Assembly (NCBI RefSeq): GCF_008389435.1
Contig: NZ_VUYS01000020.1
Span: 1-64,000 of the forward strand
DNA: 64,000 nt
Direction of reading: 5' to 3'
Source: Candidatus Nitrosocosmicus agrestis
GTDB lineage: Archaea > Thermoproteota > Nitrososphaeria > Nitrososphaerales > Nitrososphaeraceae
The translations under genes and the position numbers were made by a program. Below the pieces are notes generated by a model. That model made no database searches, was not told where the DNA came from, and worked only from the letters and a program-made list of their open reading frames with translations. Numbering within the stretch: position 1 is the stretch's first letter; the number at the start of each line of letters is the position of its first letter. Positions 1 through 64,000 of the stretch are shown here, one piece after another.

Positions 1-110
1 TCCGTAAGGAGAAGGGCGGCCATAGAAGATGGCGTTGATGGAATGGAGGTGTAATTATCAAGCCTTCGGGCGAGGTATTCAGCCTGCCATCACCAATAGC
101 CCAACGCACC
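1..110 (+). rRNA. 23S rRNA, 3' end (partial)
   Basis: The first ~110 bases are much richer in GC than what follows and resemble the 3' end of archaeal 23S rRNA: a GTTGATGG...GGAGGTGTAA block, then CGAGGTATTCAGCC, then CCAATAGCCCAACGC, which corresponds to the conserved end region where domain VI closes. The rest of the gene lies upstream of the window. The exact 3' end is estimated from the drop to AT-rich sequence after about position 107. No tRNA or 5S gene follows it directly. Recognition is from memory of the conserved pattern, without an alignment. Confidence 0.75.
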
Positions 111-321
111 TGATTCGAAAAATTGTGGCCTATTGCTTCACTACTACAAGAATATCACACAAGATCTCTTGTCACATGCGTAAAGAAAAATTATAAAGAA
201 ATTGATGTTATATGTAACAAAGTTTGATGGTTTTTTATCCTATAATTTTCGTATCAATATTACAATTTTATTCAAAAATTATCTATATTAAACATGGTTA
301 ATCATACTTAGTTATTCAACG

Positions 322-1152
322 ATGAGCCTGGTTTTCAATCACCATAATTCTGAAGATAGCAAGATGGAGTTCATTGAAATACTGGGATACAATTTAAGAT
401 ATTTACAATTTAGTGGAATACGATCTACAAAAACCATAGTATTGTTACACGGATTGGGAGCTTCTGCTGAGCGCTGGTCAGAATTATGGCCTTTAATGAA
501 AAAATATAATGTAATAATCCCAGATTTAATTGGTTTTGGTTATAGTGAAAAACCTTTGGTCGAATATACGGTAGATTTTTTTATTAAATCGCTAGAACAA
601 TTTTTTGAAAAGCTCAATATTAGAAATCCCATAATTGTAGGCTCGTCTTTTGGAGGTCAATTAGTAATAGAATATAGTTTAAAACACAAAGATTTCTTTG
701 ATAGAATAATTTTAGTTTCTCCAGCAGGTACTCTTGAGAGACCAACCTTTGTACTTAGTCAATATATCTTTTCAGGTCTTTACCCCACGGTAGAAAATGT
801 AGAAAGTGCATTTAAAAGAATGGCAAACAATGAAAATTATAAAGTGGATCCGTATACTGTTAAGGATTTTATAAATCGAATGAAATTGCCAAATGCTAAA
901 TATGCATTGATATCGACATTATTGGCTATGCGACGGGACCAATCCTTGCAAAAAAGACTGGTAGAGATCTCGATTCCCGCACTGGTTATTTGGGGAAGTG
1001 ATGATACAACCATACCGGTTGAAAACATCGAATATTTCAAACAAATACCAATGGTAGAAACATTAGTAATGGAAGGATGCGGGCATACCCCATATGTGGA
1101 AAAACCAAAAGAGTTTTTCAGAATTATAGAAAAGTTCATTGATTCAGAATGA
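322..1152 (+). CDS. alpha/beta hydrolase
   Basis: A 276-residue alpha/beta-hydrolase-fold enzyme, probably a cytosolic esterase or lipase. Visible features are the oxyanion-hole motif HGLGAS (residues 43-48), the nucleophile elbow G-S-S109-F-G, an acidic residue in the WGSDDTTIP segment near residue 227, and the catalytic histidine in EGCGHTPYVEKP near residue 256. The full triad is therefore present and the length is normal. The ATG at 322 gives a 14-residue lead before a second Met (residue 15), which could be the real start. It lies next to the PHA synthase genes, so a role in polyester or acyl-ester turnover is possible, but this is inference; the substrate cannot be read from sequence. 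Confidence 0.85.
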   Translation: MSLVFNHHNSEDSKMEFIEILGYNLRYLQFSGIRSTKTIVLLHGLGASAERWSELWPLMKKYNVIIPDLIGFGYSEKPLVEYTVDFFIKSLEQFFEKLNIRNPIIVGSSFGGQLVIEYSLKHKDFFDRIILVSPAGTLERPTFVLSQYIFSGLYPTVENVESAFKRMANNENYKVDPYTVKDFINRMKLPNAKYALISTLLAMRRDQSLQKRLVEISIPALVIWGSDDTTIPVENIEYFKQIPMVETLVMEGCGHTPYVEKPKEFFRIIEKFIDSE

Positions 1153-1205
1153 TAATTTGAAACTTACAACATTAAAATAATGTTTGATCCAATATTTAGT
1201 TTAGA

Positions 1206-1514
1206 ATGGCAAGCGGCAGTGAAAATAATGAAAAAGACATGGATTTAAAAAAAACCATCGAAAAAACAACTGAATTTCAGCAAGACATGTTACGTCAATT
1301 TACAAATTTTCAATATAATGCATTTCAAAATATGTTTTCATCACTACAAGGATTCACAAATTACAACGCGATGTTTAAGACCACAGTTCAAAGCGGAGGA
1401 AGAATATCAATTCCTGAAGCCGAGAGGCAGGCCCTAGGAATAGAAGAGGGAGATCTAGTTCAGGTAATCATAATACCCCTTGCAAGGAAGCAGAAGTCAG
1501 CAAACAAAAATTAG
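1206..1514 (+). CDS. AbrB/SpoVT-domain protein with phasin-like N-terminus
   Basis: A 102-residue protein in two parts. Residues 1-57 are rich in Gln, Phe and Asn with amphipathic helix character (for example FQQDMLRQFTNFQYNAFQ), resembling PHA granule-associated phasins. Residues 58-93 look like a SpoVT/AbrB swapped-hairpin domain (GGRISIPEAERQALGIEEGD). It ends 8 bp before the convergent phaC stop. Haloarchaeal PHA loci also carry an AbrB-type regulator beside phaEC, so I infer a granule-binding or autoregulatory role in PHA storage. Whether it binds DNA, granules or both is unknown. Confidence 0.7.
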   Translation: MASGSENNEKDMDLKKTIEKTTEFQQDMLRQFTNFQYNAFQNMFSSLQGFTNYNAMFKTTVQSGGRISIPEAERQALGIEEGDLVQVIIIPLARKQKSANKN

Positions 1515-1522
1515 CAAAAATT

Positions 1523-2608
1523 CTAATGGATTTTTATCCAATTACCTAATTTTGGTAAAACAACATTTTGAGAGTATCCGCTTGCAATAAGACCAACATG
1601 TCCTGTTGAGAATCTCATTAAATTAGTATCAGTGCTAGATACTAAAGTATTTAGCGAAATACTACATTCAGGAGATACCAAATGATCCTGATCAGCAACT
1701 AAATTCAGCAGAGGTATTCTAATGTTGCCTAAATTTATTCTCTTTTCGCCGACAACAAGCTTATTTTTAGCAAACAAATTTTTTTGGTAAATATCTTTGA
1801 TCCACTGCCTGAAAGTTTCTCCAGCTATTGGAGGTGTATCATAGAGCCATTTTTCTACTCGCAAGAAATTTTGAATAAAGTTATCATCTTTCAAATTTTC
1901 AAATAGATTTAGATACTTGTTTAAGCCTTGTTTAAAAGGCTTTAAAGAAGCATAAGTGCTGTACAACAGCTCGTAAGGAAAATTTTCATAATGTGATAAA
2001 ACCTTATCTATATCCATATGTTGTGCCATATTTTTGATTACGGTTTTGTCTTTCTCTGTGTCCACAACCGGTGCTATGGTTATCAAATTTTTTACATTTT
2101 TTTGATGAAGTGACGTGTATATCAAAGACATAGTAGCACCCATGCAGTAGCCTTGAAGTGAAACTTTATCTATATTCTCTATACTTTTGACCAACTCTAC
2201 ACATTCATAAATGAAAAGATTCACATAATCATCTATGGTTGTGTATTTGTCAAACTTGTTGGGTGCTTTCCAATCAATTAAATATACATTTATTCCTTGA
2301 TCTAAAAGATTTTTGATCCAGCTCTTATTTGGCTGTAGGTCAAGTATGTATGATTTGTTAATTAATGCATATACGATCAGTAGTGGATATTTGTACGTTC
2401 GTTCCTTGTCGGATTTGTAATGCAATAATCTGAAGAGATTCGTTTCTTTAATTACCTCATAGTCAGTGGTTCCAGTTTCTATTTTTTCAATATCTGATAG
2501 CAATCGCTTCATTTCCGCTACTTTCTTAAAATTTTCTTTTTCGTTTACAAAACTCAAATACTCATTATAATAATAATCTATAATCGTCTTAGTCATTTTT
2601 GCGTTCAT
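1523..2608 (-). CDS. phaC: class III PHA synthase, catalytic subunit
   Basis: PhaC polymerises hydroxyacyl-CoA into polyhydroxyalkanoate with its partner PhaE. The 361-residue length fits class III. The lipase-like box reads G-Y-C155-M-G, with Cys as nucleophile as in PHA synthases. The other triad members are Asp308 in the QDHLVSP segment and His337 in STGHVGL. Its start overlaps the 3' end of the upstream phaE gene by 20 nt (8 nt if Met5 is used), so the two are translationally coupled. It converges with the AbrB-domain gene. PHA synthase in an ammonia oxidiser suggests carbon storage. Confidence 0.93.
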   Translation of the reverse strand: MNAKMTKTIIDYYYNEYLSFVNEKENFKKVAEMKRLLSDIEKIETGTTDYEVIKETNLFRLLHYKSDKERTYKYPLLIVYALINKSYILDLQPNKSWIKNLLDQGINVYLIDWKAPNKFDKYTTIDDYVNLFIYECVELVKSIENIDKVSLQGYCMGATMSLIYTSLHQKNVKNLITIAPVVDTEKDKTVIKNMAQHMDIDKVLSHYENFPYELLYSTYASLKPFKQGLNKYLNLFENLKDDNFIQNFLRVEKWLYDTPPIAGETFRQWIKDIYQKNLFAKNKLVVGEKRINLGNIRIPLLNLVADQDHLVSPECSISLNTLVSSTDTNLMRFSTGHVGLIASGYSQNVVLPKLGNWIKIH

Positions 2609-3182
2609 TTATCTTATTCTTGATTTCAAGAGTTAGTTTCTTTATTTCATATAGATTATTGAATAATAAATCTTTTTCCTCTTTTGACAATGATTGTCTA
2701 TTCAACAAAGGGCTAGAAGCATCGACAAATTTTTGATAACTCTTGTTAAGATCAATAATAACATTAATTAAATTATTATAATTTATTGAAAACTCCGCTG
2801 ATTCAAACATTTTAGAAAAGACATCTTCGAAAGAATTTATTATAAGTTTTCTAGCCTCTTCAGTTGTTTTCTCCTGTATATTTGAAGAAACCCTTTCAAG
2901 GGCCTGGAAATAGGAGTTAATCATTTGAGTGAGATATTTATTGAGAAAAATTTGGTAGTTAATTAAAACATTTCCATACTCTCTCATATTATTTAAGTTA
3001 ATTTGAGGATCATTCATCAGAGAGATAAACGGTCCAATAGTTGAAATTTTATTTAATTCTGTAAGTTGATTATAAAAATTTTCGAATAATTCGACAAATT
3101 TTTCATTAACAAAAGGTAAAGCAGATGAAAATTCTTCAATTTTTTTATTAGTACTATTCTTATTTTCCAATATTCTTTTCAC
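2589..3182 (-). CDS. phaE: class III PHA synthase subunit PhaE
   Basis: A 197-residue, largely helical and charged protein with the weakly conserved composition of PhaE, the accessory subunit that activates class III PhaC. Assignment rests mainly on its position immediately upstream of, and overlapping, phaC on the same strand, plus its length and helical heptad-like pattern (for example the C-terminal segment LFNNLYEIKKLTLEIKNKI). There is no catalytic motif, as expected. The gene begins with ATG at 3182, followed upstream by an AT-rich promoter region. Confidence 0.75.
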   Translation of the reverse strand: MKRILENKNSTNKKIEEFSSALPFVNEKFVELFENFYNQLTELNKISTIGPFISLMNDPQINLNNMREYGNVLINYQIFLNKYLTQMINSYFQALERVSSNIQEKTTEEARKLIINSFEDVFSKMFESAEFSINYNNLINVIIDLNKSYQKFVDASSPLLNRQSLSKEEKDLLFNNLYEIKKLTLEIKNKINERKND

Positions 3183-3736
3183 CTCATTTTTGTAATCATT
3201 ATTCTCATAATTAATAAGATTTGCCTTCTAGTATAAATATTCGATAGACTCCTTAACCATTTACTACATTCAAAATTTAACTGTCAATGATTAAGCTCGT
3301 GATTAGTCAAGGGTAAATACGCTTGTGATCATATGCAAATAGCCTCTAATAATTTTAATCTATCAAATTTATTGTAGAATATTCACCATACCTGGACTAT
3401 AGGCAGTCATATATGTTAAGACATAGCTTGTTTATTTATAAAGAATCAAAATTGGTATTGATAAGAACAAACAAGAGATTTTGAAGCATTTACCATAGAA
3501 TTATTGAATTATATGAAAGACTTTTTCCAAGGCAGCATTCTAGCACTAGTTTATAAAAATTTTCGAATTATTTCGTAACCTATTGGATAGCGTGATTAAA
3601 AGGAAACGATTTCCATAAATTTAGTACCCCATCAGCCTCAAGTTAGTAGGCACTTTTAGAATTACATCATCCTTTGCAATATTCCTGCCACCAAGCCCAA
3701 CAATTTTATAAGGAACACCAATTCACCTTTTTTTGT
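3183..3736. other. intergenic, AT-rich
   Basis: About 550 bp between phaE and tRNA-Arg. No open reading frame of convincing composition was seen on either strand. It must contain the promoter of phaE-phaC and that of the tRNA gene. The stretch CTTTTTTTTGT just before the tRNA is pyrimidine-rich. Confidence 0.5.
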
Positions 3737-3831
3737 GGGTCCGTAGCTCAGCATGGATAGAGCGCCTGCCTTCTAACATACAAATTTTGGAAGAAAGCCG
3801 GAAGTCGAGGGATCGAAGCCCTTCGGGCCCG
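3737..3831 (+). tRNA. tRNA-Arg (anticodon TCT) with ~20-nt intron
   Basis: A cloverleaf can be folded by eye. The acceptor stem is GGGTCCG (3737-3743) with CGGGCCC (3824-3830), discriminator G3831. The D-stem is GCTC/GAGC, the anticodon loop C-T-TCT-A (anticodon 3772-3774), and the T-stem GAGGG/CCCTT. The anticodon arm closes only after removal of about 20 nt (3776-3795), placed at the canonical archaeal 37/38 intron site. Two oddities: the anticodon stem CCTGC/GCCGG has a T-C mismatch at its central pair, and the T-loop reads ATCGAAG, with A where T54 normally sits. CCA is not encoded directly after the discriminator. The splicing endonuclease gene endA lies at the end of this window. Confidence 0.85.
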
Positions 3832-4314
3832 CGTCCACAGATCGAGTCTTCTTTTTGAGTCTATTTTTAAACTAATTGTTTTAGTATCATAGATAGTCGA
3901 TTAAAACAAAATCTGATCATAAATAAACTCCGTTTGAGAAGAATGAAGAAACGCATTAAAAAAGTATTTCAGTTGTCAATTCAACTTTACAAATCTTTTT
4001 TTTAGGATGACCATTTTCCAAAGGACAACATAATGACAATGTTTTTCCTATACTACTTTGTAAAATTTTCTAATATGTGTTGCAATTTTCAATCTAAGAA
4101 GGTAGAAAAATGTAGAGAAAATATTGTTAAATAGTTCAGTTATTTATCATCATTATCTATCTCATAACAAAAAATCTGAATTACGAATAATATTTTGCTA
4201 GCAAAAATTATCTTATTAAGCACGATATAAAATCAATAAAAGAATCTTTTTCCTATATCTCAAATATTAATTGCAGTAAAATGCAGCCAATAATCTAAGA
4301 ATATTATCTTTGGA
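3832..4314. other. intergenic, AT-rich
   Basis: About 480 bp downstream of tRNA-Arg. T-rich runs shortly after the tRNA (TCTTCTTTTTGAG and CTATTTTTAAAC, 3848-3870) probably terminate it. I saw no coding potential in the remainder, which ends at the 3' side of the minus-strand glycosyltransferase gene. Confidence 0.45.
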
Positions 4315-5031
4315 TCATTTGTACCTCAATGTATCATAGCCCACAATTCTTTTTCTATCTAATCTTTCCGCGCTAAAAAGCAAAGTCTGGTATTGGATGC
4401 TTTTCTTAATATATTCAGGTGTACGTAATCTATCATCATTATATAAAGTAATTCCGTCTACAATAGAGGTATACTTCGCAGTGGTAAAGTTTCGGTTAGT
4501 GTCACAAATATCTATCAAGTTACTATGAATTTGATGATATCTCAATTTACCTGGTTTATAAAGTAATCGTTCGTTGTAGCGCTCGACGATGTAATTTTGT
4601 TTTTCAAACTGTTCGTCATACATCTTAATACCGTAGACCTCAGGGACAGAACCGCAAATACTTTCGTCATACTTTTTTTGCACAAGAATTGCCTGCAAAT
4701 TGGTCTTGAAGACATCTTCATCGATAACAGCATATTCATCAGAATCAATTACAATTAAAAAATCAAGATTATGTTCCTGGGCCAATTCCAAATATTTATT
4801 TCGTTTTTCAATCTCGGTTAAATTTGGAAAGTTATAATATTTTGCATTTTGAAATGATTCTACCACTTCCCTAGAACCATCTTTACTGGTATCATGGATT
4901 TCCTCAAAATCCCTGAATCTTCCATCTATTGCTATTATTATATCGACGACTGGACTTATGGATTTTAAACATCTTCCTAGTCCTCTCGCATCTTCAAAAA
5001 AAACTATTCCCGCGCCCACTTTCATTGTCAT
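4315..5031 (-). CDS. glycosyltransferase family 2-like protein
   Basis: A 238-residue protein with GT-A fold features. The N-terminal strand KVGAGIVFFED leads to CLKSISPVVDIIIAIDG, and the nucleotide-sugar/metal site D96-S-D98 lies in FLIVIDSDEYAV, followed by a segment typical of WcaA-like transferases. Length is short but complete for a catalytic domain, and no membrane segment is seen, so it is probably cytosolic. The acceptor is unknown. It is a stand-alone gene with no other glycan genes beside it. Confidence 0.7.
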   Translation of the reverse strand: MTMKVGAGIVFFEDARGLGRCLKSISPVVDIIIAIDGRFRDFEEIHDTSKDGSREVVESFQNAKYYNFPNLTEIEKRNKYLELAQEHNLDFLIVIDSDEYAVIDEDVFKTNLQAILVQKKYDESICGSVPEVYGIKMYDEQFEKQNYIVERYNERLLYKPGKLRYHQIHSNLIDICDTNRNFTTAKYTSIVDGITLYNDDRLRTPEYIKKSIQYQTLLFSAERLDRKRIVGYDTLRYK

Positions 5032-5165
5032 ATTATATTTATAACATGTAATATTGATAACTGATGATCATATCTTACAGTGTTTCTTTCTATCCTTCTT
5101 GCAAAATAAAAAAACCACAAGGATAAAATTATAGTGCTTGAGATTTAATGGCCATTCTCCATTTA

Positions 5166-5642
5166 TCACTTTGAGCGAAACAGATTCACTGCTTTAACAC
5201 TAATATTAATTATCACTAAGAATATGGCCCAGGCAATAAGCGATCCAATCATGGAAGCCTGATATGGTTCTAAAATTCCCATAATCAATAACTGATAATG
5301 AAATATTATCTTTGAAATTGAATAAATTATTTCTGAAATAGCAAAAGCAGCCACTAATTTTTTAAAATCTCGTAGGACCTTCCTGCTATCAATTTTTCCA
5401 CTTATCTTATCACTATAACGTGTCTTATTGTCGGTATAGTATAAATATCCAAAAATGGGAAGATATACTGCATACTCAAACATAAGAGTGACCAAGGAAT
5501 TGTTAAAGCTACTTTTGTCAAATAACGAATATATCTGAGTAAATATGGCTCCTGCAAAAAAAGCACATATCCCTGAAATGATAATGTTCTTATTAAATAG
5601 AATATATTCTTTATATTTAGTATAAAATTCCTTGATCCCCAA
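5166..5642 (-). CDS. small polytopic membrane protein
   Basis: A 158-residue protein not matched to any family I recognise. Hydrophobic stretches at about residues 18-38, 47-67, 91-111 and 132-151 suggest four membrane helices. A charged loop around residues 70-90 (DNKTRYSDKISGKIDSRKVL) separates the second and third. It is preceded on the same strand by the rhodanese gene, 143 bp away. No function is proposed. Confidence 0.6.
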   Translation of the reverse strand: MGIKEFYTKYKEYILFNKNIIISGICAFFAGAIFTQIYSLFDKSSFNNSLVTLMFEYAVYLPIFGYLYYTDNKTRYSDKISGKIDSRKVLRDFKKLVAAFAISEIIYSISKIIFHYQLLIMGILEPYQASMIGSLIAWAIFLVIINISVKAVNLFRSK

Positions 5643-5785
5643 ATCAGAATGACATGTATTTTATTGTTTAATTTAAACTAACGAATTAAGTCCAAAAGTC
5701 TGTAGTTGTTGGAATAAAATCAAGCTACAAATTTAAAAAAAAGGAAGAAATAGCAGATGACGTAGTTGTCTCTAAATCAAGTCAC

Positions 5786-6700
5786 TCATTTTTCTGGTAT
5801 TTCTTGGCCGGTTTTGGCATGTTTTTCAATGGGATTACCTATCAAGTTTCCCCATTCAGTCCATGAGACATCGTAATTTTTAACATCGGGATAGCCTAAC
5901 AAATATTTTAATACAAACCAAGTGTGAGAGGATCTTTCTCCAATTCGGGAGTATGTGATAATTTCGTTTTCGGGACGAATATCTTTGGCTTCATAAAGGT
6001 CTCTTAATTCTCGAGCTGATTTAAAAGTACCGTTCTCATTCAATACCTGTGCCCATGGTACATTTTGTGCAGTAGGAATGTGACCTGCTCTTTGTGCATG
6101 CTCCGTTGGATACTCAGGTGGCGCAGTGATATCTCCATTATATTCTGCAGGACTCCTTACATCGACTAACCTGATTTGAAATTTTCTTCGACTAACCAAT
6201 GCATTTTTAATGTTGGACAAGTAAACTCGAATTTTTTCATTTGGTTTAAAAGATTCTAAAAGCTTGAAGGTCCCTTCTGTGATGGGGGGCGATTCTTTTG
6301 TTATTGGTCGGTCCTCTTCTATCCATTTTTTTCTTCCACCGTTAATCAATCTTACATTTGCATAACCATAGTATTTGAATACCCAAAATGCGAATGCTGC
6401 AAACCAATTATTGAAATCCCCATAAAGGATTAATAAAGTATCATCATGATCAATACCTAATCTTCTAATAACTTGGGCATATTTCTCTGGCGATAATATA
6501 TTCCTTGTCAGGTCATCATTAATGTCCTTCTTCCATTCAAGCAAAGCGGCTCCAGGTACATGGCCTAAATAATAATTTGCCTGAGAGTCATAGTCCACTT
6601 CTACAATTCTTATATTCTTATCGAGTAAGTGTTCCTCAATCCACTTTGTATCTACCAATACATCAGGATGAGAGTATTCAAGAACAGATGTTTGTGTCAT
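5786..6700 (-). CDS. thiosulfate sulfurtransferase-like (tandem rhodanese), active Cys replaced by Ser
   Basis: A two-domain rhodanese of the SseA/3-mercaptopyruvate sulfurtransferase type (304 residues from the ATG at 6700). The N-terminal domain (DVLVDTKWIEEHL to about residue 135) carries D in LYGDFNN at the loop corresponding to the active site, as in the usual inactive first domain. The C-terminal domain contains LVDVRSPAEY and the active-site loop TYSRIGERSSHTW. Family members normally read Y-C-R-I-G-E-R there. Here the codon is TCC (Ser251), so sulfur transfer through a persulfide should be impossible. The upstream in-frame extension starts only with TTG (6757) and lacks family similarity, so I chose the ATG. 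Confidence 0.88.
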   Translation of the reverse strand: MTQTSVLEYSHPDVLVDTKWIEEHLLDKNIRIVEVDYDSQANYYLGHVPGAALLEWKKDINDDLTRNILSPEKYAQVIRRLGIDHDDTLLILYGDFNNWFAAFAFWVFKYYGYANVRLINGGRKKWIEEDRPITKESPPITEGTFKLLESFKPNEKIRVYLSNIKNALVSRRKFQIRLVDVRSPAEYNGDITAPPEYPTEHAQRAGHIPTAQNVPWAQVLNENGTFKSARELRDLYEAKDIRPENEIITYSRIGERSSHTWFVLKYLLGYPDVKNYDVSWTEWGNLIGNPIEKHAKTGQEIPEK

Positions 6701-6914
6701 GTATTTGATAATAAACTTGTAGAATTTCTTTGATCCGCATTGTGATGTTTGGAACAAATCTATGTAATTTATGCGCAGAAATATTACTTTAAACTCGATA
6801 ATTATCTTTCAAAGTATACCTATGAGACAAAAAGAATGAGCAAATTATACGCCCTTTTCTAAAAATCTACACTTTTAGAAGACAATATCTCTCAATACAC
6901 GTTAATATTATTGC

Positions 6915-7226
6915 ATGTCTGTAACAAAAGTTGCACATCCAAAACGAACAAAAGAATATCTAAAATCGCGGTTCAATCGACCCTCGAACATCGTTACTAT
7001 CCAGAGGGCAAAATCCGAGGCAAAACAAGAGTCAATACATTATGGAGCTTCATGGTATCACGGTTTTGTTAGATGCAATGGTTGTTATGATTTTGCTCCA
7101 TTTGTACACTCTACCACCACTTTTAATCTACATCACAACGCATGTGTTAATTGTGGCAGCCATCAGATAAGTTACTTGAGCACATCCAGTGGTAAACTAT
7201 TTGGATATCTCTCAAAGAATATCTAA
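6915..7226 (+). CDS. small zinc-finger-like protein
   Basis: A 103-residue basic protein of unknown function. It carries two CxxC pairs (RCNGCYDF and ACVNCGSH) about 24 residues apart, typical of a zinc ribbon, and the basic N-terminal half (KRTKEYLKSRF) could contact nucleic acid. It is divergent from the rhodanese gene with 214 bp between. Similar single zinc-ribbon proteins are common in ammonia-oxidising archaea, but I cannot name a family. Confidence 0.65.
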   Translation: MSVTKVAHPKRTKEYLKSRFNRPSNIVTIQRAKSEAKQESIHYGASWYHGFVRCNGCYDFAPFVHSTTTFNLHHNACVNCGSHQISYLSTSSGKLFGYLSKNI

Positions 7227-8149
7227 CCATATTTTCAATTTAAACAGGCCTAGTCAAAAATGATTGGCTATATCGATGCTAAGGATCAGTATTATTAATT
7301 TAAAGAATATAAGTCATCAATTCAAGTCTTTACTTATTTTTTTTGCTTTCCTATAGGCGGTGTCTGCATTTCAAGGTATGTAATAAAATTCGTTAACTAA
7401 TGCCTTGGCACCAGATTTAATTTTTGTCTTCAGGTTCCCCTAAAGTATTTTGTTGAATTTTCCTTTTCTGTTTTCTTAGTCATTTGGCATTTGATATTGT
7501 TGATGCAATATAATTAAAACCATGATATATTGAGAGATCATTGTAATTAGAAATTCACAGAGGATAAAAATTATCATTTATGGTACCTAATCAGGATTAA
7601 TTTGTAAACCCTCAAGGTGGATATGTTGATACTTTTGATACAGATGATGTCACTATGATAAATAATAATATTCTCTGAATTGGTTTCTGTTTCAATATGC
7701 CCCTTATCGGCAGCAGTCCCTTTCGAATTATTTGGAATGGTAGTATCATCACTATTTCAGTCAAGGGTCGAATTCAATATATCCGCAAAGATGTAAAATG
7801 CAATCTTGTAAATAAAGGAGTTAAAATTCTGTAGGATTGAAACAAAAGCAAGTTTAAGTCTTGATTTTATCCCAATTCTACAGAACTGCATGAACAAATT
7901 TTGCGCACAGTGATTTCACTGCACCAAGATTAATAATACTGTAGCTGAATAATATTCTTATCTTATAGGAAAATTTTGTTATGTAGATGTAGTTTTTGCT
8001 TATTCATTTATCTATTTATTTTAAATGTATTGACTAAATCAATATCAATTTATCCTATTTCCTTAATAGATTGTAGTGGAAAAAATTTGAAAGAAATAAA
8101 AAGAGTCATCATAGTTAACCCACAGAATAAAAAAAATATTTTCCTTTTA
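7227..8149. other. intergenic, possibly decayed coding
   Basis: About 920 bp without a convincing gene. Around 7598-7675 the + strand reads in one frame as VNPQGGYVDTFDTDDVTMINNN before stopping, which looks like a scrap of a secreted-protein gene with no intact start. A + strand open frame from 7976 to 8245 overlaps the antisense of the next gene and has poor composition, so it is not annotated. Confidence 0.4.
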
Positions 8150-8383
8150 TTATTGAGCGTTTATTGTGGAATTAGCGTCTGTCCAGTTCTTTGCGTTTCC
8201 TCCGTCAGTGATATTCAGATTGCCGAATCCAGAATCATTATTTGATGGTGGTATAGTCGAAGAGGCGTCCGTCTTATTTTGAGAGAATACGTTTCCAATT
8301 CCGCCTACAACTAGGATACCGACCAACAAAACCATAGTGGTTCCAAGGTAAACGTCTTTTAAAACAATCGTGTTTGTCATCAT
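8150..8383 (-). CDS. small secreted or membrane-anchored protein
   Basis: A 77-residue protein with an N-terminal hydrophobic segment (about residues 12-34, LGTTMVLLVGILVVGGIGNV) followed by a hydrophilic Asn/Ser/Thr/Asp-rich tail. That arrangement fits an exported or membrane-tethered polypeptide. The tail holds several N-x-S/T sites. Two adjacent ATG codons start it. No family is recognised; the coding call rests on the signal-like N-terminus. Confidence 0.5.
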   Translation of the reverse strand: MMTNTIVLKDVYLGTTMVLLVGILVVGGIGNVFSQNKTDASSTIPPSNNDSGFGNLNITDGGNAKNWTDANSTINAQ

Positions 8384-8576
8384 AGTAAAATATTCTGCAC
8401 CTTATAATACGGTTATTTTATATGCATTGCAGAAAATTCATACGCACTATTGACGCACAATAATTTTACAGGTTAAATCTATCTGAAAGATAATAGCAGA
8501 GATTAATTAGTAGGGATATATAAAAAATACACGAAAATAAGAATAATACTTTTAGTTAAAAGATAATTCTGATTGA

Positions 8577-9224
8577 TCACCTAAAATTTATCGATTGCAA
8601 ATCGTATTGATTCATTCTGTGGTAAGAATGAGACAGTTTTTGAAGTTCACCTAAATAGTTGCTGTATCTCTTGCTAAAACCAGTCTCGTCCGCGTCGAAA
8701 TGTATATCAATATTGTCAGGCTCCGATATTAATGCAAAACGTGTGAGTAATTGTCTTACCTCGGGGTCATATTTTAGTCGAACATATTCGTTCACAATCA
8801 CAGACAATAATAATACCAAATTTCTGCGAAGGCCTAAGATATGATAAGAATGTAACAAATTGATTTTGGCATCAAAAGTATCACCATTTAGAGCAGATAA
8901 TGAAAACTCAAACAAGAGATTCTTTAATGGTACACCCGAACCACTGTCAAGGATTGCTAAATACTTTCTAGGACTTTCAACTAAATTAATTACCGAAGCA
9001 TCCTTGAGAAATTTATTCAACAATCTTATTATATCTCTAACTCTCAACGTATCTTTTCCAATTTCTAAAATACCGAGTCTAACGGCTATACGATCGATAT
9101 CTTCAAAATACAACTCGGTATCTATGTCGACTGCTTCTGATAATTTTCCAATACCACCGTTTGAAATTTCTATAGGTACATACTCGATGAGCCTTTCAAT
9201 ATCTTTGAAAATTCCATATGCCAT
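8577..9224 (-). CDS. hypothetical protein
   Basis: A 215-residue soluble, acidic, mostly helical protein beginning MAYGIFKDIERLIEYVPIEI. Composition and codon use look genuinely coding and the reading frame is long for this AT-rich region. I do not recognise a domain. The segment LLHSYHILGLRRNLVLLLSV is hydrophobic but contains charged residues, so it is more likely a buried helix than a membrane span. It is a stand-alone gene with AT-rich flanks. Confidence 0.65.
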   Translation of the reverse strand: MAYGIFKDIERLIEYVPIEISNGGIGKLSEAVDIDTELYFEDIDRIAVRLGILEIGKDTLRVRDIIRLLNKFLKDASVINLVESPRKYLAILDSGSGVPLKNLLFEFSLSALNGDTFDAKINLLHSYHILGLRRNLVLLLSVIVNEYVRLKYDPEVRQLLTRFALISEPDNIDIHFDADETGFSKRYSNYLGELQKLSHSYHRMNQYDLQSINFR

Positions 9225-9484
9225 GATTATTGCTATACATTTTACTTATAGTGTTTGATATTTAAGACACTTATGTTGTGTGAAAAAATTTATGAATATA
9301 TGCAAATTAATACATTACATTATTCCACCACAGGTTTGATTTCAGCTTATTAAATTAACTGATATGGTCCAAAAATTCACCAGCCCGATTGGTTGAGAAA
9401 GCAGATTTGCGTAATAGCCTCGCAAAAATGGATTTTATAGCGTATTTAGGATCCCTTTTAACAAATTAGTTGAATAATACAATA

Positions 9485-9622
9485 ATGACAAAGAATCATT
9501 CAGTAAAGCTAGTAACCGATATTCCACATTTTATCCGAAATCCAGTCGGACAATTTTTTTTAAATGGTCTTTCAAATGAGAATGAATATTCTTACGACGT
9601 TTGGTGGAGGATAAATAATTGA
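9485..9622 (+). CDS. small ORF coupled to the next gene
   Basis: An ATG-started 45-codon frame (begins MTKNHSVKLVTDIPHF, ends YDVWWRINN). Its TGA stop overlaps the TTG start of the following gene by 4 nt (TTGA, 9619-9622), the kind of junction seen in coupled archaeal genes. No family is recognised. Alternatively the two frames are one gene split by a frameshift; no homolog was available to decide. Confidence 0.4.
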   Translation: MTKNHSVKLVTDIPHFIRNPVGQFFLNGLSNENEYSYDVWWRINN

Positions 9623-9858
9623 ATATCTTTGGACTTGAATCAGAGTATATGATAGAAGCTAAAATCACTGGAAAGAGGGAAAACAGAAATATTATTTACT
9701 CATTCGTTGACCCGTTAAACAACTATTTTTTTAGTAGAAAGGAGATACTGTTGGCTCAGATAGCAGCGTGCAAGAAACTATTATATGAACCTGCTTCTCT
9801 AGAAGACAAATTTTTGATAGATAGTGAGATTCAAGGGCTAGATTCTTCAATCAAGTAG
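9619..9858 (+). CDS. hypothetical small protein
   Basis: A 79-residue frame opening with TTG. The composition is protein-like, with a helical C-terminal half (FSRKEILLAQIAACKKLLYE...). It is preceded by and overlaps the 45-residue frame described at 9485. The sequence GGAGGATAAATAA just upstream (9605-9617) resembles a ribosome binding site and supports initiation at this TTG. Function unknown. Confidence 0.5.
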   Translation: MNIFGLESEYMIEAKITGKRENRNIIYSFVDPLNNYFFSRKEILLAQIAACKKLLYEPASLEDKFLIDSEIQGLDSSIK

Positions 9859-10192
9859 ATAATACTCACCTTTTTGTTGACATAAATTTTATAAATTATA
9901 TGGGGACTCGAGGACGAGAACATCAACCACAGAAAAAAATCATCAATTGGTATAATAGTCAGTTAAAATTCTCAATTATTTCTGATTAGCATATATTTTC
10001 TTCTCAATAATAAATTTGTTTCATGATAACAATGGCACTTGTTATCCAAAATGTATTCATCCGTTCTCGCACCTTTTCTTCTAAATAAATACTAAATCAA
10101 ACATGTCAAAAAGTCGATTTTTCATTTTGAATAATTAACCAGGTTTGAATACAGGGAAGTTTTAGTAAGTGAATTAATAGGGCGATAATTAA
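9859..10192. other. intergenic upstream of the copper-storage gene
   Basis: An AT-rich stretch with no coding signal. Its downstream side leads into two copies of the TATAYGCA/TGCRTATA dyad that precede the copper-storage gene. Confidence 0.4.
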
Positions 10193-10213
10193 TATACGCA
10201 TAATCTGCATATA
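10193..10213. promoter_or_regulatory. dyad operator, copy 1 upstream of copper-storage gene
   Basis: An inverted repeat: TATACGCA, 5-bp spacer TAATC, TGCATATA. The half-sites differ at one position from a perfect dyad. It is the distal of two copies, 52 bp from the second. Confidence 0.6.
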
Positions 10214-10244
10214 ATTATTGTAATTCTCATATTTTATCCATAAA

Positions 10245-10265
10245 TATACGCAATATTTGCATATA
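10245..10265. promoter_or_regulatory. dyad operator, copy 2 upstream of copper-storage gene
   Basis: An inverted repeat: TATACGCA, spacer ATATT, TGCATATA. It ends 62 bp before the ATG of the copper-storage gene. A TATA-like run (TATTTTACATTTTTAA) begins right at its downstream edge, so a bound protein would abut the BRE/TATA element. The site near 17591 has the same spacer. Confidence 0.65.
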
Positions 10266-10327
10266 TTTTACATTTTTAACGTATTTTTTAGAAATGTTTA
10301 TACAATAATTTCAATAACAATAAGGTT

Positions 10328-10684
10328 ATGAATATTTCTCTTATGAATCAAAAAAATCAATCTTGTATAGACATGTGTAACCAATGTGCATGTGCTTGCG
10401 AAGCTTGTTGTACGGAGTGCATGTCTATGTCAAATACTGAAATGTCTGGCATAATGGGCCGATGTATGATGATGTGCAGAGACTGTGCTAGTATGTGTAT
10501 GATGTCTTCAATGATGATATGTAGAGGAAGTGAATTTGCAAAACAAATGTGTGAAATGTGTGCGACAGTATGTGATGCATGTGCAACAGAATGTGAAAAG
10601 ATGGGTGAGAAGATGCCAGCATGCAAAGAATGTGCTGAAATGTGTAGAAAATGCGCCCAAGAATGTAGAAACATGATGAGCTAA
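10328..10684 (+). CDS. four-helix-bundle copper-storage protein (Csp/DUF326-like)
   Basis: A 118-residue protein with 23 cysteines and many methionines, arranged in helical CxxxC, CxxC and MxxxC spacings (for example CNQCACACEACCTEC and CATVCDACATEC). This is the hallmark of Csp-type four-helix bundles that hold many Cu(I) ions inside the bundle. No signal peptide is seen, so it is the cytosolic (Csp3-like) kind. Copper storage makes sense in an ammonia oxidiser, whose AMO and electron carriers are copper proteins. The gene stands alone, with two copies of the dyad operator upstream, the same dyad as in the sulfonate-type ABC locus. Confidence 0.9.
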   Translation: MNISLMNQKNQSCIDMCNQCACACEACCTECMSMSNTEMSGIMGRCMMMCRDCASMCMMSSMMICRGSEFAKQMCEMCATVCDACATECEKMGEKMPACKECAEMCRKCAQECRNMMS

Positions 10685-13105
10685 CCAACTTTTCTTTGCC
10701 TAATTTTATATTTCACGGCTAATTTTGTTACTGCAATTAAATACAAACATCGAACCGTCTTATGCAAAAAAATTGATAGTTTACTATGCTCTCTAATTCT
10801 TGAATTAATTAGGCAATTTTTACCCATAATTGAAGTCGTTTAGCTTAATAAAGTAGTTCGAATTGTTTTCAAATTTATTTTTTTACATAGTATGACATTT
10901 TACCTTATATGGGCGATTAATAACTTCGTTGTCCAGTGTTTAGCATAGAAATAGTTTTAAGTTTTATTTTACTAAATAAATGAATAAACTAATGGTTAGG
11001 CACAATAAACTTCAATTGGGTTTTCATTTTTGAGGACGGAAATTTACGAGATTATAACCTAAATATCCATCCAGTGTTAAATCGTTTAGTTTTAGAATAT
11101 ATACAAAATCCTAGTGGACTGCCATAGTCCACCTAATAGGATTATCTACATGTATCGTAAATAATTTACACATCAACCTGGAGAAGATATTTGAGTATTT
11201 GGCTATTTAATTCATTAATTTGCATATTTAACAAGTTATATTAACTTCTTATACTATATATGATTAAGCTCATTAACCAAACAATCCTTTCCATTTCGAA
11301 TGATATTGTGAATAGAATCATCTGGATACTTGGCATCACAGTTACCATTAACTATTCACAATACCTTTGGGTTCGATTGACAATTTATTATTTAGACTTA
11401 ATCGATTCTTAGATCAATTTTCTTTGTTTTTTAGTCTAAAAAGAAAGTGAATTAAGTTTATTGACTATGAAATCAAATTTGTAGTATGGAACCATGATGA
11501 TTAAATAAAAGAATCCTATGAAGAAATGTTACAAATTAAACATAAATAATATATACGCTTATGTTACAGTTTAAACTCGCATTTATTTCTGCAAGAATTC
11601 ATTATAATGATAGACCTTGACTTATCAAATAAAAATAAGTGCTATAAACACGTTCAGTAATAGGTTTTGTAACTTAATTTCCTTTTTCAGCAGTTTACAG
11701 GGAGAATCAGTTAGTTGCCCTGTGGTAACGAATTTTCACTACAGGTTAGTATTAAAATTAGGTTAACAGATCGTAAGTGCATATTTTCTATAATTGTACT
11801 CGAAAATTATTTACCATTCACAAATTGCTATTATAAAATGGCTATGAAAGAGAACAAAATAGTAATCAACTCTAACGAAAATGGATGAGCATTAAAGCCT
11901 TGGCACCAGAATAAATATGAAGTGTTTCATACCCTATTTACAACATTAAATTCTAACAAAGTTATTTACCTCATCAATCCAACTACAATTATTATTTATG
12001 ATTGCCTTGACTCAATGGATATGATGGGATTTCAAAGTTAAGGATATACTCTGATTATGGATTATTTACGAAGTAAATCTCATAAACAATAAAAGGCGTA
12101 GCCCCTTTTCATCAAATTTAAAATTTCCATATTTAAAAAATTCTTTATAAGTCTGACTAAATTTTACTGTACTAATTCAAAAAAAAATTTCATTCGTAAT
12201 TTGGACTACCATTGCTCAAATAAACAGTGTCGACATAACAAATTGTCCCCTGTATACTAATCTCTTAATGTGTTCCACTTAATTCAGATAAGGTTGCTAA
12301 TATATTTAATACTTAATAAATAAACTTCTATTATTAAAAGAGCGTAAATTATTTGTCATTTGGAATTGGTTATTCTTTTTGATTAGATAAACACAATTAC
12401 CAAATTAAAATATGTATTAAAAATACAATATATGTTTTAATTTCCCTTTATACTGACTACTAGTGTTTTTTAGGCAATCACTTCATAATAAATCAGTTAA
12501 AATCATTCAAAAATCGTTTCGATTTTCCTTAACATAGTAATTAAATTAATAATTGATTAAGTTCTTAACGAAAGGTATTATAAAATGAATCTAGTTCTAT
12601 TTAATAAATATTCAATACTTGTGTGTTCTGGTAACCACAAAGTGGTCATTAATTCACATGTATGAATTTTCGTTTTGTTCTAAAAGTTATCGGGTAGAAT
12701 AAAACTGCGATCTGAAATTATCCTGAATATCTTGATAATCCATTGTTTTCTAGATAGATGTTCTCTGTATATTCAATTACTATGGATTTTGTTGTCCACT
12801 CTTGTAAGATAAATAGTGAGGTTATACTACTCAAACGAAAAAAATTTATAATTAACCGAGAGATTATTCTAATGTTTATATCTATCGACCGGCTTTTAAC
12901 CTTTTATCAACCGAATTTTATCATTGTTGGATCTAATCCCCTCATTCAAGTAAGGGTATGAAGGACAATGTGGGTCAGTTAGTGATAAAAAAGATAAAAT
13001 CCAGACCTTCTATTCAATTATTGAGACAGTCCGCAAGACACAAAATAAAAAATAGATAATATCCGAGATCTCGTGATAGATCCTTTTTTTAGACTTTGCC
13101 TCTAT
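10685..13105. other. long gene-poor region
   Basis: About 2.4 kb of very AT-rich sequence without a credible protein gene on either strand. One + strand frame of 67 codons (12758-12961) lacks a ribosome binding site and has random-like composition. A strong hairpin sits at 11107-11143. No tRNA, CRISPR array or IS end was seen. It may be decayed DNA or hold unrecognised noncoding RNA. Confidence 0.5.
11107..11143. repeat. strong imperfect inverted repeat (hairpin)
   Basis: Outer arms AATCCTA and TAGGATT enclose inner arms GTGGACT and AGTCCAC around the loop GCCAT. Only a 4-nt bulge (CTAA) breaks the symmetry. The 14 paired positions are GC-rich compared with the surroundings. No T-tract follows and no gene ends nearby, so it is not an ordinary terminator. 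Confidence 0.6.
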
Positions 13106-13261
13106 TTAATAGTATCCATATATGTGTGCAAGGTCTTCGTCAAATTTCTTGTCATACGCATCAGAGTTCAATTTAATTTTACTTGCGTTGATTGAGGAGA
13201 TATCCAAGGGATCAAATTCATCTATTGGCATTGACAAAGTGTCAAGTTTGAAACGTCTCAT
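13106..13261 (-). CDS. small acidic protein
   Basis: A 51-codon frame on the minus strand (begins MRRFKLDTLSMPIDEFDPL, ends DLAHIYGYY). It starts with ATG, its composition looks protein-like (acidic, balanced Ile/Asp/Ser) unlike the neighbouring noise, and an in-frame stop lies upstream. No family recognised. It is the only plausible gene in the 3.3-kb sparse stretch. Confidence 0.4.
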   Translation of the reverse strand: MRRFKLDTLSMPIDEFDPLDISSINASKIKLNSDAYDKKFDEDLAHIYGYY

Positions 13262-13979
13262 AGCAGAAATATTGAGCCTGTTGTATATTTACAATTAGCA
13301 GTACGAGTTATTCGTATATTATATGCTTATTACGCACCTAAAAGTATCTTTGAATTTAAAGCAAGTACAAATATCAGACTCTTTTACATAATTCAACCTT
13401 AAAAGGAATACTTACTCAGCAATTCGGGACTAGGAATGGTTAGAAAAGCAGATGTTGATCCTATTGGATGTATCAATAATCAAAATAATAAAACAATCTG
13501 AAAAGTGGGGTAAGACGATTGGTATCCATTAGATATATTTAGATATTTTTTTGGGATAATTATAAGGTACAAAGTCGAGTGTTGGTAGATAAAAAGGATA
13601 AGAAATCAAGCAACTATTATGTCGTGTGTTAATAAAGAAGTATGCGGACCATAAAAATATTATCTATAACTCTAAAATTAACCAATACTGATGCAATTTT
13701 ATCTTTATAGCCTTTAAGAGTGAATTCTTGGCCAAAGTTTCCAAATACTGACTAAGAGCCACGACATAAATTACAAATAGATCTGCAAACTGAACCGCAA
13801 TTGTAAAAACCTATTTTCTAAAAGAACAGCAATATAAATGACATAATCCTTTCATGTTGTAGTTTGAAGGGTTTTACAATCGTGTGATTTTCTTGTTAAA
13901 TGTAAGCAATAATTGTATAAATCTACAACAAATGGCGTATATGAGAAAGTAGTTTAATTTGGATTCGAACCATATCATA
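13262..13979. other. intergenic, AT-rich
   Basis: About 700 bp with no recognisable gene. The 3' part holds the promoter of the carbonic anhydrase gene. Confidence 0.4.
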
Positions 13980-14474
13980 ATGTCTCAACTGGAATACATT
14001 AAAAATGAAAACAAAAAGCATTCAGAAATATTTAAGGACGGAAATCTACCGTTACCCCCTTCAAGAAAGATAGCTGTATTAGCATGTATGGACGCTCGAC
14101 TTTTAGTAGACCAAGTCCTAGGATTAAAAATAGGAGAAGCTCACATTATCAGAAACGCCGGAGGAATTGCTACAGACGATGCGATTCGATCATTAATTAT
14201 CTCACATGAACTTCTTGGAACTAAAGAGATAATAGTTGTAAATCACACGAATTGTAGCATGGTGACATTTAAAGATGAGGACCTTCAGAAGATAATTTCA
14301 GAAAAATACAATAACGATACAACTAATATCCGGTTTCATGCATTTGAGAGTGTCGAAGACAATGTTAAAAATCAAATAAAACACATAAGATCTGTTCCTT
14401 TCTTATCCGAAATAATATCTGTATCGGGTTTTATATATGATGTATCTACCGGAAATATTACTCAAGTTTCTTGA
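13980..14474 (+). CDS. beta-class carbonic anhydrase
   Basis: Interconverts CO2 and bicarbonate, relevant to an autotroph whose carbon cycle consumes bicarbonate. The 164-residue protein has the beta-CA zinc site: Cys36 in LACMDAR, His89 and Cys92 in VNHTNCSM, and the Asp38-Arg40 dyad. The IRNAGG segment is also conserved. The length fits the small archaeal Cab-type enzymes. An in-frame TTG at 13959 would add 7 residues; I prefer the ATG. It is cytosolic, with no signal sequence. Confidence 0.9.
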   Translation: MSQLEYIKNENKKHSEIFKDGNLPLPPSRKIAVLACMDARLLVDQVLGLKIGEAHIIRNAGGIATDDAIRSLIISHELLGTKEIIVVNHTNCSMVTFKDEDLQKIISEKYNNDTTNIRFHAFESVEDNVKNQIKHIRSVPFLSEIISVSGFIYDVSTGNITQVS

Positions 14475-14761
14475 CACCAAATTTTATAAATATTTTATTT
14501 TATTTAATTGTAAAACGTTTAATCGTTACAACTAAAAACTACTAATTGTCGTGATAAAACTCGATGCCAAGAAGCAGTTTTATCGTTCAAACAGACGGTA
14601 GGGTTAAAAACTTCTTTGGAAGTAAATCTGTAAAGATATGTACATTTGGCGTCATGGGTTTAGTATCACCTTTATTTTTGACCCGAAGAGACCAAAATGA
14701 TAGGATGTCTCTGGTTTAATAATTTTAATATGGGCATCAAAGTCACAAATTCATTAGAAAT

Positions 14762-14782
14762 AATGCGAATTTTTTGCATACA
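14762..14782. promoter_or_regulatory. weak dyad resembling the copper/sulfonate operator
   Basis: AATGCGAA, spacer TTTTT, TGCATACA. The right half matches the TGCRTATA consensus well but the left half matches at only 5 of 8 positions. It ends 57 bp before the ATG of the zinc-ribbon gene at 14840, the same spacing as the strong site before the ABC ATPase gene, so it is listed with low confidence. The rest of the 365-bp gap shows nothing else. Confidence 0.3.
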
Positions 14783-14839
14783 TTGCAAATAGAATTCACA
14801 TACAAAACTGCTTTTATTTATACCCCACTATAAAATATT

Positions 14840-15061
14840 ATGACTTTACAAGATGTTCATCCATTAGCACCAATGCAGAACAGGATTCAGAATGACAACA
14901 AGTTTGTCCGCTCAATTTTTAGGTATACCTTGAAATGTAATGAATGTTTATGGAACACATCTTTTTATGAAGCATCAGGGAGCCTGCACTTGGCAAGTCA
15001 TAAGATGGTGTGTCCTCTTTGTAAGAATAATGAGTTAGAATGGATTAAATCTCTTTTGTAA
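14840..15061 (+). CDS. zinc-ribbon mini-protein
   Basis: A 73-residue protein with two CxxC knuckles (LKCNECLW and VCPLCKNN) 27 residues apart, consistent with one structural zinc. The N-terminal part is basic and polar. No family is recognised. It stands alone, with a possible weak dyad operator upstream and T/A-rich leader DNA. Function unknown. Confidence 0.65.
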   Translation: MTLQDVHPLAPMQNRIQNDNKFVRSIFRYTLKCNECLWNTSFYEASGSLHLASHKMVCPLCKNNELEWIKSLL

Positions 15062-15370
15062 TAATTTCAAACATTCGCATAACATAGCCATCATAAAATA
15101 TTGATACAGATTCCGAATTAGTTGAAATTTATCTATTCTCAGATCCATAATCAAATTAGGCGTATGGTTCAAGTTAAAGAAGCAAAAATAATATCGGAAT
15201 CCACAATAAATAATTCATCTGGAACTCCAGTTATTTGTTCATATCTCAACCTGCATTTTAAAAAATCATAAAGGTTTCCTTAAGAACCCAAGGTCTAATA
15301 CTGTAAATGATCCTTTGCAAAAAAGATCCAAGAATTTATCTATGTAAAGCAAAATATCAATTCACAATTT
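15062..15370. other. intergenic upstream of the acyltransferase
   Basis: About 310 bp. It contains a 35-codon ATG frame (15164-15271, MVQVKEAKIISESTINN...) that is protein-like at its start but short and unmatched. It might be a remnant of a longer gene that once joined the acyltransferase downstream. Confidence 0.3.
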
Positions 15371-16030
15371 TTGCGACCTCCATATCTTGTGTCTGATAGA
15401 TTTCCATACGAAATTAGATTTATGCCGCCCAAGATAGGAATATCTTCAAAATCCGTAATTTCTGAATCAGCAGAAGTAGGTAAGGATTGCTATATTGGAG
15501 ACTTTGTTGTTATCGGGGACGATTGCAAAATTGGTAATAATACATTCATTGATTCTAGAGTAAATTTGCAGAATTGTAAAATAGGGGATAACTGTATCAT
15601 TCAACCAAACGTCGTCATTGGTTCTGATGGATTTGCATATGAGCGTGAAAATGAAAATCTGAAATTAGAAAAATTTCCACACTTTGGCAAGGTAGTCATA
15701 GAAAATGATGTTGAGATATGTTCGAATTGTTCAATAGCAAGAGGGTCTTTAAGCGATACAGTAATAGAACAAGGAACAAAAATAGATGCTCTCTGTCATG
15801 TGGCACACAACGTACACGTAGGAAAAAATACCGAGCTCACTGCTGGAACAATAATAGGTGGAAGTACCAATATTGGCGAGAACTGCTGGTTAGGACTAAA
15901 TAGTACTGTAAAAAATAAACTCAGTATAGGCAATAAAGTGATTGTAGGCTCTGGAAGTTCAGTGATTTATAATATCGATGACGAAGATATTGTCGCAGGT
16001 GTTCCTGCTAGGTCAATAAAGAGTATGTAG
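15371..16030 (+). CDS. hexapeptide-repeat acyltransferase (LpxD-like)
   Basis: A left-handed beta-helix acyltransferase of about 219 residues. Hexapeptide repeats run from about residue 24 (VISESAEVGKDCYIGD) to the C-terminus (VPARSIKSM). The block IIQPNVVIGSDGFAYE and the later KIDALCHVAHNVHVGKNT closely follow LpxD, including the catalytic-type His in AHNVH. Archaea lack lipid A, so a role in acylating or acetylating a nucleotide sugar for surface glycans is more likely. The N-terminal LpxD uridine-binding domain is mostly missing. Start choice is uncertain: TTG at 15371 or ATG at 15422 (MPPKIGIS). Confidence 0.8.
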   Translation: MRPPYLVSDRFPYEIRFMPPKIGISSKSVISESAEVGKDCYIGDFVVIGDDCKIGNNTFIDSRVNLQNCKIGDNCIIQPNVVIGSDGFAYERENENLKLEKFPHFGKVVIENDVEICSNCSIARGSLSDTVIEQGTKIDALCHVAHNVHVGKNTELTAGTIIGGSTNIGENCWLGLNSTVKNKLSIGNKVIVGSGSSVIYNIDDEDIVAGVPARSIKSM

Positions 16031-16220
16031 CAAACTAAGAAGGAAAAAATAAGCCATTTTTTCTGTGGCCAAACAGAAGAGGTAGTTGGACCTGAGACTA
16101 TCTATCCCGCATTCATTTATTATCCATTATTTGACATTTAAAGAAGCGACTTAAAAAAATAAAGTAGTATCATAATTATAAAGACTATCTAAAAAACCGT
16201 ATCTGATAAAACGGATCTGT

Positions 16221-16844
16221 TCATTTAAGCACCTTTAATTCATTATTATGATAATCAACAAATAGATTCAACCAATTTATTATATGATTTAGTTTACTGT
16301 TTACTTTTCGACATGGAAAGTAATCATCGAAACTTTCAGTCCTGTCTTTGATATATTGAATGGTTCTTTCTATAATGCTTTTCTCATAGGAGGAATTAAG
16401 ATGATGTCTTATCTTTAGGAACCTACAAGCCTGTGGGTACCAGGTGCCACCATCTGTTGATACTGGATGCTTTCCATGAATTTCAACTAGTCCTGATAAG
16501 AATCTCTCAGCAACAAACATGTTTCTCTCCTTAGATATTTTTAGCAAAAAAAGTGCGAGAATTTGCCGGTTTTCCGGCTCAATTGTAACCCATAACCAAA
16601 TGTACTTAGGTCCAACTTTAATCAGTGTCTCGTCTACGATGAATTCTGAAATGCTTTTCCTTTTGATCGATATCTTTTGCGGTTTATATTTTTGAATCCA
16701 ATTCCAGATTGCAACATGGCTTCTCTTGACCTTATGTAAAAAGAACATTGCTTTGGCAACGCCTCTGGTTGACAAACCCAAAAAATACAAATACAAAGCA
16801 CGACTAATATTTGACGAAGGTGTTCTGTTTCTTTTGTTTAACAT
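16221..16844 (-). CDS. IS6/IS240-like DDE transposase
   Basis: A 207-residue transposase. It has a helix-turn-helix-like N-terminal region (LSTRGVAKAMFFLHKVKRSHVAIWNWI) and a DDE catalytic core: first Asp in EFIVDETLIKV, second in VSTDGGTWYP, and the Glu in the EKSIIERTIQYIKDRTESFDDYF region. Slightly short for the family but apparently intact. Possible imperfect ends are TATAAAGACTAT (about 16177-16188) and AGTCTATAAA (16891-16900, read inverted), giving an element of about 0.7 kb; this is tentative. A decayed relative lies at 19949-20326 in the opposite orientation. Confidence 0.85.
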   Translation of the reverse strand: MLNKRNRTPSSNISRALYLYFLGLSTRGVAKAMFFLHKVKRSHVAIWNWIQKYKPQKISIKRKSISEFIVDETLIKVGPKYIWLWVTIEPENRQILALFLLKISKERNMFVAERFLSGLVEIHGKHPVSTDGGTWYPQACRFLKIRHHLNSSYEKSIIERTIQYIKDRTESFDDYFPCRKVNSKLNHIINWLNLFVDYHNNELKVLK

Positions 16845-17590
16845 AACAGAATTAAAGCATCTTCAAACTATAGATTTTTCGTTAAGTTAGAGTCTATAAA
16901 ACAATTGTTAGGATTAAACGATATAATAGATATGTCTTGGTTGTCTTCACTTTAACAAAAAAAATAGACAAAAGGTTTTACTCAAAATATTGAAGTATTC
17001 TGTCTCCTATTTACTGTTATGAATCAGATAAGGTAACGATATGGCGAAAGTTGAAAAAATTTACGGTCCTTATCCACAGTACCGATGTTGAGAAAATATA
17101 TACACCATTTTTCAAGCAATGACTTTTCAAAAAAAAAGGAAAGTATACCATCACCGTTATACAAACCATAATGAATTTGAACTATTCCTATAGTTTTTAT
17201 GAACAGATAATTGATTGGATAGAATTTACAATCATTAATAATACCACTTCATAGTCATTAAGCTCTCTGGCCAGCCAAATTGTAATTTTCAAGTTTATTT
17301 TCAAAAATTATTATTTTGTAATCCTGAAAACACAACAAATATTAATTAAATTTAGTTGTTACCCATTTATGATTACATGTAAGACTAATCATTCTTTTGC
17401 TTCTTTTTTTGCACTTTTTCTAAAACAAATAATTGCTGCTTAGAGAAATGAAAACATCAATTGTTCACAGAATGTCGATATAATAAACCCATCGAATAAA
17501 TTGGATAAGAACACTCAACTAAAAGGCATATAATGAACTTTTCAATTCCCGTATAATAAGTAAATTATTTGTTAAATTTAATGTACAAAT
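16845..17590. other. intergenic between IS element and ABC locus
   Basis: About 750 bp, AT-rich. No coding region is seen. It includes the possible right end of the IS element near 16900 and finishes at the dyad operator of the ABC ATPase gene. Confidence 0.4.
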
Positions 17591-17611
17591 AATATGCAAT
17601 ATTTGCGTATA
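17591..17611. promoter_or_regulatory. dyad operator upstream of ABC ATPase
   Basis: AATATGCA, spacer ATATT, TGCGTATA. It is nearly the reverse complement of copy 2 before the copper-storage gene. A TATA-like TTTAAATT starts at 17617 and the ATPase ATG lies 57 bp downstream of the dyad. Confidence 0.65.
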
Positions 17612-17668
17612 GTAGTTTAAATTGCATACATGACTTTGATTAAATAATTTCCTGTTTTATAATACAGT

Positions 17669-18541
17669 ATGTCTAACTTGGAGAGCCTCATTCAAACGAA
17701 AAACAAATCAGTTCTTGAACTTAAGAATATTACAAAAGAATATCAAGATAACAAGAGCAGAGTTAAAACAAAGCACACTGTTATTAACAATCTTAATTTA
17801 AATATCAAAGATGGAGAGTTTGTTACCATTGTTGGTCCATCAGGATGTGGAAAAAGCACATTATTAAATTTAGTTGCAGGACTTGATCAAACCTTTGGAG
17901 GATCTATCCAAGTTGATGATAAACCTCTGGCGTTATCACCAAGTACGGACCGTGTGGTGGTATTTCAAGAAGGAGCTTTATTTCCTTGGTTAACCGTTTA
18001 CGGCAACATAGAGTTTGGCTTAGCGATCGGCAAAGTTCCAAAAAAACAAAGAAATGAAAAAGTCAAGAAACTTATTGAGATGATCCAGCTAACCAATTTT
18101 ACTAATGCATATATTCATCAACTTTCGGGAGGAATGAAACAAAGGGTAGCTATTGCCAGAGCTTTAGCGTTAGATCCAAAAATACTTTTGATGGATGAGC
18201 CATTTGCAGCCTTGGATGTTCAAACTAAAAGAATGCTATACTCTCACCTTTTGCGAATACATGATGAAACTAAAAAGACTATTTTGTTTGTGACTCATAA
18301 CATTCACGAAGCAGTTGCCTTGGGTGACAGGGTGATTATCATGTCTCCAAAATTAGCCAATATAAAGAAGGAAATATCTGTGAATATACCGCGTCCAAGG
18401 AGTATAGACCACCCCTTTGTAGAGACAATTACAAAAGAAATAATCTCTGAATCAGATGGGTTATCAATAAAAAATGGTCTAATTGGAATTGATCCAAAAA
18501 ATAAGGATCAGGAAAATGATAATTCTACAACCACATTTTAG
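17669..18541 (+). CDS. ABC transporter ATPase, NitT/TauT/Ssu family
   Basis: The ATP-hydrolysing subunit of an importer for a small anionic compound such as a sulfonate. The 290 residues show all nucleotide-binding motifs: Walker A GPSGCGKST, Q-loop FQEGALFPWLTV (the LFPWLTV form is typical of SsuB/TauB/NrtD), signature LSGGMKQRVAIARAL, Walker B ILLMDEPFAALD and the H-loop FVTHNIHEAV. It is followed after 6 bp by a permease gene, so they form an operon. A dyad operator lies upstream. It is the only ATPase gene in the locus, though two permeases and two binding proteins are present. Confidence 0.93.
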   Translation: MSNLESLIQTKNKSVLELKNITKEYQDNKSRVKTKHTVINNLNLNIKDGEFVTIVGPSGCGKSTLLNLVAGLDQTFGGSIQVDDKPLALSPSTDRVVVFQEGALFPWLTVYGNIEFGLAIGKVPKKQRNEKVKKLIEMIQLTNFTNAYIHQLSGGMKQRVAIARALALDPKILLMDEPFAALDVQTKRMLYSHLLRIHDETKKTILFVTHNIHEAVALGDRVIIMSPKLANIKKEISVNIPRPRSIDHPFVETITKEIISESDGLSIKNGLIGIDPKNKDQENDNSTTTF

Positions 18542-18547
18542 CCTAAC

Positions 18548-19372
18548 ATGTTAAAAATACAAGATCAAGTTAGCTCGGTCAGAAAAATAGACCTAGAAGA
18601 ACTTTCTAACACAATCTTATTCATTGCAGTTTTTATAGGTATATGGCAGTTGGCATATTTAAGTGGCATTTGGCCCAAAGTATCATTACCATCACCATTG
18701 CTGGTTCTAGAATCATTTATCGAGTTGATTCAAGATAATACCTTACTAGTAAGTATCGGGGTGACACTTTATAGATTATTGATCGGATTTGCAGCTTCAA
18801 TAGCTATAGGTATAGGTATAGGACTTGCAATGGTAAAGTTTACAGGATTTGGTAAAACAATGAGTTCTTTTGCTATAGGGTTACAATCTTTTCCAAGTGT
18901 TGCGTGGGTTCCATTTGCGATACTTTTGATAGGTCTAAATGATGCGGGGATTCTGTTTGTGGTTATCATGAGCTCAGTATTTTCAGTAATGATGTCTGCA
19001 TATAGCGGCATACGAAATATACCACCAATCTATCTAAAAGCTGCAAGGAATATGGGAGCTAAAGGTTTCTCTTTATTCAGACATCTGATGATCCCAGCGG
19101 CTACTCCAGCGCTAATAATAGGAATAAAACAGGCTTGGTCTTTTGCATGGCACGCATTGGTAGGAGCAGAAATATTGATGGCCGCATCCATAGGAATAGG
19201 ACACATAATGTTAATAGGCAGGGAATTTCAGTTAATGGACCAGATAATAGCATCCATGATCACAATTTTTGCTTTAGGAATGATATTTGACAAAATAATC
19301 TTTGCCAAATTAGAGGACAAGGTCAGAGAAAAATGGGGATTAAGACAGGAACAAGATATTGAAAACAAATAA
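18548..19372 (+). CDS. ABC transporter permease A, NitT/TauT/Ssu family
   Basis: A membrane permease of 274 residues with about six hydrophobic segments. It has the conserved cytoplasmic EAA-type loop that docks with the ATPase (YLKAARNMGAKGFSLFRHLMIPAATP). It starts with ATG 6 bp after the ATPase stop. From the codons for EELSNTILF to one base past the stop it is identical, base for base, to permease B (21885-22817). Only the first 16 residues differ. Confidence 0.92.
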   Translation: MLKIQDQVSSVRKIDLEELSNTILFIAVFIGIWQLAYLSGIWPKVSLPSPLLVLESFIELIQDNTLLVSIGVTLYRLLIGFAASIAIGIGIGLAMVKFTGFGKTMSSFAIGLQSFPSVAWVPFAILLIGLNDAGILFVVIMSSVFSVMMSAYSGIRNIPPIYLKAARNMGAKGFSLFRHLMIPAATPALIIGIKQAWSFAWHALVGAEILMAASIGIGHIMLIGREFQLMDQIIASMITIFALGMIFDKIIFAKLEDKVREKWGLRQEQDIENK

Positions 19373-19373
19373 A
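18594..19373 (+). repeat. 780-bp perfect direct repeat, copy 1
   Basis: Identical by line-by-line reading to 22039-22818 (offset 3445). The identity starts inside the permease gene and stops one base after the stop codon. Confidence 0.9.
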
Positions 19374-19948
19374 ATATGTTAAGCACAACAGTATATTCAC
19401 CTAACTTTACCAAAAGTAACGTCAACTAAAGCGCATAGAACATTTTTTAACCCGAAAACGTCTTTAAAATGGGATAATCGATTGATATTTTGAGTAGTGA
19501 TGTCTATTAAAGGTACGATTTATCAATTCCGATTCTCCATTCTGCAAAACAACACAGATCATGATTAATTTCTTCTAAAATCGTGATTTAATAGATTCAG
19601 GTCATTTATTTCTCAAATAGGAATTGGTCTTTAGAATAACATTTAATTTTTGATAATTATAAAGTATACAACTGTAGCGCAAGGATATGCTTTGATCAAG
19701 CCTTTTAACTATATATATTTCATCTATGGACTCGCTCATTTAGCGAAAACTATAGCTTAAATATGGTCTATTCTATTATCTTTACAAGAAACATGATACC
19801 TTCAAAGTATATGTTTACAATGGACTAAATTTGTTTTTTTACAGGCCCTTCTCTTAAAGAAGACTCCGAAAGACCATTTCAATTATCAAAATGAAATCAC
19901 ATTTTATTTACCAAAAAGTAGAATTAAATTCAAAAATATTAGTAACTA
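19374..19948. other. intergenic with likely IS debris
   Basis: About 575 bp between permease A and the decayed transposase. No intact gene. It presumably includes the eroded 5' part of the transposase pseudogene, which I could not follow reliably. Confidence 0.35.
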
Positions 19949-20326
19949 AAGATATCCACTGGGAAAAGAAAAATTCTAGATCATATTGTAGATGAAACTT
20001 TAGTCAAAGTGAGTTCTAAAAAATACATCATAATTTGCAAGGCAATTGAGCCTGATAAAGGGAAATACTCTCACAAAATATAACTCAAGAAAGAAACATG
20101 CTTAATTCAGAAGGACTTCTGTCAGGAGTTGTCTGTCAAAAGCTACGGAAAACGCCCTTTATCCAAAGAAGATGGAATTTGGTATCACAACCTTGTAGAC
20201 ATTATAGACTCAAACTTATATTCATTCTTGTTAGAGAAAAACCTGATTAAAAGAACAAAACAATATCTCAGGATTCCTAAACGTTTTATTTATTGTATTT
20301 TTGTAGGCCAAAGAATTGTAAGTTGA
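19949..20326 (+). pseudogene. decayed IS6/IS240-like transposase
   Basis: Pieces of the same transposase family as 16221-16844 can be read across at least two frames. KIS..KRKILDHIVDETLVKV...AIEPDKGK matches the intact KIS.KRKSISEFIVDETLIKV...TIEPENRQ. After a TAA stop and frameshift, YGKRPLSKEDGIWYH...LEKNLIKRTKQYL matches HGKHPVSTDGGTWYP...YEKSIIERTIQYI. The catalytic second Asp region is altered and the end is missing. It lies within the ABC locus, between permease A and the ComA-HTH gene, so an insertion event accompanied rearrangement here. Confidence 0.8.
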
Positions 20327-20570
20327 AGCATGCACGTACCTGGATTTGTTTCATTATTGAATATTGCACCGTAGAAACAAAACACATCAAATGAACTGGG
20401 TGATATAGAGTATGAAAAAGATACGTAGGCCATTTTATAGGAACTATTCTATCGTATGTGAAATCAGATTTTAAATACTTTGATCAACAGTATGAAAAAT
20501 TCGCTTATTATGCGAAAATTACTGCTAGAAAAGTATTTTAAAATAATAAAAATGCATATATCAATTTCAA

Positions 20571-20591
20571 TATATGTAAATTCTGCGTATA
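20571..20591. promoter_or_regulatory. dyad operator at the ComA-HTH gene start
   Basis: TATATGTA, spacer AATTC, TGCGTATA, ending only 7 bp before the ATG. If the transcript is leaderless, the dyad covers the TATA box and start site, which suggests autorepression. An extra half-site TGCATATA lies at 20553-20560. Confidence 0.65.
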
Positions 20592-20598
20592 ACTTTTC

Positions 20599-21585
20599 AT
20601 GTTAGAGGCTTTAAGCGAGGATAGAATTGATCATAAAAAACCGCGTCATGATGGAATGACATACATAATAGATAAATTTCAAGGTTTTGATAAAGAGAAT
20701 TTTGAAACCATAGCAGATTATATTGATATAGTCAAAATATATGGTGCGTTTCCTCTCTTATTAAAGGAAGACAGTCTGATGAAGAGAATTGATTTTTATC
20801 ATAGTTCTAATGTATTGGTATCTACCGGCAGCACTTTAACTGAATTCGCAATCCGAGAAAAAGTATTTGAAAAGTTTTTAGAGAGTGCTAAAAGAATCGG
20901 TTTTGACCTGATAGAAATAAGTGAAAACAGCATTAGCCTATCTTTAGAAGAAAAGAAGAAAATAATCAAACTTCTCGACCTCTATGACATGCGAGGACAA
21001 TGGAAAATTGGAAAGAAAGATCCACGAAGACAACTTTCAGTAGATGAGACTGTCAAAAAAATGAACGAAATTTTGCAAATTAGTCATGAAAAAATAATTC
21101 TTGAGGCAAATCTAGGATATAATGTAGGAATATATGATGAAAAAGGCGATATAAAATGGAACCTCCTATCAGCTATTACATCTAAGATCTCTCCAAATAG
21201 TATAATATTTGAAGCTCCATTGGAAATTCAACAAGCTGTACTAGTTGCGGAATTTGGACAGAGGGTAAATCTAGGAGAAATCCGATTAAATAATGTATTA
21301 TCAGTTGAATCTCAAAGAAGAGGATTCCTTTCAAAGGCAAGTTTTAGTATTACGCCAGTTAAGAAAGGACCAGAAGGCAGTCCTGCTACTAAATTCATTC
21401 ACTATATTATAAGAAGTAAACACCCAATTGATCAAAGTGAATTGATTTATGTAACTAATCTCCCAAGAAGGACAGTTCAAGCGTCAATTGAAGAGTTGAA
21501 AGAACAAGGTTTGATTATTGAAAAAAATAGTCTAGACGATACTAGAAAGAAAGTATATAATTTGGTCAAGAATGAATGGATATAG
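20599..21585 (+). CDS. ComA-like phosphosulfolactate synthase domain fused to winged HTH
   Basis: A 328-residue two-domain protein. Residues about 15-250 follow the ComA/PF02679 TIM-barrel family: NVLVSTGSTLTEFAI, IGFDLIEISENSISLSLEEKK, IGKKDPRR, SIIFEAPLEIQQAVLVAEFG and VNLGEIRLNNVLSVES. ComA joins sulfite to phosphoenolpyruvate in coenzyme M synthesis, a pathway not expected here. From memory, ComA has (G/A)RESG after the IxxE strand and LRRGLRGDT near the end; here these read EANLGYN and SQRRGFLSKAS, so catalysis may be lost. Residues 266-328 look like a MarR/winged HTH (DQSELIYVTNLPRRTVQASIEELKEQG, then a wing). With the dyad at its own start and sulfonate-type transport genes around it, I infer a sulfonate/sulfite-sensing regulator. 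Confidence 0.8.
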   Translation: MLEALSEDRIDHKKPRHDGMTYIIDKFQGFDKENFETIADYIDIVKIYGAFPLLLKEDSLMKRIDFYHSSNVLVSTGSTLTEFAIREKVFEKFLESAKRIGFDLIEISENSISLSLEEKKKIIKLLDLYDMRGQWKIGKKDPRRQLSVDETVKKMNEILQISHEKIILEANLGYNVGIYDEKGDIKWNLLSAITSKISPNSIIFEAPLEIQQAVLVAEFGQRVNLGEIRLNNVLSVESQRRGFLSKASFSITPVKKGPEGSPATKFIHYIIRSKHPIDQSELIYVTNLPRRTVQASIEELKEQGLIIEKNSLDDTRKKVYNLVKNEWI

Positions 21586-21815
21586 TTAGACAGCTTTCAT
21601 TGAATCTTTTCTTTCAAAAAACCTAAATGAATAGTTTTAGATTACCTCCTATCGTAGTGACACAAGTTTTTAAAATTGTGTAATCATGATTGTAGAACTG
21701 TACAAAATATATTAATGAAATAGAAATTCCTCAAAAAATCTTCCTCTTGTAAACTCATGCTGTAATTAATCATATAAAATTAGCTAAAATGCAATTAAAA
21801 ATTTGATAACCATTG

Positions 21816-21836
21816 TAAGTGCCTCTTTTGCATCTG
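21816..21836. promoter_or_regulatory. weak dyad upstream of permease B
   Basis: TAAGTGCC, spacer TCTTT, TGCATCTG: 5 and 6 of 8 matches to the half-site consensus, 48 bp before the permease B start. Possibly a degenerate operator; it could be chance. Confidence 0.25.
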
Positions 21837-21884
21837 GGTAATAAAAATTGATATAACCGCGTTTTAATAATAATAAAGACTCAT

Positions 21885-22817
21885 TTGATTTCACCACCTG
21901 GAGACAAGGATAGGACCACCTCTAAGAACTCAAGCAATGAAAAAACATATCCAGGCGGTATTGAAGAATCGGATATAGGTTTTATAGAAGATAAGAATGA
22001 TAATAAAATTAAATCACCATTCAAAAAAAAAATCAAAATAGAAGAACTTTCTAACACAATCTTATTCATTGCAGTTTTTATAGGTATATGGCAGTTGGCA
22101 TATTTAAGTGGCATTTGGCCCAAAGTATCATTACCATCACCATTGCTGGTTCTAGAATCATTTATCGAGTTGATTCAAGATAATACCTTACTAGTAAGTA
22201 TCGGGGTGACACTTTATAGATTATTGATCGGATTTGCAGCTTCAATAGCTATAGGTATAGGTATAGGACTTGCAATGGTAAAGTTTACAGGATTTGGTAA
22301 AACAATGAGTTCTTTTGCTATAGGGTTACAATCTTTTCCAAGTGTTGCGTGGGTTCCATTTGCGATACTTTTGATAGGTCTAAATGATGCGGGGATTCTG
22401 TTTGTGGTTATCATGAGCTCAGTATTTTCAGTAATGATGTCTGCATATAGCGGCATACGAAATATACCACCAATCTATCTAAAAGCTGCAAGGAATATGG
22501 GAGCTAAAGGTTTCTCTTTATTCAGACATCTGATGATCCCAGCGGCTACTCCAGCGCTAATAATAGGAATAAAACAGGCTTGGTCTTTTGCATGGCACGC
22601 ATTGGTAGGAGCAGAAATATTGATGGCCGCATCCATAGGAATAGGACACATAATGTTAATAGGCAGGGAATTTCAGTTAATGGACCAGATAATAGCATCC
22701 ATGATCACAATTTTTGCTTTAGGAATGATATTTGACAAAATAATCTTTGCCAAATTAGAGGACAAGGTCAGAGAAAAATGGGGATTAAGACAGGAACAAG
22801 ATATTGAAAACAAATAA
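21885..22817 (+). CDS. ABC transporter permease B, NitT/TauT/Ssu family
   Basis: A 310-residue permease, identical from residue 52 on to permease A. It differs in a longer, hydrophilic N-terminus (MISPPGDKDRTTSKNSSNE... to KSPFKKKIKI). Its start is TTG; no in-frame ATG precedes the conserved part. No ATPase gene adjoins it, so it presumably shares the ATPase at 17669 or the distant one at 46538. The two binding-protein genes follow on the same strand. The perfect identity to permease A at the DNA level points to recent gene conversion or duplication. Confidence 0.9.
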   Translation: MISPPGDKDRTTSKNSSNEKTYPGGIEESDIGFIEDKNDNKIKSPFKKKIKIEELSNTILFIAVFIGIWQLAYLSGIWPKVSLPSPLLVLESFIELIQDNTLLVSIGVTLYRLLIGFAASIAIGIGIGLAMVKFTGFGKTMSSFAIGLQSFPSVAWVPFAILLIGLNDAGILFVVIMSSVFSVMMSAYSGIRNIPPIYLKAARNMGAKGFSLFRHLMIPAATPALIIGIKQAWSFAWHALVGAEILMAASIGIGHIMLIGREFQLMDQIIASMITIFALGMIFDKIIFAKLEDKVREKWGLRQEQDIENK

Positions 22818-22818
22818 A
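22039..22818 (+). repeat. 780-bp perfect direct repeat, copy 2
   Basis: The partner of 18594-19373. Sequences upstream and downstream of the repeat are unrelated between the two copies. Confidence 0.9.
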
Positions 22819-22902
22819 CCAATAATCGGTAAATATATGATTTACTGACATCACACTTGTATTTTAGAGTTAAGGACTCCTACAAGTGCAAAATCATCAT
22901 AT

Positions 22903-22923
22903 AATTAGCATTTTTTGCCTATT
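22903..22923. promoter_or_regulatory. weak dyad upstream of binding protein 1
   Basis: AATTAGCA, spacer TTTTT, TGCCTATT: 5 and 6 of 8 matches to the half-site consensus, ending 42 bp before the TTG start. Listed because every other promoter of the locus carries a better copy. Confidence 0.3.
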
Positions 22924-22965
22924 TCTAATTACTAATAGATAGTCATTACAATTCTTTACTTGTAA

Positions 22966-24111
22966 TTGAATTCGGCAACAAAACTAGGGATTTCGGCAAT
23001 TATAATAGTAGCAGTGATATTGTCTTCATCTTCTAACATTAATTGGGAATCTCTTGTAGGAATTTCGAACAGATCTAATGAGCATAGTAATCAACATACT
23101 GCGAGTGATAATATATCACTAAACGTAGCATACTTTCCAAATCTCAATCATGCATCAGCCATTATCGGATTTCAAAACGGAAATTTCAAAAACATTCTAG
23201 ATTCGGCTAACAACTCCAAAAACATATCCATAAATGAGAGAGTTTTTAGTTCATCCCCAGCAGTTATCGAAGCACTATACGCTGGACAGATCGATGTTGC
23301 ATATGTGAACCCAAATTCAATTATTGATGGATACATATTAGCAGGGTCAGATGGGTTTAAAATCATCTCAGGAGTGTCTAGCGGTGGAGCTTCATTCATT
23401 GTAAGGAATGACTCAGGTATAGAATCACCAAGCGACTTGGGTGGAAAAAAATTCGCCAGTCCACAGTTAGGTAACACACAGGATGTAGCTTTAAGAAAAT
23501 ATTTGCAGGATAACGGTTTTGACACACTAAAAAATGGAGGTAACGTGACTGTAATCAACCTAAAACCCGGCGATATAATTTCTCAATTCCAAAATAAAGA
23601 AATTGATGGTGCATGGGTACCCGAACCTATAGCCACTATACTACACCAACTTTATCAAGGCAAAATTCTTGTGGATGAAAGAGATCTATGGCCAGATGGC
23701 AAATTTGTAACCAGCGATATTATAGTTAGAACTGATTATTTGGAGCAAAACCCAGATGTAATCAAGAAATTACTTGAGGCACATGTTGACGAAACTAAAT
23801 GGATTTCCGAAAAACTAGCAGACACAAACAATACTGAAAATGTAGATGAGGTTGTAACTGACTTCAATAAGGGTTTATCAAAAATCACAGGGAAAACCTA
23901 TCCTGAAAATCAATTAAGAGAAGCACTCTCACATATCGATTATACCATTGATCCTCTTGCAGACACACTCCTTTCCATTTCAAATAGTTCTAATGATTTA
24001 GGATTTATTAAAACTGGAAAGAATTGGGATTACGAAATCACCAAATTATATGATCTAAGGATACTCAATCAGGTTTTAGAGGAAAAAGGAGAAAAACAAA
24101 TAAACTATTAA
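22966..24111 (+). CDS. ABC substrate-binding protein 1, NitT/TauT/SsuA-like
   Basis: An extracytoplasmic receptor of the SsuA/TauA/NMT1 type, 381 residues. The N-terminal hydrophobic segment (about residues 6-24) works as signal or membrane anchor. The mature part begins with SLNVAYFPNLNHASAIIGF and contains AGQIDVAYVNPN, GGASFIVRNDSGIES, DLGGKKFASPQLGNTQDVALR and DGAWVPEPIA, the usual ligand-pocket and lobe-crossing segments. The start is TTG. Codons 138-185 are identical in DNA to binding protein 2, and further downstream patches also match, while the rest has diverged, so the gene is a mosaic. Confidence 0.9.
   Translation: MNSATKLGISAIIIVAVILSSSSNINWESLVGISNRSNEHSNQHTASDNISLNVAYFPNLNHASAIIGFQNGNFKNILDSANNSKNISINERVFSSSPAVIEALYAGQIDVAYVNPNSIIDGYILAGSDGFKIISGVSSGGASFIVRNDSGIESPSDLGGKKFASPQLGNTQDVALRKYLQDNGFDTLKNGGNVTVINLKPGDIISQFQNKEIDGAWVPEPIATILHQLYQGKILVDERDLWPDGKFVTSDIIVRTDYLEQNPDVIKKLLEAHVDETKWISEKLADTNNTENVDEVVTDFNKGLSKITGKTYPENQLREALSHIDYTIDPLADTLLSISNSSNDLGFIKTGKNWDYEITKLYDLRILNQVLEEKGEKQINY
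23378..23520 (+). repeat. 143-bp perfect repeat, copy 1 (binding protein 1)
   Basis: Identical to 24877-25019 (offset 1499) and sharply bounded by diverged sequence, as in a gene-conversion tract. A second near-identical patch pairs about 23673-23790 with about 25173-25290. Confidence 0.85.
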
Positions 24112-24387
24112 CGAACACAAACAAAATTAAATAAATTTGCATTAAATCACTATACCAATAATCTGGAAGCCTCAGGTTTTGAATTAAAGAAATCATTTAA
24201 ACTTTTAATTCAATGCATATCTGACCATCCTCTAAAAATGTATCTAAATTTTCTCAGACATTATTTAAAAAGGGTATTCGTCGAAAAGTCTACCCAAAAG
24301 ATCGTTTCATTCCGCTATCGTGGAAAAACCCCAATTATTTGAGTTAGACAAGGTTGGGCCTTATTATAATTTATGCTACATACAAAA

Positions 24388-24408
24388 TCTACGCTTAAAC
24401 TGCATATA
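24388..24408. promoter_or_regulatory. dyad operator upstream of binding protein 2
   Basis: TCTACGCT, spacer TAAAC, TGCATATA: 6 of 8 and 8 of 8 matches to the half-site consensus. A TATA-like TTTTAAAA begins 2 bp downstream (24411) and the ATG lies 59 bp downstream. Confidence 0.6.
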
Positions 24409-24467
24409 ATTTTTAAAATTAGCGCATTGAACATAAATAATAAATGACTAATCCAATAAAATAAACA

Positions 24468-25661
24468 ATGAATCATAAAGTTAAAAGTTCATTGTTCAAA
24501 AGCCTCAGGGTTACTGAACAAAAGAAACACTCCATTCCATTGTTGTTGACAATGGTGGTAACTGCTGTGGCCCTTATCTCTGCTCCAATTTCAGTGGCTA
24601 GTGCCCAATCACCTGACAGTTCAAAGAAAACTCTCCGAATTGGCTATTTTCCTAATATTACCCATTCACAAGCAGTAATAGGATTGAATAATGGTGACTT
24701 TCAAAAAATAGTTGGTGAAAACATTAATATTGAAACAATCAGATTTAATGCCGGTCCTTCAGCAATAGAATCATTATTGGCGGGTAGAATTGATGCCACC
24801 TATATTGGACCTAATCCCGCTATTAATGGATACCTACAAACTAATGGAGAAGCTGTCAGAGTTATTGCAGGAGCTGCTAGCGGTGGAGCTTCATTCATTG
24901 TAAGGAATGACTCAGGTATAGAATCACCAAGCGACTTGGGTGGAAAAAAATTCGCCAGTCCACAGTTAGGTAACACACAGGATGTAGCTTTAAGAAAATA
25001 TTTGCAGGATAACGGTTTTAAAACAACTGAAAACGGAGGAAATGTAACTATATTGCCCATAGCTAATGCCGATATTCTAACGGTGTTCTTAAAAGGAGAT
25101 ATCGATGGTGCATGGGTACCGGAACCATGGGCATCCCGCTTAGTTCAAGAAGCAGATGGCAAAGTATTCCTAGATGAAAGAGATCTATGGCCAGATGGCA
25201 AATTTGTAACAGGTAACATTATAGTTAGAACAGATTATTTGGAGCAAAACCCAGATGTAATCAAGAAATTACTTGAGGCTCATGTTGAAGAAACCCTCAA
25301 GATAAATAACGATACTAAAGCCGCAGCCACTGAATTTAACACTCAGCTTAAAAAGATTACAGGTCAGGAAATAAACCCGGCTGTTCTGGATGAATCTTAT
25401 AGCCATCTGGAAATCACATATGATCCATTAAAATTGACGTTATTTAAGAGCGCAAACGATGCATATGATCTCGGATTCATAGAAAAGGGAAAAGACAGAC
25501 CAAATCTTTCAGGTATATATGACACGACAATCTTAGATGAAGTTCTTACAGAGAAGGGTCTCCAGCCTATAGGAAATACAGCAGGAAGTGTAAGTTTAAC
25601 TCAAACAAATAGCTCCAACACCCCAAACACTTCAAGTGCAGTGGCTGACATTGTGATTTAA
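24468..25661 (+). CDS. ABC substrate-binding protein 2, NitT/TauT/SsuA-like
   Basis: A 397-residue secreted receptor with a clear signal sequence (LLLTMVVTAVALISAPISVASAQS, about residues 25-48). The mature domain opens with LRIGYFPNITHSQAVIGLNNG and carries the family segments AGRIDATYIGPNP, GGASFIVRNDSG and DGAWVPEPWASR. The C-terminal tail is Ser/Thr/Asn-rich and may be a flexible linker. It has its own promoter and dyad operator, so it can be expressed apart from binding protein 1. Sulfonate or taurine is the likeliest ligand class given the ComA-HTH neighbour, but nitrate, thiamine precursors and others are bound by the same family. Confidence 0.92.
   Translation: MNHKVKSSLFKSLRVTEQKKHSIPLLLTMVVTAVALISAPISVASAQSPDSSKKTLRIGYFPNITHSQAVIGLNNGDFQKIVGENINIETIRFNAGPSAIESLLAGRIDATYIGPNPAINGYLQTNGEAVRVIAGAASGGASFIVRNDSGIESPSDLGGKKFASPQLGNTQDVALRKYLQDNGFKTTENGGNVTILPIANADILTVFLKGDIDGAWVPEPWASRLVQEADGKVFLDERDLWPDGKFVTGNIIVRTDYLEQNPDVIKKLLEAHVEETLKINNDTKAAATEFNTQLKKITGQEINPAVLDESYSHLEITYDPLKLTLFKSANDAYDLGFIEKGKDRPNLSGIYDTTILDEVLTEKGLQPIGNTAGSVSLTQTNSSNTPNTSSAVADIVI
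24877..25019 (+). repeat. 143-bp perfect repeat, copy 2 (binding protein 2)
   Basis: The partner of 23378-23520, inside the binding protein 2 gene. Confidence 0.85.
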
Positions 25662-25801
25662 AATCAAAATACCATTATTTTTATTGAATTTGTTCAGAAA
25701 ATAAACATTTTAAATCGCAAAAAAGCCATGGCTAGATAAAAAAATCATTCATATTTCGTTAAGGTACATTTCGAATAATATGTATTTTGAATAAAGAGTA
25801 T

Positions 25802-26209
25802 TTAATTTTCAAAGTCTTGTTCTTGAATCAATAGAGGCTCTATTTTTATAGACTCTGTAGAATTGACTGGTGAGGGCTTTTCTATAAAATCATTTTCACG
25901 TACATCTGTCTGCGTTACATTAGAATTCCCTAACACATTATTGTTTTGAATGGTTGATTCAGATTCTTTAGCATTGGATTCATCTTTCTTTTTATCTGAA
26001 ATTTTCTTATCATCCTTATCATCAGGAGAGGTTTCAGAATTATCACTAGGACTAATACTTTCCAAGGTTTTATCAAAATTACGGCTTAAGGAACTGAATA
26101 AGCCTTTGTTATTCTGATCGGTAACCTCATAAGAACTAACAGGAAATTGATTTACAAAACAAGCCATGAACAATGATATCAATATAGCAATTGACAGCAG
26201 AATCCTCAT
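25802..26209 (-). CDS. secreted or membrane-anchored acidic protein
   Basis: A 135-residue protein. Residues 1-21 (MRILLSIAILISLFMACFVNQ) form a signal or anchor segment; the rest is hydrophilic and disordered-looking, with runs of Ser, Asp, Lys and Glu (for example DDKDDKKISDKKKDESNAKE). I used the ATG at 26209 because the longer frame begins with TTG (26239) and would put a polar stretch before the signal. No family recognised. It is convergent with binding protein 2. Confidence 0.6.
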   Translation of the reverse strand: MRILLSIAILISLFMACFVNQFPVSSYEVTDQNNKGLFSSLSRNFDKTLESISPSDNSETSPDDKDDKKISDKKKDESNAKESESTIQNNNVLGNSNVTQTDVRENDFIEKPSPVNSTESIKIEPLLIQEQDFEN

Positions 26210-26377
26210 GGAGGAGATTTTATTATATATGCTTGCCAACTTATGTTTGACTAATTTAATAATGGAAAATTAAGATATATTTGTTAAGGATGTTTTTTAA
26301 GTACGAATCATCAATAAGTTTTTTCCCTTCAAAAACTCAACACAAAAAATTATAATTGATTAAAATGAACAGATCAT

Positions 26378-28042
26378 ATGAATCTGATCCTCGTTGTTCT
26401 GGTATTAATTCTTTTAATAGTGTTTATTGGTTCAAAATCAAATAATGAACTACCTGCTAGTTTGAATATAATTCATGAAGGGATCAGTATTACAAAACAA
26501 TTTGACATAGGTCTTGGCCCATTCAACTATGTTCAAGGTATAACTACCAATACCAGCAAATTCATATCAGGATTCAATACAGGCAGCTATCCTGTTGGAA
26601 TAACAATCAATCCGCTTACAGGAAAAATTTATGTAGCAAATCAGTATTCTAACACGGTATCTGTATTTGATTCAAAGACTGACAAACTATTAAAAACTAT
26701 TCCCACAGGCATATTTCCTTACAGCATTGACTCCAATCAGTTTAACAATAGAATCTATGTTACAAATCGAGGTTCAAATGATGTTACCGTTATTGATGGA
26801 GCGACCGATTCTGTGATTGATAATATAACTGTTGGCAAGTCTCCAGTCCAGGCTTCGGTAGATCAATCAAGTAATATGGTATATGTTACCAATATTGACT
26901 CCAATTCTATTTCAGTAATAGACGGAATTACGAATGAGGTCATCAGAACAATAAATGGAATCAATGCCCCTTACGGGATAAGTGTTAATCCACTAACTAG
27001 TAAAATATATGTTTCAAATATTGGAAATTCCACCGTGACAGTTATAGATGAAGAGACTTTAGGGTTTATCAAAAATATCAAGGTAGATAACGCACCTGTC
27101 GGTATTGATATTAACGAAAAGAAAAACATGGTATATGTTACTAATTACTTATCGGATTCAGTATCCGTTATCAATGGGACCAGCGACCAGGTCGTTCAGA
27201 CAGTTGACGTAGGCAATTCTCCTGTCGGCATAAATATAAACCCGGTTTCAAAAAAAATGTATGTTAGTAACATAGGTTCAAATACTGTAAATGTAATCAA
27301 TGAATCCAATTACAAAAACATTAAGAATATTACAGTAAATCCATCAGCCATTACAGAAAGGGTGGAATACCCATATGCGATTCCGACTAATATTAAATTT
27401 CCACTAATTGCAAGTTTTGTGGCACTGGATCCCTCAACGAATCTAGTTTATGTTACGAATACTGCCTCCAACACTCTTTCACTCATTGATGGTGTGATTG
27501 ATGAAAGCATTGTGAGAATCGGGTTTGAAACTCGACCCCCTAATTCAGGTTTCGTAGAATGTAATGGGATAAAAAATTTAAATCAAAATAACACAGTAAT
27601 TACAACGGACAAATTAACTACCTGTTATGCCACTCCAGAAAGAGGATATTCCTTTGATTCATGGTCAGGTTTAGCAATAAATAACTCAAATCCGCTAAAA
27701 TTTACTTCTGCAGAGTATGGCAACATAGTAGCTAATTTTAGACCCACATTATCCACCGAGCAATATGTATTCCTAATAGGAGGTATCACAGGTATGTCAT
27801 CTGTTCTCCTGGGTTGGTTCTTTAAGGGTGGTCAAAGACGTAAATTTAACAAACTAATCCAAATAACGAATACTGCAATAGCAGATGCAGACGTTGGAGA
27901 TAAAACTGAAAGCATTATAAAATTAGAAAACCTGAGACGCGATATCTTTAACACTTATCGTCGTGGCTCATTAACTGATTTTCAGTTTGACTTTCTAGAT
28001 AAACGACTGTTAAATTATATAAACAAGATAAGTAATCTATAG
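26378..28042 (+). CDS. YVTN/YncE-type beta-propeller surface protein
   Basis: A 554-residue extracytoplasmic protein. An N-terminal signal/anchor (LILVVLVLILLIVFIG) is followed by repeated blades of about 40 residues carrying KIYVANQYSNTVSVFD, RIYVTNRGSNDVTVIDG, MVYVTNIDSNSISVIDG and similar, about seven in all, typical of surface YVTN propellers. After residue ~380 comes a domain with paired cysteines (VECNG, TTCYA) and the GYSFDSWSG motif of InlB-type repeats. A second membrane segment (FLIGGITGMSSVLLGWFF, about residue 470) and a charged helical cytoplasmic tail follow. Likely a cell-surface binding or sensing protein. Confidence 0.85.
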   Translation: MNLILVVLVLILLIVFIGSKSNNELPASLNIIHEGISITKQFDIGLGPFNYVQGITTNTSKFISGFNTGSYPVGITINPLTGKIYVANQYSNTVSVFDSKTDKLLKTIPTGIFPYSIDSNQFNNRIYVTNRGSNDVTVIDGATDSVIDNITVGKSPVQASVDQSSNMVYVTNIDSNSISVIDGITNEVIRTINGINAPYGISVNPLTSKIYVSNIGNSTVTVIDEETLGFIKNIKVDNAPVGIDINEKKNMVYVTNYLSDSVSVINGTSDQVVQTVDVGNSPVGININPVSKKMYVSNIGSNTVNVINESNYKNIKNITVNPSAITERVEYPYAIPTNIKFPLIASFVALDPSTNLVYVTNTASNTLSLIDGVIDESIVRIGFETRPPNSGFVECNGIKNLNQNNTVITTDKLTTCYATPERGYSFDSWSGLAINNSNPLKFTSAEYGNIVANFRPTLSTEQYVFLIGGITGMSSVLLGWFFKGGQRRKFNKLIQITNTAIADADVGDKTESIIKLENLRRDIFNTYRRGSLTDFQFDFLDKRLLNYINKISNL

Positions 28043-28143
28043 TAACCAGAAAATTTCTTTCATTTCTAATTTATTTAGAAAAGTGTGGATCTGTCTACTC
28101 AAAGATTATTATTTCGGGCCAGCACAAATGAAAATAAAAAGAA

Positions 28144-28593
28144 ATGGGCAAAATTCAGCATTATAAGGGATTGAATTCAAATTTAGAAAGGATTTATGAG
28201 ACAATAAAAAACACAATTGAACAGGAAAAGAATCTCAAAATTGTGGAAGAATACAAGGGGTTTTTAAATGGTGTACCACTTAGAAGCATAATTGCCTTGA
28301 ATAATTCCCCAAAAGTAATTGTAGGGTCATTAAGGGAAATTCATGTATCCGTTACAGGGGATCCAAACGATTATGCAATTGAGGTAGCCTCAGGAGCATG
28401 GTTTGGAAGTCTTTTGATTCCAGGTGTAGCCGGGCTTTTGATAGGAGGTCCTATAGGATTGGCAGCAGGTGCTACGGTCGGGGGCGTTATGGCATATGAA
28501 TTTGAAAAAAATATGTGGAAGAAAATAACCGAGGCAGTAAAGAATGAAAGTGAAAACGATGTTACGCTTGACAAAATATCACACTTTCATTGA
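28144..28593 (+). CDS. hypothetical protein with glycine-zipper segment
   Basis: A 149-residue protein. The N-terminal half is soluble-looking; residues about 83-118 are Gly/Ala-rich (GSLLIPGVAGLLIGGPIGLAAGATVGG), a glycine-zipper pattern found in membrane-inserting segments. A short charged helix ends it. No family name can be given. It follows the propeller gene by 100 bp on the same strand. Confidence 0.65.
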   Translation: MGKIQHYKGLNSNLERIYETIKNTIEQEKNLKIVEEYKGFLNGVPLRSIIALNNSPKVIVGSLREIHVSVTGDPNDYAIEVASGAWFGSLLIPGVAGLLIGGPIGLAAGATVGGVMAYEFEKNMWKKITEAVKNESENDVTLDKISHFH

Positions 28594-29007
28594 TTCAGAT
28601 TATTAAAATTATTATTATTTTGATTTAAAATTAAAGTTTACCTAACAATTTTACTTCTCAAATATTTTTTTAAATTTATGCTTTGTCATGCTATCATTAT
28701 CTAATAAATAAAAAAAAGTCATAGAAAATCAATTGACAGGAAATCAATTGATAGGAAATGAGAAGAAACCAAGAATCAGAATCTTTCAGATATTTCAAAT
28801 AAAGAAAATTTCTTCCTTGAATTAATTTTTTTGTTTATCAAAGGTATTTAGGAAATATGTTGACATGATTTTACTGCAATAATCGAATTCATCCAATTAT
28901 TATGTATTGGATTTGAATAGTATAATTTATCTTTCAGGTTTTTGCAAAAGGCTAGACAATAAGGTTGATTGCATTGATTTCTACGATAGATTGAGGCATT
29001 TTTTGTT
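28594..29007. other. intergenic before the ribosomal operon
   Basis: About 410 bp, AT-rich, without coding signals. It contains a short tandem repeat (28726-28759) and borders the inverted repeat upstream of the L1 gene. Confidence 0.45.
28726..28759. repeat. 15-bp tandem repeat, 2.3 units
   Basis: The unit AAATCAATTGAYAGG occurs twice in tandem with one mismatch, followed by a partial third copy (AAAT). Each unit contains the palindrome CAATTG. Confidence 0.6.
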
Positions 29008-29027
29008 CGATGTTACCCTGAACATCG
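29008..29027. promoter_or_regulatory. perfect 7-6-7 inverted repeat upstream of the L1 gene
   Basis: CGATGTT, spacer ACCCTG, AACATCG. It sits just upstream of the TATA-like TTTTAAAT (29036-29043) of the ribosomal L1-L10 operon, so it is a candidate operator or activator site. Confidence 0.5.
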
Positions 29028-29072
29028 TAAAAACGATTTTAAATGGCCTGTGCGCGTCTATGGTATATACTC

Positions 29073-29726
29073 ATGTTTAACAATGATCAATTAATGGAGC
29101 TCATAAAAAAGGCTAGAGAAGCCACTCCTAAAAGAAATTTCGCTCAATCGGCTGAATTAACATTAGTATTAAAAGATATTGATGTAAAAAAAGGTTTTAG
29201 TCTTAATGAGATAGTTGCTTTGCCAAACCCAAGCAAAAAAGGATCATCACTATGTGTTCTCGCTACTGGTGATATGGGCCTAAGAGCTAAGAAAGCAGGA
29301 GTAGAGACAGTTATGGAACCAGATACTTTGGACAGAATTGGTACAAATAAAAGAGAGGCAAGAAAAGTCGTTAGAGCCCATGATTTCTTCTTAGCTGATG
29401 TAAATTTGATGTCTTCCGTGGGTCGATCTTTGGGTCAGTTCTTGGGTCCAAAAGGTAAAATGCCAACTCCAGTGCCTTTTGGAGCTCCGATTGAAAACAT
29501 TGCGTCAAGACTGAAATCCTCAACACGAATAAGATCAAAGAATCAATTAAATATGTCTACAAAAATTGGCGATGAATCAATGACGGATGAACAATTGGCA
29601 GCTAATGCAATTGCAGTAATTGCGTCTGTAGAGAAAAAATTGCCTCAAGGCGACAAAAATTTCAGAAATGCCATTGTAAAGTTCACTATGGGAAAAGCAA
29701 TCAAAGCATCAGAACTACAAAAATAA
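29073..29726 (+). CDS. rpl1: 50S ribosomal protein L1
   Basis: A large-subunit ribosomal protein of the L1 stalk, 217 residues from the ATG at 29073. Family segments are KKAREATPKRNFAQS, VDVKKGFSLNEIVALPNP, LADVNLMSSVGRSLGQFLGPKGKMPTPVPFG and the C-terminal IVKFTMGKAIKAS. An upstream ATG at 29043 would add ten residues unlike the family and lies in the TATA box, so it was not used. It is followed after 15 bp by the L10 gene. Confidence 0.95.
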   Translation: MFNNDQLMELIKKAREATPKRNFAQSAELTLVLKDIDVKKGFSLNEIVALPNPSKKGSSLCVLATGDMGLRAKKAGVETVMEPDTLDRIGTNKREARKVVRAHDFFLADVNLMSSVGRSLGQFLGPKGKMPTPVPFGAPIENIASRLKSSTRIRSKNQLNMSTKIGDESMTDEQLAANAIAVIASVEKKLPQGDKNFRNAIVKFTMGKAIKASELQK

Positions 29727-29741
29727 AAGAGTTGAATCAGA

Positions 29742-30644
29742 ATGAGTCAAACAGTTGTAACAAATAAGCTAAACAGAACATCCTATCCTGAGAGAAAAGT
29801 AGAATTATACAATACACTTCAGGAACTTGCAAAATCATATAACGTTATTGCTCTATCTAGAATGACTAAAGTTAGGTCAGCCCAGTTAATGGCCATCAGA
29901 AAGAAGTTCAAAAACGAGATAAAGATTTTGACAATTAAAAATAAGGTAGCACAGAGAGCTTTTGAGAAGATATTTGGTGATGTAAAAGGATTAGAATTAC
30001 TCAACAAAGAGCTTGAAGGTCAGTGCGCTCTAATGTTCACCAACATTAGTCCCTTTAAGATGAACTTGACTTTTGATAAGAATAAAATTCTCATGGCAGC
30101 CAAAGGCGGAGATATAGCCCCTAACGAACTTTTAATCCCAGCAGGTAATACCGGTATTAACCCCGGTCCCGTATTGTCTGAATTCAAGGAATCAAACGTT
30201 CCCACAAGAATTGATCAGGGAACTATATGGGTATCGAAGGATACAGTGGTAGCTAAACCGGGCGATGTGATCTCTCAAAAATTAGCCGCCTTGTTAAGCA
30301 AATTAGATGTAAAGCCAATTGAGGCAGGGATCTCTGTCAATTATGCAATTTCGGAAGGACTAGAATATAGGGAAAAAGATCTTAAGATTGTAATCCAAGA
30401 TTATGTTGATGAGATAGTAAAGTCATTTCAGGAAGCATTGTCATTATCAGTTGAGGCAGTTTACTTTACAAAGGAATCGGTGCCATTACTTTTAATGAAG
30501 GCCAAACAGCATGGAATTTCATTGTCAACAGAGTCTGGATATCTTACACCGGAAACAGTTAATCTGGTACTTTCAAAAGCCAATGCGGTTGCAGGTAATT
30601 TAGCACAGCAATTGGGCTCGAAAGGATTTTCTACCAGCAGTTAA
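29742..30644 (+). CDS. rpl10: 50S ribosomal protein L10 (P0)
   Basis: The archaeal P0/L10 protein that anchors L12 dimers to the ribosome, 300 residues. It begins with YPERKVELYNTLQELAKSYNV, continues through SRMTKVRSAQLMAIRKKF and GNTGINPGPVLSEF, and keeps the archaeal C-terminal extension. It forms an operon with the L1 gene. The end (QQLGSKGFSTSS) lacks the acidic tail of other archaeal P0 proteins, and L12 is encoded on the opposite strand instead of downstream. Confidence 0.95.
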   Translation: MSQTVVTNKLNRTSYPERKVELYNTLQELAKSYNVIALSRMTKVRSAQLMAIRKKFKNEIKILTIKNKVAQRAFEKIFGDVKGLELLNKELEGQCALMFTNISPFKMNLTFDKNKILMAAKGGDIAPNELLIPAGNTGINPGPVLSEFKESNVPTRIDQGTIWVSKDTVVAKPGDVISQKLAALLSKLDVKPIEAGISVNYAISEGLEYREKDLKIVIQDYVDEIVKSFQEALSLSVEAVYFTKESVPLLLMKAKQHGISLSTESGYLTPETVNLVLSKANAVAGNLAQQLGSKGFSTSS

Positions 30645-30653
30645 ATAATATTC

Positions 30654-30661
30654 TTTTTTTT
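30654..30661 (+). terminator. T-tract after L1-L10 operon
   Basis: A run of eight T directly after the L10 stop, the usual signal for archaeal intrinsic termination. Confidence 0.5.
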
Positions 30662-30782
30662 GTTTCCAATAAAATCTAAAGTAATAAGAAGTACCTTTTA
30701 ATCGTTCATCTACCTGTATACATATCATTCATTTAACAAATTTCGGTAGCGACTCTAAGGTCTATTTTAATAATAAAATTTC

Positions 30783-30790
30783 AAAAAAAA
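30783..30790 (-). terminator. T-tract after the L12 gene
   Basis: Eight A on the + strand, so eight T in the minus-strand transcript, 13 bp past the L12 stop. It faces the T-tract of the converging L10 gene. Confidence 0.5.
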
Positions 30791-30802
30791 GGTTAAAGAA
30801 AA

Positions 30803-31111
30803 TTAACCGAACAAAGAAGATAAACCTTCTAGGGCTTCTTCTTCTTTCTTTTCGTCCTTCTTCTCTTCTTCTTTTGGTGCGGCTGCGCCACTTGGTGCGG
30901 CTGCGCCACCTGAAGCAGCTACTGGAGAAGCAGCAATTGGAGCAGCCTTTAAAGCTTCTTCAATGTTAACCTCACCTAGTGCAGCAACCAATGATTTAAT
31001 TCGAACATCGTCAGGTTCAACACCAGTTGACTTGATAACATTTTTTACATTATCTTCATTGATATCTTGCTTTAATTTATGCAATAATAAAGCAGCATAC
31101 ACATATTCCAT
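30803..31111 (-). CDS. rpl12: 50S ribosomal protein L12 (P1)
   Basis: A stalk protein of 102 residues. The N-terminal dimerisation part is [21 protein letters not shown], followed by [19 protein letters not shown], a flexible Ala/Gly/Pro hinge ([17 protein letters not shown]), a charged run and the conserved factor-binding end LEGLSSLFG. It recruits translation GTPases. It is convergent with the L10 gene, whereas most archaea place it directly after L10 on the same strand. Confidence 0.95.
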
Positions 31112-31147
31112 GATATGAAAAATTTGCTACGTCCATAATATAAAACT

Positions 31148-31651
31148 TTATAAAATTCGCGAACTTCTCGCAACTGCATACACGTGCTCCTTTAACTCTT
31201 GAGAAACCAGTGAATTCATCCTACCAATCAATAAAGTCCTGGCCTCGTCTCTTTCTTCTGCCGTAGATGAATTAAAATAGTTATAAAACAAATCCGACAA
31301 GCCCTCCTTAACCCAACCATCCAATACAAAAAATCGATTTTCATTTATTGGAATAATTTTATCATACCTTGGATCAACTTCTTCATCAAATTCACCAGCA
31401 TCTAACCGGTCAATGATAAAAAATACACAATTGTTAGGATCAGGATTATTAAGGGCTTCAACGGGTTTCCCTTGTGCGCGTCCAGCATTAACCCTCTCGA
31501 TTAGACCTGTAGGTCGAATGAAAGTGCCCTTTATACGGTATAATTTGTTATAATCGGTAAGTATTTTTCCTATAACAATGTAATTAGAGGTTTCATCTCT
31601 TTTAACTACAAAAGCAAAACTTCCAGGTTTTAATTTTGACATCCCAAACAT
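31148..31651 (-). CDS. hypothetical protein upstream of the L12 gene
   Basis: A 167-residue soluble protein of unknown function. It reads SKLKPGSFAFVVKRDETSNYIVIGKILTD at the start, which could be a small beta-barrel, and has an acidic middle and a helical C-terminus (ARTLLIGRMNSLVSQELKEH). It precedes the L12 gene by 36 bp on the same strand and is likely co-transcribed, hinting at a translation-related role (inference only). A second ATG at 31642 is an alternative start. Confidence 0.7.
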   Translation of the reverse strand: MFGMSKLKPGSFAFVVKRDETSNYIVIGKILTDYNKLYRIKGTFIRPTGLIERVNAGRAQGKPVEALNNPDPNNCVFFIIDRLDAGEFDEEVDPRYDKIIPINENRFFVLDGWVKEGLSDLFYNYFNSSTAEERDEARTLLIGRMNSLVSQELKEHVYAVARSSRIL

Positions 31652-31797
31652 AGCGAAAATAAATGTCTATAATAATATAATATTTACTAATTGTATAACC
31701 GATAGATTGGTAGATTTTTTAATTATGACACTGATTTTCAGCAAATAATACAATTACATTTATTAATGTAACCAATAATTATAAGGATGAGTTAATC

Positions 31798-32274
31798 TTG
31801 CAAAGATTTGACGATTTAGATATGAAGATTTTGTCAGAATTAACAAAGGATGCCAGCATCTCAATTCCGCAATTAAGTAAGAAATTGAGTATAAACTCAT
31901 CGGTTTTATATAGCAGAATAAAGAGGTTAATGAAAAGAGAATTAATAAGAAAATTTACAGTTATTATTAATGAATCACAGCTAGGAATTAATATTAAAGC
32001 TACTGTAGGAATCAACCGCGATCCCAAATTGAAAGAGCCCATCCACAATGAATTAATGAGAATACCCGAAGTGAGATCATTGATTGAAGTTACAGGGAGA
32101 TTTGATATTATTTTGTCTGTGTATGCACGAACTCTTGAAGAATTACACAAAGTTGTAATCGAACGAATTGGGAAAATCGAAGGAATTCAAGCTACCGAAA
32201 CTTTTGTAGAGATGCAACGAACAGATAAAGAACCGGTTTATTCGATACAAAATAACCCTAGTAATTATCTATGA
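31798..32274 (+). CDS. Lrp/AsnC-family transcription regulator
   Basis: A 158-residue regulator. An N-terminal HTH (DLDMKILSELTKDASISIPQLSKKLSINSSVLYSRIKRL) is followed by the effector-binding RAM domain (IKATVGINRDPKLKEPIHNE, VTGRFDIILSVYARTLEELHKVV). Such proteins often sense amino acids and act as octamers. The start is TTG; an AAGGATGAG run 7 bp upstream resembles a ribosome binding site and supports it. A Met at residue 9 is the only alternative. The target genes are unknown; it is divergent from the gene at 31148. Confidence 0.9.
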   Translation: MQRFDDLDMKILSELTKDASISIPQLSKKLSINSSVLYSRIKRLMKRELIRKFTVIINESQLGINIKATVGINRDPKLKEPIHNELMRIPEVRSLIEVTGRFDIILSVYARTLEELHKVVIERIGKIEGIQATETFVEMQRTDKEPVYSIQNNPSNYL

Positions 32275-32352
32275 GAACTTCAAGAAAACCCTTTCAAATG
32301 ATCGAGTAGAAATATTAAAATTATATTAGGACTTTAACTATCTCGAATTCAT

Positions 32353-32544
32353 TTGTTATCATCAATTGGCAGTACAGTACAGAGAAAAATAATTGAAATA
32401 TTTCAGACACTGAAATTGGCAAAGAAGACTAGCAAAGACGATTATTTCACTCACCTAAGACTGGTTCTATTAGCCTTGGGAGCAGTGGGTGGAATTGGCT
32501 TTATCATAAAAATTGTAGGCGAACTCCTGTTTGTTAACAAATAA
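32353..32544 (+). CDS. secE: preprotein translocase subunit SecE/Sec61-gamma
   Basis: The small clamp subunit of the SecYEG channel, 63 residues. An amphipathic helix (IIEIFQTLKLAKKTSKDDYFTHLR) precedes the single membrane span (LVLLALGAVGGIGFIIKIVGELLF), the standard Sec61-gamma layout. The start is TTG. In many archaea it precedes the Spt5/NusG and L11 genes; neither is here, so the usual cluster is broken. Confidence 0.85.
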   Translation: MLSSIGSTVQRKIIEIFQTLKLAKKTSKDDYFTHLRLVLLALGAVGGIGFIIKIVGELLFVNK

Positions 32545-32631
32545 AAGGTCAAAATAAAAAATTCTACCATAAACTTATTCCGGACCATAATCAAAAATAT
32601 TTAAAAGCATTATTTACAATTGTGAACCTTT

Positions 32632-32862
32632 ATGTCTGATTCTCCTGTTCTCATTGATGAAGAAAATAAGATAAAACTAAAACCTGAATTGATGATAGTA
32701 GAAAAAATATATCCAATTTTGATTGATAATTCAATTTTTTTATTTTATAAGGATGAAAATGAGATGATAAATTGCTACGAAGTTGTAGACAAAGAAATAG
32801 TGCAAAAGGCACAGAAAAATCCTGAAAAAATTATTGATATAATCGAAGAACTTGACAAATGA
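32632..32862 (+). CDS. hypothetical small protein
   Basis: A 76-residue acidic soluble protein (begins MSDSPVLIDEENKIKLKPEL, ends NPEKIIDIIEELDK). No family recognised. Codon usage and spacing between the secE and Alba genes suggest a real gene. It is preceded by an AT-rich promoter-like region. Confidence 0.6.
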   Translation: MSDSPVLIDEENKIKLKPELMIVEKIYPILIDNSIFLFYKDENEMINCYEVVDKEIVQKAQKNPEKIIDIIEELDK

Positions 32863-32898
32863 TATACCATTATATTATTGAATTTTCCATTATATTGC

Positions 32899-33207
32899 AT
32901 GTCACATGGCAAATACGAAACTGGAAATAGGAAGAGCAATGAAATTTTTATCGGGAAAAAACCATTAATGACTTATGTCACAGCAACCCTGGTGCAGCTA
33001 GCAAACGAACCGACTGTAATAATTAAAGCAAGAGGAAAAAGCATTACTAGAGCTGTAGATGTGGCTCAAATCATTGTAAAGAGGATGAATACTTTGGGAT
33101 ACAGAGTTGAGAGTGTCAAGTTGGGTTCGGATACTTTAAGTGGGAATGAAGATGATAAACCTAGAAATGTTTCTACTATTGAAGTATCGATTTCTAGATC
33201 AAAATAA
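32899..33207 (+). CDS. albA: Alba family DNA/RNA-binding protein
   Basis: A chromatin and RNA-binding protein of 102 residues. The family core is IFIGKKPLMTYVTATLVQL, then VIIKARGKSITRAVDVAQIIVKR with the Lys/Arg loop that contacts nucleic acid, and GYRVESVKLGSDT. An in-frame TTG at 32878 would give a longer, unlike-family N-terminus, so I chose ATG 32899. The Lys usually acetylated in Sulfolobus Alba would lie in the GKKP segment. Confidence 0.9.
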   Translation: MSHGKYETGNRKSNEIFIGKKPLMTYVTATLVQLANEPTVIIKARGKSITRAVDVAQIIVKRMNTLGYRVESVKLGSDTLSGNEDDKPRNVSTIEVSISRSK

Positions 33208-33294
33208 TTTTATATTTCGAGATTTTTCAATTTCATAGTGAAATATTCTGTTAAATAAAAATAATTTGATATTAGGGTATTACTAAATTACATT

Positions 33295-33882
33295 ATGACA
33301 AAGATTTCATTCACGATTAATTCATTTCTTATTATTACGAGTATCTTTGTATTGTATTTTACAATCTTACCAGCACATCAAAATGTAGCATTTAGTTTTT
33401 TTCACGAAAGCCAAACCCAAGCTATGCTTACATATACAGACAACAAATTCCATTACGAAGTTAAATACCCAAATAATTGGGAAAAATCTGTAAAACTCAA
33501 TGACGAAGTCATATTTATTGCCCCAAAAGAAACTGATTCGGTCAGCAGCCCGGCTGGATTCGTTGTAAAGGTGGTTCCCACGCCTGGTAAAAATGTATCC
33601 TCAATTGCTGCTACGAACACATTAATATCTCAAATCAAATCTGCCCATAAGGATTTTAAGCAAGAGTCTGTCACTCCCACAGTTTTAGATGGAAAAAAAG
33701 CTACTCAAGTGGTATTTACAGCAACAGATAGCAAATTACAAAACAGAAAAGCAATGCAAACGGTTGTTTCAAACTTTGAAAATATCTATGTTTTAACTTA
33801 CAAAGCTTCGACCGACAAATATGGTAGTTTCGAGAATGTAGCAAAAGATATTGTAAATTCTTTCAAATTTGTGCCAAATTAA
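33295..33882 (+). CDS. PsbP-like secreted protein
   Basis: A 195-residue exported protein. A hydrophobic N-terminal signal (about residues 9-27) precedes a domain starting with FHYEVKYPNNWEKSVKLNDEVIFIAP, the YP.nW pattern of PsbP/MOG1-like folds. It continues with FVVKVVPTPGKN, GKKATQVVFTATDSK and ends with the family-typical IVNSFKFVPN. Such domains are common as surface proteins in ammonia-oxidising archaea; the function is unknown. A strong hairpin follows the gene. Confidence 0.75.
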   Translation: MTKISFTINSFLIITSIFVLYFTILPAHQNVAFSFFHESQTQAMLTYTDNKFHYEVKYPNNWEKSVKLNDEVIFIAPKETDSVSSPAGFVVKVVPTPGKNVSSIAATNTLISQIKSAHKDFKQESVTPTVLDGKKATQVVFTATDSKLQNRKAMQTVVSNFENIYVLTYKASTDKYGSFENVAKDIVNSFKFVPN

Positions 33883-33892
33883 TAACTTAAAT

Positions 33893-33928
33893 TGCCTAAC
33901 TAACTGACCGTAATCAATTAGTTAGGCA
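33893..33928 (+). terminator. perfect 11-bp inverted repeat after PsbP-like gene
   Basis: TGCCTAACTAA and TTAGTTAGGCA flank a 14-nt loop, starting 10 bp past the stop codon. No long T-run follows, so it may stabilise the mRNA end rather than terminate by itself. Confidence 0.55.
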
Positions 33929-34127
33929 TGTTCCCCTTCGGTTTGGTCGATGTACCAATAGCTAATCTGCAATCATATTTAAACGTATCAATTTTTCCCC
34001 AATTCTAAAAGAAGGCAAAAATATAGAGAAGCTAATTCAAGTATTCAATGCTGTTAAAAATAAGATTTCAATCGATAAACAACAAAAAAATGAAAATCCT
34101 TTTTTATGAAATAGTAGATAGTGGAAT

Positions 34128-34520
34128 ATGGGTATAAAGTTAAAGAGTCTGGAATTTTTGCTTATAAGTGCAGTAATAGTGGTTGTTATAGTCGTCTTGT
34201 ATAAAGTTTTTATTAATATTCCATTTAAAAATTATTCATTAAGTGTGGATGCACTTCGAGACCCCGAATCTTTGCTCGTCAATTCTCGAGTGGTATTAAA
34301 AAATACAGGTAAAATGACACTCAACGACCTGGTTGTTACGTACGATAATGACCGTACTTTGACAGAAAACATATTGAAAATAGATCCAGGTCAAACTTTA
34401 ATATTGTCACCACCTCAGGGAGCTAAGCTTGAAAATGTTAACGTAGTAACATCAGAAGGTGTAAGCGTCGACCAGAAATTTCGGTCTCCAGTCAAGATGC
34501 CTGGGATGATAGGTTCTTGA
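34128..34520 (+). CDS. membrane-anchored protein with extracellular beta domain
   Basis: A 130-residue protein. One membrane span near the N-terminus (FLLISAVIVVVIVVLYKVF) is followed by a beta-rich outer domain (SRVVLKNTGKMTLNDLVVTY, IDPGQTLILSPP) resembling a CARDB/Ig-like module. The family assignment is weak. It is convergent with birA. Confidence 0.65.
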   Translation: MGIKLKSLEFLLISAVIVVVIVVLYKVFINIPFKNYSLSVDALRDPESLLVNSRVVLKNTGKMTLNDLVVTYDNDRTLTENILKIDPGQTLILSPPQGAKLENVNVVTSEGVSVDQKFRSPVKMPGMIGS

Positions 34521-34571
34521 TCAAAGCCTAACTGGATTCATCAACCCAATCCTCATGAAAAAATCAGCGTG

Positions 34572-35429
34572 TTAACCTATATTAAAAGCAGATTCAATCC
34601 GGATTAATTCATTCATATCTGGCTCAAGTAATTTGTGTACTAGGATAGAACCATCATCATTCACCTTAACAATTTCGCCTATGAAAGGCTTGCCACCAGA
34701 CGTGAACGTGTACTGCTGATCTTTTGAAGACTCTTCAATCATTCTCTTGTATTTATTCAATAACTCATTTCTAAACGAGACTTCCTTTAACCTAAGCAAG
34801 TAATCGCTAAATCTTAATAAAAATTTCGTTACCAATTCTTCCTTGTTTATGCTTATTCCTAAGTTTTCATGTTTTATAGTAGTTATCTCATACTTTGATG
34901 ATTTGGACTTACTCATCAGAGAACAGGTTTCTTGAAGGTCATTATTTGTGTTAATGCCTACCCCTAGGACAATTGTTGATTTATTCCCACTTTGTATCTG
35001 TGTATCCATTAGAATTCCAGCTATCTTTTTTCTTTCCACTAGAATGTCATTAGGCCATTTAATTCCAGTTTTCTTATCTATAAATGATGCAATGATGCTG
35101 CATAGTAGCAAGGATGTCATAATAACAATAAAAAAAAACTGATCAATTTTCAAACTTGGATCAAATACCAGTGACATCCATATTCCGCCTCTAGGAGAAG
35201 CCCATGTTGATCCCTTGCGACCTTTGCCTCCGCTTTGAACGTCAGAAATTATTACTGAAGGTTCTAAAGTACTTGATTCTAATATCAAATCATAAGCGAA
35301 GTCCTGAGTTGAGCTTAGGGTGTCAAGCAGATAAAAGTTTTTAAATAAAAAATCATTGCTACTTTCCTTCAAAAGCGCAGATATAGGCTCAATTTTATCT
35401 TTACTAGAGCAAAATATTTTGTACAACAA
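34572..35429 (-). CDS. birA: biotin--protein ligase
   Basis: Activates biotin with ATP and attaches it to the carboxylase carrier protein; biotin carboxylase drives the 3-hydroxypropionate/4-hydroxybutyrate cycle in these archaea. The 285-residue protein has GGKGRKGSTWASPRGGIWMS (adenylate-binding loop), TGIKWPNDILVERKKIAGIL with the catalytic Lys, and GVGINTNND. A C-terminal SH3-like domain is present. There is no N-terminal HTH repressor domain, though the N-terminus (about 30 residues) is longer than minimal. Confidence 0.93.
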   Translation of the reverse strand: MLYKIFCSSKDKIEPISALLKESSNDFLFKNFYLLDTLSSTQDFAYDLILESSTLEPSVIISDVQSGGKGRKGSTWASPRGGIWMSLVFDPSLKIDQFFFIVIMTSLLLCSIIASFIDKKTGIKWPNDILVERKKIAGILMDTQIQSGNKSTIVLGVGINTNNDLQETCSLMSKSKSSKYEITTIKHENLGISINKEELVTKFLLRFSDYLLRLKEVSFRNELLNKYKRMIEESSKDQQYTFTSGGKPFIGEIVKVNDDGSILVHKLLEPDMNELIRIESAFNIG

Positions 35430-35440
35430 CAGGTCTTGTT

Positions 35441-36376
35441 TTACATCTTAAAAAAGGTTGCAATCAAAATTCCAATAATTAAAATTAAAGCAAAAGTCCT
35501 TGAAAACAATACAGTTTTGTTCATAATTTTTACAAATTCCTCGAGATTATCCCTGTTAAATCTATAAATGAATTTCTGATAATCCATTACTATTGACAAT
35601 GTCTGCGGGATTAAGATAAAACAAAGTAACACAGGTATAAAATTGTGTAAAATACCACCAAAGAATACTAATGCGACACTATAGATTACCAGGAACAAAA
35701 TTATCAAAAATCCGTAATTAAGTCTGTCACTCTTTGACTCTAGCAAGATGGCCAAGGTTTTTCTCCCACCCTCTTTATCTGCCTTAATATCGGGTATAGA
35801 GTTAATATATAATACCAATGAAGACAACAGTCCGGCTATAATGCCAAGCAATGTTGCTTCCAAGGTAATGGCAGAGGTCTGAACAAAGTATGTTCCTATG
35901 ACTATTAGCATTCCTTTAGTCCCTACAAATACTTCGCCCAATCCCAAGTTTACTAGTTTTGTTGAATAAAGAAGTATTGATAATGCAGCAAAAGTTAGTA
36001 TTATTCCAATAACAAATCCCTTTGTGTATACAAAATATCCACCGATACCTAAACCCAGAATAAGAAAAATTATTGAAGCTCTATATACAGCCTTCGGTGT
36101 TAACAAGCCTTCAGGTAGAACACCCGTACCCCCACTAAACCTAGTCCTTAAAGTCTTTAGATCAATACCTCGTTTAAAATCAAAGTAGTCGTTCAATAAA
36201 TCAACACTACAATGAAGACAGAATATTCCAGCATAAACCAAAATCGCGTTTACAATGCTAAATTCTTGAAAGTTGTTCCATACTGTCAAAGATAGACCAC
36301 AAGTAACAGATAAGGCTGAGGCTGCCAAGAACCTGAACCGAATTGCCCTTAACCAAACAATAAACTTTTGATTCAA
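35441..36376 (-). CDS. UbiA-family prenyltransferase (MenA-like)
   Basis: An integral membrane prenyltransferase of 311 residues. It has the two Asp-rich motifs for prenyl diphosphate/Mg2+: N62-D-Y-F-D66 in DLLNDYFDFKRG and a second in SIPDIKADKEGGRKTLA near residue 196, with about eight to nine hydrophobic segments. The GTGVLPEGLLT loop is typical of 1,4-dihydroxy-2-naphthoate prenyltransferases. A role in quinone or in ether-lipid synthesis is possible; I lean to quinone. It lies 11 bp upstream of birA on the same strand. Confidence 0.85.
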   Translation of the reverse strand: MNQKFIVWLRAIRFRFLAASALSVTCGLSLTVWNNFQEFSIVNAILVYAGIFCLHCSVDLLNDYFDFKRGIDLKTLRTRFSGGTGVLPEGLLTPKAVYRASIIFLILGLGIGGYFVYTKGFVIGIILTFAALSILLYSTKLVNLGLGEVFVGTKGMLIVIGTYFVQTSAITLEATLLGIIAGLLSSLVLYINSIPDIKADKEGGRKTLAILLESKSDRLNYGFLIILFLVIYSVALVFFGGILHNFIPVLLCFILIPQTLSIVMDYQKFIYRFNRDNLEEFVKIMNKTVLFSRTFALILIIGILIATFFKM

Positions 36377-36438
36377 ACTACAAAATCTCGTTTTTAAATC
36401 TGTAGGTAATTACAGTCATATATTATTATTATTCCAAA

Positions 36439-37575
36439 CTACAAGTTCAACAATCTTATAACATCACTTTTTTCAAGCAGTTTATATTTTGATACCGCTG
36501 TATTCTGCTTGCTATGTTCTAATTGTTTTTGACCTATGAGTGGAGCTACAATTCCTGGAACTGACCTAACAAACTGCAAGAGTCTCGCCGACTGAAAAGG
36601 GATCATATTTACAGATTCGTCAGAGAATTGCTCAGTCAATAGACGTCCCTGAAAAAGAGGAACACTGGTGAAGACATGAATTCCTAACCTAGTTGCAGCC
36701 TCCAATAAAGAAACCTGATTTTTAGAATCAGGAACCACTTGATTATTAAACAAATATGGTTCTTTCATATAGTAATTAAATGGAAGTTGAATAAATTTAA
36801 ACCCATTTTTAGGTCCACCTACTTTATGCGCTACCGACACTACATCCCAAAGTGAAAGGTATTTTGGATCATTCTGATTTGAAGTAAAGCAATTCCATGT
36901 CGCCATTCCATAATACCGAATTTTGCCATCTCTTCTAAAATTTTCGTAAACCTGAAAAACCTTTGATAACATTTCAAGATAAGTGTTGGTATCAACTTGA
37001 TCAAACCAGCTTTCACGAGAATTATGAATATAAACGAGGTCAATGGTTTCGATCCTTAGATTGCACAAAGATTTATTAATGCAGTTTGAGATGTAGTCAG
37101 GATTCATAATATTGTAGGAAGGACTGATATCCTTGTCTTGAATTATGCCTTTGTCAATATACATAGCCTTCAGGTAGGATTCCAAGTCCACTTTTTGATA
37201 TTCCCCGTCATTAGTAGCATAACCATTTTTTGTACAAATGAAGATATTTTCTCGCCTAATTATACCCCTATCTGTCAAACTATTTAGCGCCTTTCCAATG
37301 CTTTTTTCAGATAGCATTGCTCGATAATTAAGCGCAGTATCTATTACATTTACACTTCCAGTACCAACAGAATATTCTAATGATTTCTTGATGTTCTCAT
37401 CATCTACCTGAGATTGATTTCCAAGATACGATCCCATGCCAATTGAGGACAGAAACAAATTCTCCACCTCCTTAAAATGGGAGGGGTCAACCCCATTTGT
37501 TATAGCATATTCTCGGTATGCGGTAGTCCCTTCTTCAGTTGCATAACCTTTGTGCAATTTAGTATCAATAGACAC
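36439..37575 (-). CDS. aldo/keto reductase
   Basis: A 378-residue NADPH-dependent oxidoreductase with the aldo/keto reductase barrel. Catalytic-type residues appear as Asp and Tyr in VIDTALNYRAMLSEKSIG, Lys in IFICTKNGY and His in LVYIHNSRESW. It has an insert around residues 120-150 that makes it longer than the 320-residue norm. The C-terminal phosphate-binding part (VPGIVAPLIGQKQLEHSKQN) is present. Substrate unknown. It precedes the prenyltransferase by 62 bp on the same strand. Confidence 0.9.
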   Translation of the reverse strand: MSIDTKLHKGYATEEGTTAYREYAITNGVDPSHFKEVENLFLSSIGMGSYLGNQSQVDDENIKKSLEYSVGTGSVNVIDTALNYRAMLSEKSIGKALNSLTDRGIIRRENIFICTKNGYATNDGEYQKVDLESYLKAMYIDKGIIQDKDISPSYNIMNPDYISNCINKSLCNLRIETIDLVYIHNSRESWFDQVDTNTYLEMLSKVFQVYENFRRDGKIRYYGMATWNCFTSNQNDPKYLSLWDVVSVAHKVGGPKNGFKFIQLPFNYYMKEPYLFNNQVVPDSKNQVSLLEAATRLGIHVFTSVPLFQGRLLTEQFSDESVNMIPFQSARLLQFVRSVPGIVAPLIGQKQLEHSKQNTAVSKYKLLEKSDVIRLLNL

Positions 37576-37645
37576 TGTTTAGCTGGGTTCAGATGAGAAT
37601 TTAAAATTATCGAGAGAACCCAAATAATCAAATGAAATTGTGGAT

Positions 37646-37816
37646 CTATTGCTTTTCTAATTCAATTATAAAATCAGTGGGATTTAGCTCTACACCACAT
37701 TTGGTGCATCGATTCAAGGTGTTCCGTAGTACATCTCTTATGGGTTTGACGTTTATCATATGTTTAATTTTATTTCCACATTGGTAGCAGAAAATTTCAA
37801 TTATCGGACAAGACAT
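37646..37816 (-). CDS. zinc-ribbon mini-protein (56 aa)
   Basis: A short gene read on the minus strand, ATG at 37816. The 56 residues carry two CxxC knuckles, FCYQCGNK and NRCTKCGVE, 24 residues apart, a classical rubredoxin-like zinc ribbon. The rest is basic then acidic (FIIELEKQ). It lies just upstream of the aldo/keto reductase gene on the same strand and is divergent from the YHS gene. Function unknown; the cysteine spacing makes a chance frame unlikely. Confidence 0.6.
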   Translation of the reverse strand: MSCPIIEIFCYQCGNKIKHMINVKPIRDVLRNTLNRCTKCGVELNPTDFIIELEKQ

Positions 37817-37883
37817 ACCTTTTTCTCAAAATATTGGTTATAAATTAATTGATAGTTAAATTACATTGACATTTTGAGAAAAT

Positions 37884-38087
37884 ATGTGCAATCCGGTTAC
37901 TTTCCCTTTAGGAAATATTAAATACCTAAATATTTTTTTTCATCATGTGCCAGTAGATCCTGTGTGCGGAATAGAACTTAGTGAAGATTTAGCAACCATT
38001 TTGGAACACGACGGTAAAAGAATATACTTTTGCTGCGAGGGATGCAAGAAGCTCTTTGAGAAAAAACCCAAAAAGTACTCAAAGTAA
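37884..38087 (+). CDS. YHS/TRASH-domain metal-binding protein
   Basis: A small metal-binding protein. The domain is DPVCGIELSED...GKRIYFCCEGCKKLFEKKPKKY, a YHS module with Cys ligands as found beside copper and mercury handling proteins. The ATG at 37884 gives 67 residues, but the first 21 have no family likeness and TTAAATAC at 37917-37924 looks like a TATA box. A GTG at 37947 (protein starting VPVDPVCG) may be the true leaderless start. It may bind copper or another soft metal in the cytosol. Confidence 0.75.
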   Translation: MCNPVTFPLGNIKYLNIFFHHVPVDPVCGIELSEDLATILEHDGKRIYFCCEGCKKLFEKKPKKYSK

Positions 38088-38123
38088 TGAAATAATAAAG
38101 AATTAACTGTGCTATCTTTTGAG

Positions 38124-39164
38124 ATGAAGGCTGCAATTTTAGACAATCATAAAATTACTGTTAAAGACATTGTTGATCCCAAGACAGGAGAAAATGAAAT
38201 CAAGATAAGGATGAAGGCCTGTGGTATTTGTGGATCTGATTTAGAGAAGGTTTTTGGAAAATATGGGATGAAATCTTCCAAAATAGGGCACGAACCTGTG
38301 GGCGAAATAGAGGAGGTAGGGAATTCCATAAGGGAATTCAAAAAGGGAGACAGAGTATTCATCCATCATCATGTTCCATGTCATATTTGTCGGTATTGTA
38401 TGGCTGGGGACTTCACCATGTGTGACAAGTACCAAAGTAGCAATATCGAACCATGTGGTTTGTCAGAATTTATTTTTGTTCCAGAATGGAATATCTTGAG
38501 AGGCGGAGTCGTTAAAATTCCCGATTCTATGAATTATTATCAAGCATCTTTGATTGAACCGCTAGCTTGCTGCCTAAGGTCAATAAATAAACTGCAGATT
38601 AACAAAGGAGACTCTATAGTTATCTTCGGAGCCGGACCGACAGGTCTAATGCATTTGATGCTTTGTAGAGTGTTTGGAACATCACGAATTGTTCTATTAG
38701 ATATAAATGACTTTAGATTAGAATTTGCAAAGAAGATTTGTCCAAATGTAACTACAATCAACGTCGAGACAGTGGACAAGGAGGTTCTACCAAAGTTAAT
38801 TTACAATGCGGTAGGTGCAGAAGGGGCTGATTACTCAATTACTTGTACTAGTAGTCCTTCTGCATTTCTCCAAGCTATGGAATTTACAAGGCGGGGAGGA
38901 GGTATATCACTATTTGGAGTTCCACCAAAAGAGACTGAAATTGGAGTAGACCTCAACAAAATCTATTCAAAAGAATTGAGAGTAATACCAAGTTATGCAA
39001 CTTCAGAAAAGGAAATTCATCAAGCAATTTCATTAATGCAAAATAAAATGGTGGACATGGAGCAATTGATCACCCATAAATTCAGAATATCTGAATCCAA
39101 CAAGGCACTAGAATGTGCACATAGTGGTCATGATTCAATGAAAATTATCATTGTGTCAGAATAA
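38124..39164 (+). CDS. zinc-dependent alcohol dehydrogenase (MDR family)
   Basis: A 346-residue medium-chain dehydrogenase. The catalytic zinc site is CGICGSD with GHEPVGE; structural-zinc cysteines lie in CHICRYCMAGDFTMC. The NAD(P) fold is IVIFGAGPTGLMHL with an acidic residue (LLDINDFR) favouring NAD. It resembles sorbitol/threonine-dehydrogenase-like enzymes. The alternative GTG start at 38109 adds 5 residues; ATG preferred. Substrate unknown. It is followed 49 bp later by the LsrF-like aldolase, possibly the same pathway. Confidence 0.88.
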   Translation: MKAAILDNHKITVKDIVDPKTGENEIKIRMKACGICGSDLEKVFGKYGMKSSKIGHEPVGEIEEVGNSIREFKKGDRVFIHHHVPCHICRYCMAGDFTMCDKYQSSNIEPCGLSEFIFVPEWNILRGGVVKIPDSMNYYQASLIEPLACCLRSINKLQINKGDSIVIFGAGPTGLMHLMLCRVFGTSRIVLLDINDFRLEFAKKICPNVTTINVETVDKEVLPKLIYNAVGAEGADYSITCTSSPSAFLQAMEFTRRGGGISLFGVPPKETEIGVDLNKIYSKELRVIPSYATSEKEIHQAISLMQNKMVDMEQLITHKFRISESNKALECAHSGHDSMKIIIVSE

Positions 39165-39213
39165 ATTATCAAAATTTTTATAGCTTTTAAATAAACTTAA
39201 ATTCGTAAAAACA

Positions 39214-40050
39214 ATGGACTGGGGAATGAAAAACAGATTTTCGAGAATTATAAGACCAGAGAATGAAAGATGTGTCATGCTTGCTGTTGACCATGGCTAC
39301 TTTTTGGGGCCAACTGAGAAACTTGAAAATCCAAGGGAAACAATCCAACCACTGCTAAAGTACGCAGATTCTCTGATGTTGACAAGAGGAGTTCTCAGAA
39401 CATCGGTTATCCCAGAAAGTAATACTCCAATTGTGCTACGAGTTTCCGGTGGTTCTAGCATTGTCGGTGAAGATCTTTCCAAAGAAACAATAGTAACTTC
39501 GATAGAGGAAGCATTAAGATTAAATGCATCTTGTTTAGCATTATCGATATTCGTTGGAAGTAAGTACGAGTTTCAGACCCTCAAAAATTTGTCAAGACTG
39601 GTAAATGAGGGGGAAAAGTATGGAATACCCGTATTGGCAGTCACTGCAGTAGGTAAGGAAATGACACGAGATGCAAGATACCTCGGGTTGGCATGCCGTG
39701 TAGCAGCAGAGCTAGGCGCACACTTAGTCAAGACATATTACTGCGAGGATTTTACAAAGGTAGTTGATGGGTGTCCGGTGCCAGTTATTATTGCAGGCGG
39801 TAAAAAGTTAGAAGAAAAAGAAGCGCTAAAACTGACATTTGACGCCATAAGCAATGGTGCGTCAGGGGTTGACATGGGACGAAATATTTGGCAATCAGAA
39901 AATCCTGTAGCCATGATAAAGGCAGTAAGGGCAATTGTGCATGATAATCATGATGTTGAAAGCGCGTTCCAACTTTATGAAGAAAATTCTAGGTCCAATA
40001 CCTCACTGAAAACTGCAAGAAAGAAAAAGGCTACTACAATTCAAAACTAG
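39214..40050 (+). CDS. class I aldolase, LsrF/ADH-synthase-like
   Basis: A 278-residue DhnA/FBA-I type aldolase. It follows bacterial LsrF closely: DWGMKNRFSRI, CVMLAVDHGYFLGPTEKL, ADSLMLTRGVLRTSV, HLVKTYYCEDF with the Schiff-base Lys, PVPVIIAGGKKL and GASGVDMGRNIWQSENPVAM. LsrF is a thiolase of the AI-2 quorum-signal pathway. In archaea the same fold makes 2-amino-3,7-dideoxy-threo-hept-6-ulosonate for aromatic amino acids, or fructose 1,6-bisphosphate. No lsr genes are nearby, so the precise reaction is open. Confidence 0.85.
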   Translation: MDWGMKNRFSRIIRPENERCVMLAVDHGYFLGPTEKLENPRETIQPLLKYADSLMLTRGVLRTSVIPESNTPIVLRVSGGSSIVGEDLSKETIVTSIEEALRLNASCLALSIFVGSKYEFQTLKNLSRLVNEGEKYGIPVLAVTAVGKEMTRDARYLGLACRVAAELGAHLVKTYYCEDFTKVVDGCPVPVIIAGGKKLEEKEALKLTFDAISNGASGVDMGRNIWQSENPVAMIKAVRAIVHDNHDVESAFQLYEENSRSNTSLKTARKKKATTIQN

Positions 40051-40239
40051 CCTTTCATTTCAAGGTTTAAAAGGAAACGATTAAAATTCTAAAAAAATTT
40101 ATAAATTAATCCGGGTTAGTACAATTAGATGAACTCAACTGAGAAAATAAGTTGTAATTTGGTATGTGAAAGTATTATTTATGCTAAAGATTTTCTTCTT
40201 CTATAATATTGAGTTTTATCGATTGGAGTTGTTTTGTAT

Positions 40240-41931
40240 ATGAATGAAATGACTGGAGCTGCAGCATTAATGGCTGCATTAGAAAAAGAAAAAGTTGAAT
40301 TTATTTTTGGACTTCCTGGGGGTGCAAATTTACCTATCTATGACGCGCTAGTCGATTCGAAGATACGCCATGTGCTCGTAAGACACGAGCAATCTGCAGC
40401 GCATATGGCGGATGGATATGCTAGGATTAAAAGGAAGGCTGGAGTATGTTTTGCAACTTCGGGGCCAGGTGCTACAAATTTGGTAACTGGTATAGCGACT
40501 GCATATGCAGATTCCTCACCTATAATTGCAGTCACTGGGCAAGTTGCGCTACCAATGATTGGGAAAGATGCATTTCAAGAAACTGATATCATCGGTGTAA
40601 CAAATCCGTGTACAAAATATGCTTTTCAGCCAAGAGTAGCAACTGAGATACCAGAAATGGTCAAAAAATCTTTTTATATTGCTGAAAGTGGGAGACCAGG
40701 ACCGGTATTACTTGATATTCCTAAAGATGTCCAACAACAGGTTATGAAGATGGAGTTTCCAGATTATATCAAAGTAAGAGGATATAATCCTGTCGTTGAT
40801 GCAGATTTAACGGAGATTAACAAGGCATGTGAAATGATCTTAAAAGCAGAAAAGCCAATCATCATGGCTGGTGGAGGAGTGATATTATCGGGAGCATTCT
40901 CAGAATTGCAGGTGTTAGCCGAACTTTTATCTATCCCTGTTGTCACTACGTTTAAAGGAAAAGGAGCTTTTCCAGAAAATCATCAGCTCGCATTGGGACC
41001 AATAGGTATGCACGGGCATGCTGAAGCTAACAAGATGGTATTAGAGGCAGATTGCATTATTGCAATTGGAGCCAGATTCTCAGATAGGACAGTAGGGCGT
41101 TTTGATGAGTTTGGTAAGGACATTAACGTGATTCATTTCGATGTCGATCCTGCAGAGATCGGTAAAAATAAATCTGTAAATGCAGCTGTTATAGGAGACG
41201 TCAAGTCATCTTTAAGGTCACTAATTAAACTGATTCCAAAGAACTTCCAGACCAATGATGAGATAATAAAATTGTGGTTGGGAAGAAAAAGAGAATTAGT
41301 GAATTATTATGAAGACAGCATAAAAGACTACTCTAGAGAGATTACTGCCAAAAAGGCATTAAAAAAACTTAGAGAGATTTTACCAGCAGATGGCATTGTT
41401 ACTACAGAAGTGGGTCAATGTCAAATGTGGGCATCACTGCATTTTGATGTAATAACACCTGGTACTTTTTTCAGCTCCACAGGGCTCGGTACGATGGGAT
41501 TTGGGTTCCCCGCCTCAATTGGTGCAAAAGCAGCTAGAAGTAATGTTCCAGTAGTAGATATTGCAGGAGACGGTTCTTTTAATATGACAGAAAACTCGCT
41601 TGCAGTATCAGTTTTGGAAGATCTTCCAGTGATTGTATTTTTGTTGAACAATCAAATGTTGGGAATGGTAGCCCAATGGCAGAGGACTTTTTATAACAGA
41701 CGTTATAGCGGAGTTCATCAGAAAAATTGTCCCGATTATTGCAAGCTTGCGGAATCATATGGTGCTGATGCTTATAGGGTATCCACATTGGACGAATTAG
41801 ATAAGGCTCTCCGAAATTCGCTAAAGTCAAGTGTAGCTACTGTTATAGATATCCCAATCGATCCAGATGAAGATGTGTATCCTTTTGTAGCACCAGGGAC
41901 AGGATTAAAGGATATGATTATAGGAGCATGA
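40240..41931 (+). CDS. ilvB: acetolactate synthase, large subunit
   Basis: Catalyses the first common step of valine/leucine/isoleucine synthesis using ThDP. 563 residues: catalytic Glu in LVRHEQSAAHMADGYAR, FGLPGGANLPIYDAL, and the ThDP/Mg motif GDGSFNMTENSLAVSV...LLNN. The ATG at 40240 follows a GGAG-like run; an in-frame TTG lies 6 nt upstream. The gene overlaps ilvN by 4 nt (ATGA). It is the first gene of the four-gene operon ilvB-ilvN-leuA-leuB. Confidence 0.96.
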   Translation: MNEMTGAAALMAALEKEKVEFIFGLPGGANLPIYDALVDSKIRHVLVRHEQSAAHMADGYARIKRKAGVCFATSGPGATNLVTGIATAYADSSPIIAVTGQVALPMIGKDAFQETDIIGVTNPCTKYAFQPRVATEIPEMVKKSFYIAESGRPGPVLLDIPKDVQQQVMKMEFPDYIKVRGYNPVVDADLTEINKACEMILKAEKPIIMAGGGVILSGAFSELQVLAELLSIPVVTTFKGKGAFPENHQLALGPIGMHGHAEANKMVLEADCIIAIGARFSDRTVGRFDEFGKDINVIHFDVDPAEIGKNKSVNAAVIGDVKSSLRSLIKLIPKNFQTNDEIIKLWLGRKRELVNYYEDSIKDYSREITAKKALKKLREILPADGIVTTEVGQCQMWASLHFDVITPGTFFSSTGLGTMGFGFPASIGAKAARSNVPVVDIAGDGSFNMTENSLAVSVLEDLPVIVFLLNNQMLGMVAQWQRTFYNRRYSGVHQKNCPDYCKLAESYGADAYRVSTLDELDKALRNSLKSSVATVIDIPIDPDEDVYPFVAPGTGLKDMIIGA

Positions 41932-42473
41932 TGGAATTGAGTAAATCAAAATCCATCTTTGATTATGACGATTCCAATAAAATGTATATATTGTCGGTAA
42001 TAGTGGAAAACAAACCTGGTGTCTTATTCAGGATTACAAATTTATTTAGATCACGAAATTTCAATATCGAAAGTATTACAGTAGGAATTACTGAAAAGCC
42101 AGACTTGTCAAGAATGACCATTACTACTATTTCTGATGTAAAGACCCTCGAACAATTAGTCAAGCAACTACAAAAACTGATTGATGTGATACAGATCAAT
42201 GTATTAAATAAGGAAAATGCTGTTTACAGAGAACTTGCTTTGATTAAAATGAATGCTAAGGACCCCACAACAAGGATAGAGATTGCCAATTTTGCTTCTA
42301 TATATCGTGGAAATATAATGGATATTACAAATGAAACAATAACTGTGGAAATTATCGGAACTCCTGATAAGATAGATGCGTTTAAAGATTTGGTTTCAGG
42401 TTATGGAATTCTCCAAGTTGCAAGGACAGGTGTATCAGCATTACCAAGAGGAGCGGTAGATGATGACCTCTAA
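41928..42473 (+). CDS. ilvN: acetolactate synthase, small regulatory subunit
   Basis: The regulatory subunit that binds valine and activates IlvB, 181 residues. The ACT domain starts YILSVIVENKPGVLFRITNLFRSRNFNIESITVG, followed by the small-subunit C-terminal domain (RELALIKMNAKDP to ...ISALPRG-like end). Start ATG overlaps the ilvB stop; the end overlaps the leuA start by 14 nt. It is therefore in tight coupling. Confidence 0.95.
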   Translation: MMELSKSKSIFDYDDSNKMYILSVIVENKPGVLFRITNLFRSRNFNIESITVGITEKPDLSRMTITTISDVKTLEQLVKQLQKLIDVIQINVLNKENAVYRELALIKMNAKDPTTRIEIANFASIYRGNIMDITNETITVEIIGTPDKIDAFKDLVSGYGILQVARTGVSALPRGAVDDDL

Positions 42474-43989
42474 TAACAAAATTAGGCTTTTCGATACTAC
42501 ATTGAGAGATGGGGAACAAACACCTGGTGTTACCGTATCCCCTAATCAAAAATTAGAAATTGCAATGAAATTGGATGAGCTCGGAGTAGATACAATTGAA
42601 GCAGGCTTCCCGGTGGTTTCACCAGGTGAGGTGGATGCAATAAGAAAAATCAATAGGCAAGGATTAAAAGCAGAAGTTTGTGGATTAGCCCGAACAACAA
42701 AAAATGATATTGATACAGCCATTAGTAGTGATCTGAATTATATCCATACCTTCATCGCTACCTCGGACATACATATGCAATACAAACTAAAAATGACCAG
42801 GGAGCAGGTTCTTGAAAAGGCGATATTTGCAGTTGAATATGCAAAAAAACATGGTATTAAAGTAGAATTTTCTGCGGAAGATGCAACGAGATCAGACAGA
42901 GAATTTTTAAATAAGGTCTTTAAAGCCGTTGCCGAAGTTGGTGCAGACAGGATTGATATACCAGACACGGTAGGATATTCTACACCCGCTTATATGTCAG
43001 AGTTAGTTACAGAGGTCATCGATATGACGGGCTTACCGGTAAGTGTCCATTGTCATAATGATTTTGGACTGGCTGTTGCAAACTCTATTGCAGGATTCCA
43101 GGCGGGGGCTAAATGCGCGCATGTAACCATAAATGGACTGGGAGAACGAGCAGGTAATGCTGCACTGGAGGAGTTGGTAATGGCATGTCAATGCCTATAT
43201 CAAATTGAACATAACATTAAAACAGAGCTACTTTATGATGTTTCTAAATTTGTATCTAATGCCATGGGTATCATCGTTCAGCCCAATAAGGCAATTATAG
43301 GAGAAAATGCTTTCGGTCACGAGTCAGGAATTCATACTCACGGTATTATAAACAATCCTTTGACTTACGAACCTATTAGTCCAGAACTTGTAGGTAGAAA
43401 ACGTTGGATGCAAGCAGGTAAACATGCTGGAGCACATGGGATAAAAGCCATTTTAAATGAATTTGGCATTGAGACAACTGACCATCAATTAAAAGAAATA
43501 GTAGAGAAGCAAAAAATAATTGCAGATAGCGGGAAATCGATTACAACTTCAGACCTTTTGTCTTTGGCCTCAGAGGTAATAAAAAATAAAAAGTTTGACG
43601 AGAATTTTAGATTAAATGATTTTCATATTGTAACTGGCCTTAACATCATACCCACAGCTGTTGTTAAACTCAATATTCATGGTAAGGACTTTATAGCTTC
43701 CGAGACAGGAGTTGGTCCTGTGGATGCTGCTTTAAAGGCTATTCAAACTATAGCAACAGGCATTGCTAACATAAAAATCAGAGAATACAAACTGGATTCT
43801 ATTACAGGTGGTTCCGATGCTCTGGCTGAAGTGTCAATAAAAGTGGAAGATAAAGCAGGCAATATTATCTCAGCCAGAAAATCTGGAGAAGATATAGTGG
43901 TAACATCAGTTCAAGCTATGATTGATGCCATCAACAAGACAATGCTAAAGAAGTTGATTCATAGTAATAGCAACAGTCAAACGGCCTAA
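42460..43989 (+). CDS. leuA: 2-isopropylmalate synthase
   Basis: Condenses acetyl-CoA with 2-oxoisovalerate, the first step of leucine synthesis. 509 residues: FDTTLRDGEQTPGV, the metal site CHNDFGLA, and GHESGIHTHGI, then the regulatory C-terminal domain (GVGPVDAALKAI...). It starts within the ilvN end; the GAGGAGCGG run upstream is a good ribosome binding site. A citramalate synthase role cannot be excluded by sequence alone but position after ilvBN favours LeuA. Confidence 0.92.
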   Translation: MMTSNNKIRLFDTTLRDGEQTPGVTVSPNQKLEIAMKLDELGVDTIEAGFPVVSPGEVDAIRKINRQGLKAEVCGLARTTKNDIDTAISSDLNYIHTFIATSDIHMQYKLKMTREQVLEKAIFAVEYAKKHGIKVEFSAEDATRSDREFLNKVFKAVAEVGADRIDIPDTVGYSTPAYMSELVTEVIDMTGLPVSVHCHNDFGLAVANSIAGFQAGAKCAHVTINGLGERAGNAALEELVMACQCLYQIEHNIKTELLYDVSKFVSNAMGIIVQPNKAIIGENAFGHESGIHTHGIINNPLTYEPISPELVGRKRWMQAGKHAGAHGIKAILNEFGIETTDHQLKEIVEKQKIIADSGKSITTSDLLSLASEVIKNKKFDENFRLNDFHIVTGLNIIPTAVVKLNIHGKDFIASETGVGPVDAALKAIQTIATGIANIKIREYKLDSITGGSDALAEVSIKVEDKAGNIISARKSGEDIVVTSVQAMIDAINKTMLKKLIHSNSNSQTA

Positions 43990-44008
43990 ATATTTTCGAT
44001 AACAAAAA

Positions 44009-45049
44009 ATGACTACATACGATATCTCATTACTTGTAGGGGACGGCATAGGTCCGGAACTATCGGATTGTGTAGAAAGAGTTCTCCATGAGATACATGA
44101 TCGCTCTTCTTGCATAAGATTCACAATTGGAAAGGTCGAAGCTGGAGATAATGCATTAAAGAATTTTGGCAAGGCATTACCTGACGAGACTTTTGAAAAG
44201 ATAAAAGAATCACAGGCATGTTTAAAATCTCCAGTAGGTGAGTCGGCAGCTGACGTGGTACTAGTATTGCGGAGATACTTTGACCTTTATGCAAATGTAA
44301 GACCATCTAAAAATTATGCCAATATCGATTCTATTTCTACAAATGTAGATTTGATAACTGTTAGAGAAAATACAGAGGATCTCTATTTAGGATGGGAATT
44401 TTTAAGTGATGAGGATACCGCGATATCTCTTAGAAAAATAAGCAGATTCGCTTCGCAAAGGATAGCAAAACATGCTTTTGAAGTCGCAATGAAAAGAGAT
44501 AGGAAAAAGGTAACAATTGTACATAAATCAAATGTTCTTAGGATTAGCGATAGACTATTTATAGAAGCCTCTAGAGAAATTTCAAAACAATATCCAGAGG
44601 TTGAATTTGAGGAAATGTATGTTGACGCATGTGCAATGGAGTTGATAAGGAGGCCCACAAGGTTTGATACAATTTTAACAACCAACCTGTTTGGTGATAT
44701 AATTTCTGACGAAGCAGCTCAAGTAACTGGGAGTATAGGTCTGGCTCCTGCAGCAAATATTGGAGAAAAATTTGCTATGTTTGAGCCAGTTCATGGAGCC
44801 GCATTTGATATAGCCGGAAAAAATATCGCAAACCCCACATCTTTTATTTTAGCCTTGAAAATGATGTTTGATTGGTTAGGGCAAAAATACAATGATAGGA
44901 AACTTATAAATCAAGCATCAAAAGTCGAGAAGGTAATAGACGATCTCTTCAAGGCCAATGTCAAGACAAAAGATATTGGAGGTAAATTTTCAACAATTGA
45001 ATTTAACCAAATACTCATGAATAATCTCAACGAAATAGGATACGAATAA
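44009..45049 (+). CDS. leuB: isopropylmalate dehydrogenase-type enzyme
   Basis: An oxidative decarboxylase of the isocitrate/isopropylmalate dehydrogenase family, 346 residues. Motifs: VGDGIGPELSD, VRENTEDLYLGWEF, KSNVLRISDRLF, DIISDEAAQVTGSIGLAPAANIG, FEPVHGAAFDIAGK. It comes 19 bp after leuA, so 3-isopropylmalate is the expected substrate. The isomerase genes leuC and leuD and ilvC/ilvD are not in this window. Isocitrate or homoisocitrate as substrate remains a lesser alternative. Confidence 0.88.
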   Translation: MTTYDISLLVGDGIGPELSDCVERVLHEIHDRSSCIRFTIGKVEAGDNALKNFGKALPDETFEKIKESQACLKSPVGESAADVVLVLRRYFDLYANVRPSKNYANIDSISTNVDLITVRENTEDLYLGWEFLSDEDTAISLRKISRFASQRIAKHAFEVAMKRDRKKVTIVHKSNVLRISDRLFIEASREISKQYPEVEFEEMYVDACAMELIRRPTRFDTILTTNLFGDIISDEAAQVTGSIGLAPAANIGEKFAMFEPVHGAAFDIAGKNIANPTSFILALKMMFDWLGQKYNDRKLINQASKVEKVIDDLFKANVKTKDIGGKFSTIEFNQILMNNLNEIGYE

Positions 45050-45075
45050 TTTTTAGATTCGTCCGAAAATCACAC

Positions 45076-45669
45076 CTAAAGATGAACTTGATTAATAATG
45101 TCTATCAAATCTTTGAGAATACGACCTGTAGCACCCCAGATTATGTAGTCACCTATTACGAATTTGAACATCTCATAATTTCCAGTAGTATGCTCTTTAT
45201 CAATATCCATTGACATTTCTAATTCTTCTAAAGAAATCTCCAGGATTTCTTCGACTTCTTCATTTGGATTTAGATGAGGTATTGGTTTTGACAACACGAC
45301 AACAAAAGGATAAATCAAAATTTTTGTCGTGTATGTATTAGTTGGAGTTAAACAACCGATTATATTTTCCTCGTGTATTTTTAATCCAATTTCTTCATAA
45401 GTTTCCCTAATTGCGGTTACAATCAGCGATTTATCTTTTTTACAAAATCTACCCCCAGGAAACGAAATCTCTCCAGCATGGTTTCGTAACTTAGAACTCC
45501 TTTTGGTAAATATTATTTTTGGAGTTTTAGGAGTGGGGAAAAAAATTATTACTAGTACTCCAGAATCTCCGTCTTCATGGACTATTTTATTCTTAACTTC
45601 CGAATAATAAATATCCAATGAAAGGGGTACGCTCTTTAGAAAAATGTCATCAATCTTCTTCTCATTCAT
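45076..45669 (-). CDS. NUDIX hydrolase, CoA pyrophosphatase-like
   Basis: A 197-residue NUDIX hydrolase. The segment TKRSSKLRNHAGEISFPGGRFCKKDKSL with TAIRETYEEIGL follows the CoA/acyl-CoA diphosphatase (NUDT7/NudL) signature, including the preceding LRxHAGEISFPGG block. It probably trims oxidised or surplus CoA derivatives. It is convergent with leuB. Confidence 0.85.
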   Translation of the reverse strand: MNEKKIDDIFLKSVPLSLDIYYSEVKNKIVHEDGDSGVLVIIFFPTPKTPKIIFTKRSSKLRNHAGEISFPGGRFCKKDKSLIVTAIRETYEEIGLKIHEENIIGCLTPTNTYTTKILIYPFVVVLSKPIPHLNPNEEVEEILEISLEELEMSMDIDKEHTTGNYEMFKFVIGDYIIWGATGRILKDLIDIINQVHL

Positions 45670-45748
45670 TGGATATGGAAATACTATCCCAAAATGAATT
45701 TAATAAAACTTTTTTATAGAGAAATAAAACTTTAAGGTAGGCTTCAAA

Positions 45749-46528
45749 ATGAATATCATATACGAAATCAATCCGCCAAAAATTCTTCAAGCAGAGCATA
45801 TGGATTTAGCCATGCTGAACAGCGAAAAAGATAAATTTTTGCAACGAGTATCAATTATTTCTGAGATTACCAATGATATTCATCTAACAGATTCAGTTTT
45901 GGGAATTCCAAGAATGTCTAGTGTTTTTGCAGCCCAGTTATTAGCAAACACATTAAAGAACTCATCTTTCAATATTTCCTGCAGTATCAGAACTCGTGAT
46001 AGGAACCTAAATTCCATTATCCAGTCTGTAGCCGATTCGTTAATTGCGAATGTGAGAAGTTTGTTATTTATACTTGGCGATAAACCTACTTTTAGTCATA
46101 ATAATTTTGAAAGTTTTAATGAGAAACCCACTGAAGTAGTCCGTGCACTGAATAATTTTGGGTTTAACAAGTTCGTGAACTTGGTGCTATCCGTTCCAAA
46201 CAGGATTACGAATTCAAAATCTATACAAAAAAAAATTGAGGCACGTCCTAAAAGCTTAATTACCCAAAGCATCAGTTCAATATCTGAAATCCGAACTCTA
46301 AACGAGATTCTTAAGCCTTATAAACTTGATTTGATCCCCTGTATTATGGTACCCTCTCAAAAGAACCGAAAAGCAGCTTCAATCATAGGACTAGATTGGA
46401 GCCAATATGAGGGAGATTTTAATAGTTTTATAGAACAAATAGAGTCTGAGGGAATCAAGGAGATCTTGTTAACATCGCCCAATAGTTTTGATGAAGGTGT
46501 TCAGGTATTGAAAAAAATCATTAAGTAA
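45749..46528 (+). CDS. methylenetetrahydrofolate reductase-like (MetF) protein
   Basis: A 259-residue flavoprotein of the MTHFR barrel type. It begins MNIIYEINPPKI (compare the SFEFFPPK start of MetF). It contains IHLTDSVLGIPRMSSVFAAQLL, ISCSIRTRDRNLNSI where MetF has a CRDRN-like segment, and RSLLFILGDKP (MetF-like LALRGD). The typical C-terminal half is divergent. It may reduce a C1-pterin for methionine synthesis. Confidence 0.75.
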   Translation: MNIIYEINPPKILQAEHMDLAMLNSEKDKFLQRVSIISEITNDIHLTDSVLGIPRMSSVFAAQLLANTLKNSSFNISCSIRTRDRNLNSIIQSVADSLIANVRSLLFILGDKPTFSHNNFESFNEKPTEVVRALNNFGFNKFVNLVLSVPNRITNSKSIQKKIEARPKSLITQSISSISEIRTLNEILKPYKLDLIPCIMVPSQKNRKAASIIGLDWSQYEGDFNSFIEQIESEGIKEILLTSPNSFDEGVQVLKKIIK

Positions 46529-46537
46529 TCTGATAAG

Positions 46538-47323
46538 TTAGAGTTTTTTTTTGTGCTGAGTGATCTCGTTCTTCAATTCATCCAAAACCATTCTATTATA
46601 CTCAAAAAGATTAGTGTCCTCCGTTAGTCTCGGCCTCCTATATTCAATTAGTATTTCCTTTTTAACACGAGCTGGTCTCTTTGTGAAAACAACTACCTTG
46701 TCACCTAGACAGATAGATTCGGAAATATTATGGGTTACAAAAACTATAGTTTTTCTAGTTTTTGCCCAAATTAGTTGAAGTTCTACTAGTAATAAATCTC
46801 TGGTCTGTGAGTCTAACGCTGCAAAAGGTTCATCCATTAAGAGGATATCAGGGTCCATTACTAAGGCTCTAGCTATTGCAACTCTCTGTTTCATTCCCCC
46901 TGATAATTGATAAGTGTATGATTTTGAAAACTTGCTCAAGTCCATCATTTCCAAATAATGCATGGCAATTTTGTTTCGCTTTTCCTTTTCTACACCAACC
47001 ATTTTCAATCCAAATTCCACATTGTCTATGACAGTGAGCCAAGGAAATAATGCATTCTCCTGAAACACCATGATGCGATCTGGCCCTGTTCCAGATACCG
47101 GTTGGCCATTGAGTATGAGCTCTCCATGACTCGGAGTATCAAGTCCAGCTATTATGTTTAAAAGGGTAGATTTTCCACAACCCGAAGGACCTACAAAACA
47201 TACAAACTGACCCTCCTCGATGGATAAATTTACATTGTCTATTGCTAAAACCTTATTTCTTTCTCCGGATGAATCTTTTACGGAGAAGGACTTTGTAATA
47301 TTTCTTAGTTCCAGCTTGCTCAA
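46538..47323 (-). CDS. second ABC transporter ATPase, NitT/TauT/Ssu family
   Basis: A 261-residue ABC ATPase with Walker A GPSGCGKST, FQENALFPWLTV, signature LSGGMKQRVAIARAL, Walker B ILLMDEPFAALD and H-loop FVTHNISESI. It is related to, but clearly diverged from, the ATPase at 17669. No permease or binding-protein gene adjoins it. It could serve permease B, whose own cassette lacks an ATPase, or a system outside the window. It lies convergent to the MetF-like gene. Confidence 0.9.
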   Translation of the reverse strand: MSKLELRNITKSFSVKDSSGERNKVLAIDNVNLSIEEGQFVCFVGPSGCGKSTLLNIIAGLDTPSHGELILNGQPVSGTGPDRIMVFQENALFPWLTVIDNVEFGLKMVGVEKEKRNKIAMHYLEMMDLSKFSKSYTYQLSGGMKQRVAIARALVMDPDILLMDEPFAALDSQTRDLLLVELQLIWAKTRKTIVFVTHNISESICLGDKVVVFTKRPARVKKEILIEYRRPRLTEDTNLFEYNRMVLDELKNEITQHKKKL

Positions 47324-47550
47324 GTAAATTATTCTACAATGGAATTTTACTCAATATAATTTAAATCCTCATTAATTGTCATCCCAAAAAATCTAGAGAA
47401 AAATTTGGTTAGATGGTAAAAAAATTTTGAAATATTTGTTATTTTTTAATGATAAAACGACTTTCAGATTTATTTCTTGAAACTAGATAATAAATCTTTT
47501 AGGTAGTAACCTTTTTTAACAATTTATTTGTTCTGTAGATCATATTCAGT

Positions 47551-49389
47551 TTGCCCAAAAAAATAGTGTTAGATACCAGCATTTTGATTGATGGTCTCAT
47601 AAGTAAAAAGATACTAGAAAATCAATTTGACGATAGTTATGAAATAATAATTCCAAGGGTTGCAATTGACGAGCTTCAATCGCAAGCATGCAAACATCGA
47701 GAGCACGGATTTGTTGGTCTAGAAGAACTTAGAAAAATAAGGGAGTTATCCAATCCTAAGAATATTTTAATAAAAATTCATGGTGAGATGCCAAGCGTGG
47801 AAGATATCAGGTTGGCTAAAAACGGACGGATTGATGCATTAATATTTGATTTAGCCAAGAAGGAGGGTGCAGCTTTGTATACTGCCGATTACATTCAACA
47901 TATAACTGCACTGGCATCGGGGGTCGAGAGCGTTCATAATAGAACAATTTATTCTGATACCTACAATATAGAAAACTATTTTGATAATGATTCTATGAGT
48001 GTCCACCTTATTGAAGGTGTAAAGCCATTAGCAAAAAAAGGGATGCCAGGTAATTTTTCACTTGTTCCGATTTCTGATAAGAAGCTGGATAAATTTACCT
48101 TAAATGAAATCATTAACTATCTTTTTTCTGCGTATGACAAACAAAAAGTTTCAAATATAGAAATTTCATTTGAAGGATGTTATGTTTTGATGTATAAAAA
48201 TTTAAGAATCGTAATAACAACGCCGCCGGTATCTAACAAAATAGAGATTACGGCAGCACGACCAATAAAAAGGCTGACTATAGAAGACTATCACCTAGAC
48301 AAGAACCTAGTACAAAGATTGTCTAAAGATGCGGAAGGAATATTGATAGCAGGTCGTCCAGGTTCTGGTAAAAGTACCTTTGCTAGTAGTATCGCCGAGC
48401 ATTACGTCCAAAATGGTAAACTAGTAAAGACTTTAGAGTCACCTAGGGATCTGCAAGTTCCTGAAAGTGTTATTCAGTATGGGTCATTCAAAAACAGTTA
48501 TGAAAAGGTGGCAGACTTGCTGCTCCTAGTTAGACCCGATTTTACAATTTTTGACGAAGTACGAAGGATCAAAGACTTTGAGTTATTTGCGGATTTACGA
48601 TTAACAGGGATAGGAATGATAGGCGTAATCCACGCTAATGAAGCATTAGACGCCATTCAGCGATTCATAGGAAAAATTGAACTAGGGATGATACCACATG
48701 TAATAGACACGGTTATTTTTATTAACGGAGGAAAGATAGATAAAATTTATGAGCTAAACCTTACAGTCAAAGTACCATCAGGGATGATCGAGCAGGACCT
48801 TTCCAGACCTGTTGTCGAAATCAGAGACTTTTACTCAAAGGAGGTTGAATATGAAATTTACTCATATGGGGAAGAGAATATAATAATCCCATTAAAGAAT
48901 ATAGAAAGTAAACCGGGTTCAGAGAAAAACAATAAGATAAATAAACTTGCAGAGTCAAAGATTCGTGAAGTAATAGCAAGATTTGACCCACAAGCTGAAA
49001 TTAAAATAATTTCAAGCAATAAAATAAAAGTAGCAGTGGCAAAAGAAAAAATTCCCAAAATAATTGGAAGGGGGGGTTCAACCATTTCTGAAATAGAGAA
49101 AATTTTGGGAGTAAAAATCGACGTTGAATCTAAGGTTCCTTCAATTGGAAACGAAATTCCTTTTAGGATAACGGAGTCAGGTTCTCGTATTTACCTTTTG
49201 GTTGATGAATCATATATCGGGAAGAAAGTAAATTTGTTCCTAAATGATGAATCACTGGTCAGTAACCAAATAGGAAAAAGATCAAAATTAAAAATTGACA
49301 AGAAATCTGAAGTGGGTAGAAAGGTTTTCAATAGCATAATGAGCAATAATCAAGATTCCATTAAATTATACGAAAGTCTGGAACCATAA
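47551..49389 (+). CDS. PIN-domain/ATPase/KH protein
   Basis: A 612-residue three-part protein. The N-terminal PIN nuclease-like domain runs from VLDTSILIDGL with acidic residues in DALIFDLAKKEG and YTADYIQH. A PilT-type ATPase has Walker A at G268-R-P-G-S-G-K-S-T and VRPDFTIFDEVRR as the Walker B region. A KH RNA-binding domain has IIGRGGSTISEIEKILG (from residue 504). It is an archaeal family predicted to act on RNA, with unproven function. The start is TTG. Confidence 0.88.
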   Translation: MPKKIVLDTSILIDGLISKKILENQFDDSYEIIIPRVAIDELQSQACKHREHGFVGLEELRKIRELSNPKNILIKIHGEMPSVEDIRLAKNGRIDALIFDLAKKEGAALYTADYIQHITALASGVESVHNRTIYSDTYNIENYFDNDSMSVHLIEGVKPLAKKGMPGNFSLVPISDKKLDKFTLNEIINYLFSAYDKQKVSNIEISFEGCYVLMYKNLRIVITTPPVSNKIEITAARPIKRLTIEDYHLDKNLVQRLSKDAEGILIAGRPGSGKSTFASSIAEHYVQNGKLVKTLESPRDLQVPESVIQYGSFKNSYEKVADLLLLVRPDFTIFDEVRRIKDFELFADLRLTGIGMIGVIHANEALDAIQRFIGKIELGMIPHVIDTVIFINGGKIDKIYELNLTVKVPSGMIEQDLSRPVVEIRDFYSKEVEYEIYSYGEENIIIPLKNIESKPGSEKNNKINKLAESKIREVIARFDPQAEIKIISSNKIKVAVAKEKIPKIIGRGGSTISEIEKILGVKIDVESKVPSIGNEIPFRITESGSRIYLLVDESYIGKKVNLFLNDESLVSNQIGKRSKLKIDKKSEVGRKVFNSIMSNNQDSIKLYESLEP

Positions 49390-51391
49390 TTGCAATATTA
49401 AACAAATATTTTGAAATGTTTTAAGCATAGTTTGAAATAGAGTGCATATTCCCAAGATAATCCTATTTTGAAATTTATCAGCAGTATATAGTAATAAGTT
49501 AACCTAGTTTTCTTTCCGTATTATACGTCGGATTAGAGATAAGTTACTATGCCATTTACCATTTCAACTTAATATGAACTACAGTGGCCTAATTACATGA
49601 TTGATCTTTATTTGCGAACCTTCTAGTTTTAAATTGGTCTCTACATCATTTTGACATTTGAAATTGTCTACACTAACAAGAAGACACCGTTACTTTCGAC
49701 ATCTTCCTTAAAGGCGAAACAACATGATACTATTATAAAAAAACATCAGCTAAAGTGATGAATACTCACTATTTCAATATTCATGTTAAAATATTCATTT
49801 ACCTCCTCAATGATTTACCAAGCGCATACCCAATGAAAATGTATGAACCATCTATAGAATCAAATGCATTAATTAATATAGTTTAGTATTTAATTGATTC
49901 TGCACAAGCATTGAAACCTTAAGTTAATTTTGATCACAAAGTCATAACTTTGCCTAATTGGGAAATAAATAATATCTGATATCGTTGAAAATAATTAATC
50001 AAGGGTTTCCATAATAATTAGCACACCTTATTGTTTCCAAGCCGATTATCAAAAACTAATTCTAATTTAACTGAGCACGAAATTAATGATTTAATATTAG
50101 GATATTTTGCTCTACACTTTTCTTATAGGATAATTTAACAAGTCGTTTAGATATACTAAATTTCGCAACAATTAGAAATATTTCATAATGCAATAAGTTT
50201 AGGTAAACGAGTTGAAAATAATCCCTATTTAACTTCAGAAATGTAGGTTTTTTATTTTCAATTACTACTGGAACACATATTCAAATCCTTATAGCATATT
50301 TGAACTGGAATCTTGGGTGTGATGTCCTTAAATGTTAGTAGGACAAATTCAAAAACATTTATTCAAGAACGCAGCAAAGTATTGCCCGTTAAGTTATAAG
50401 CAAAGGATTTAAACCGCAAGTATTTGTATTTTTTATTAGGATAAGATCAATTATAATAACAATTTGAGCGGTTTCTGGAATTTATAAATGGTATTAAATT
50501 TGAAATTTGGGATTACTGATGGTTAAGATTTATGATGAAGATAAGAGAATGCCAGTTAATTTTAATCTCATTGAAGCATTTAATTTATCAAGTTTAAATT
50601 TCCTTAATTGCGTTATTGGGCTAAAAATTGAAATAGTTGTGGTACACGTTTACTACTTGATCTTAAGAATACGCACTGTAGAAAGCCCATACTTTTTAAG
50701 TTGTAATTTTTGCAATTGGTAACATCATATCTATTGCGAAGCGATGCATTGGTTTTTGTTAATTTTCGCTTTTCTAAATATATAAAAGAAATAGATATCG
50801 AATGTCAGGCCCACTTATTAGATTCTTAATTACTTAACTATTCTAAACCAGCTCAATTGTGTTACTAACAAGAAAACTTATCAATAAAAGTGATTTCAAA
50901 AATTTATGCCAAATAAAGATTTGTTTAAGAACAATAGATAACTTTTCTAAAGGTAACCACTAAATTTTAAATTTACTTTTGCCCATCACATACCTTACAA
51001 TCCAAGAAGAAAAAAGGAAGAAAAACTTTTTGAATTTAAAAATACAGGATCTGATATTGATTAATTATAAAGTCAACCTAGTATTTGTAACCCTCATCAA
51101 AAATTGAAAATTTTTTGAGGCATTTAGATAATTATCACAAAAAAACAACCCAGTATTTTTTGCAATGATTATAACAACTATGATAAGATTACGTCAAATT
51201 TGGTAAAATATTATCTGACAAGGCCAAATGAATACACCGATATAAAAAACTATACGTGAAGTAAGGGACAAACTTTTGGCTATGATAATAGTGGAGTCTC
51301 AGGAGTTATTTACATCCTTACAAATATGAATATTCCACCACAATTTGATAATTACCCGCGTCGTAGATTGTTTGTTGAAATATATACTTGA
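49390..51391. other. gene-poor region before the mutase island
   Basis: About 2 kb, very AT-rich, without a convincing gene. A 71-codon frame at 50507-50722 on the + strand starts with ATG but looks random. No tRNA, IS end or CRISPR repeat was seen. Confidence 0.45.
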
Positions 51392-51616
51392 ATGATTTGC
51401 AGATTAGATAAGCTTCTGCTTCAGAATAGCAAAATATATCAACATATAAACATAGTCTCACATATATCTAGTATGCAATTTTACGATTTGTATAAGCGGA
51501 TTAAATCTATGCATCATAGACGCAATTTAAATCGTGTAATAAACAACAGTGATAACATTTCAAATAGTGACAATAGTTACATTGAAATAAATAGAATTAA
51601 GGAGAATTCTAAATGA
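51392..51616 (+). CDS. hypothetical small protein 1
   Basis: A 74-residue basic protein (begins MICRLDKLLLQNSK). Its end, AAGGAGAATTCTAAATGA, both provides a ribosome binding site for and overlaps by 4 nt the next frame at 51613. The Asn/Ser-rich C-terminus is typical of low-complexity chance frames, so confidence is limited. Confidence 0.4.
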   Translation: MICRLDKLLLQNSKIYQHINIVSHISSMQFYDLYKRIKSMHHRRNLNRVINNSDNISNSDNSYIEINRIKENSK

Positions 51617-51750
51617 AAGAAGCCTTCATATTATTAAAGGTTACCCATAGAGAAATCAGACGGATAATCAAAAAATCAAAAAATGTTTTTTTTGTTAAAA
51701 CAATCAAATCGGTCGAAGTAGCTTCGTGTGGTTTGTTGGAGTGCGTATAA
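51613..51750 (+). CDS. hypothetical small protein 2
   Basis: A 45-codon frame (begins MKEAFILLKVTHREIRR) starting in an ATGA overlap behind an AAGGAG site. The first strand resembles the AsnC/Lrp RAM fold (AFxLLxV) but is too short to be sure. Possibly a truncated regulator. Confidence 0.35.
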   Translation: MKEAFILLKVTHREIRRIIKKSKNVFFVKTIKSVEVASCGLLECV

Positions 51751-51752
51751 CT

Positions 51753-52106
51753 ATGATTAAAGATTTAAAAATAATTTCCCTAGAAAGAGTTGACCAAAAT
51801 CGATGCAATATTTCCGACCCTCCATTCCAGCACAATTTCCTAATCAAAAAACCGAGTATAAAAGCACATTCCTCATCAATGAACTACACCGCCAAGGCCG
51901 AAAAAGACCATGATCCGGAATTGTGTTACATTGTTTCAAAAACTAACAAAGACCACACGGTATTGGCTCCCAATGCGATGCACAGTTGGGTGTTCCGAAT
52001 CAAAACCAAATTCAATCTTCCGATGAAGCTATCTAAGATGCATATACTTGAGCAAACTTTTCAGGCTATTTACTTAATTGGCGGCCAATTCCGCCACAAT
52101 GGGTGA
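51753..52106 (+). CDS. hypothetical protein upstream of the mutase genes
   Basis: A 117-residue frame from the ATG at 51753. GC content rises along it toward the mutase island, and its end overlaps the mutA start by 8 nt. The composition (many Asn, His, Lys, Phe) does not resemble a known domain. It may be a junction fragment created when the island was acquired. Confidence 0.35.
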   Translation: MIKDLKIISLERVDQNRCNISDPPFQHNFLIKKPSIKAHSSSMNYTAKAEKDHDPELCYIVSKTNKDHTVLAPNAMHSWVFRIKTKFNLPMKLSKMHILEQTFQAIYLIGGQFRHNG

Positions 52107-53790
52107 ATTATTTATGTCAGATCTTGCGGCATGGCGCGCTCTCATCGAGAGAGAGCTTGCTGGATCATCCTTTGAGAAATTAGTGTACCGCACTCCTGAA
52201 GATATAGATATAGAGCCGCTGTATACTGAGCGGCCATCTGACCCTCCGATACCAGGAGAAGCCCCGTACGTGAGAGGTACCAACCTACAAGTTACCCCTA
52301 CCGAGCTGTGTATACGTGTATATGGAGAAAACTCGGTCGCCGTTGAGGAACTAAATGGAGGTGCGAATGTTCTGTGGATTGATGCTTACAATGACGGAGC
52401 CCTCGAGGCAGCAGTCGTCGCCAATGCTAACCTTATAGTTGAAATAGAAAAGAACCCCCCGCAAAACTCTCTTGAATGGATTTCACGTAGCCGTGTGGGC
52501 ATCCGAGTCTGGATTGGTATCGATCCTATTAATGCTGTTGCGAAAGGAGTGACTCAGAGTGACTCATTAGCCACACAATTGTCTGAAATTTCAACTCTCA
52601 TCTGCACTTCTCAGAAGAGTTTGCCAAACGTTCGACCGTTGCGTGTGTCAACGACGACCTTCCATGGCGCTGGTGCGGACGCAGCCGATGAGCTCGCACT
52701 TGGCCTCTCGTCGGGTGTCGCCTATTTGCGCTCACTCGTTGATGGTGGATTGTCGATCACTGATGCTGCTCGCACGCTTTGGCTTCAACTACCCGTAGGA
52801 CGCGATACTTTTGGAGAACTGTGTAAGCTACGAGCGGCCCGAATACTTTGGCACAAGGTATTTGCAGCTTCTGGCGCCCCTAATGAGCCGCCGCCGCCCA
52901 TTCACGCCATCGCTTCGGCCCGTACTCAAGCCTTGCACGATCCTTGGAATAACATACTGCGTGTCACAACAGAAATGTTTGCTGCGATTCTCGGTGGTGC
53001 ACAGATCGTGACACCCCGTCCGTTTGACGACCAGTTTGTAACGGTGTCTGCACTCGGTCACCGTGTTGCCCGAAACACAGTTCTCATATTACGTGATGAA
53101 AGTCACCTTGGCCGAGTTATTGATGCAGCTGGCGGAAGCTACTACATCGAGAACCGGACTGATGCGTTGGCCCGTGAGGCTTGGAAACGGTTCACCGCGA
53201 TTGAGAAAGATGGAGGTGTAGCTGAACTTATCAAATCAGGAGCTCTGCGAGCCAGACTTGATGCAGCATGGACTAAGCGCTTGAATAATCTTTCGAAGCG
53301 CAAGGAGCCTATAATAGGTGTTTCAGACTTCGCACTAATTGGCGAGACGCTGCCAGGGGATCCAATCCCAACCGTTTCCGTGCCGGCTGCACCAGCGCTC
53401 GCCGAGCATCGCGATGCCGAGATATTCGAGAAGTTACGCAGTAGGATCGAAGGTGCCCGGCGTGATGTAATTCTTCTCCCTCTCGGGCCCCCATCCGAGC
53501 ATCGTATGCGTACTGGATATTCAACCAGTCTTTTTGGTATAGCCGGCATGCGTACACGTGAGATGACCCAGCCTACAAGTGCTGATGTTGCCGTAATCTG
53601 TGGCACTGACGAACGATATGCTACCGAAGCCGCGGCTGCCGCACGCGCTCTGAAAGCTGCCGGAGCGAAAAAGGTTGCGCTAGCTGGGCGTCCAGGTCCG
53701 CTCGAAGCCGAGCTTCGAACTTCCGGTGTCGACTCATTTCTGTATCTGGGTTGTAACGTAGTTGAAACGCTTGAGGAGTTATTGCTATGA
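52099..53790 (+). CDS. mutA: methylmalonyl-CoA mutase, small subunit
   Basis: The non-catalytic partner in a bacterial-type heterodimeric methylmalonyl-CoA mutase. From ATG 52099 it has 563 residues. The N-terminus [23 protein letters not shown] and [11 protein letters not shown] are family-typical. It retains the mutase barrel ([23 protein letters not shown]) and a C-terminal remnant of the B12-binding domain without the DxHxxG motif. It overlaps the large subunit gene by 4 nt. Codons and GC content are unlike the flanks (rich in CGN Arg, C/G third positions). An in-frame TTG at 52078 and ATG at 52114 are alternative starts. Confidence 0.9.
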
Positions 53791-55931
53791 CTCTGCCCCA
53801 CTTTGAAGAGATTGATTTCGACGCAATTGAACTGTCTCCCCGAAAACACCTTCCTGGAAGCTTAGACAATAGGTGGGATACACCAGAGGACATACCACAT
53901 CACTCAGTTTATACCTCCACTGATCTCACTGGAGTGACTCACCTTGGTTCGTTACCAGGCATACCTCCATTCGTTCGCGGTCCATATCCTACCATGTATG
54001 TACAAAAACCTTGGACCGTGCGCCAGTATGCTGGTTTCTCGACAGCAGAAGACTCTAATGCGTTCTATCGACGCAATCTCGCCGCAGGACAAATGGGTCT
54101 GTCTATTGCGTTTGACCTCGCTACTCATCGCGGATATGATAGTGACCACCCCCGTGTGGTTGGTGATGTCGGTATGGCCGGGGTGGCTATTGACTCGATC
54201 CTCGATATGCGTATTCTGTTTGATGGGATCCCACTGGACAAGATGAGTGTCTCAATGACGATGAATGGCGCTGTCCTGCCGGTGCTCGCGCTCTATGTGG
54301 TCGCCGCAGAAGAGCAAGGCGTACCGCCTGAAAAGCTTTCAGGCACTATCCAAAATGATATTCTCAAAGAGTATATGGTGCGAAACACTTACATATATCC
54401 TCCCGAGCCATCGATGAAAATCATTGCCGACATATTCGAATTCACTTCTCAGCGAATGCCGAAATTCAACTCGATTTCAATTTCCGGTTATCATATGCAG
54501 GAGGCAGGCGCAACAGCTGATCTCGAGCTCGCATATACCCTCGCCGACGGGCTCGAATACATCCGGACGGGTATCGCAGCGGGTATGAGCGTCGACGCAT
54601 TTGCACCACGACTATCATTCTTTTTTGCAATCGGCATGAATTTTTTCATGGAGGTTGCCAAGCTTAGGGCGGCACGATTACTTTGGTCTGAGATCGTCTC
54701 CAAGTTCGAGCCGAAGAACAACAAGAGCCTGGCGCTGCGCACGCATTGTCAGACTTCAGGCTGGTCATTGACGGCGCAGGACGTTTACAATAACGTCGTT
54801 CGTACTTGCATTGAGGCAATGGCAGCAACACAGGGCCATACACAAAGCCTACACACTAACTCACTTGACGAAGCACTCGCATTGCCCACTGACTTCTCCG
54901 CTCGTATAGCACGCAACACCCAACTTCAACTTCAGATCGAGTCAAACACGACACGTCCAGTTGATCCTTGGGGGGGCAGTTATTACGTTGAGTGGCTTAC
55001 TGACCAGCTCGCACGACGGGCTCGTGTTCATATTGCCGAGATCGAAAAGCTCGGAGGTATGGTTAAAGCGATCGAAGCGGGTATCCCGAAACTACGTATA
55101 GAGGAAGCAGCAGCACGTGCTCAAGCTCGCATTGACAGTGGTCGTCAGAAGATCATTGGTGTGAACTGCTATAGACCTGCTAATGAAGAAATGATCCCAG
55201 TTCTAAAAGTTGACAATGCAGCTGTTCGGAAAACACAGATTGAGCGACTCAAGAAATTACGCGCTGAGCGCGATACAGAAGCTACACAGCGTGCTCTCGA
55301 CGCCCTTACGAAATGCGCTGAGACAGGTACAGGCAACTTGCTTGCACTCGCCATCAACGCAGCACGCGCGCGAGCCTCGGTTGGGGAAATCTCATGGGCC
55401 CTGGAGAAAGTATGGGGACGTCATCAGGCCAACATCCAAGCCATTTCCGGAGTATACAGTGGTGAGATAGGAGAGTCATCCGACGCAATCGGACGGGTGC
55501 GCGATCGCACGCAGAAATTCCTCGAACGCACTGGACGCCGACCTCGTATTCTAATCTCAAAGATGGGGCAGGACGGCCATGACCGTGGTCAAAAGGTGAT
55601 AGCATCTGCGTTCGCTGACCTCGGCTTTGATGTCGATATCGGACCGTTGTTCCAGACTCCGGAAGAAACAGCACGTGCCGCGGTTGAGAACGACGTTCAC
55701 TTGATTGGTGTAAGTTCATTGGCTGCCGGACATATGACACTTGTACCTGCACTGCGCGCAGCACTTACAAGCCTTGGCCGCCCTGATATCCTCGTCGTTG
55801 TTGGCGGCGTGATACCGCCCGACGATTATCCGGCGTTGCGCGAGGCCGGTGCTGTTGAGATCTTCGGACCAGGCACTGTTATCGCCGATGCCGCGATGAA
55901 GTTGCTCGATCGCCTCGAACAACAACTATGA
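53787..55931 (+). CDS. mutB: methylmalonyl-CoA mutase, large subunit
   Basis: The catalytic B12-dependent mutase that interconverts methylmalonyl-CoA and succinyl-CoA, 714 residues. The substrate site [22 protein letters not shown] includes Tyr81 (equivalent to the radical-guiding Tyr of the bacterial enzyme), and [17 protein letters not shown] carries His236. The C-terminal cobalamin domain has D596-G-H598-D-R-G601 (DxHxxG, His ligates cobalt). All marks of a true methylmalonyl-CoA mutase are present, rather than isobutyryl- or ethylmalonyl-CoA relatives. It overlaps mutA and meaB by 4 nt each. Unlike archaeal mutases, catalytic and B12 domains are fused. Confidence 0.95.
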
Positions 55932-56929
55932 CATCTAGACCGCCTCGTCTTACTGTTGAGGCATATGAGCGCGGTATCATTAATGGTGACCTCGGCACGC
56001 TCGCACGAGCAGTCACACTTATCGAGAGCCGTTCTAATGAGGATCGACAAATAGCCCATAACCTCTTACAAAGGCTTTTGCCCTATACTGGTCGTGCTCA
56101 TCGCATTGGTATCACAGGTGTCCCTGGTGTGGGTAAGAGCACATTTATCGACAACCTGGGCATGCGATTGCTGAATGCTGGTCATCGTGTAGCAGTTCTT
56201 GCTATCGATCCCACGAGCCATATTTCAGGAGGGTCGATTCTCGGTGACAAGACACGTATGCAACGCCTTTCCCTGGATCCGCGAGCGTTTGTACGTCCAT
56301 CGCCGAGCGGATTATCACCTGGAGGCGTAGCACGCCGCACACGGGAGACAATGCTACTATGTGAAGCGGCAGGTTATGATATAGTCCTTGTCGAAACTGT
56401 AGGTGTTGGGCAGGGTGAGACTGCTGTCGCTGACATGGTCGACTTCTTTCTTGTCCTCGTGTTGCCTGGCTCAGGCGACGAGTTGCAAGGAATAAAGAAG
56501 GGTGTATTTGAGCTAGCCGATATGCTTGTTGTTAACAAAGCTGATGGTGTAGGCGAACGCCAGGCTAGGGTTGCGCTAGCGGAACTGAATGCAGCATTAC
56601 GCTACCTTCCACGTAAGCGTGCAATCTGGCAACCTCGCGCTCTGGCTGCGTCAGGTCTAATGGGTAAAGGTCTCGACGAACTTTGGGCCGTGATTGAGGA
56701 GCACCGCCATCTGCTTACATCGACCGGAGAGCTTGCTGCGTTACGTGCAACACAGCAGCGTACGTGGCTGTGGACATTAATCCGTGAGCGTCTTGAAGAT
56801 GCATTTCGCAATCACCCCGGTGTCGCAGCCTCTCTTCCCCACTTAGAACATGCTGTAGAAACCGGAACATTAACATCCAGTGCTGCCGCGGATAAGTTAC
56901 TTGCGATTTTCAGATGTCAAAAATGCTGA
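55928..56929 (+). CDS. meaB: MeaB/ArgK-type G3E GTPase (mutase chaperone)
   Basis: A P-loop GTPase that loads and protects cobalamin in the mutase, 333 residues. Walker A is G64-V-P-G-V-G-K-S-T, followed by [44 protein letters not shown] and the base-specificity motif NKADG. The start codon overlaps the mutB stop (ATGA). It has the same high-GC composition as the mutase genes, so the three arrived as a unit. The C-terminus RCQKC is slightly unusual. Confidence 0.93.
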
Positions 56930-57685
56930 TGTTGTTGGAATTGCTTACAGAATCAATTATTTCCCCGATAAATCATCTTTACCAGAACTTTCAGTCCGCA
57001 TCCCGTCAGGCTAAAATACAATTGCAATAATAATGCATAATTAGGGCTTTTTGACTTTCTTGAACACTAATTCGGTAAGTGTGTGATCTGTAAATTTCTC
57101 GAATAATCAGAACCAATCCTGCAGGTCTCCCCGAGTGCTTAATGTTTTAATCCTTGTAGAACAGGTATGGGGCATTATAACAGTTGGTAAAATGCAAAAC
57201 TCTTTTTTTGTAAATAAATAAGTTAGAAAAAAAATATCATTCCTATCTTTACTCCTGTTTTTGATATTGAAATGAGCATGATCAAAATTTGCGCATTTTT
57301 TGCCATTATTACCGTATCAAAATTAAAGGATATTATCTCAAATCCATCGAAAATTAACCTTGCAAAACCTAGATGACTTATAATATTTTTTGTTACTATA
57401 ATAAAAGATGTTATAACCTGACGTGATGGTTGTAAACTAAGATTTTTCCATTTAAGGAGAAAAAAATGGTATGGTCATTAATACCATTAATTTCCTTGTT
57501 GTCTTTCTTAGATTGTGTTTGTATAAATCTTCAAAATTTCAAAACTATTAGGAGTTTCAACTTCAATATTTCAATTTTTGAAGTCGATGCAACAATAACA
57601 AGTTCATCTGTATCCGAGATTTTATTAGTGACGTGTCATAGGAACAAGTTGTTTTCTTCAAATTAAACCATTCTATTAACGTGTT
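56930..57685. other. intergenic after the mutase island
   Basis: About 750 bp that returns to AT-rich composition within about 80 bp. A + strand frame at 57466-57666 (66 codons) has an AAGGAGAAAAAAATG start that looks like a ribosome binding site, but its content (Ser, Leu, Ile, Asn, no motif) is doubtful. No repeat or integrase was seen at the island edge. Confidence 0.4.
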
Positions 57686-58483
57686 TCAAGGCTTCCCGAT
57701 AACACCTTGCTCATATTTTAAGAAAAGATCGTCACTCTCCCTTCGTATGATTTGGGTTATACTTACTTTGGAATAATCGTCCGAAACGCAGGATTTATAA
57801 TTATAACCTCTTAGGATTGCAACAGGAATGCCAGAAACTTTTCCCATAACAAGTTCGGCGGCGCTGGCTATCTCGTCGGCAATAGCAATCTCAGTAACCT
57901 TGAGCTCTTTGCCAAAAGCATCATTTGTTCCAATATAGCTTCTTAGTGCAGGTATACCCGCTACCCCAATAGCAACATTGGTTTGGCCAATTCTAAACGG
58001 CCGCCCAAAAGTATCACTAATAATAACCGAGACTTTTTTTGAACTTAATTCAAGAAGAGATTTTTGTATGATCTTCGCGCTTTCATCAGGTTCTTTTGGC
58101 AACAACAAGACCTCACTAGCATCCTCAGACACATTGCTTTGATCTATACCTGCATTTGCACATATAAAACCATGTTTGGTTTGAACGATTAGATGCTTCC
58201 TAGTGAGCTTTACTATCTTATTTGACTCATTTAATATCAGTTGGATTAATCTAGGATCCTTAGAATGAATTTTTGAAATATCAATTGCAGATTGGGATGG
58301 CACTACGGTTTCAAGATGGACTATCCTGTTCTCAGATTTTGACACTATTTTTTGTGCTACAACAATTATATCGTTTTCTATAAAATCTTGTCCAGCTTTT
58401 TTAACATATTTGAATATTATATCAGCTAAATTTTGCCCTGGCTGAATCTGAACATCTATGTGAATCGGGATAATGGTAATCAA
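57686..58483 (-). CDS. cofE: coenzyme F420-0:L-glutamate ligase
   Basis: Adds glutamates to F420-0, finishing the deazaflavin cofactor used by many archaeal oxidoreductases. 265 residues: ITIIPIHIDVQIQPGQNLADI, VVAQKIVSKSENR, KHGFICANAGIDQSN, VSVIISDTFGRPFRIGQTNVAIGVAG, EIASAAELVMGKVSGIPVAILRG. The start is TTG; no ATG precedes the conserved beginning. It lies 21 bp downstream of the HAD gene on the same strand. Confidence 0.92.
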   Translation of the reverse strand: MITIIPIHIDVQIQPGQNLADIIFKYVKKAGQDFIENDIIVVAQKIVSKSENRIVHLETVVPSQSAIDISKIHSKDPRLIQLILNESNKIVKLTRKHLIVQTKHGFICANAGIDQSNVSEDASEVLLLPKEPDESAKIIQKSLLELSSKKVSVIISDTFGRPFRIGQTNVAIGVAGIPALRSYIGTNDAFGKELKVTEIAIADEIASAAELVMGKVSGIPVAILRGYNYKSCVSDDYSKVSITQIIRRESDDLFLKYEQGVIGKP

Positions 58484-58504
58484 AAAAAGACAGAGCCTTA
58501 TTGA

Positions 58505-59152
58505 CTAATGAGGGTTTAATCTAATTTTGAACTTCTCTTTTATTATAGGAATTACCAGAGAAAGATCCTTCTCATCTATCGTCACATTTGCTTTATTACG
58601 GATTATATCAACAGGACAAAATCCAATTGTAAATGAAGATAAAGCGAATAGTTTCAAATCATTGGCCCCGTCAACTATGACCACTGTTTCCTCGGGAGAA
58701 AAATCATTTTCCTCAACGAACTTTTTGACTGAAGCAGATTTGTCAGAAGTTACGTTAATTACAACATCATTCAATTTGCCATTAACAAATACCAAGTCAT
58801 TTGAAAAAATCTTATCAATCTGAAGTTCTGTATGTAATCGATCAGTGATAATATTAAAACCGCCAGATACTGCCACAAGTGTTGCCCCATGATTTTTCAA
58901 AAATGAGCATAATTCTTTTGCTCCTGGCATAATTTCCAAGTTCTGTGCTATCTTATTTGCATCATCATATTGGATGCCTCTCAACGCATGAACTCTCTCC
59001 TTTAAGCCCTCCTCCCAATTGATTTCACCTCTGATACCTTTATTGGTAATGTCCCAAATTTCGGCTTCCTTTTCTGGTCCTAAGAGTTTAGCCAAAACGG
59101 GCAAATATTCTGCATTTAATAAAACTCCTTCGACATCAAATATAACAAGCAT
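58505..59152 (-). CDS. HAD phosphatase, phosphoserine-phosphatase-like
   Basis: A 215-residue HAD hydrolase of the SerB type. Motif I reads D6-V-E8-G-V, where phosphoserine phosphatases have D-x-D-G-T, so the acid/base Asp is Glu and the Thr is Val. Motif II is VAVSGGFN, the Lys is in KSASVKKFVEEN, and motif III is VIVDGANDLKLF. It probably still binds Mg2+, but the changed motif I may alter activity or substrate. The longer frame begins with TTG at 59164; ATG 59152 is preferred. The cysteine-synthase locus is divergent nearby, which fits an O-phosphoserine link. Confidence 0.85.
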   Translation of the reverse strand: MLVIFDVEGVLLNAEYLPVLAKLLGPEKEAEIWDITNKGIRGEINWEEGLKERVHALRGIQYDDANKIAQNLEIMPGAKELCSFLKNHGATLVAVSGGFNIITDRLHTELQIDKIFSNDLVFVNGKLNDVVINVTSDKSASVKKFVEENDFSPEETVVIVDGANDLKLFALSSFTIGFCPVDIIRNKANVTIDEKDLSLVIPIIKEKFKIRLNPH

Positions 59153-59440
59153 TATCCAAATCAAACTCCTTATTCATACATAATATTAACATATTGAGGA
59201 GAAATATCTATCTACCTAAGGGAAAATTAATAAAAAAGAATTCATTCAGGAATTATATAAATAGGAATCTACAATAAAAAAACGTGAACATTACCATCTA
59301 ATTAATCTTTGAGTAAATACTACTAAATTCACGCACTAAAGATCCAGTATTACATTTTTTACCATTCATATCAACGATAGAAATTGTCAAGTTCATCCCT
59401 GTAAAAACATTTAATTAAGTACAATTTCCTTTATATATAC

Positions 59441-59698
59441 ATGTCCTCCAATTCTGAAGATACACAAAAATCAACTATGAAAACGATTGATGTAAGAGGT
59501 TTGTATTGTCCAGAGCCGGTTTTCAGGACAAAAATTGAAATTGAAAAAATGTCAAAAGGTGATACTTTGAGAGTTGTATCAGATGATCCAGACTCGGAAG
59601 AAGATATTTCAAGATGGGTCAACAGAAATGGTCATGAATTAGTTTCATTAAATAAAACAGAAAAGGATTTAGAATTTACGATTAAGAAGGCAAAGTAA
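59441..59698 (+). CDS. TusA-like sulfurtransferase
   Basis: A small sulfur carrier of 85 residues. The family motif is TIDVRGLYC23PEPVFRTKIEIE, with Cys23 as the persulfide site, and the fold ends ISRWVNRNGHELVSLNKTEKDLEF. It is likely to hand sulfur to cofactor or cysteine pathways. It is followed by only one base by the cysteine synthase gene, so the two are one operon. Confidence 0.9.
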   Translation: MSSNSEDTQKSTMKTIDVRGLYCPEPVFRTKIEIEKMSKGDTLRVVSDDPDSEEDISRWVNRNGHELVSLNKTEKDLEFTIKKAK

Positions 59699-59699
59699 C

Positions 59700-60716
59700 A
59701 TGACTACATCAACAGTTTATCCTAACTCAGCCAGTGTAATTGAAAGGATTGGTAATACTCCAGTAATAGAGTTAAAATCTTTTTCTACTTCAAATGTCAA
59801 AATGTATGCAAAACTTGAATGGTATAACCCATTTGGATCAGTCAAAGATAGAGCAGCGTTTTGGATGATTAAAAATGCCGAAAAACAAGAAATCTTAAAA
59901 AAAGACAAGAGTATTATTATCGAACCTACGTCAGGTAACACCGGTATAGCCTTAGCTGGGATTGCATCCCATCTCGGCTACAAAGTTGAAATCGTGATAC
60001 CAGAAAAAGTAAGTAAAGAAACAAAAGATATTTTAAGAAAGCTTGGTGCTGTGCTACATGAAACATCCGATGATTTATGTCCAAGGGTTGGAGCAGGAAC
60101 AGATCAGAGTATTGCATTAGCCTATGCAATTTCTAAACCTCGTCCCGATGTTTATTATATGCCTAATCAATATGAAAACGATTCGAATTTTGCAGCACAT
60201 TATGAGAGTACGGGTCCTGAAATATGGAGTCAAACGAAAGGCAAGATTACACACTTTTTTACAGGCTGTGGTACGGGAGGGACAATCACCGGAACTGGCA
60301 AATATCTTAAGGAAAAAAACAGTAATCTTCGCATTGTTGCAATTCAAGCACAAAAAAACCATTTACTGCAAGGCTTAAGAAATTTTGAGGAATCTGCTAA
60401 ACCAGAACTATTCTTGAGAAGAGAAAGTGTAGTAGATGAATGGTATACCGCTACCAATGAAAAATCTTTTAGAATGGTAAAAGATATAGCTAGTCATGAG
60501 AAATTACTTGTAGGTCCTTCATCCGGTTCTGTACTTGCAAGTATGGTTGATTTGGCCAAAGAAAACACAAAAAAAGATCAGGTATTTGTTGGCATATTTG
60601 CGGATGATGGAAGAAAATTCAAAAGCTTGTACAAAGAGATAGGCATATTCACTGAGGACGAATTCGATAAATATGTCGACGCTCGAAATCATCTACCAGA
60701 GCTTGCTTATGAGTAG
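59700..60716 (+). CDS. cysteine synthase (PLP fold II)
   Basis: Makes cysteine from an activated serine and sulfide, 338 residues. PLP-Lys49 is in NPFGSVKDRAAF, the substrate loop is PTSGNTGIA, and the phosphate cup is GCGTGGTITGTG. An O-acetylserine, O-phosphoserine or cystathionine beta-synthase type role is possible; the phosphoserine-phosphatase-like gene next door suggests O-phosphoserine chemistry. Directly coupled to the TusA gene. Confidence 0.9.
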   Translation: MTTSTVYPNSASVIERIGNTPVIELKSFSTSNVKMYAKLEWYNPFGSVKDRAAFWMIKNAEKQEILKKDKSIIIEPTSGNTGIALAGIASHLGYKVEIVIPEKVSKETKDILRKLGAVLHETSDDLCPRVGAGTDQSIALAYAISKPRPDVYYMPNQYENDSNFAAHYESTGPEIWSQTKGKITHFFTGCGTGGTITGTGKYLKEKNSNLRIVAIQAQKNHLLQGLRNFEESAKPELFLRRESVVDEWYTATNEKSFRMVKDIASHEKLLVGPSSGSVLASMVDLAKENTKKDQVFVGIFADDGRKFKSLYKEIGIFTEDEFDKYVDARNHLPELAYE

Positions 60717-60767
60717 CAAGTTATTGGTAATATCAAAACAGAAATCAATAAAAAAAGAAGATAGTTT

Positions 60768-61838
60768 TTAAGGTTTGACTTTTCTTTCTGATAACCATCT
60801 TTCAATATCGAGTGCAGCCATACATCCAAAACCTGCTGCAGTTATGGCTTGTCTGTACCTATGATCGTGAACATCTCCAGCAGCAAATACACCCTCGATA
60901 TTTGTCCTAGTATTACCATAGACTTTGATGTATCCTTTGTCATCAAGATCTACTTTGTTTCTAAAGACGGAGGTATTAGGCTCATGTCCTATAGCTACGA
61001 ATAAACCTCCCGATTCTATGGTCCTTACTTCACCAGTTTTGAGATTCTTTAATGTAAGCATTGATACTTTGTTGTCCCCCTTAATATCTACCACTGCCGA
61101 ATTCCAGATGAACTCTATTTTTTCATTTTCAAAAGCTCTTTCCTGGAGTATCTTACTAGCCCTTAATACATCTCTTCTATGGACAATCTTCACCGATTTG
61201 CCAAACTTTGTTAGAAACGTTGCCTCTTCTAAAGCTGTATCTCCCCCCCCTACCACTACAATGTCCTGATTTCTAAAAAAAGGGCCATCACAAGTAGCAC
61301 AGTAAGATACACCTTTTCCTGAAAAATTCATCTCACTAGGTATACCCAGTTTTCTTGGTGAGGCACCAGTAGATATCAGCACACTATCAGCGGTGGCCGT
61401 GAGTGAACCCGCAATTATCTTGAAAGGGCGGTTCTCGAAATTCACTTCTGTTACTTCATCAATAACTATCTTAGTCCCAAATCGTTCAGATTGCTGTTGC
61501 ATGTTCATCATTAATTCGGGACCAGTAATACCACTAGGGAACCCAGGATAATTTTCAACTTCTGTCGTAGTCATCAATTGACCACCGGGCAAGGTTCCTG
61601 AAATAATTAAAGTCTTAAGTTTGGCTCTCGATGTATAAATCGAAGCTGTATATCCTGCTGGACCAGAACCAATTATTATGACGTCATAATGGTTTCCAGT
61701 ATAATCCTCAAGTTTAGAATCAATATCATTACGACCGGATTCATTGGCCAGATTATTCAATATATATTGAGGTATCACAATTTCATTTATTAATGTATTA
61801 GGAAAATTTCTATTCCATTGCATTACGATAATTCTCAT
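60768..61838 (-). CDS. trxB: thioredoxin reductase
   Basis: An NADPH-dependent flavoprotein that reduces thioredoxin, 356 residues. FAD motif IIIGSGPAGYTASIYTSRA, redox pair C-A-T-C in SYCATCDGPFF, NAD(P)H motif VVGGGDTALEEA, and the final FAD segment GVFAAGDVHDHRYRQAITAAGFGC. The N-terminus has an extra ~50 residues before the first motif, longer than usual. It is convergent with the cysteine synthase gene. Confidence 0.94.
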   Translation of the reverse strand: MRIIVMQWNRNFPNTLINEIVIPQYILNNLANESGRNDIDSKLEDYTGNHYDVIIIGSGPAGYTASIYTSRAKLKTLIISGTLPGGQLMTTTEVENYPGFPSGITGPELMMNMQQQSERFGTKIVIDEVTEVNFENRPFKIIAGSLTATADSVLISTGASPRKLGIPSEMNFSGKGVSYCATCDGPFFRNQDIVVVGGGDTALEEATFLTKFGKSVKIVHRRDVLRASKILQERAFENEKIEFIWNSAVVDIKGDNKVSMLTLKNLKTGEVRTIESGGLFVAIGHEPNTSVFRNKVDLDDKGYIKVYGNTRTNIEGVFAAGDVHDHRYRQAITAAGFGCMAALDIERWLSERKVKP

Positions 61839-61903
61839 TCTAACAAATAACTAATACAAATTTTATTATATTCTCTAATATTAAGAATAAAAAGACAATT
61901 CTT

Positions 61904-62920
61904 ATGAGGATTATAGTTTGCGGGATGGGTGTAGTAGGTCAAAGCTTTCTGAAACTATTAATTTCAAGTGCTGGTAATTTATATAAAAATTATGGAATCA
62001 AACCTAGGGTAGTAGCTTGTATAGATAGTAAGGGTATTGCATATTCACCTACAGGCTTGGATATTAATGAAATACTAGCAATTAAACAAGAAGATGGAAA
62101 CCTAAGCAGGTATAAGAGTAGCCTTCTCAATTCGGATAATCCAATTGAAGATATTGATGCAGAGGTTTTCTTGGAATTGACTCCAACCAATCTATCAACC
62201 GCCGAACCAGGGCTTTCCCACATAATTGCCGCGCTTCGATCAAAGAAGAACGTAATAACAGTTAACAAAGGCCCATTAGCATTATCATTTTCATCATTAA
62301 TCGAGCTCTCCGAGTACAATAATGCGATGTTTCGGTTTAGCGGAACGGTTGGCGGCGGTACTCCTGTTTTAGAATTTGCCAAACATTGTTTAAAGGGTGA
62401 CAAAATTACTTCATTTGAAGGAATCCTGAACGGGACGACAAACTATATCCTGTCCAGAATGGCAGATGGATTACCTTTTGCAGAAGCACTTTTAGATGCG
62501 AAAAACAAAGGTTATGCAGAAACCAATCCTTCATTAGACATAGATGGGGATGATGCAGCTGCTAAACTAGTCATTATGGCAAATTGGATTATGGGTTACA
62601 AGGTTACTCTAAAAGATGTGGATAAAACCGGAATTACAGATATCGATCCGGAGGAATTCATAAAGGCGGCAAAAGAAAAGAAAGCGATAAAACTAATAGC
62701 AAAGTGTAATAATAAGGAATTATTTGTAAAACCGATTGCAATTCAGAAGGATGACCCTATTTATGTAAATGGCACTTTAAATGCAGTTACCTTTAAATCA
62801 GAACATTCAGGCGAGCAGACTATTATTGGTAAGGGGGCAGGCGGTATGGAAACAGCGAGTTCCATTTTGCGAGATCTAATAGAAATCAAACAAAGCATGT
62901 TAAATTATAGAACAGTATGA
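61904..62920 (+). CDS. hom: homoserine dehydrogenase
   Basis: Reduces aspartate semialdehyde to homoserine on the way to threonine and methionine, 338 residues. NAD(P) motif CGMGVVGQSFLKLL, catalytic region VNKGPLALSFSSLIELSE, FSGTVGGGTPVLEF, GILNGTTNYILSRM, KGYAETNPSLDIDGDDAAAKLVIMAN. No fused kinase or ACT domain. It is divergent from trxB with 65 bp between. Confidence 0.94.
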   Translation: MRIIVCGMGVVGQSFLKLLISSAGNLYKNYGIKPRVVACIDSKGIAYSPTGLDINEILAIKQEDGNLSRYKSSLLNSDNPIEDIDAEVFLELTPTNLSTAEPGLSHIIAALRSKKNVITVNKGPLALSFSSLIELSEYNNAMFRFSGTVGGGTPVLEFAKHCLKGDKITSFEGILNGTTNYILSRMADGLPFAEALLDAKNKGYAETNPSLDIDGDDAAAKLVIMANWIMGYKVTLKDVDKTGITDIDPEEFIKAAKEKKAIKLIAKCNNKELFVKPIAIQKDDPIYVNGTLNAVTFKSEHSGEQTIIGKGAGGMETASSILRDLIEIKQSMLNYRTV

Positions 62921-62997
62921 AGGAACAAAATTTGAATTAAATTGTCCGTAAGTAATAATAAAGAATTATAAGAACAAGTAGAAAATACACTTACTAT

Positions 62998-63648
62998 ATG
63001 TATAGCGGAGAGCTAGAGGTCCAGGCAAAAAGAAAGACAATTGCCATTTTGCAAGATGAAACCAACAAGATTCTTAATTTATCCAGGGAACTTGCAGTTA
63101 TGACCGAAGCTATATTTGAAGGAAACCAATCAAGGATAAAGGAATCATTTGATCATATGAATGAGATCGAAAAGGAGATCGTCATTCTAAGAAAACAGAT
63201 AACAAGAGAAGTTATAGCAATAGGAAGTCTGATGACTTACAGAGAAGATTTGCTAAGAACTGCTTATTTTATTGATGAAATAGCGGGTTTTATTGGCGGA
63301 ATTTCCTTTAGATTGGCTAACATCAATCCACAGGTGATTAAAGAAAAATTTGAGGAAGACATGAAAAGTATGGTTGATATCATTATAGATGTAATTTTCA
63401 AAATCAATGAAATGTCCAGAACCCTCACGATAAAACCTGAAAATACCATAGAATTGGCTGTAGAAGTCCAAAGAATTGAAAATGAAGTTGATAAAAAGTA
63501 CAGAGATATGACTATTAAAGCATTGAATTATCTACAAACTCCTAAGGATTTGATACTTTTTAAAGACACCATAGAAGGCATTGAAGGAATGGTTGACAAA
63601 TGCCAACAAGCTTCCAATTCTTTCACAATACTGGCTTTAAGTATTTGA
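62998..63648 (+). CDS. DUF47/PhoU-like protein
   Basis: A 216-residue all-helical protein of the DUF47 family, which resembles PhoU and often accompanies PitA phosphate transporters. It has long charged helices with metal-ligand-rich stretches (HMNEIEKEIVILRKQ, AYFIDEIAGF, EVQRIENEVDKKYRDM). The stop overlaps the TTG start of endA by 4 nt. No transporter gene is seen in the window. Confidence 0.82.
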   Translation: MYSGELEVQAKRKTIAILQDETNKILNLSRELAVMTEAIFEGNQSRIKESFDHMNEIEKEIVILRKQITREVIAIGSLMTYREDLLRTAYFIDEIAGFIGGISFRLANINPQVIKEKFEEDMKSMVDIIIDVIFKINEMSRTLTIKPENTIELAVEVQRIENEVDKKYRDMTIKALNYLQTPKDLILFKDTIEGIEGMVDKCQQASNSFTILALSI

Positions 63649-64000
63649 GCCCTCAATTTACGGGTCAACTCATAGAGAATAGGATATTCATTCACGACAT
63701 TAACGAATCAAGAGAATTATTTGGTCAAGGATATTATGGCAAACCACTGGGAATATCGAAACCAAAAAATGCAGAGTTTGATGTTCCTCTGGTTCTGGAT
63801 TTAATTGAAGGATATTATCTTACTCTCAGGAAAAAATTAACCATCCTAAAGAACAATGATGACTATGTTACCCCAGAAGAGATATTAAAGGTTTGTAAAA
63901 GACAATATATAAATTTTGAAGCAAAATTTAGAGTGTTCGAGAATTTAAGGGACAAAGGTTATATCGTAACTCCTGGAATCAAATTCGGTTGCGATTTTGC
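63645..64000 (+). CDS. endA: tRNA-splicing endonuclease (partial, 5' end)
   Basis: The reading frame opens with TTG at 63645 (TTGA overlap with the previous gene) and runs off the window. It shows the N-terminal domain (FTGQLIENRIFIHD, SRELFGQGYYGKPLGI) and the start of the catalytic domain (YVTPEEILKV, FRVFENLRDKGYIVTPGIKFGCDF), typical of archaeal EndA. The Tyr/His/Lys triad lies just beyond the end. It cleaves bulge-helix-bulge introns such as that in tRNA-Arg at 3737. Confidence 0.9.
   Translation, partial: MSPQFTGQLIENRIFIHDINESRELFGQGYYGKPLGISKPKNAEFDVPLVLDLIEGYYLTLRKKLTILKNNDDYVTPEEILKVCKRQYINFEAKFRVFENLRDKGYIVTPGIKFGCDF

Follow-up and report, generated by a model that had tools for sequence, protein, structure and literature searches.

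A degenerate phosphosulfolactate synthase-like barrel fused to a winged helix, a candidate regulator of an importer and probably of a copper-storage gene in Candidatus Nitrosocosmicus agrestis

Genes and dyads at the locus

We analyzed a 64,000-nucleotide stretch of the 3.22 Mb genome of Candidatus Nitrosocosmicus agrestis (contig NZ_VUYS01000020.1, positions 1 to 64,000; hereafter, the window). A first-pass annotation had described a gene at 20599 that joins a phosphosulfolactate synthase (ComA)-like barrel to a DNA-binding domain and sits among NitT/TauT/Ssu transport genes, and such is the arrangement: an ATPase, two permeases, and two substrate-binding proteins flank this fusion gene. The features of the locus, including a recurrent dyad of the form TAYGCR-N5-YGCRTA, are collected in Table 1.

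Table 1. Coordinates of genes, protein domains, and dyads in the window.
Feature	Position	Strand	Remarks
Dyad TACGCATAATCTGCATA	10195..10211	.	Exact; at -133 of Csp gene
Dyad TACGCAATATTTGCATA	10247..10263	.	Exact; at -81 of Csp gene
DUF326 protein of copper-storage (Csp) type, rich in Cys and Met, 118 aa; proposed regulon member	10328..10684	+	PF03860
Dyad TATGCAATATTTGCGTA	17593..17609	.	0 mismatches; at -76 of ATPase gene
NitT/TauT/SsuB-type ABC ATPase	17669..18541	+	PF00005; best NCBIfam matches SaoA, nitrate and taurine ATPases, none over cut-off
ABC permease, copy 1	18548..19372	+	PF00528
Dyad TATGTAAATTCTGCGTA	20573..20589	.	1 mismatch; at -26 of fusion gene; overlaps probable TATA box
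ComA-barrel/winged-helix fusion protein (proposed regulator), 328 aa	20599..21585	+	PF02679, fold match, full-length homologues
Degenerate phosphosulfolactate synthase-like TIM barrel, aa 12-244	20632..21330	+	PF02679, model, alignment
C-terminal winged-helix domain, aa 262-322	21382..21564	+	Model; MarR_2/HTH_11/HTH_43 matches in most family members
ABC permease, copy 2	21885..22817	+	99.5% identical to copy 1 across 791 bp
NMT1/SsuA-type substrate-binding protein 1	22966..24111	+	PF13379; TIGR01728 147 bits, under 163.5 cut-off; no dyad upstream
Dyad TACGCTTAAACTGCATA	24390..24406	.	1 mismatch; at -78 of second binding-protein gene
NMT1/SsuA-type substrate-binding protein 2	24468..25661	+	PF13379; TIGR01728 189.9 bits, over 163.5 cut-off

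Architecture of the fusion protein

Profile and structure comparisons agree on the barrel. PF02679 (ComA) covers residues 12–244 of the fusion protein (E = 3e-64; 217 bits versus a gathering score of 25.2), and the solved ComA 1qwg is matched at sequence level (E = 2e-34). An alignment-based AlphaFold model (mean pLDDT 85) matched 1qwg, the M. jannaschii ComA, with E = 7e-21 and a TM-score of 0.88 by target length, and 1u83, the B. subtilis YitD, with E = 2e-14. The protein missed the TIGR03849 equivalog cut-off (175.8 versus 280 bits), as did the tested fusions with a catalytically intact barrel (208–254 bits).

In the same model, the last 67 residues make a winged helix, in which three helices precede a wing of two strands, in the order H-H-H-E-E (H262-274, H279-286, H290-302, E306-310, E318-322), with block-mean pLDDT of 83–91 across residues 261–320. 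No winged-helix model, MarR and TrmB included, exceeded its curated cut-off in a profile search of the single sequence, whose MarR_2 match is weak (E = 7e-4; 20.1 bits versus a curated cut-off of 27). Among 30 family members, MarR_2 matched 21, HTH_11 17, and HTH_43 17 at E ≤ 0.01, and further weak profile matches of the domain were to MsvR, Lrs14, and TrmB. The profile match, the fold match, and the modeled winged helix together bear out the fused architecture. The first-pass annotation had named as refuting its proposed regulon a barrel with all catalytic residues intact and no helix-turn-helix match in the C-terminus; what we found was a changed signature and winged-helix matches in most members.

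Loss of the active-site signature

We judged the active site by conservation rather than by the cited roles of single ComA residues. The reference set comprised two enzymes, M. jannaschii ComA and B. subtilis YitD, together with 28 ComA-winged-helix fusions that are catalytically intact, and the positions scored were those common to the two former proteins and at least 90% of the fusions. All of the signature (GWG, GGTL, EVGKK, RESG, and mostly LRGDTFG as well) is present in these 28, which shows that there are fusions whose barrel is enzyme-like.

In the fusions of ammonia oxidizers, by comparison with this set, G45, W46, and G47 (GWG), G75, G107, E133, R170, S172, N227, R244, and T247 are changed; D20, D40, K43, E103, K137, E168, F204-E205, Q212, N224, and R240 are retained. 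The alignment of degenerate sequences places N at R170 and a deletion at S172 in 64 of 64, K at E133 in 63 of 64, and E at N227 in 61 of 64, with S or T at R244 in the ammonia-oxidizer fusions. In the protein encoded at 20599-21585, EGRESG has become EANL-G, with one residue deleted, and RRGLRGDT has become RRGFLSKAS. The annotation's statement that the ComA segments RESG and LRRGLRGDT are altered was thus correct, and the alignment with ComA members that it had proposed as a check shows R170, S172, R244, E133, and GWG to be changed. That K137, E168, and E205 are kept beside the loss of R170, S172, and R244 suggests a changed small-anion ligand; the barrel may sense a small sulfur-containing or phosphorylated anion.

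In the tree, a 100/100 branch sets the degenerate forms apart, and loss of the active-site signature maps to this one branch. Since the tree has no root and some of its long branches join near the enzymes, the direction of change rests also on the conservation pattern; on a natural reading, the enzyme would have gained a DNA-binding domain first and then lost catalysis. A more eroded class (L049, L050, and L164) has also lost E79, G135, and G173, and the importer still adjoins its fusion genes, which argues for regulatory over catalytic retention.

Distribution and neighborhood of the family

Full-length homologues occur widely in Nitrososphaeraceae, with close relatives in Candidatus Nitrosocosmicus, and a few occur in Nitrosopumilaceae; at 36–43% identity, homologues are found in Thermoplasmata and a few other archaeal MAGs. 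The intact fusions belong to Thermoplasmata and a small number of Nitrososphaerota MAGs. The proposed search for fusions and their neighbors found them across Nitrososphaeraceae and Thermoplasmata, with importer genes at most 5 kb away in 18 of the 25 degenerate loci having full flanks. Because the intact-looking Thaumarchaeota loci L044, L143, and L149 share importer neighbors, the link appears to predate loss of the signature; the Thermoplasmata fusions mostly have no adjoining importer. Within the conserved cluster, the fusion gene is the sole DNA-binding gene recognized.

On contig 12, the window genome carries a second copy of the fusion gene (62% identity), whose locus has no importer and no dyad; the paralogues at L034, L035, L038, and L039 likewise lack both. 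Often, the fusion gene and the binding-protein gene are divergently oriented. A rhodanese gene lies near the fusion gene in 12 loci; as a regulon member it is only a tentative candidate, since L213 alone has an exact dyad close upstream and most of the 12 loci have no dyad.

A dyad shared by the fusion gene and its proposed targets

Five matches to the dyad at no more than one mismatch occur in the window, versus a mean of 0.91 and a largest count of 4 in 100 shuffles. Pattern searches of the whole genome returned 35 sites at this stringency: all five in the window precede genes, and the 30 outside it comprise 24 inside open reading frames and six without an open reading frame start within 250 bp. 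The 3.22 Mb genome holds only three exact dyads, all in the window, two of them before the Csp gene at 10328. The annotation had reported the same dyad before the fusion gene, the ATPase gene, and one binding-protein gene, which we recovered at 20573 (1 mismatch), 17593 (0), and 24390 (1). It had missed the two dyads before the Csp gene.

Across relatives, a dyad at no more than one mismatch was present in 21 of 60 fusion-gene promoters versus 6 of 477 other promoters in the same loci (Fisher p = 5e-17, a value that is too small because the relatives are not independent); at up to two mismatches, about half of the fusion-gene promoters carried one (29/60). The six other promoters belong to four Csp genes and two Csp-divergent neighbors sharing the intergenic region. 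A spacer of 5 was preferred among all spacers of 0–13, and dyads inside open reading frames in several relatives were not counted as regulatory. The dyad is real and specific. Its presence at the fusion protein's own gene and not at the paralogue's, its conserved placement, and its scarcity in the genome lead us to infer that the fusion protein binds it.

The position of the dyad differs between promoters. At fusion genes, 17 of 22 dyads (no more than one mismatch) lie at -23 to -33, and at ATPase and binding-protein genes 27 of 41 (up to two mismatches) lie at -55 to -95, with -57 to -90 the usual range. In the window, with TATA boxes placed by eye, the fusion-gene dyad overlaps a plausible TATA element, TTCAATATATG, and those of the other genes are found some 30 bp upstream of such an element. 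In genome G447, presumed to be N. viennensis, an exact dyad is found between the fusion gene and a divergent binding-protein gene. The intact Thaumarchaeota fusions have no such dyad and the Thermoplasmata fusions mostly no importer, so the operator may have arisen later.

The protein at 10328 matches PF03860 (DUF326) with E = 6.5e-7 and 29.5 bits versus a gathering score of 20.4. Elsewhere, its orthologues lie near a fusion gene or have the same dyads. Dyads also accompany its closest relatives in other genomes, namely those of G013 (two copies), G003 (one mismatch), G031, G036, and G017 and those at loci L135, L138, and L164 (the last at two mismatches). Csp paralogues that are more distant (G006, G025, G447, G452, G035, and a second copy in the window genome) have no dyad within two mismatches. 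The regulon probably extends to the copper-storage gene.

Proposed mechanism

We propose, with a probability of roughly 0.7, that the fusion protein is a transcription factor evolved from phosphosulfolactate synthase that binds the dyad, represses its own gene, and activates the importer genes and, in certain genera, csp, with the former active site serving as sensor. Counting against this proposal are the sub-cut-off winged-helix matches of the window protein, the Thermoplasmata fusions that mostly have no importer beside them, the dyad-free intact Thaumarchaeota fusions, and the roughly half of fusion-gene promoters that carry no dyad at up to two mismatches. An ancestral archaeal ComA would have gained a C-terminal winged helix; the catalytically intact fusion would survive in Thermoplasmata and a few Nitrososphaerota MAGs, and in the lineage leading to the ammonia oxidizers the barrel would have lost its catalytic signature, most likely becoming a ligand-sensing domain. 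In archaea, sites overlapping the TATA box generally go with repression and sites upstream of it with activation. The fusion protein, binding dyads of the form given above, should then repress itself, since the dyad covers the TATA-to-start region of its own promoter. On a change in its ligand state, it should activate the ATPase, binding-protein, and csp promoters, or recruit basal factors to them, since their dyads are placed some 30 bp upstream of a probable TATA box. The placement across relatives also suggests autorepression and activation, and we infer the sign of regulation at each promoter from this geometry. Taken together, the comparative data suggest that the fusion protein acts as a switch for the neighboring importer, its own gene, and the copper-storage gene.

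More tentatively, and at slightly worse than even odds, these proteins may constitute an archaeal transcription-factor family not described before, in which a ComA-fold barrel was turned into a sensor of small molecules and in which catalytic-looking, degenerate, and more strongly eroded stages all survive. In ammonia-oxidizing archaea, such a family would link the importer and copper storage alike to the status of organosulfur compounds or thiols. The annotation's overall interpretation holds by comparative genomics for the architecture, the changed signature, the transporter link, and the shared dyad; sulfite, PEP, or a sulfonate, which it named as possible signals, are candidate ligands, the sulfonate cargo stands at family level only, and the regulon probably reaches copper storage.

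Cargo of the importer and purpose of the switch

The importer falls in the sulfonate/taurine group by family-level resemblance. Binding protein 2 exceeds the TIGR01728 cut-off, its nearest solved chain is TauA (6ssy), and its nearest solved relatives bind taurine or sulfonates; it has only three homologues in the window genome, two of them at this locus. No importer protein passed a taurine or alkanesulfonate equivalog cut-off. Profile searches of the genome did not find TauD (PF02668) and returned only weak, below-cut-off relatives of SsuD (TIGR03565), and ComB (PF04029) was not found in 17 genomes, including those with intact fusions, in searches whose controls gave matches. Taurine gave no growth stimulation in N. 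viennensis (PMC4129164). For these reasons, sulfonate uptake should not be assumed, and the label 'sulfonate-type' given to the importer by the annotation is retained only at the level of family.

Inclusion of a copper-storage gene would speak for a role in copper or thiol homeostasis no less than in sulfonate nutrition. The regulon could serve such homeostasis instead, in which case the importer would carry a compound related to copper or thiols and the barrel would respond to a thiol or sulfonate linked with copper status; we hold this alternative to be somewhat doubtful. Two of the genome's three exact dyads precede the Csp-type gene, Csp genes most like it carry dyads in several genera, and a Csp is up-regulated in N. 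viennensis when copper is limited (PMC7785015); the search that did not find TauD, the weak SsuD relatives, and the lack of growth stimulation by taurine also fit. Against it stand the taurine- and sulfonate-binding relatives of the binding protein and the presumed N. viennensis genome, whose Csp gene, about 12 kb from the dyad between its fusion and binding-protein genes, has no dyad. In addition, the dyad is not one of the published N. viennensis copper-response motifs, as neither TTCSGSMTTTGWACYANT nor the down-regulated motif matches it (PMC7785015). The copper or thiol reading concerns the purpose of the switch and is compatible with the fusion protein being a transcription factor.

Alternatives to a sensor protein

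Another explanation is that the barrel has kept enzymatic activity, with its chemistry altered, and that the protein is a trigger enzyme: turnover of a substrate containing sulfur or phosphate would determine whether it binds DNA. D20, D40, K43, E103, K137, E168, and E205 are retained, and the existence of fusions with a full catalytic signature makes a bifunctional stage plausible. However, R170, S172, R244, and E133, which do not vary among the intact enzymes, are gone from all or almost all of the 64 degenerate sequences, the more eroded class still adjoins the importer, and ComB, the next enzyme of the CoM pathway, was not found in the 17 genomes, those with intact forms included. We consider a trigger enzyme unlikely and favor a barrel that senses its ligand. 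It is more improbable still that another transcription factor binds the dyad and controls the ComA-winged-helix gene as a mere neighbor: the dyad is assigned to the fusion protein by co-occurrence alone, but no other DNA-binding gene is recognized in the conserved cluster, the dyad holds a fixed position on the fusion gene's own promoter, and paralogues without the importer are also without the dyad.

Comparison with known systems

In the annotation's view, an enzyme-fold sensor that governs sulfonate uptake in an ammonia-oxidizing archaeon would be new. Enzyme-derived winged-helix regulators are already known; one derived from ComA was not found in the open-access literature searched, which yielded nothing relevant on a ComA-helix-turn-helix fusion. 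Ammonia-oxidizing archaea have, to our knowledge, few specific regulators for which both an operator and targets have been proposed. The locus supplies a candidate regulator, its proposed operator sequence, and a small predicted regulon, all directly testable in cultured Nitrososphaera and Nitrosocosmicus, and an operator common to the copper-storage gene would tie a sulfur-enzyme fold to copper, the metal central to ammonia oxidation.

The proposed targets resemble known proteins with some departures. Like Csp proteins, the 10328 protein is Cys-rich and exceeds the PF03860 cut-off, its copper binding being putative; it differs in being a Met-rich subtype that carries dyads. The importer has the ATPase, permease, and NMT1/SsuA-type binding proteins of NitT/TauT/Ssu systems, one of the latter over the TIGR01728 cut-off, but is distinguished by two near-identical permease copies and two binding proteins at one locus and, as noted, by the equivalog, TauD, and SsuD results.

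The regulator combines features of three groups. It shares with ComA (PF02679; 1qwg and 1u83) a homologous TIM barrel in which the K137, E168, and E205 region is kept, and differs in its changed GWG, second G of GGT, E133, R170, S172, N227, R244, and T247, in its winged helix, in failing TIGR03849, and in the lack of a detected ComB. TrmB/TrmBL1, Lrs14, and MsvR have a similar winged helix, to which the fusion protein gives weak profile matches, and an unrelated sensor domain; TrmBL1 activates or represses depending on position. Transcription factors and trigger enzymes derived from enzymes include MocR/PdxR, with an aminotransferase fold, the ROK repressors, and BirA, and we know of none with the ComA fold. 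The fusion protein differs from these in being archaeal, in its ComA-derived barrel, and in the C-terminal position of its helix domain. Like them, it joins an enzyme fold to a winged helix, with substrate-like ligand sensing and autoregulation proposed, and its family offers a graded enzyme-to-sensor series within one domain architecture.

Duplicated importer genes and their possible exchange

A comparison at the DNA level showed that the two permease copies of the NitT/TauT-type importer flanking the fusion gene share 791 bp at 99.5% identity, with unlike flanks; in the related genome G004 (locus L036), the corresponding pair of permease genes shows 100% identity along 752 bp. Since the copies are near-identical or identical in both genomes and the flanks differ in the window, these pairs suggest repeated gene conversion inside each species. 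The two binding-protein genes of the window likewise share near-identical DNA in patches, and those of another relative's locus, L062 (3380-4561 vs 4897-6093), share 451 bp at 98.9% identity; such patches suggest that gene conversion acted here too.

Neighboring genes

The decayed transposase remnant beside the fusion gene is related to a longer IS6-like copy in the window. At 12 loci, including L036, L037, L050, and L213, the fusion gene has a gene for a two-domain rhodanese no more than 12 kb away; at L213, an exact copy of the dyad, the proposed operator, occurs 61 bp upstream of the rhodanese gene.

Features of the window
Feature	Position	Strand	Remark
Conserved protein	8577-9224	-	No Pfam match; near the copper-storage-type gene (Csp) or fusion gene in several genomes
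IS6-like transposase	16221-16844		Longer copy
Near-identical 791 bp, permease gene 1	18583-19373
IS6-like transposase remnant	19922-20391		Decayed; between permease copy 1 and fusion gene
Near-identical 791 bp, permease gene 2	22028-22818
Binding protein 1	22966-24111
Binding protein 2	24468-25661

Fusions outside ammonia oxidizers

The Thermoplasmata fusions (L144-L172) retain an intact ComA signature, and the importer is mostly absent from their neighborhood; a search of seven of their genomes found no ComB, the next enzyme of the CoM pathway. In the fusion of a Halobacteriales MAG (L147), the RESG and RGDT blocks are altered in their own way, possibly reflecting an independent loss of the signature.
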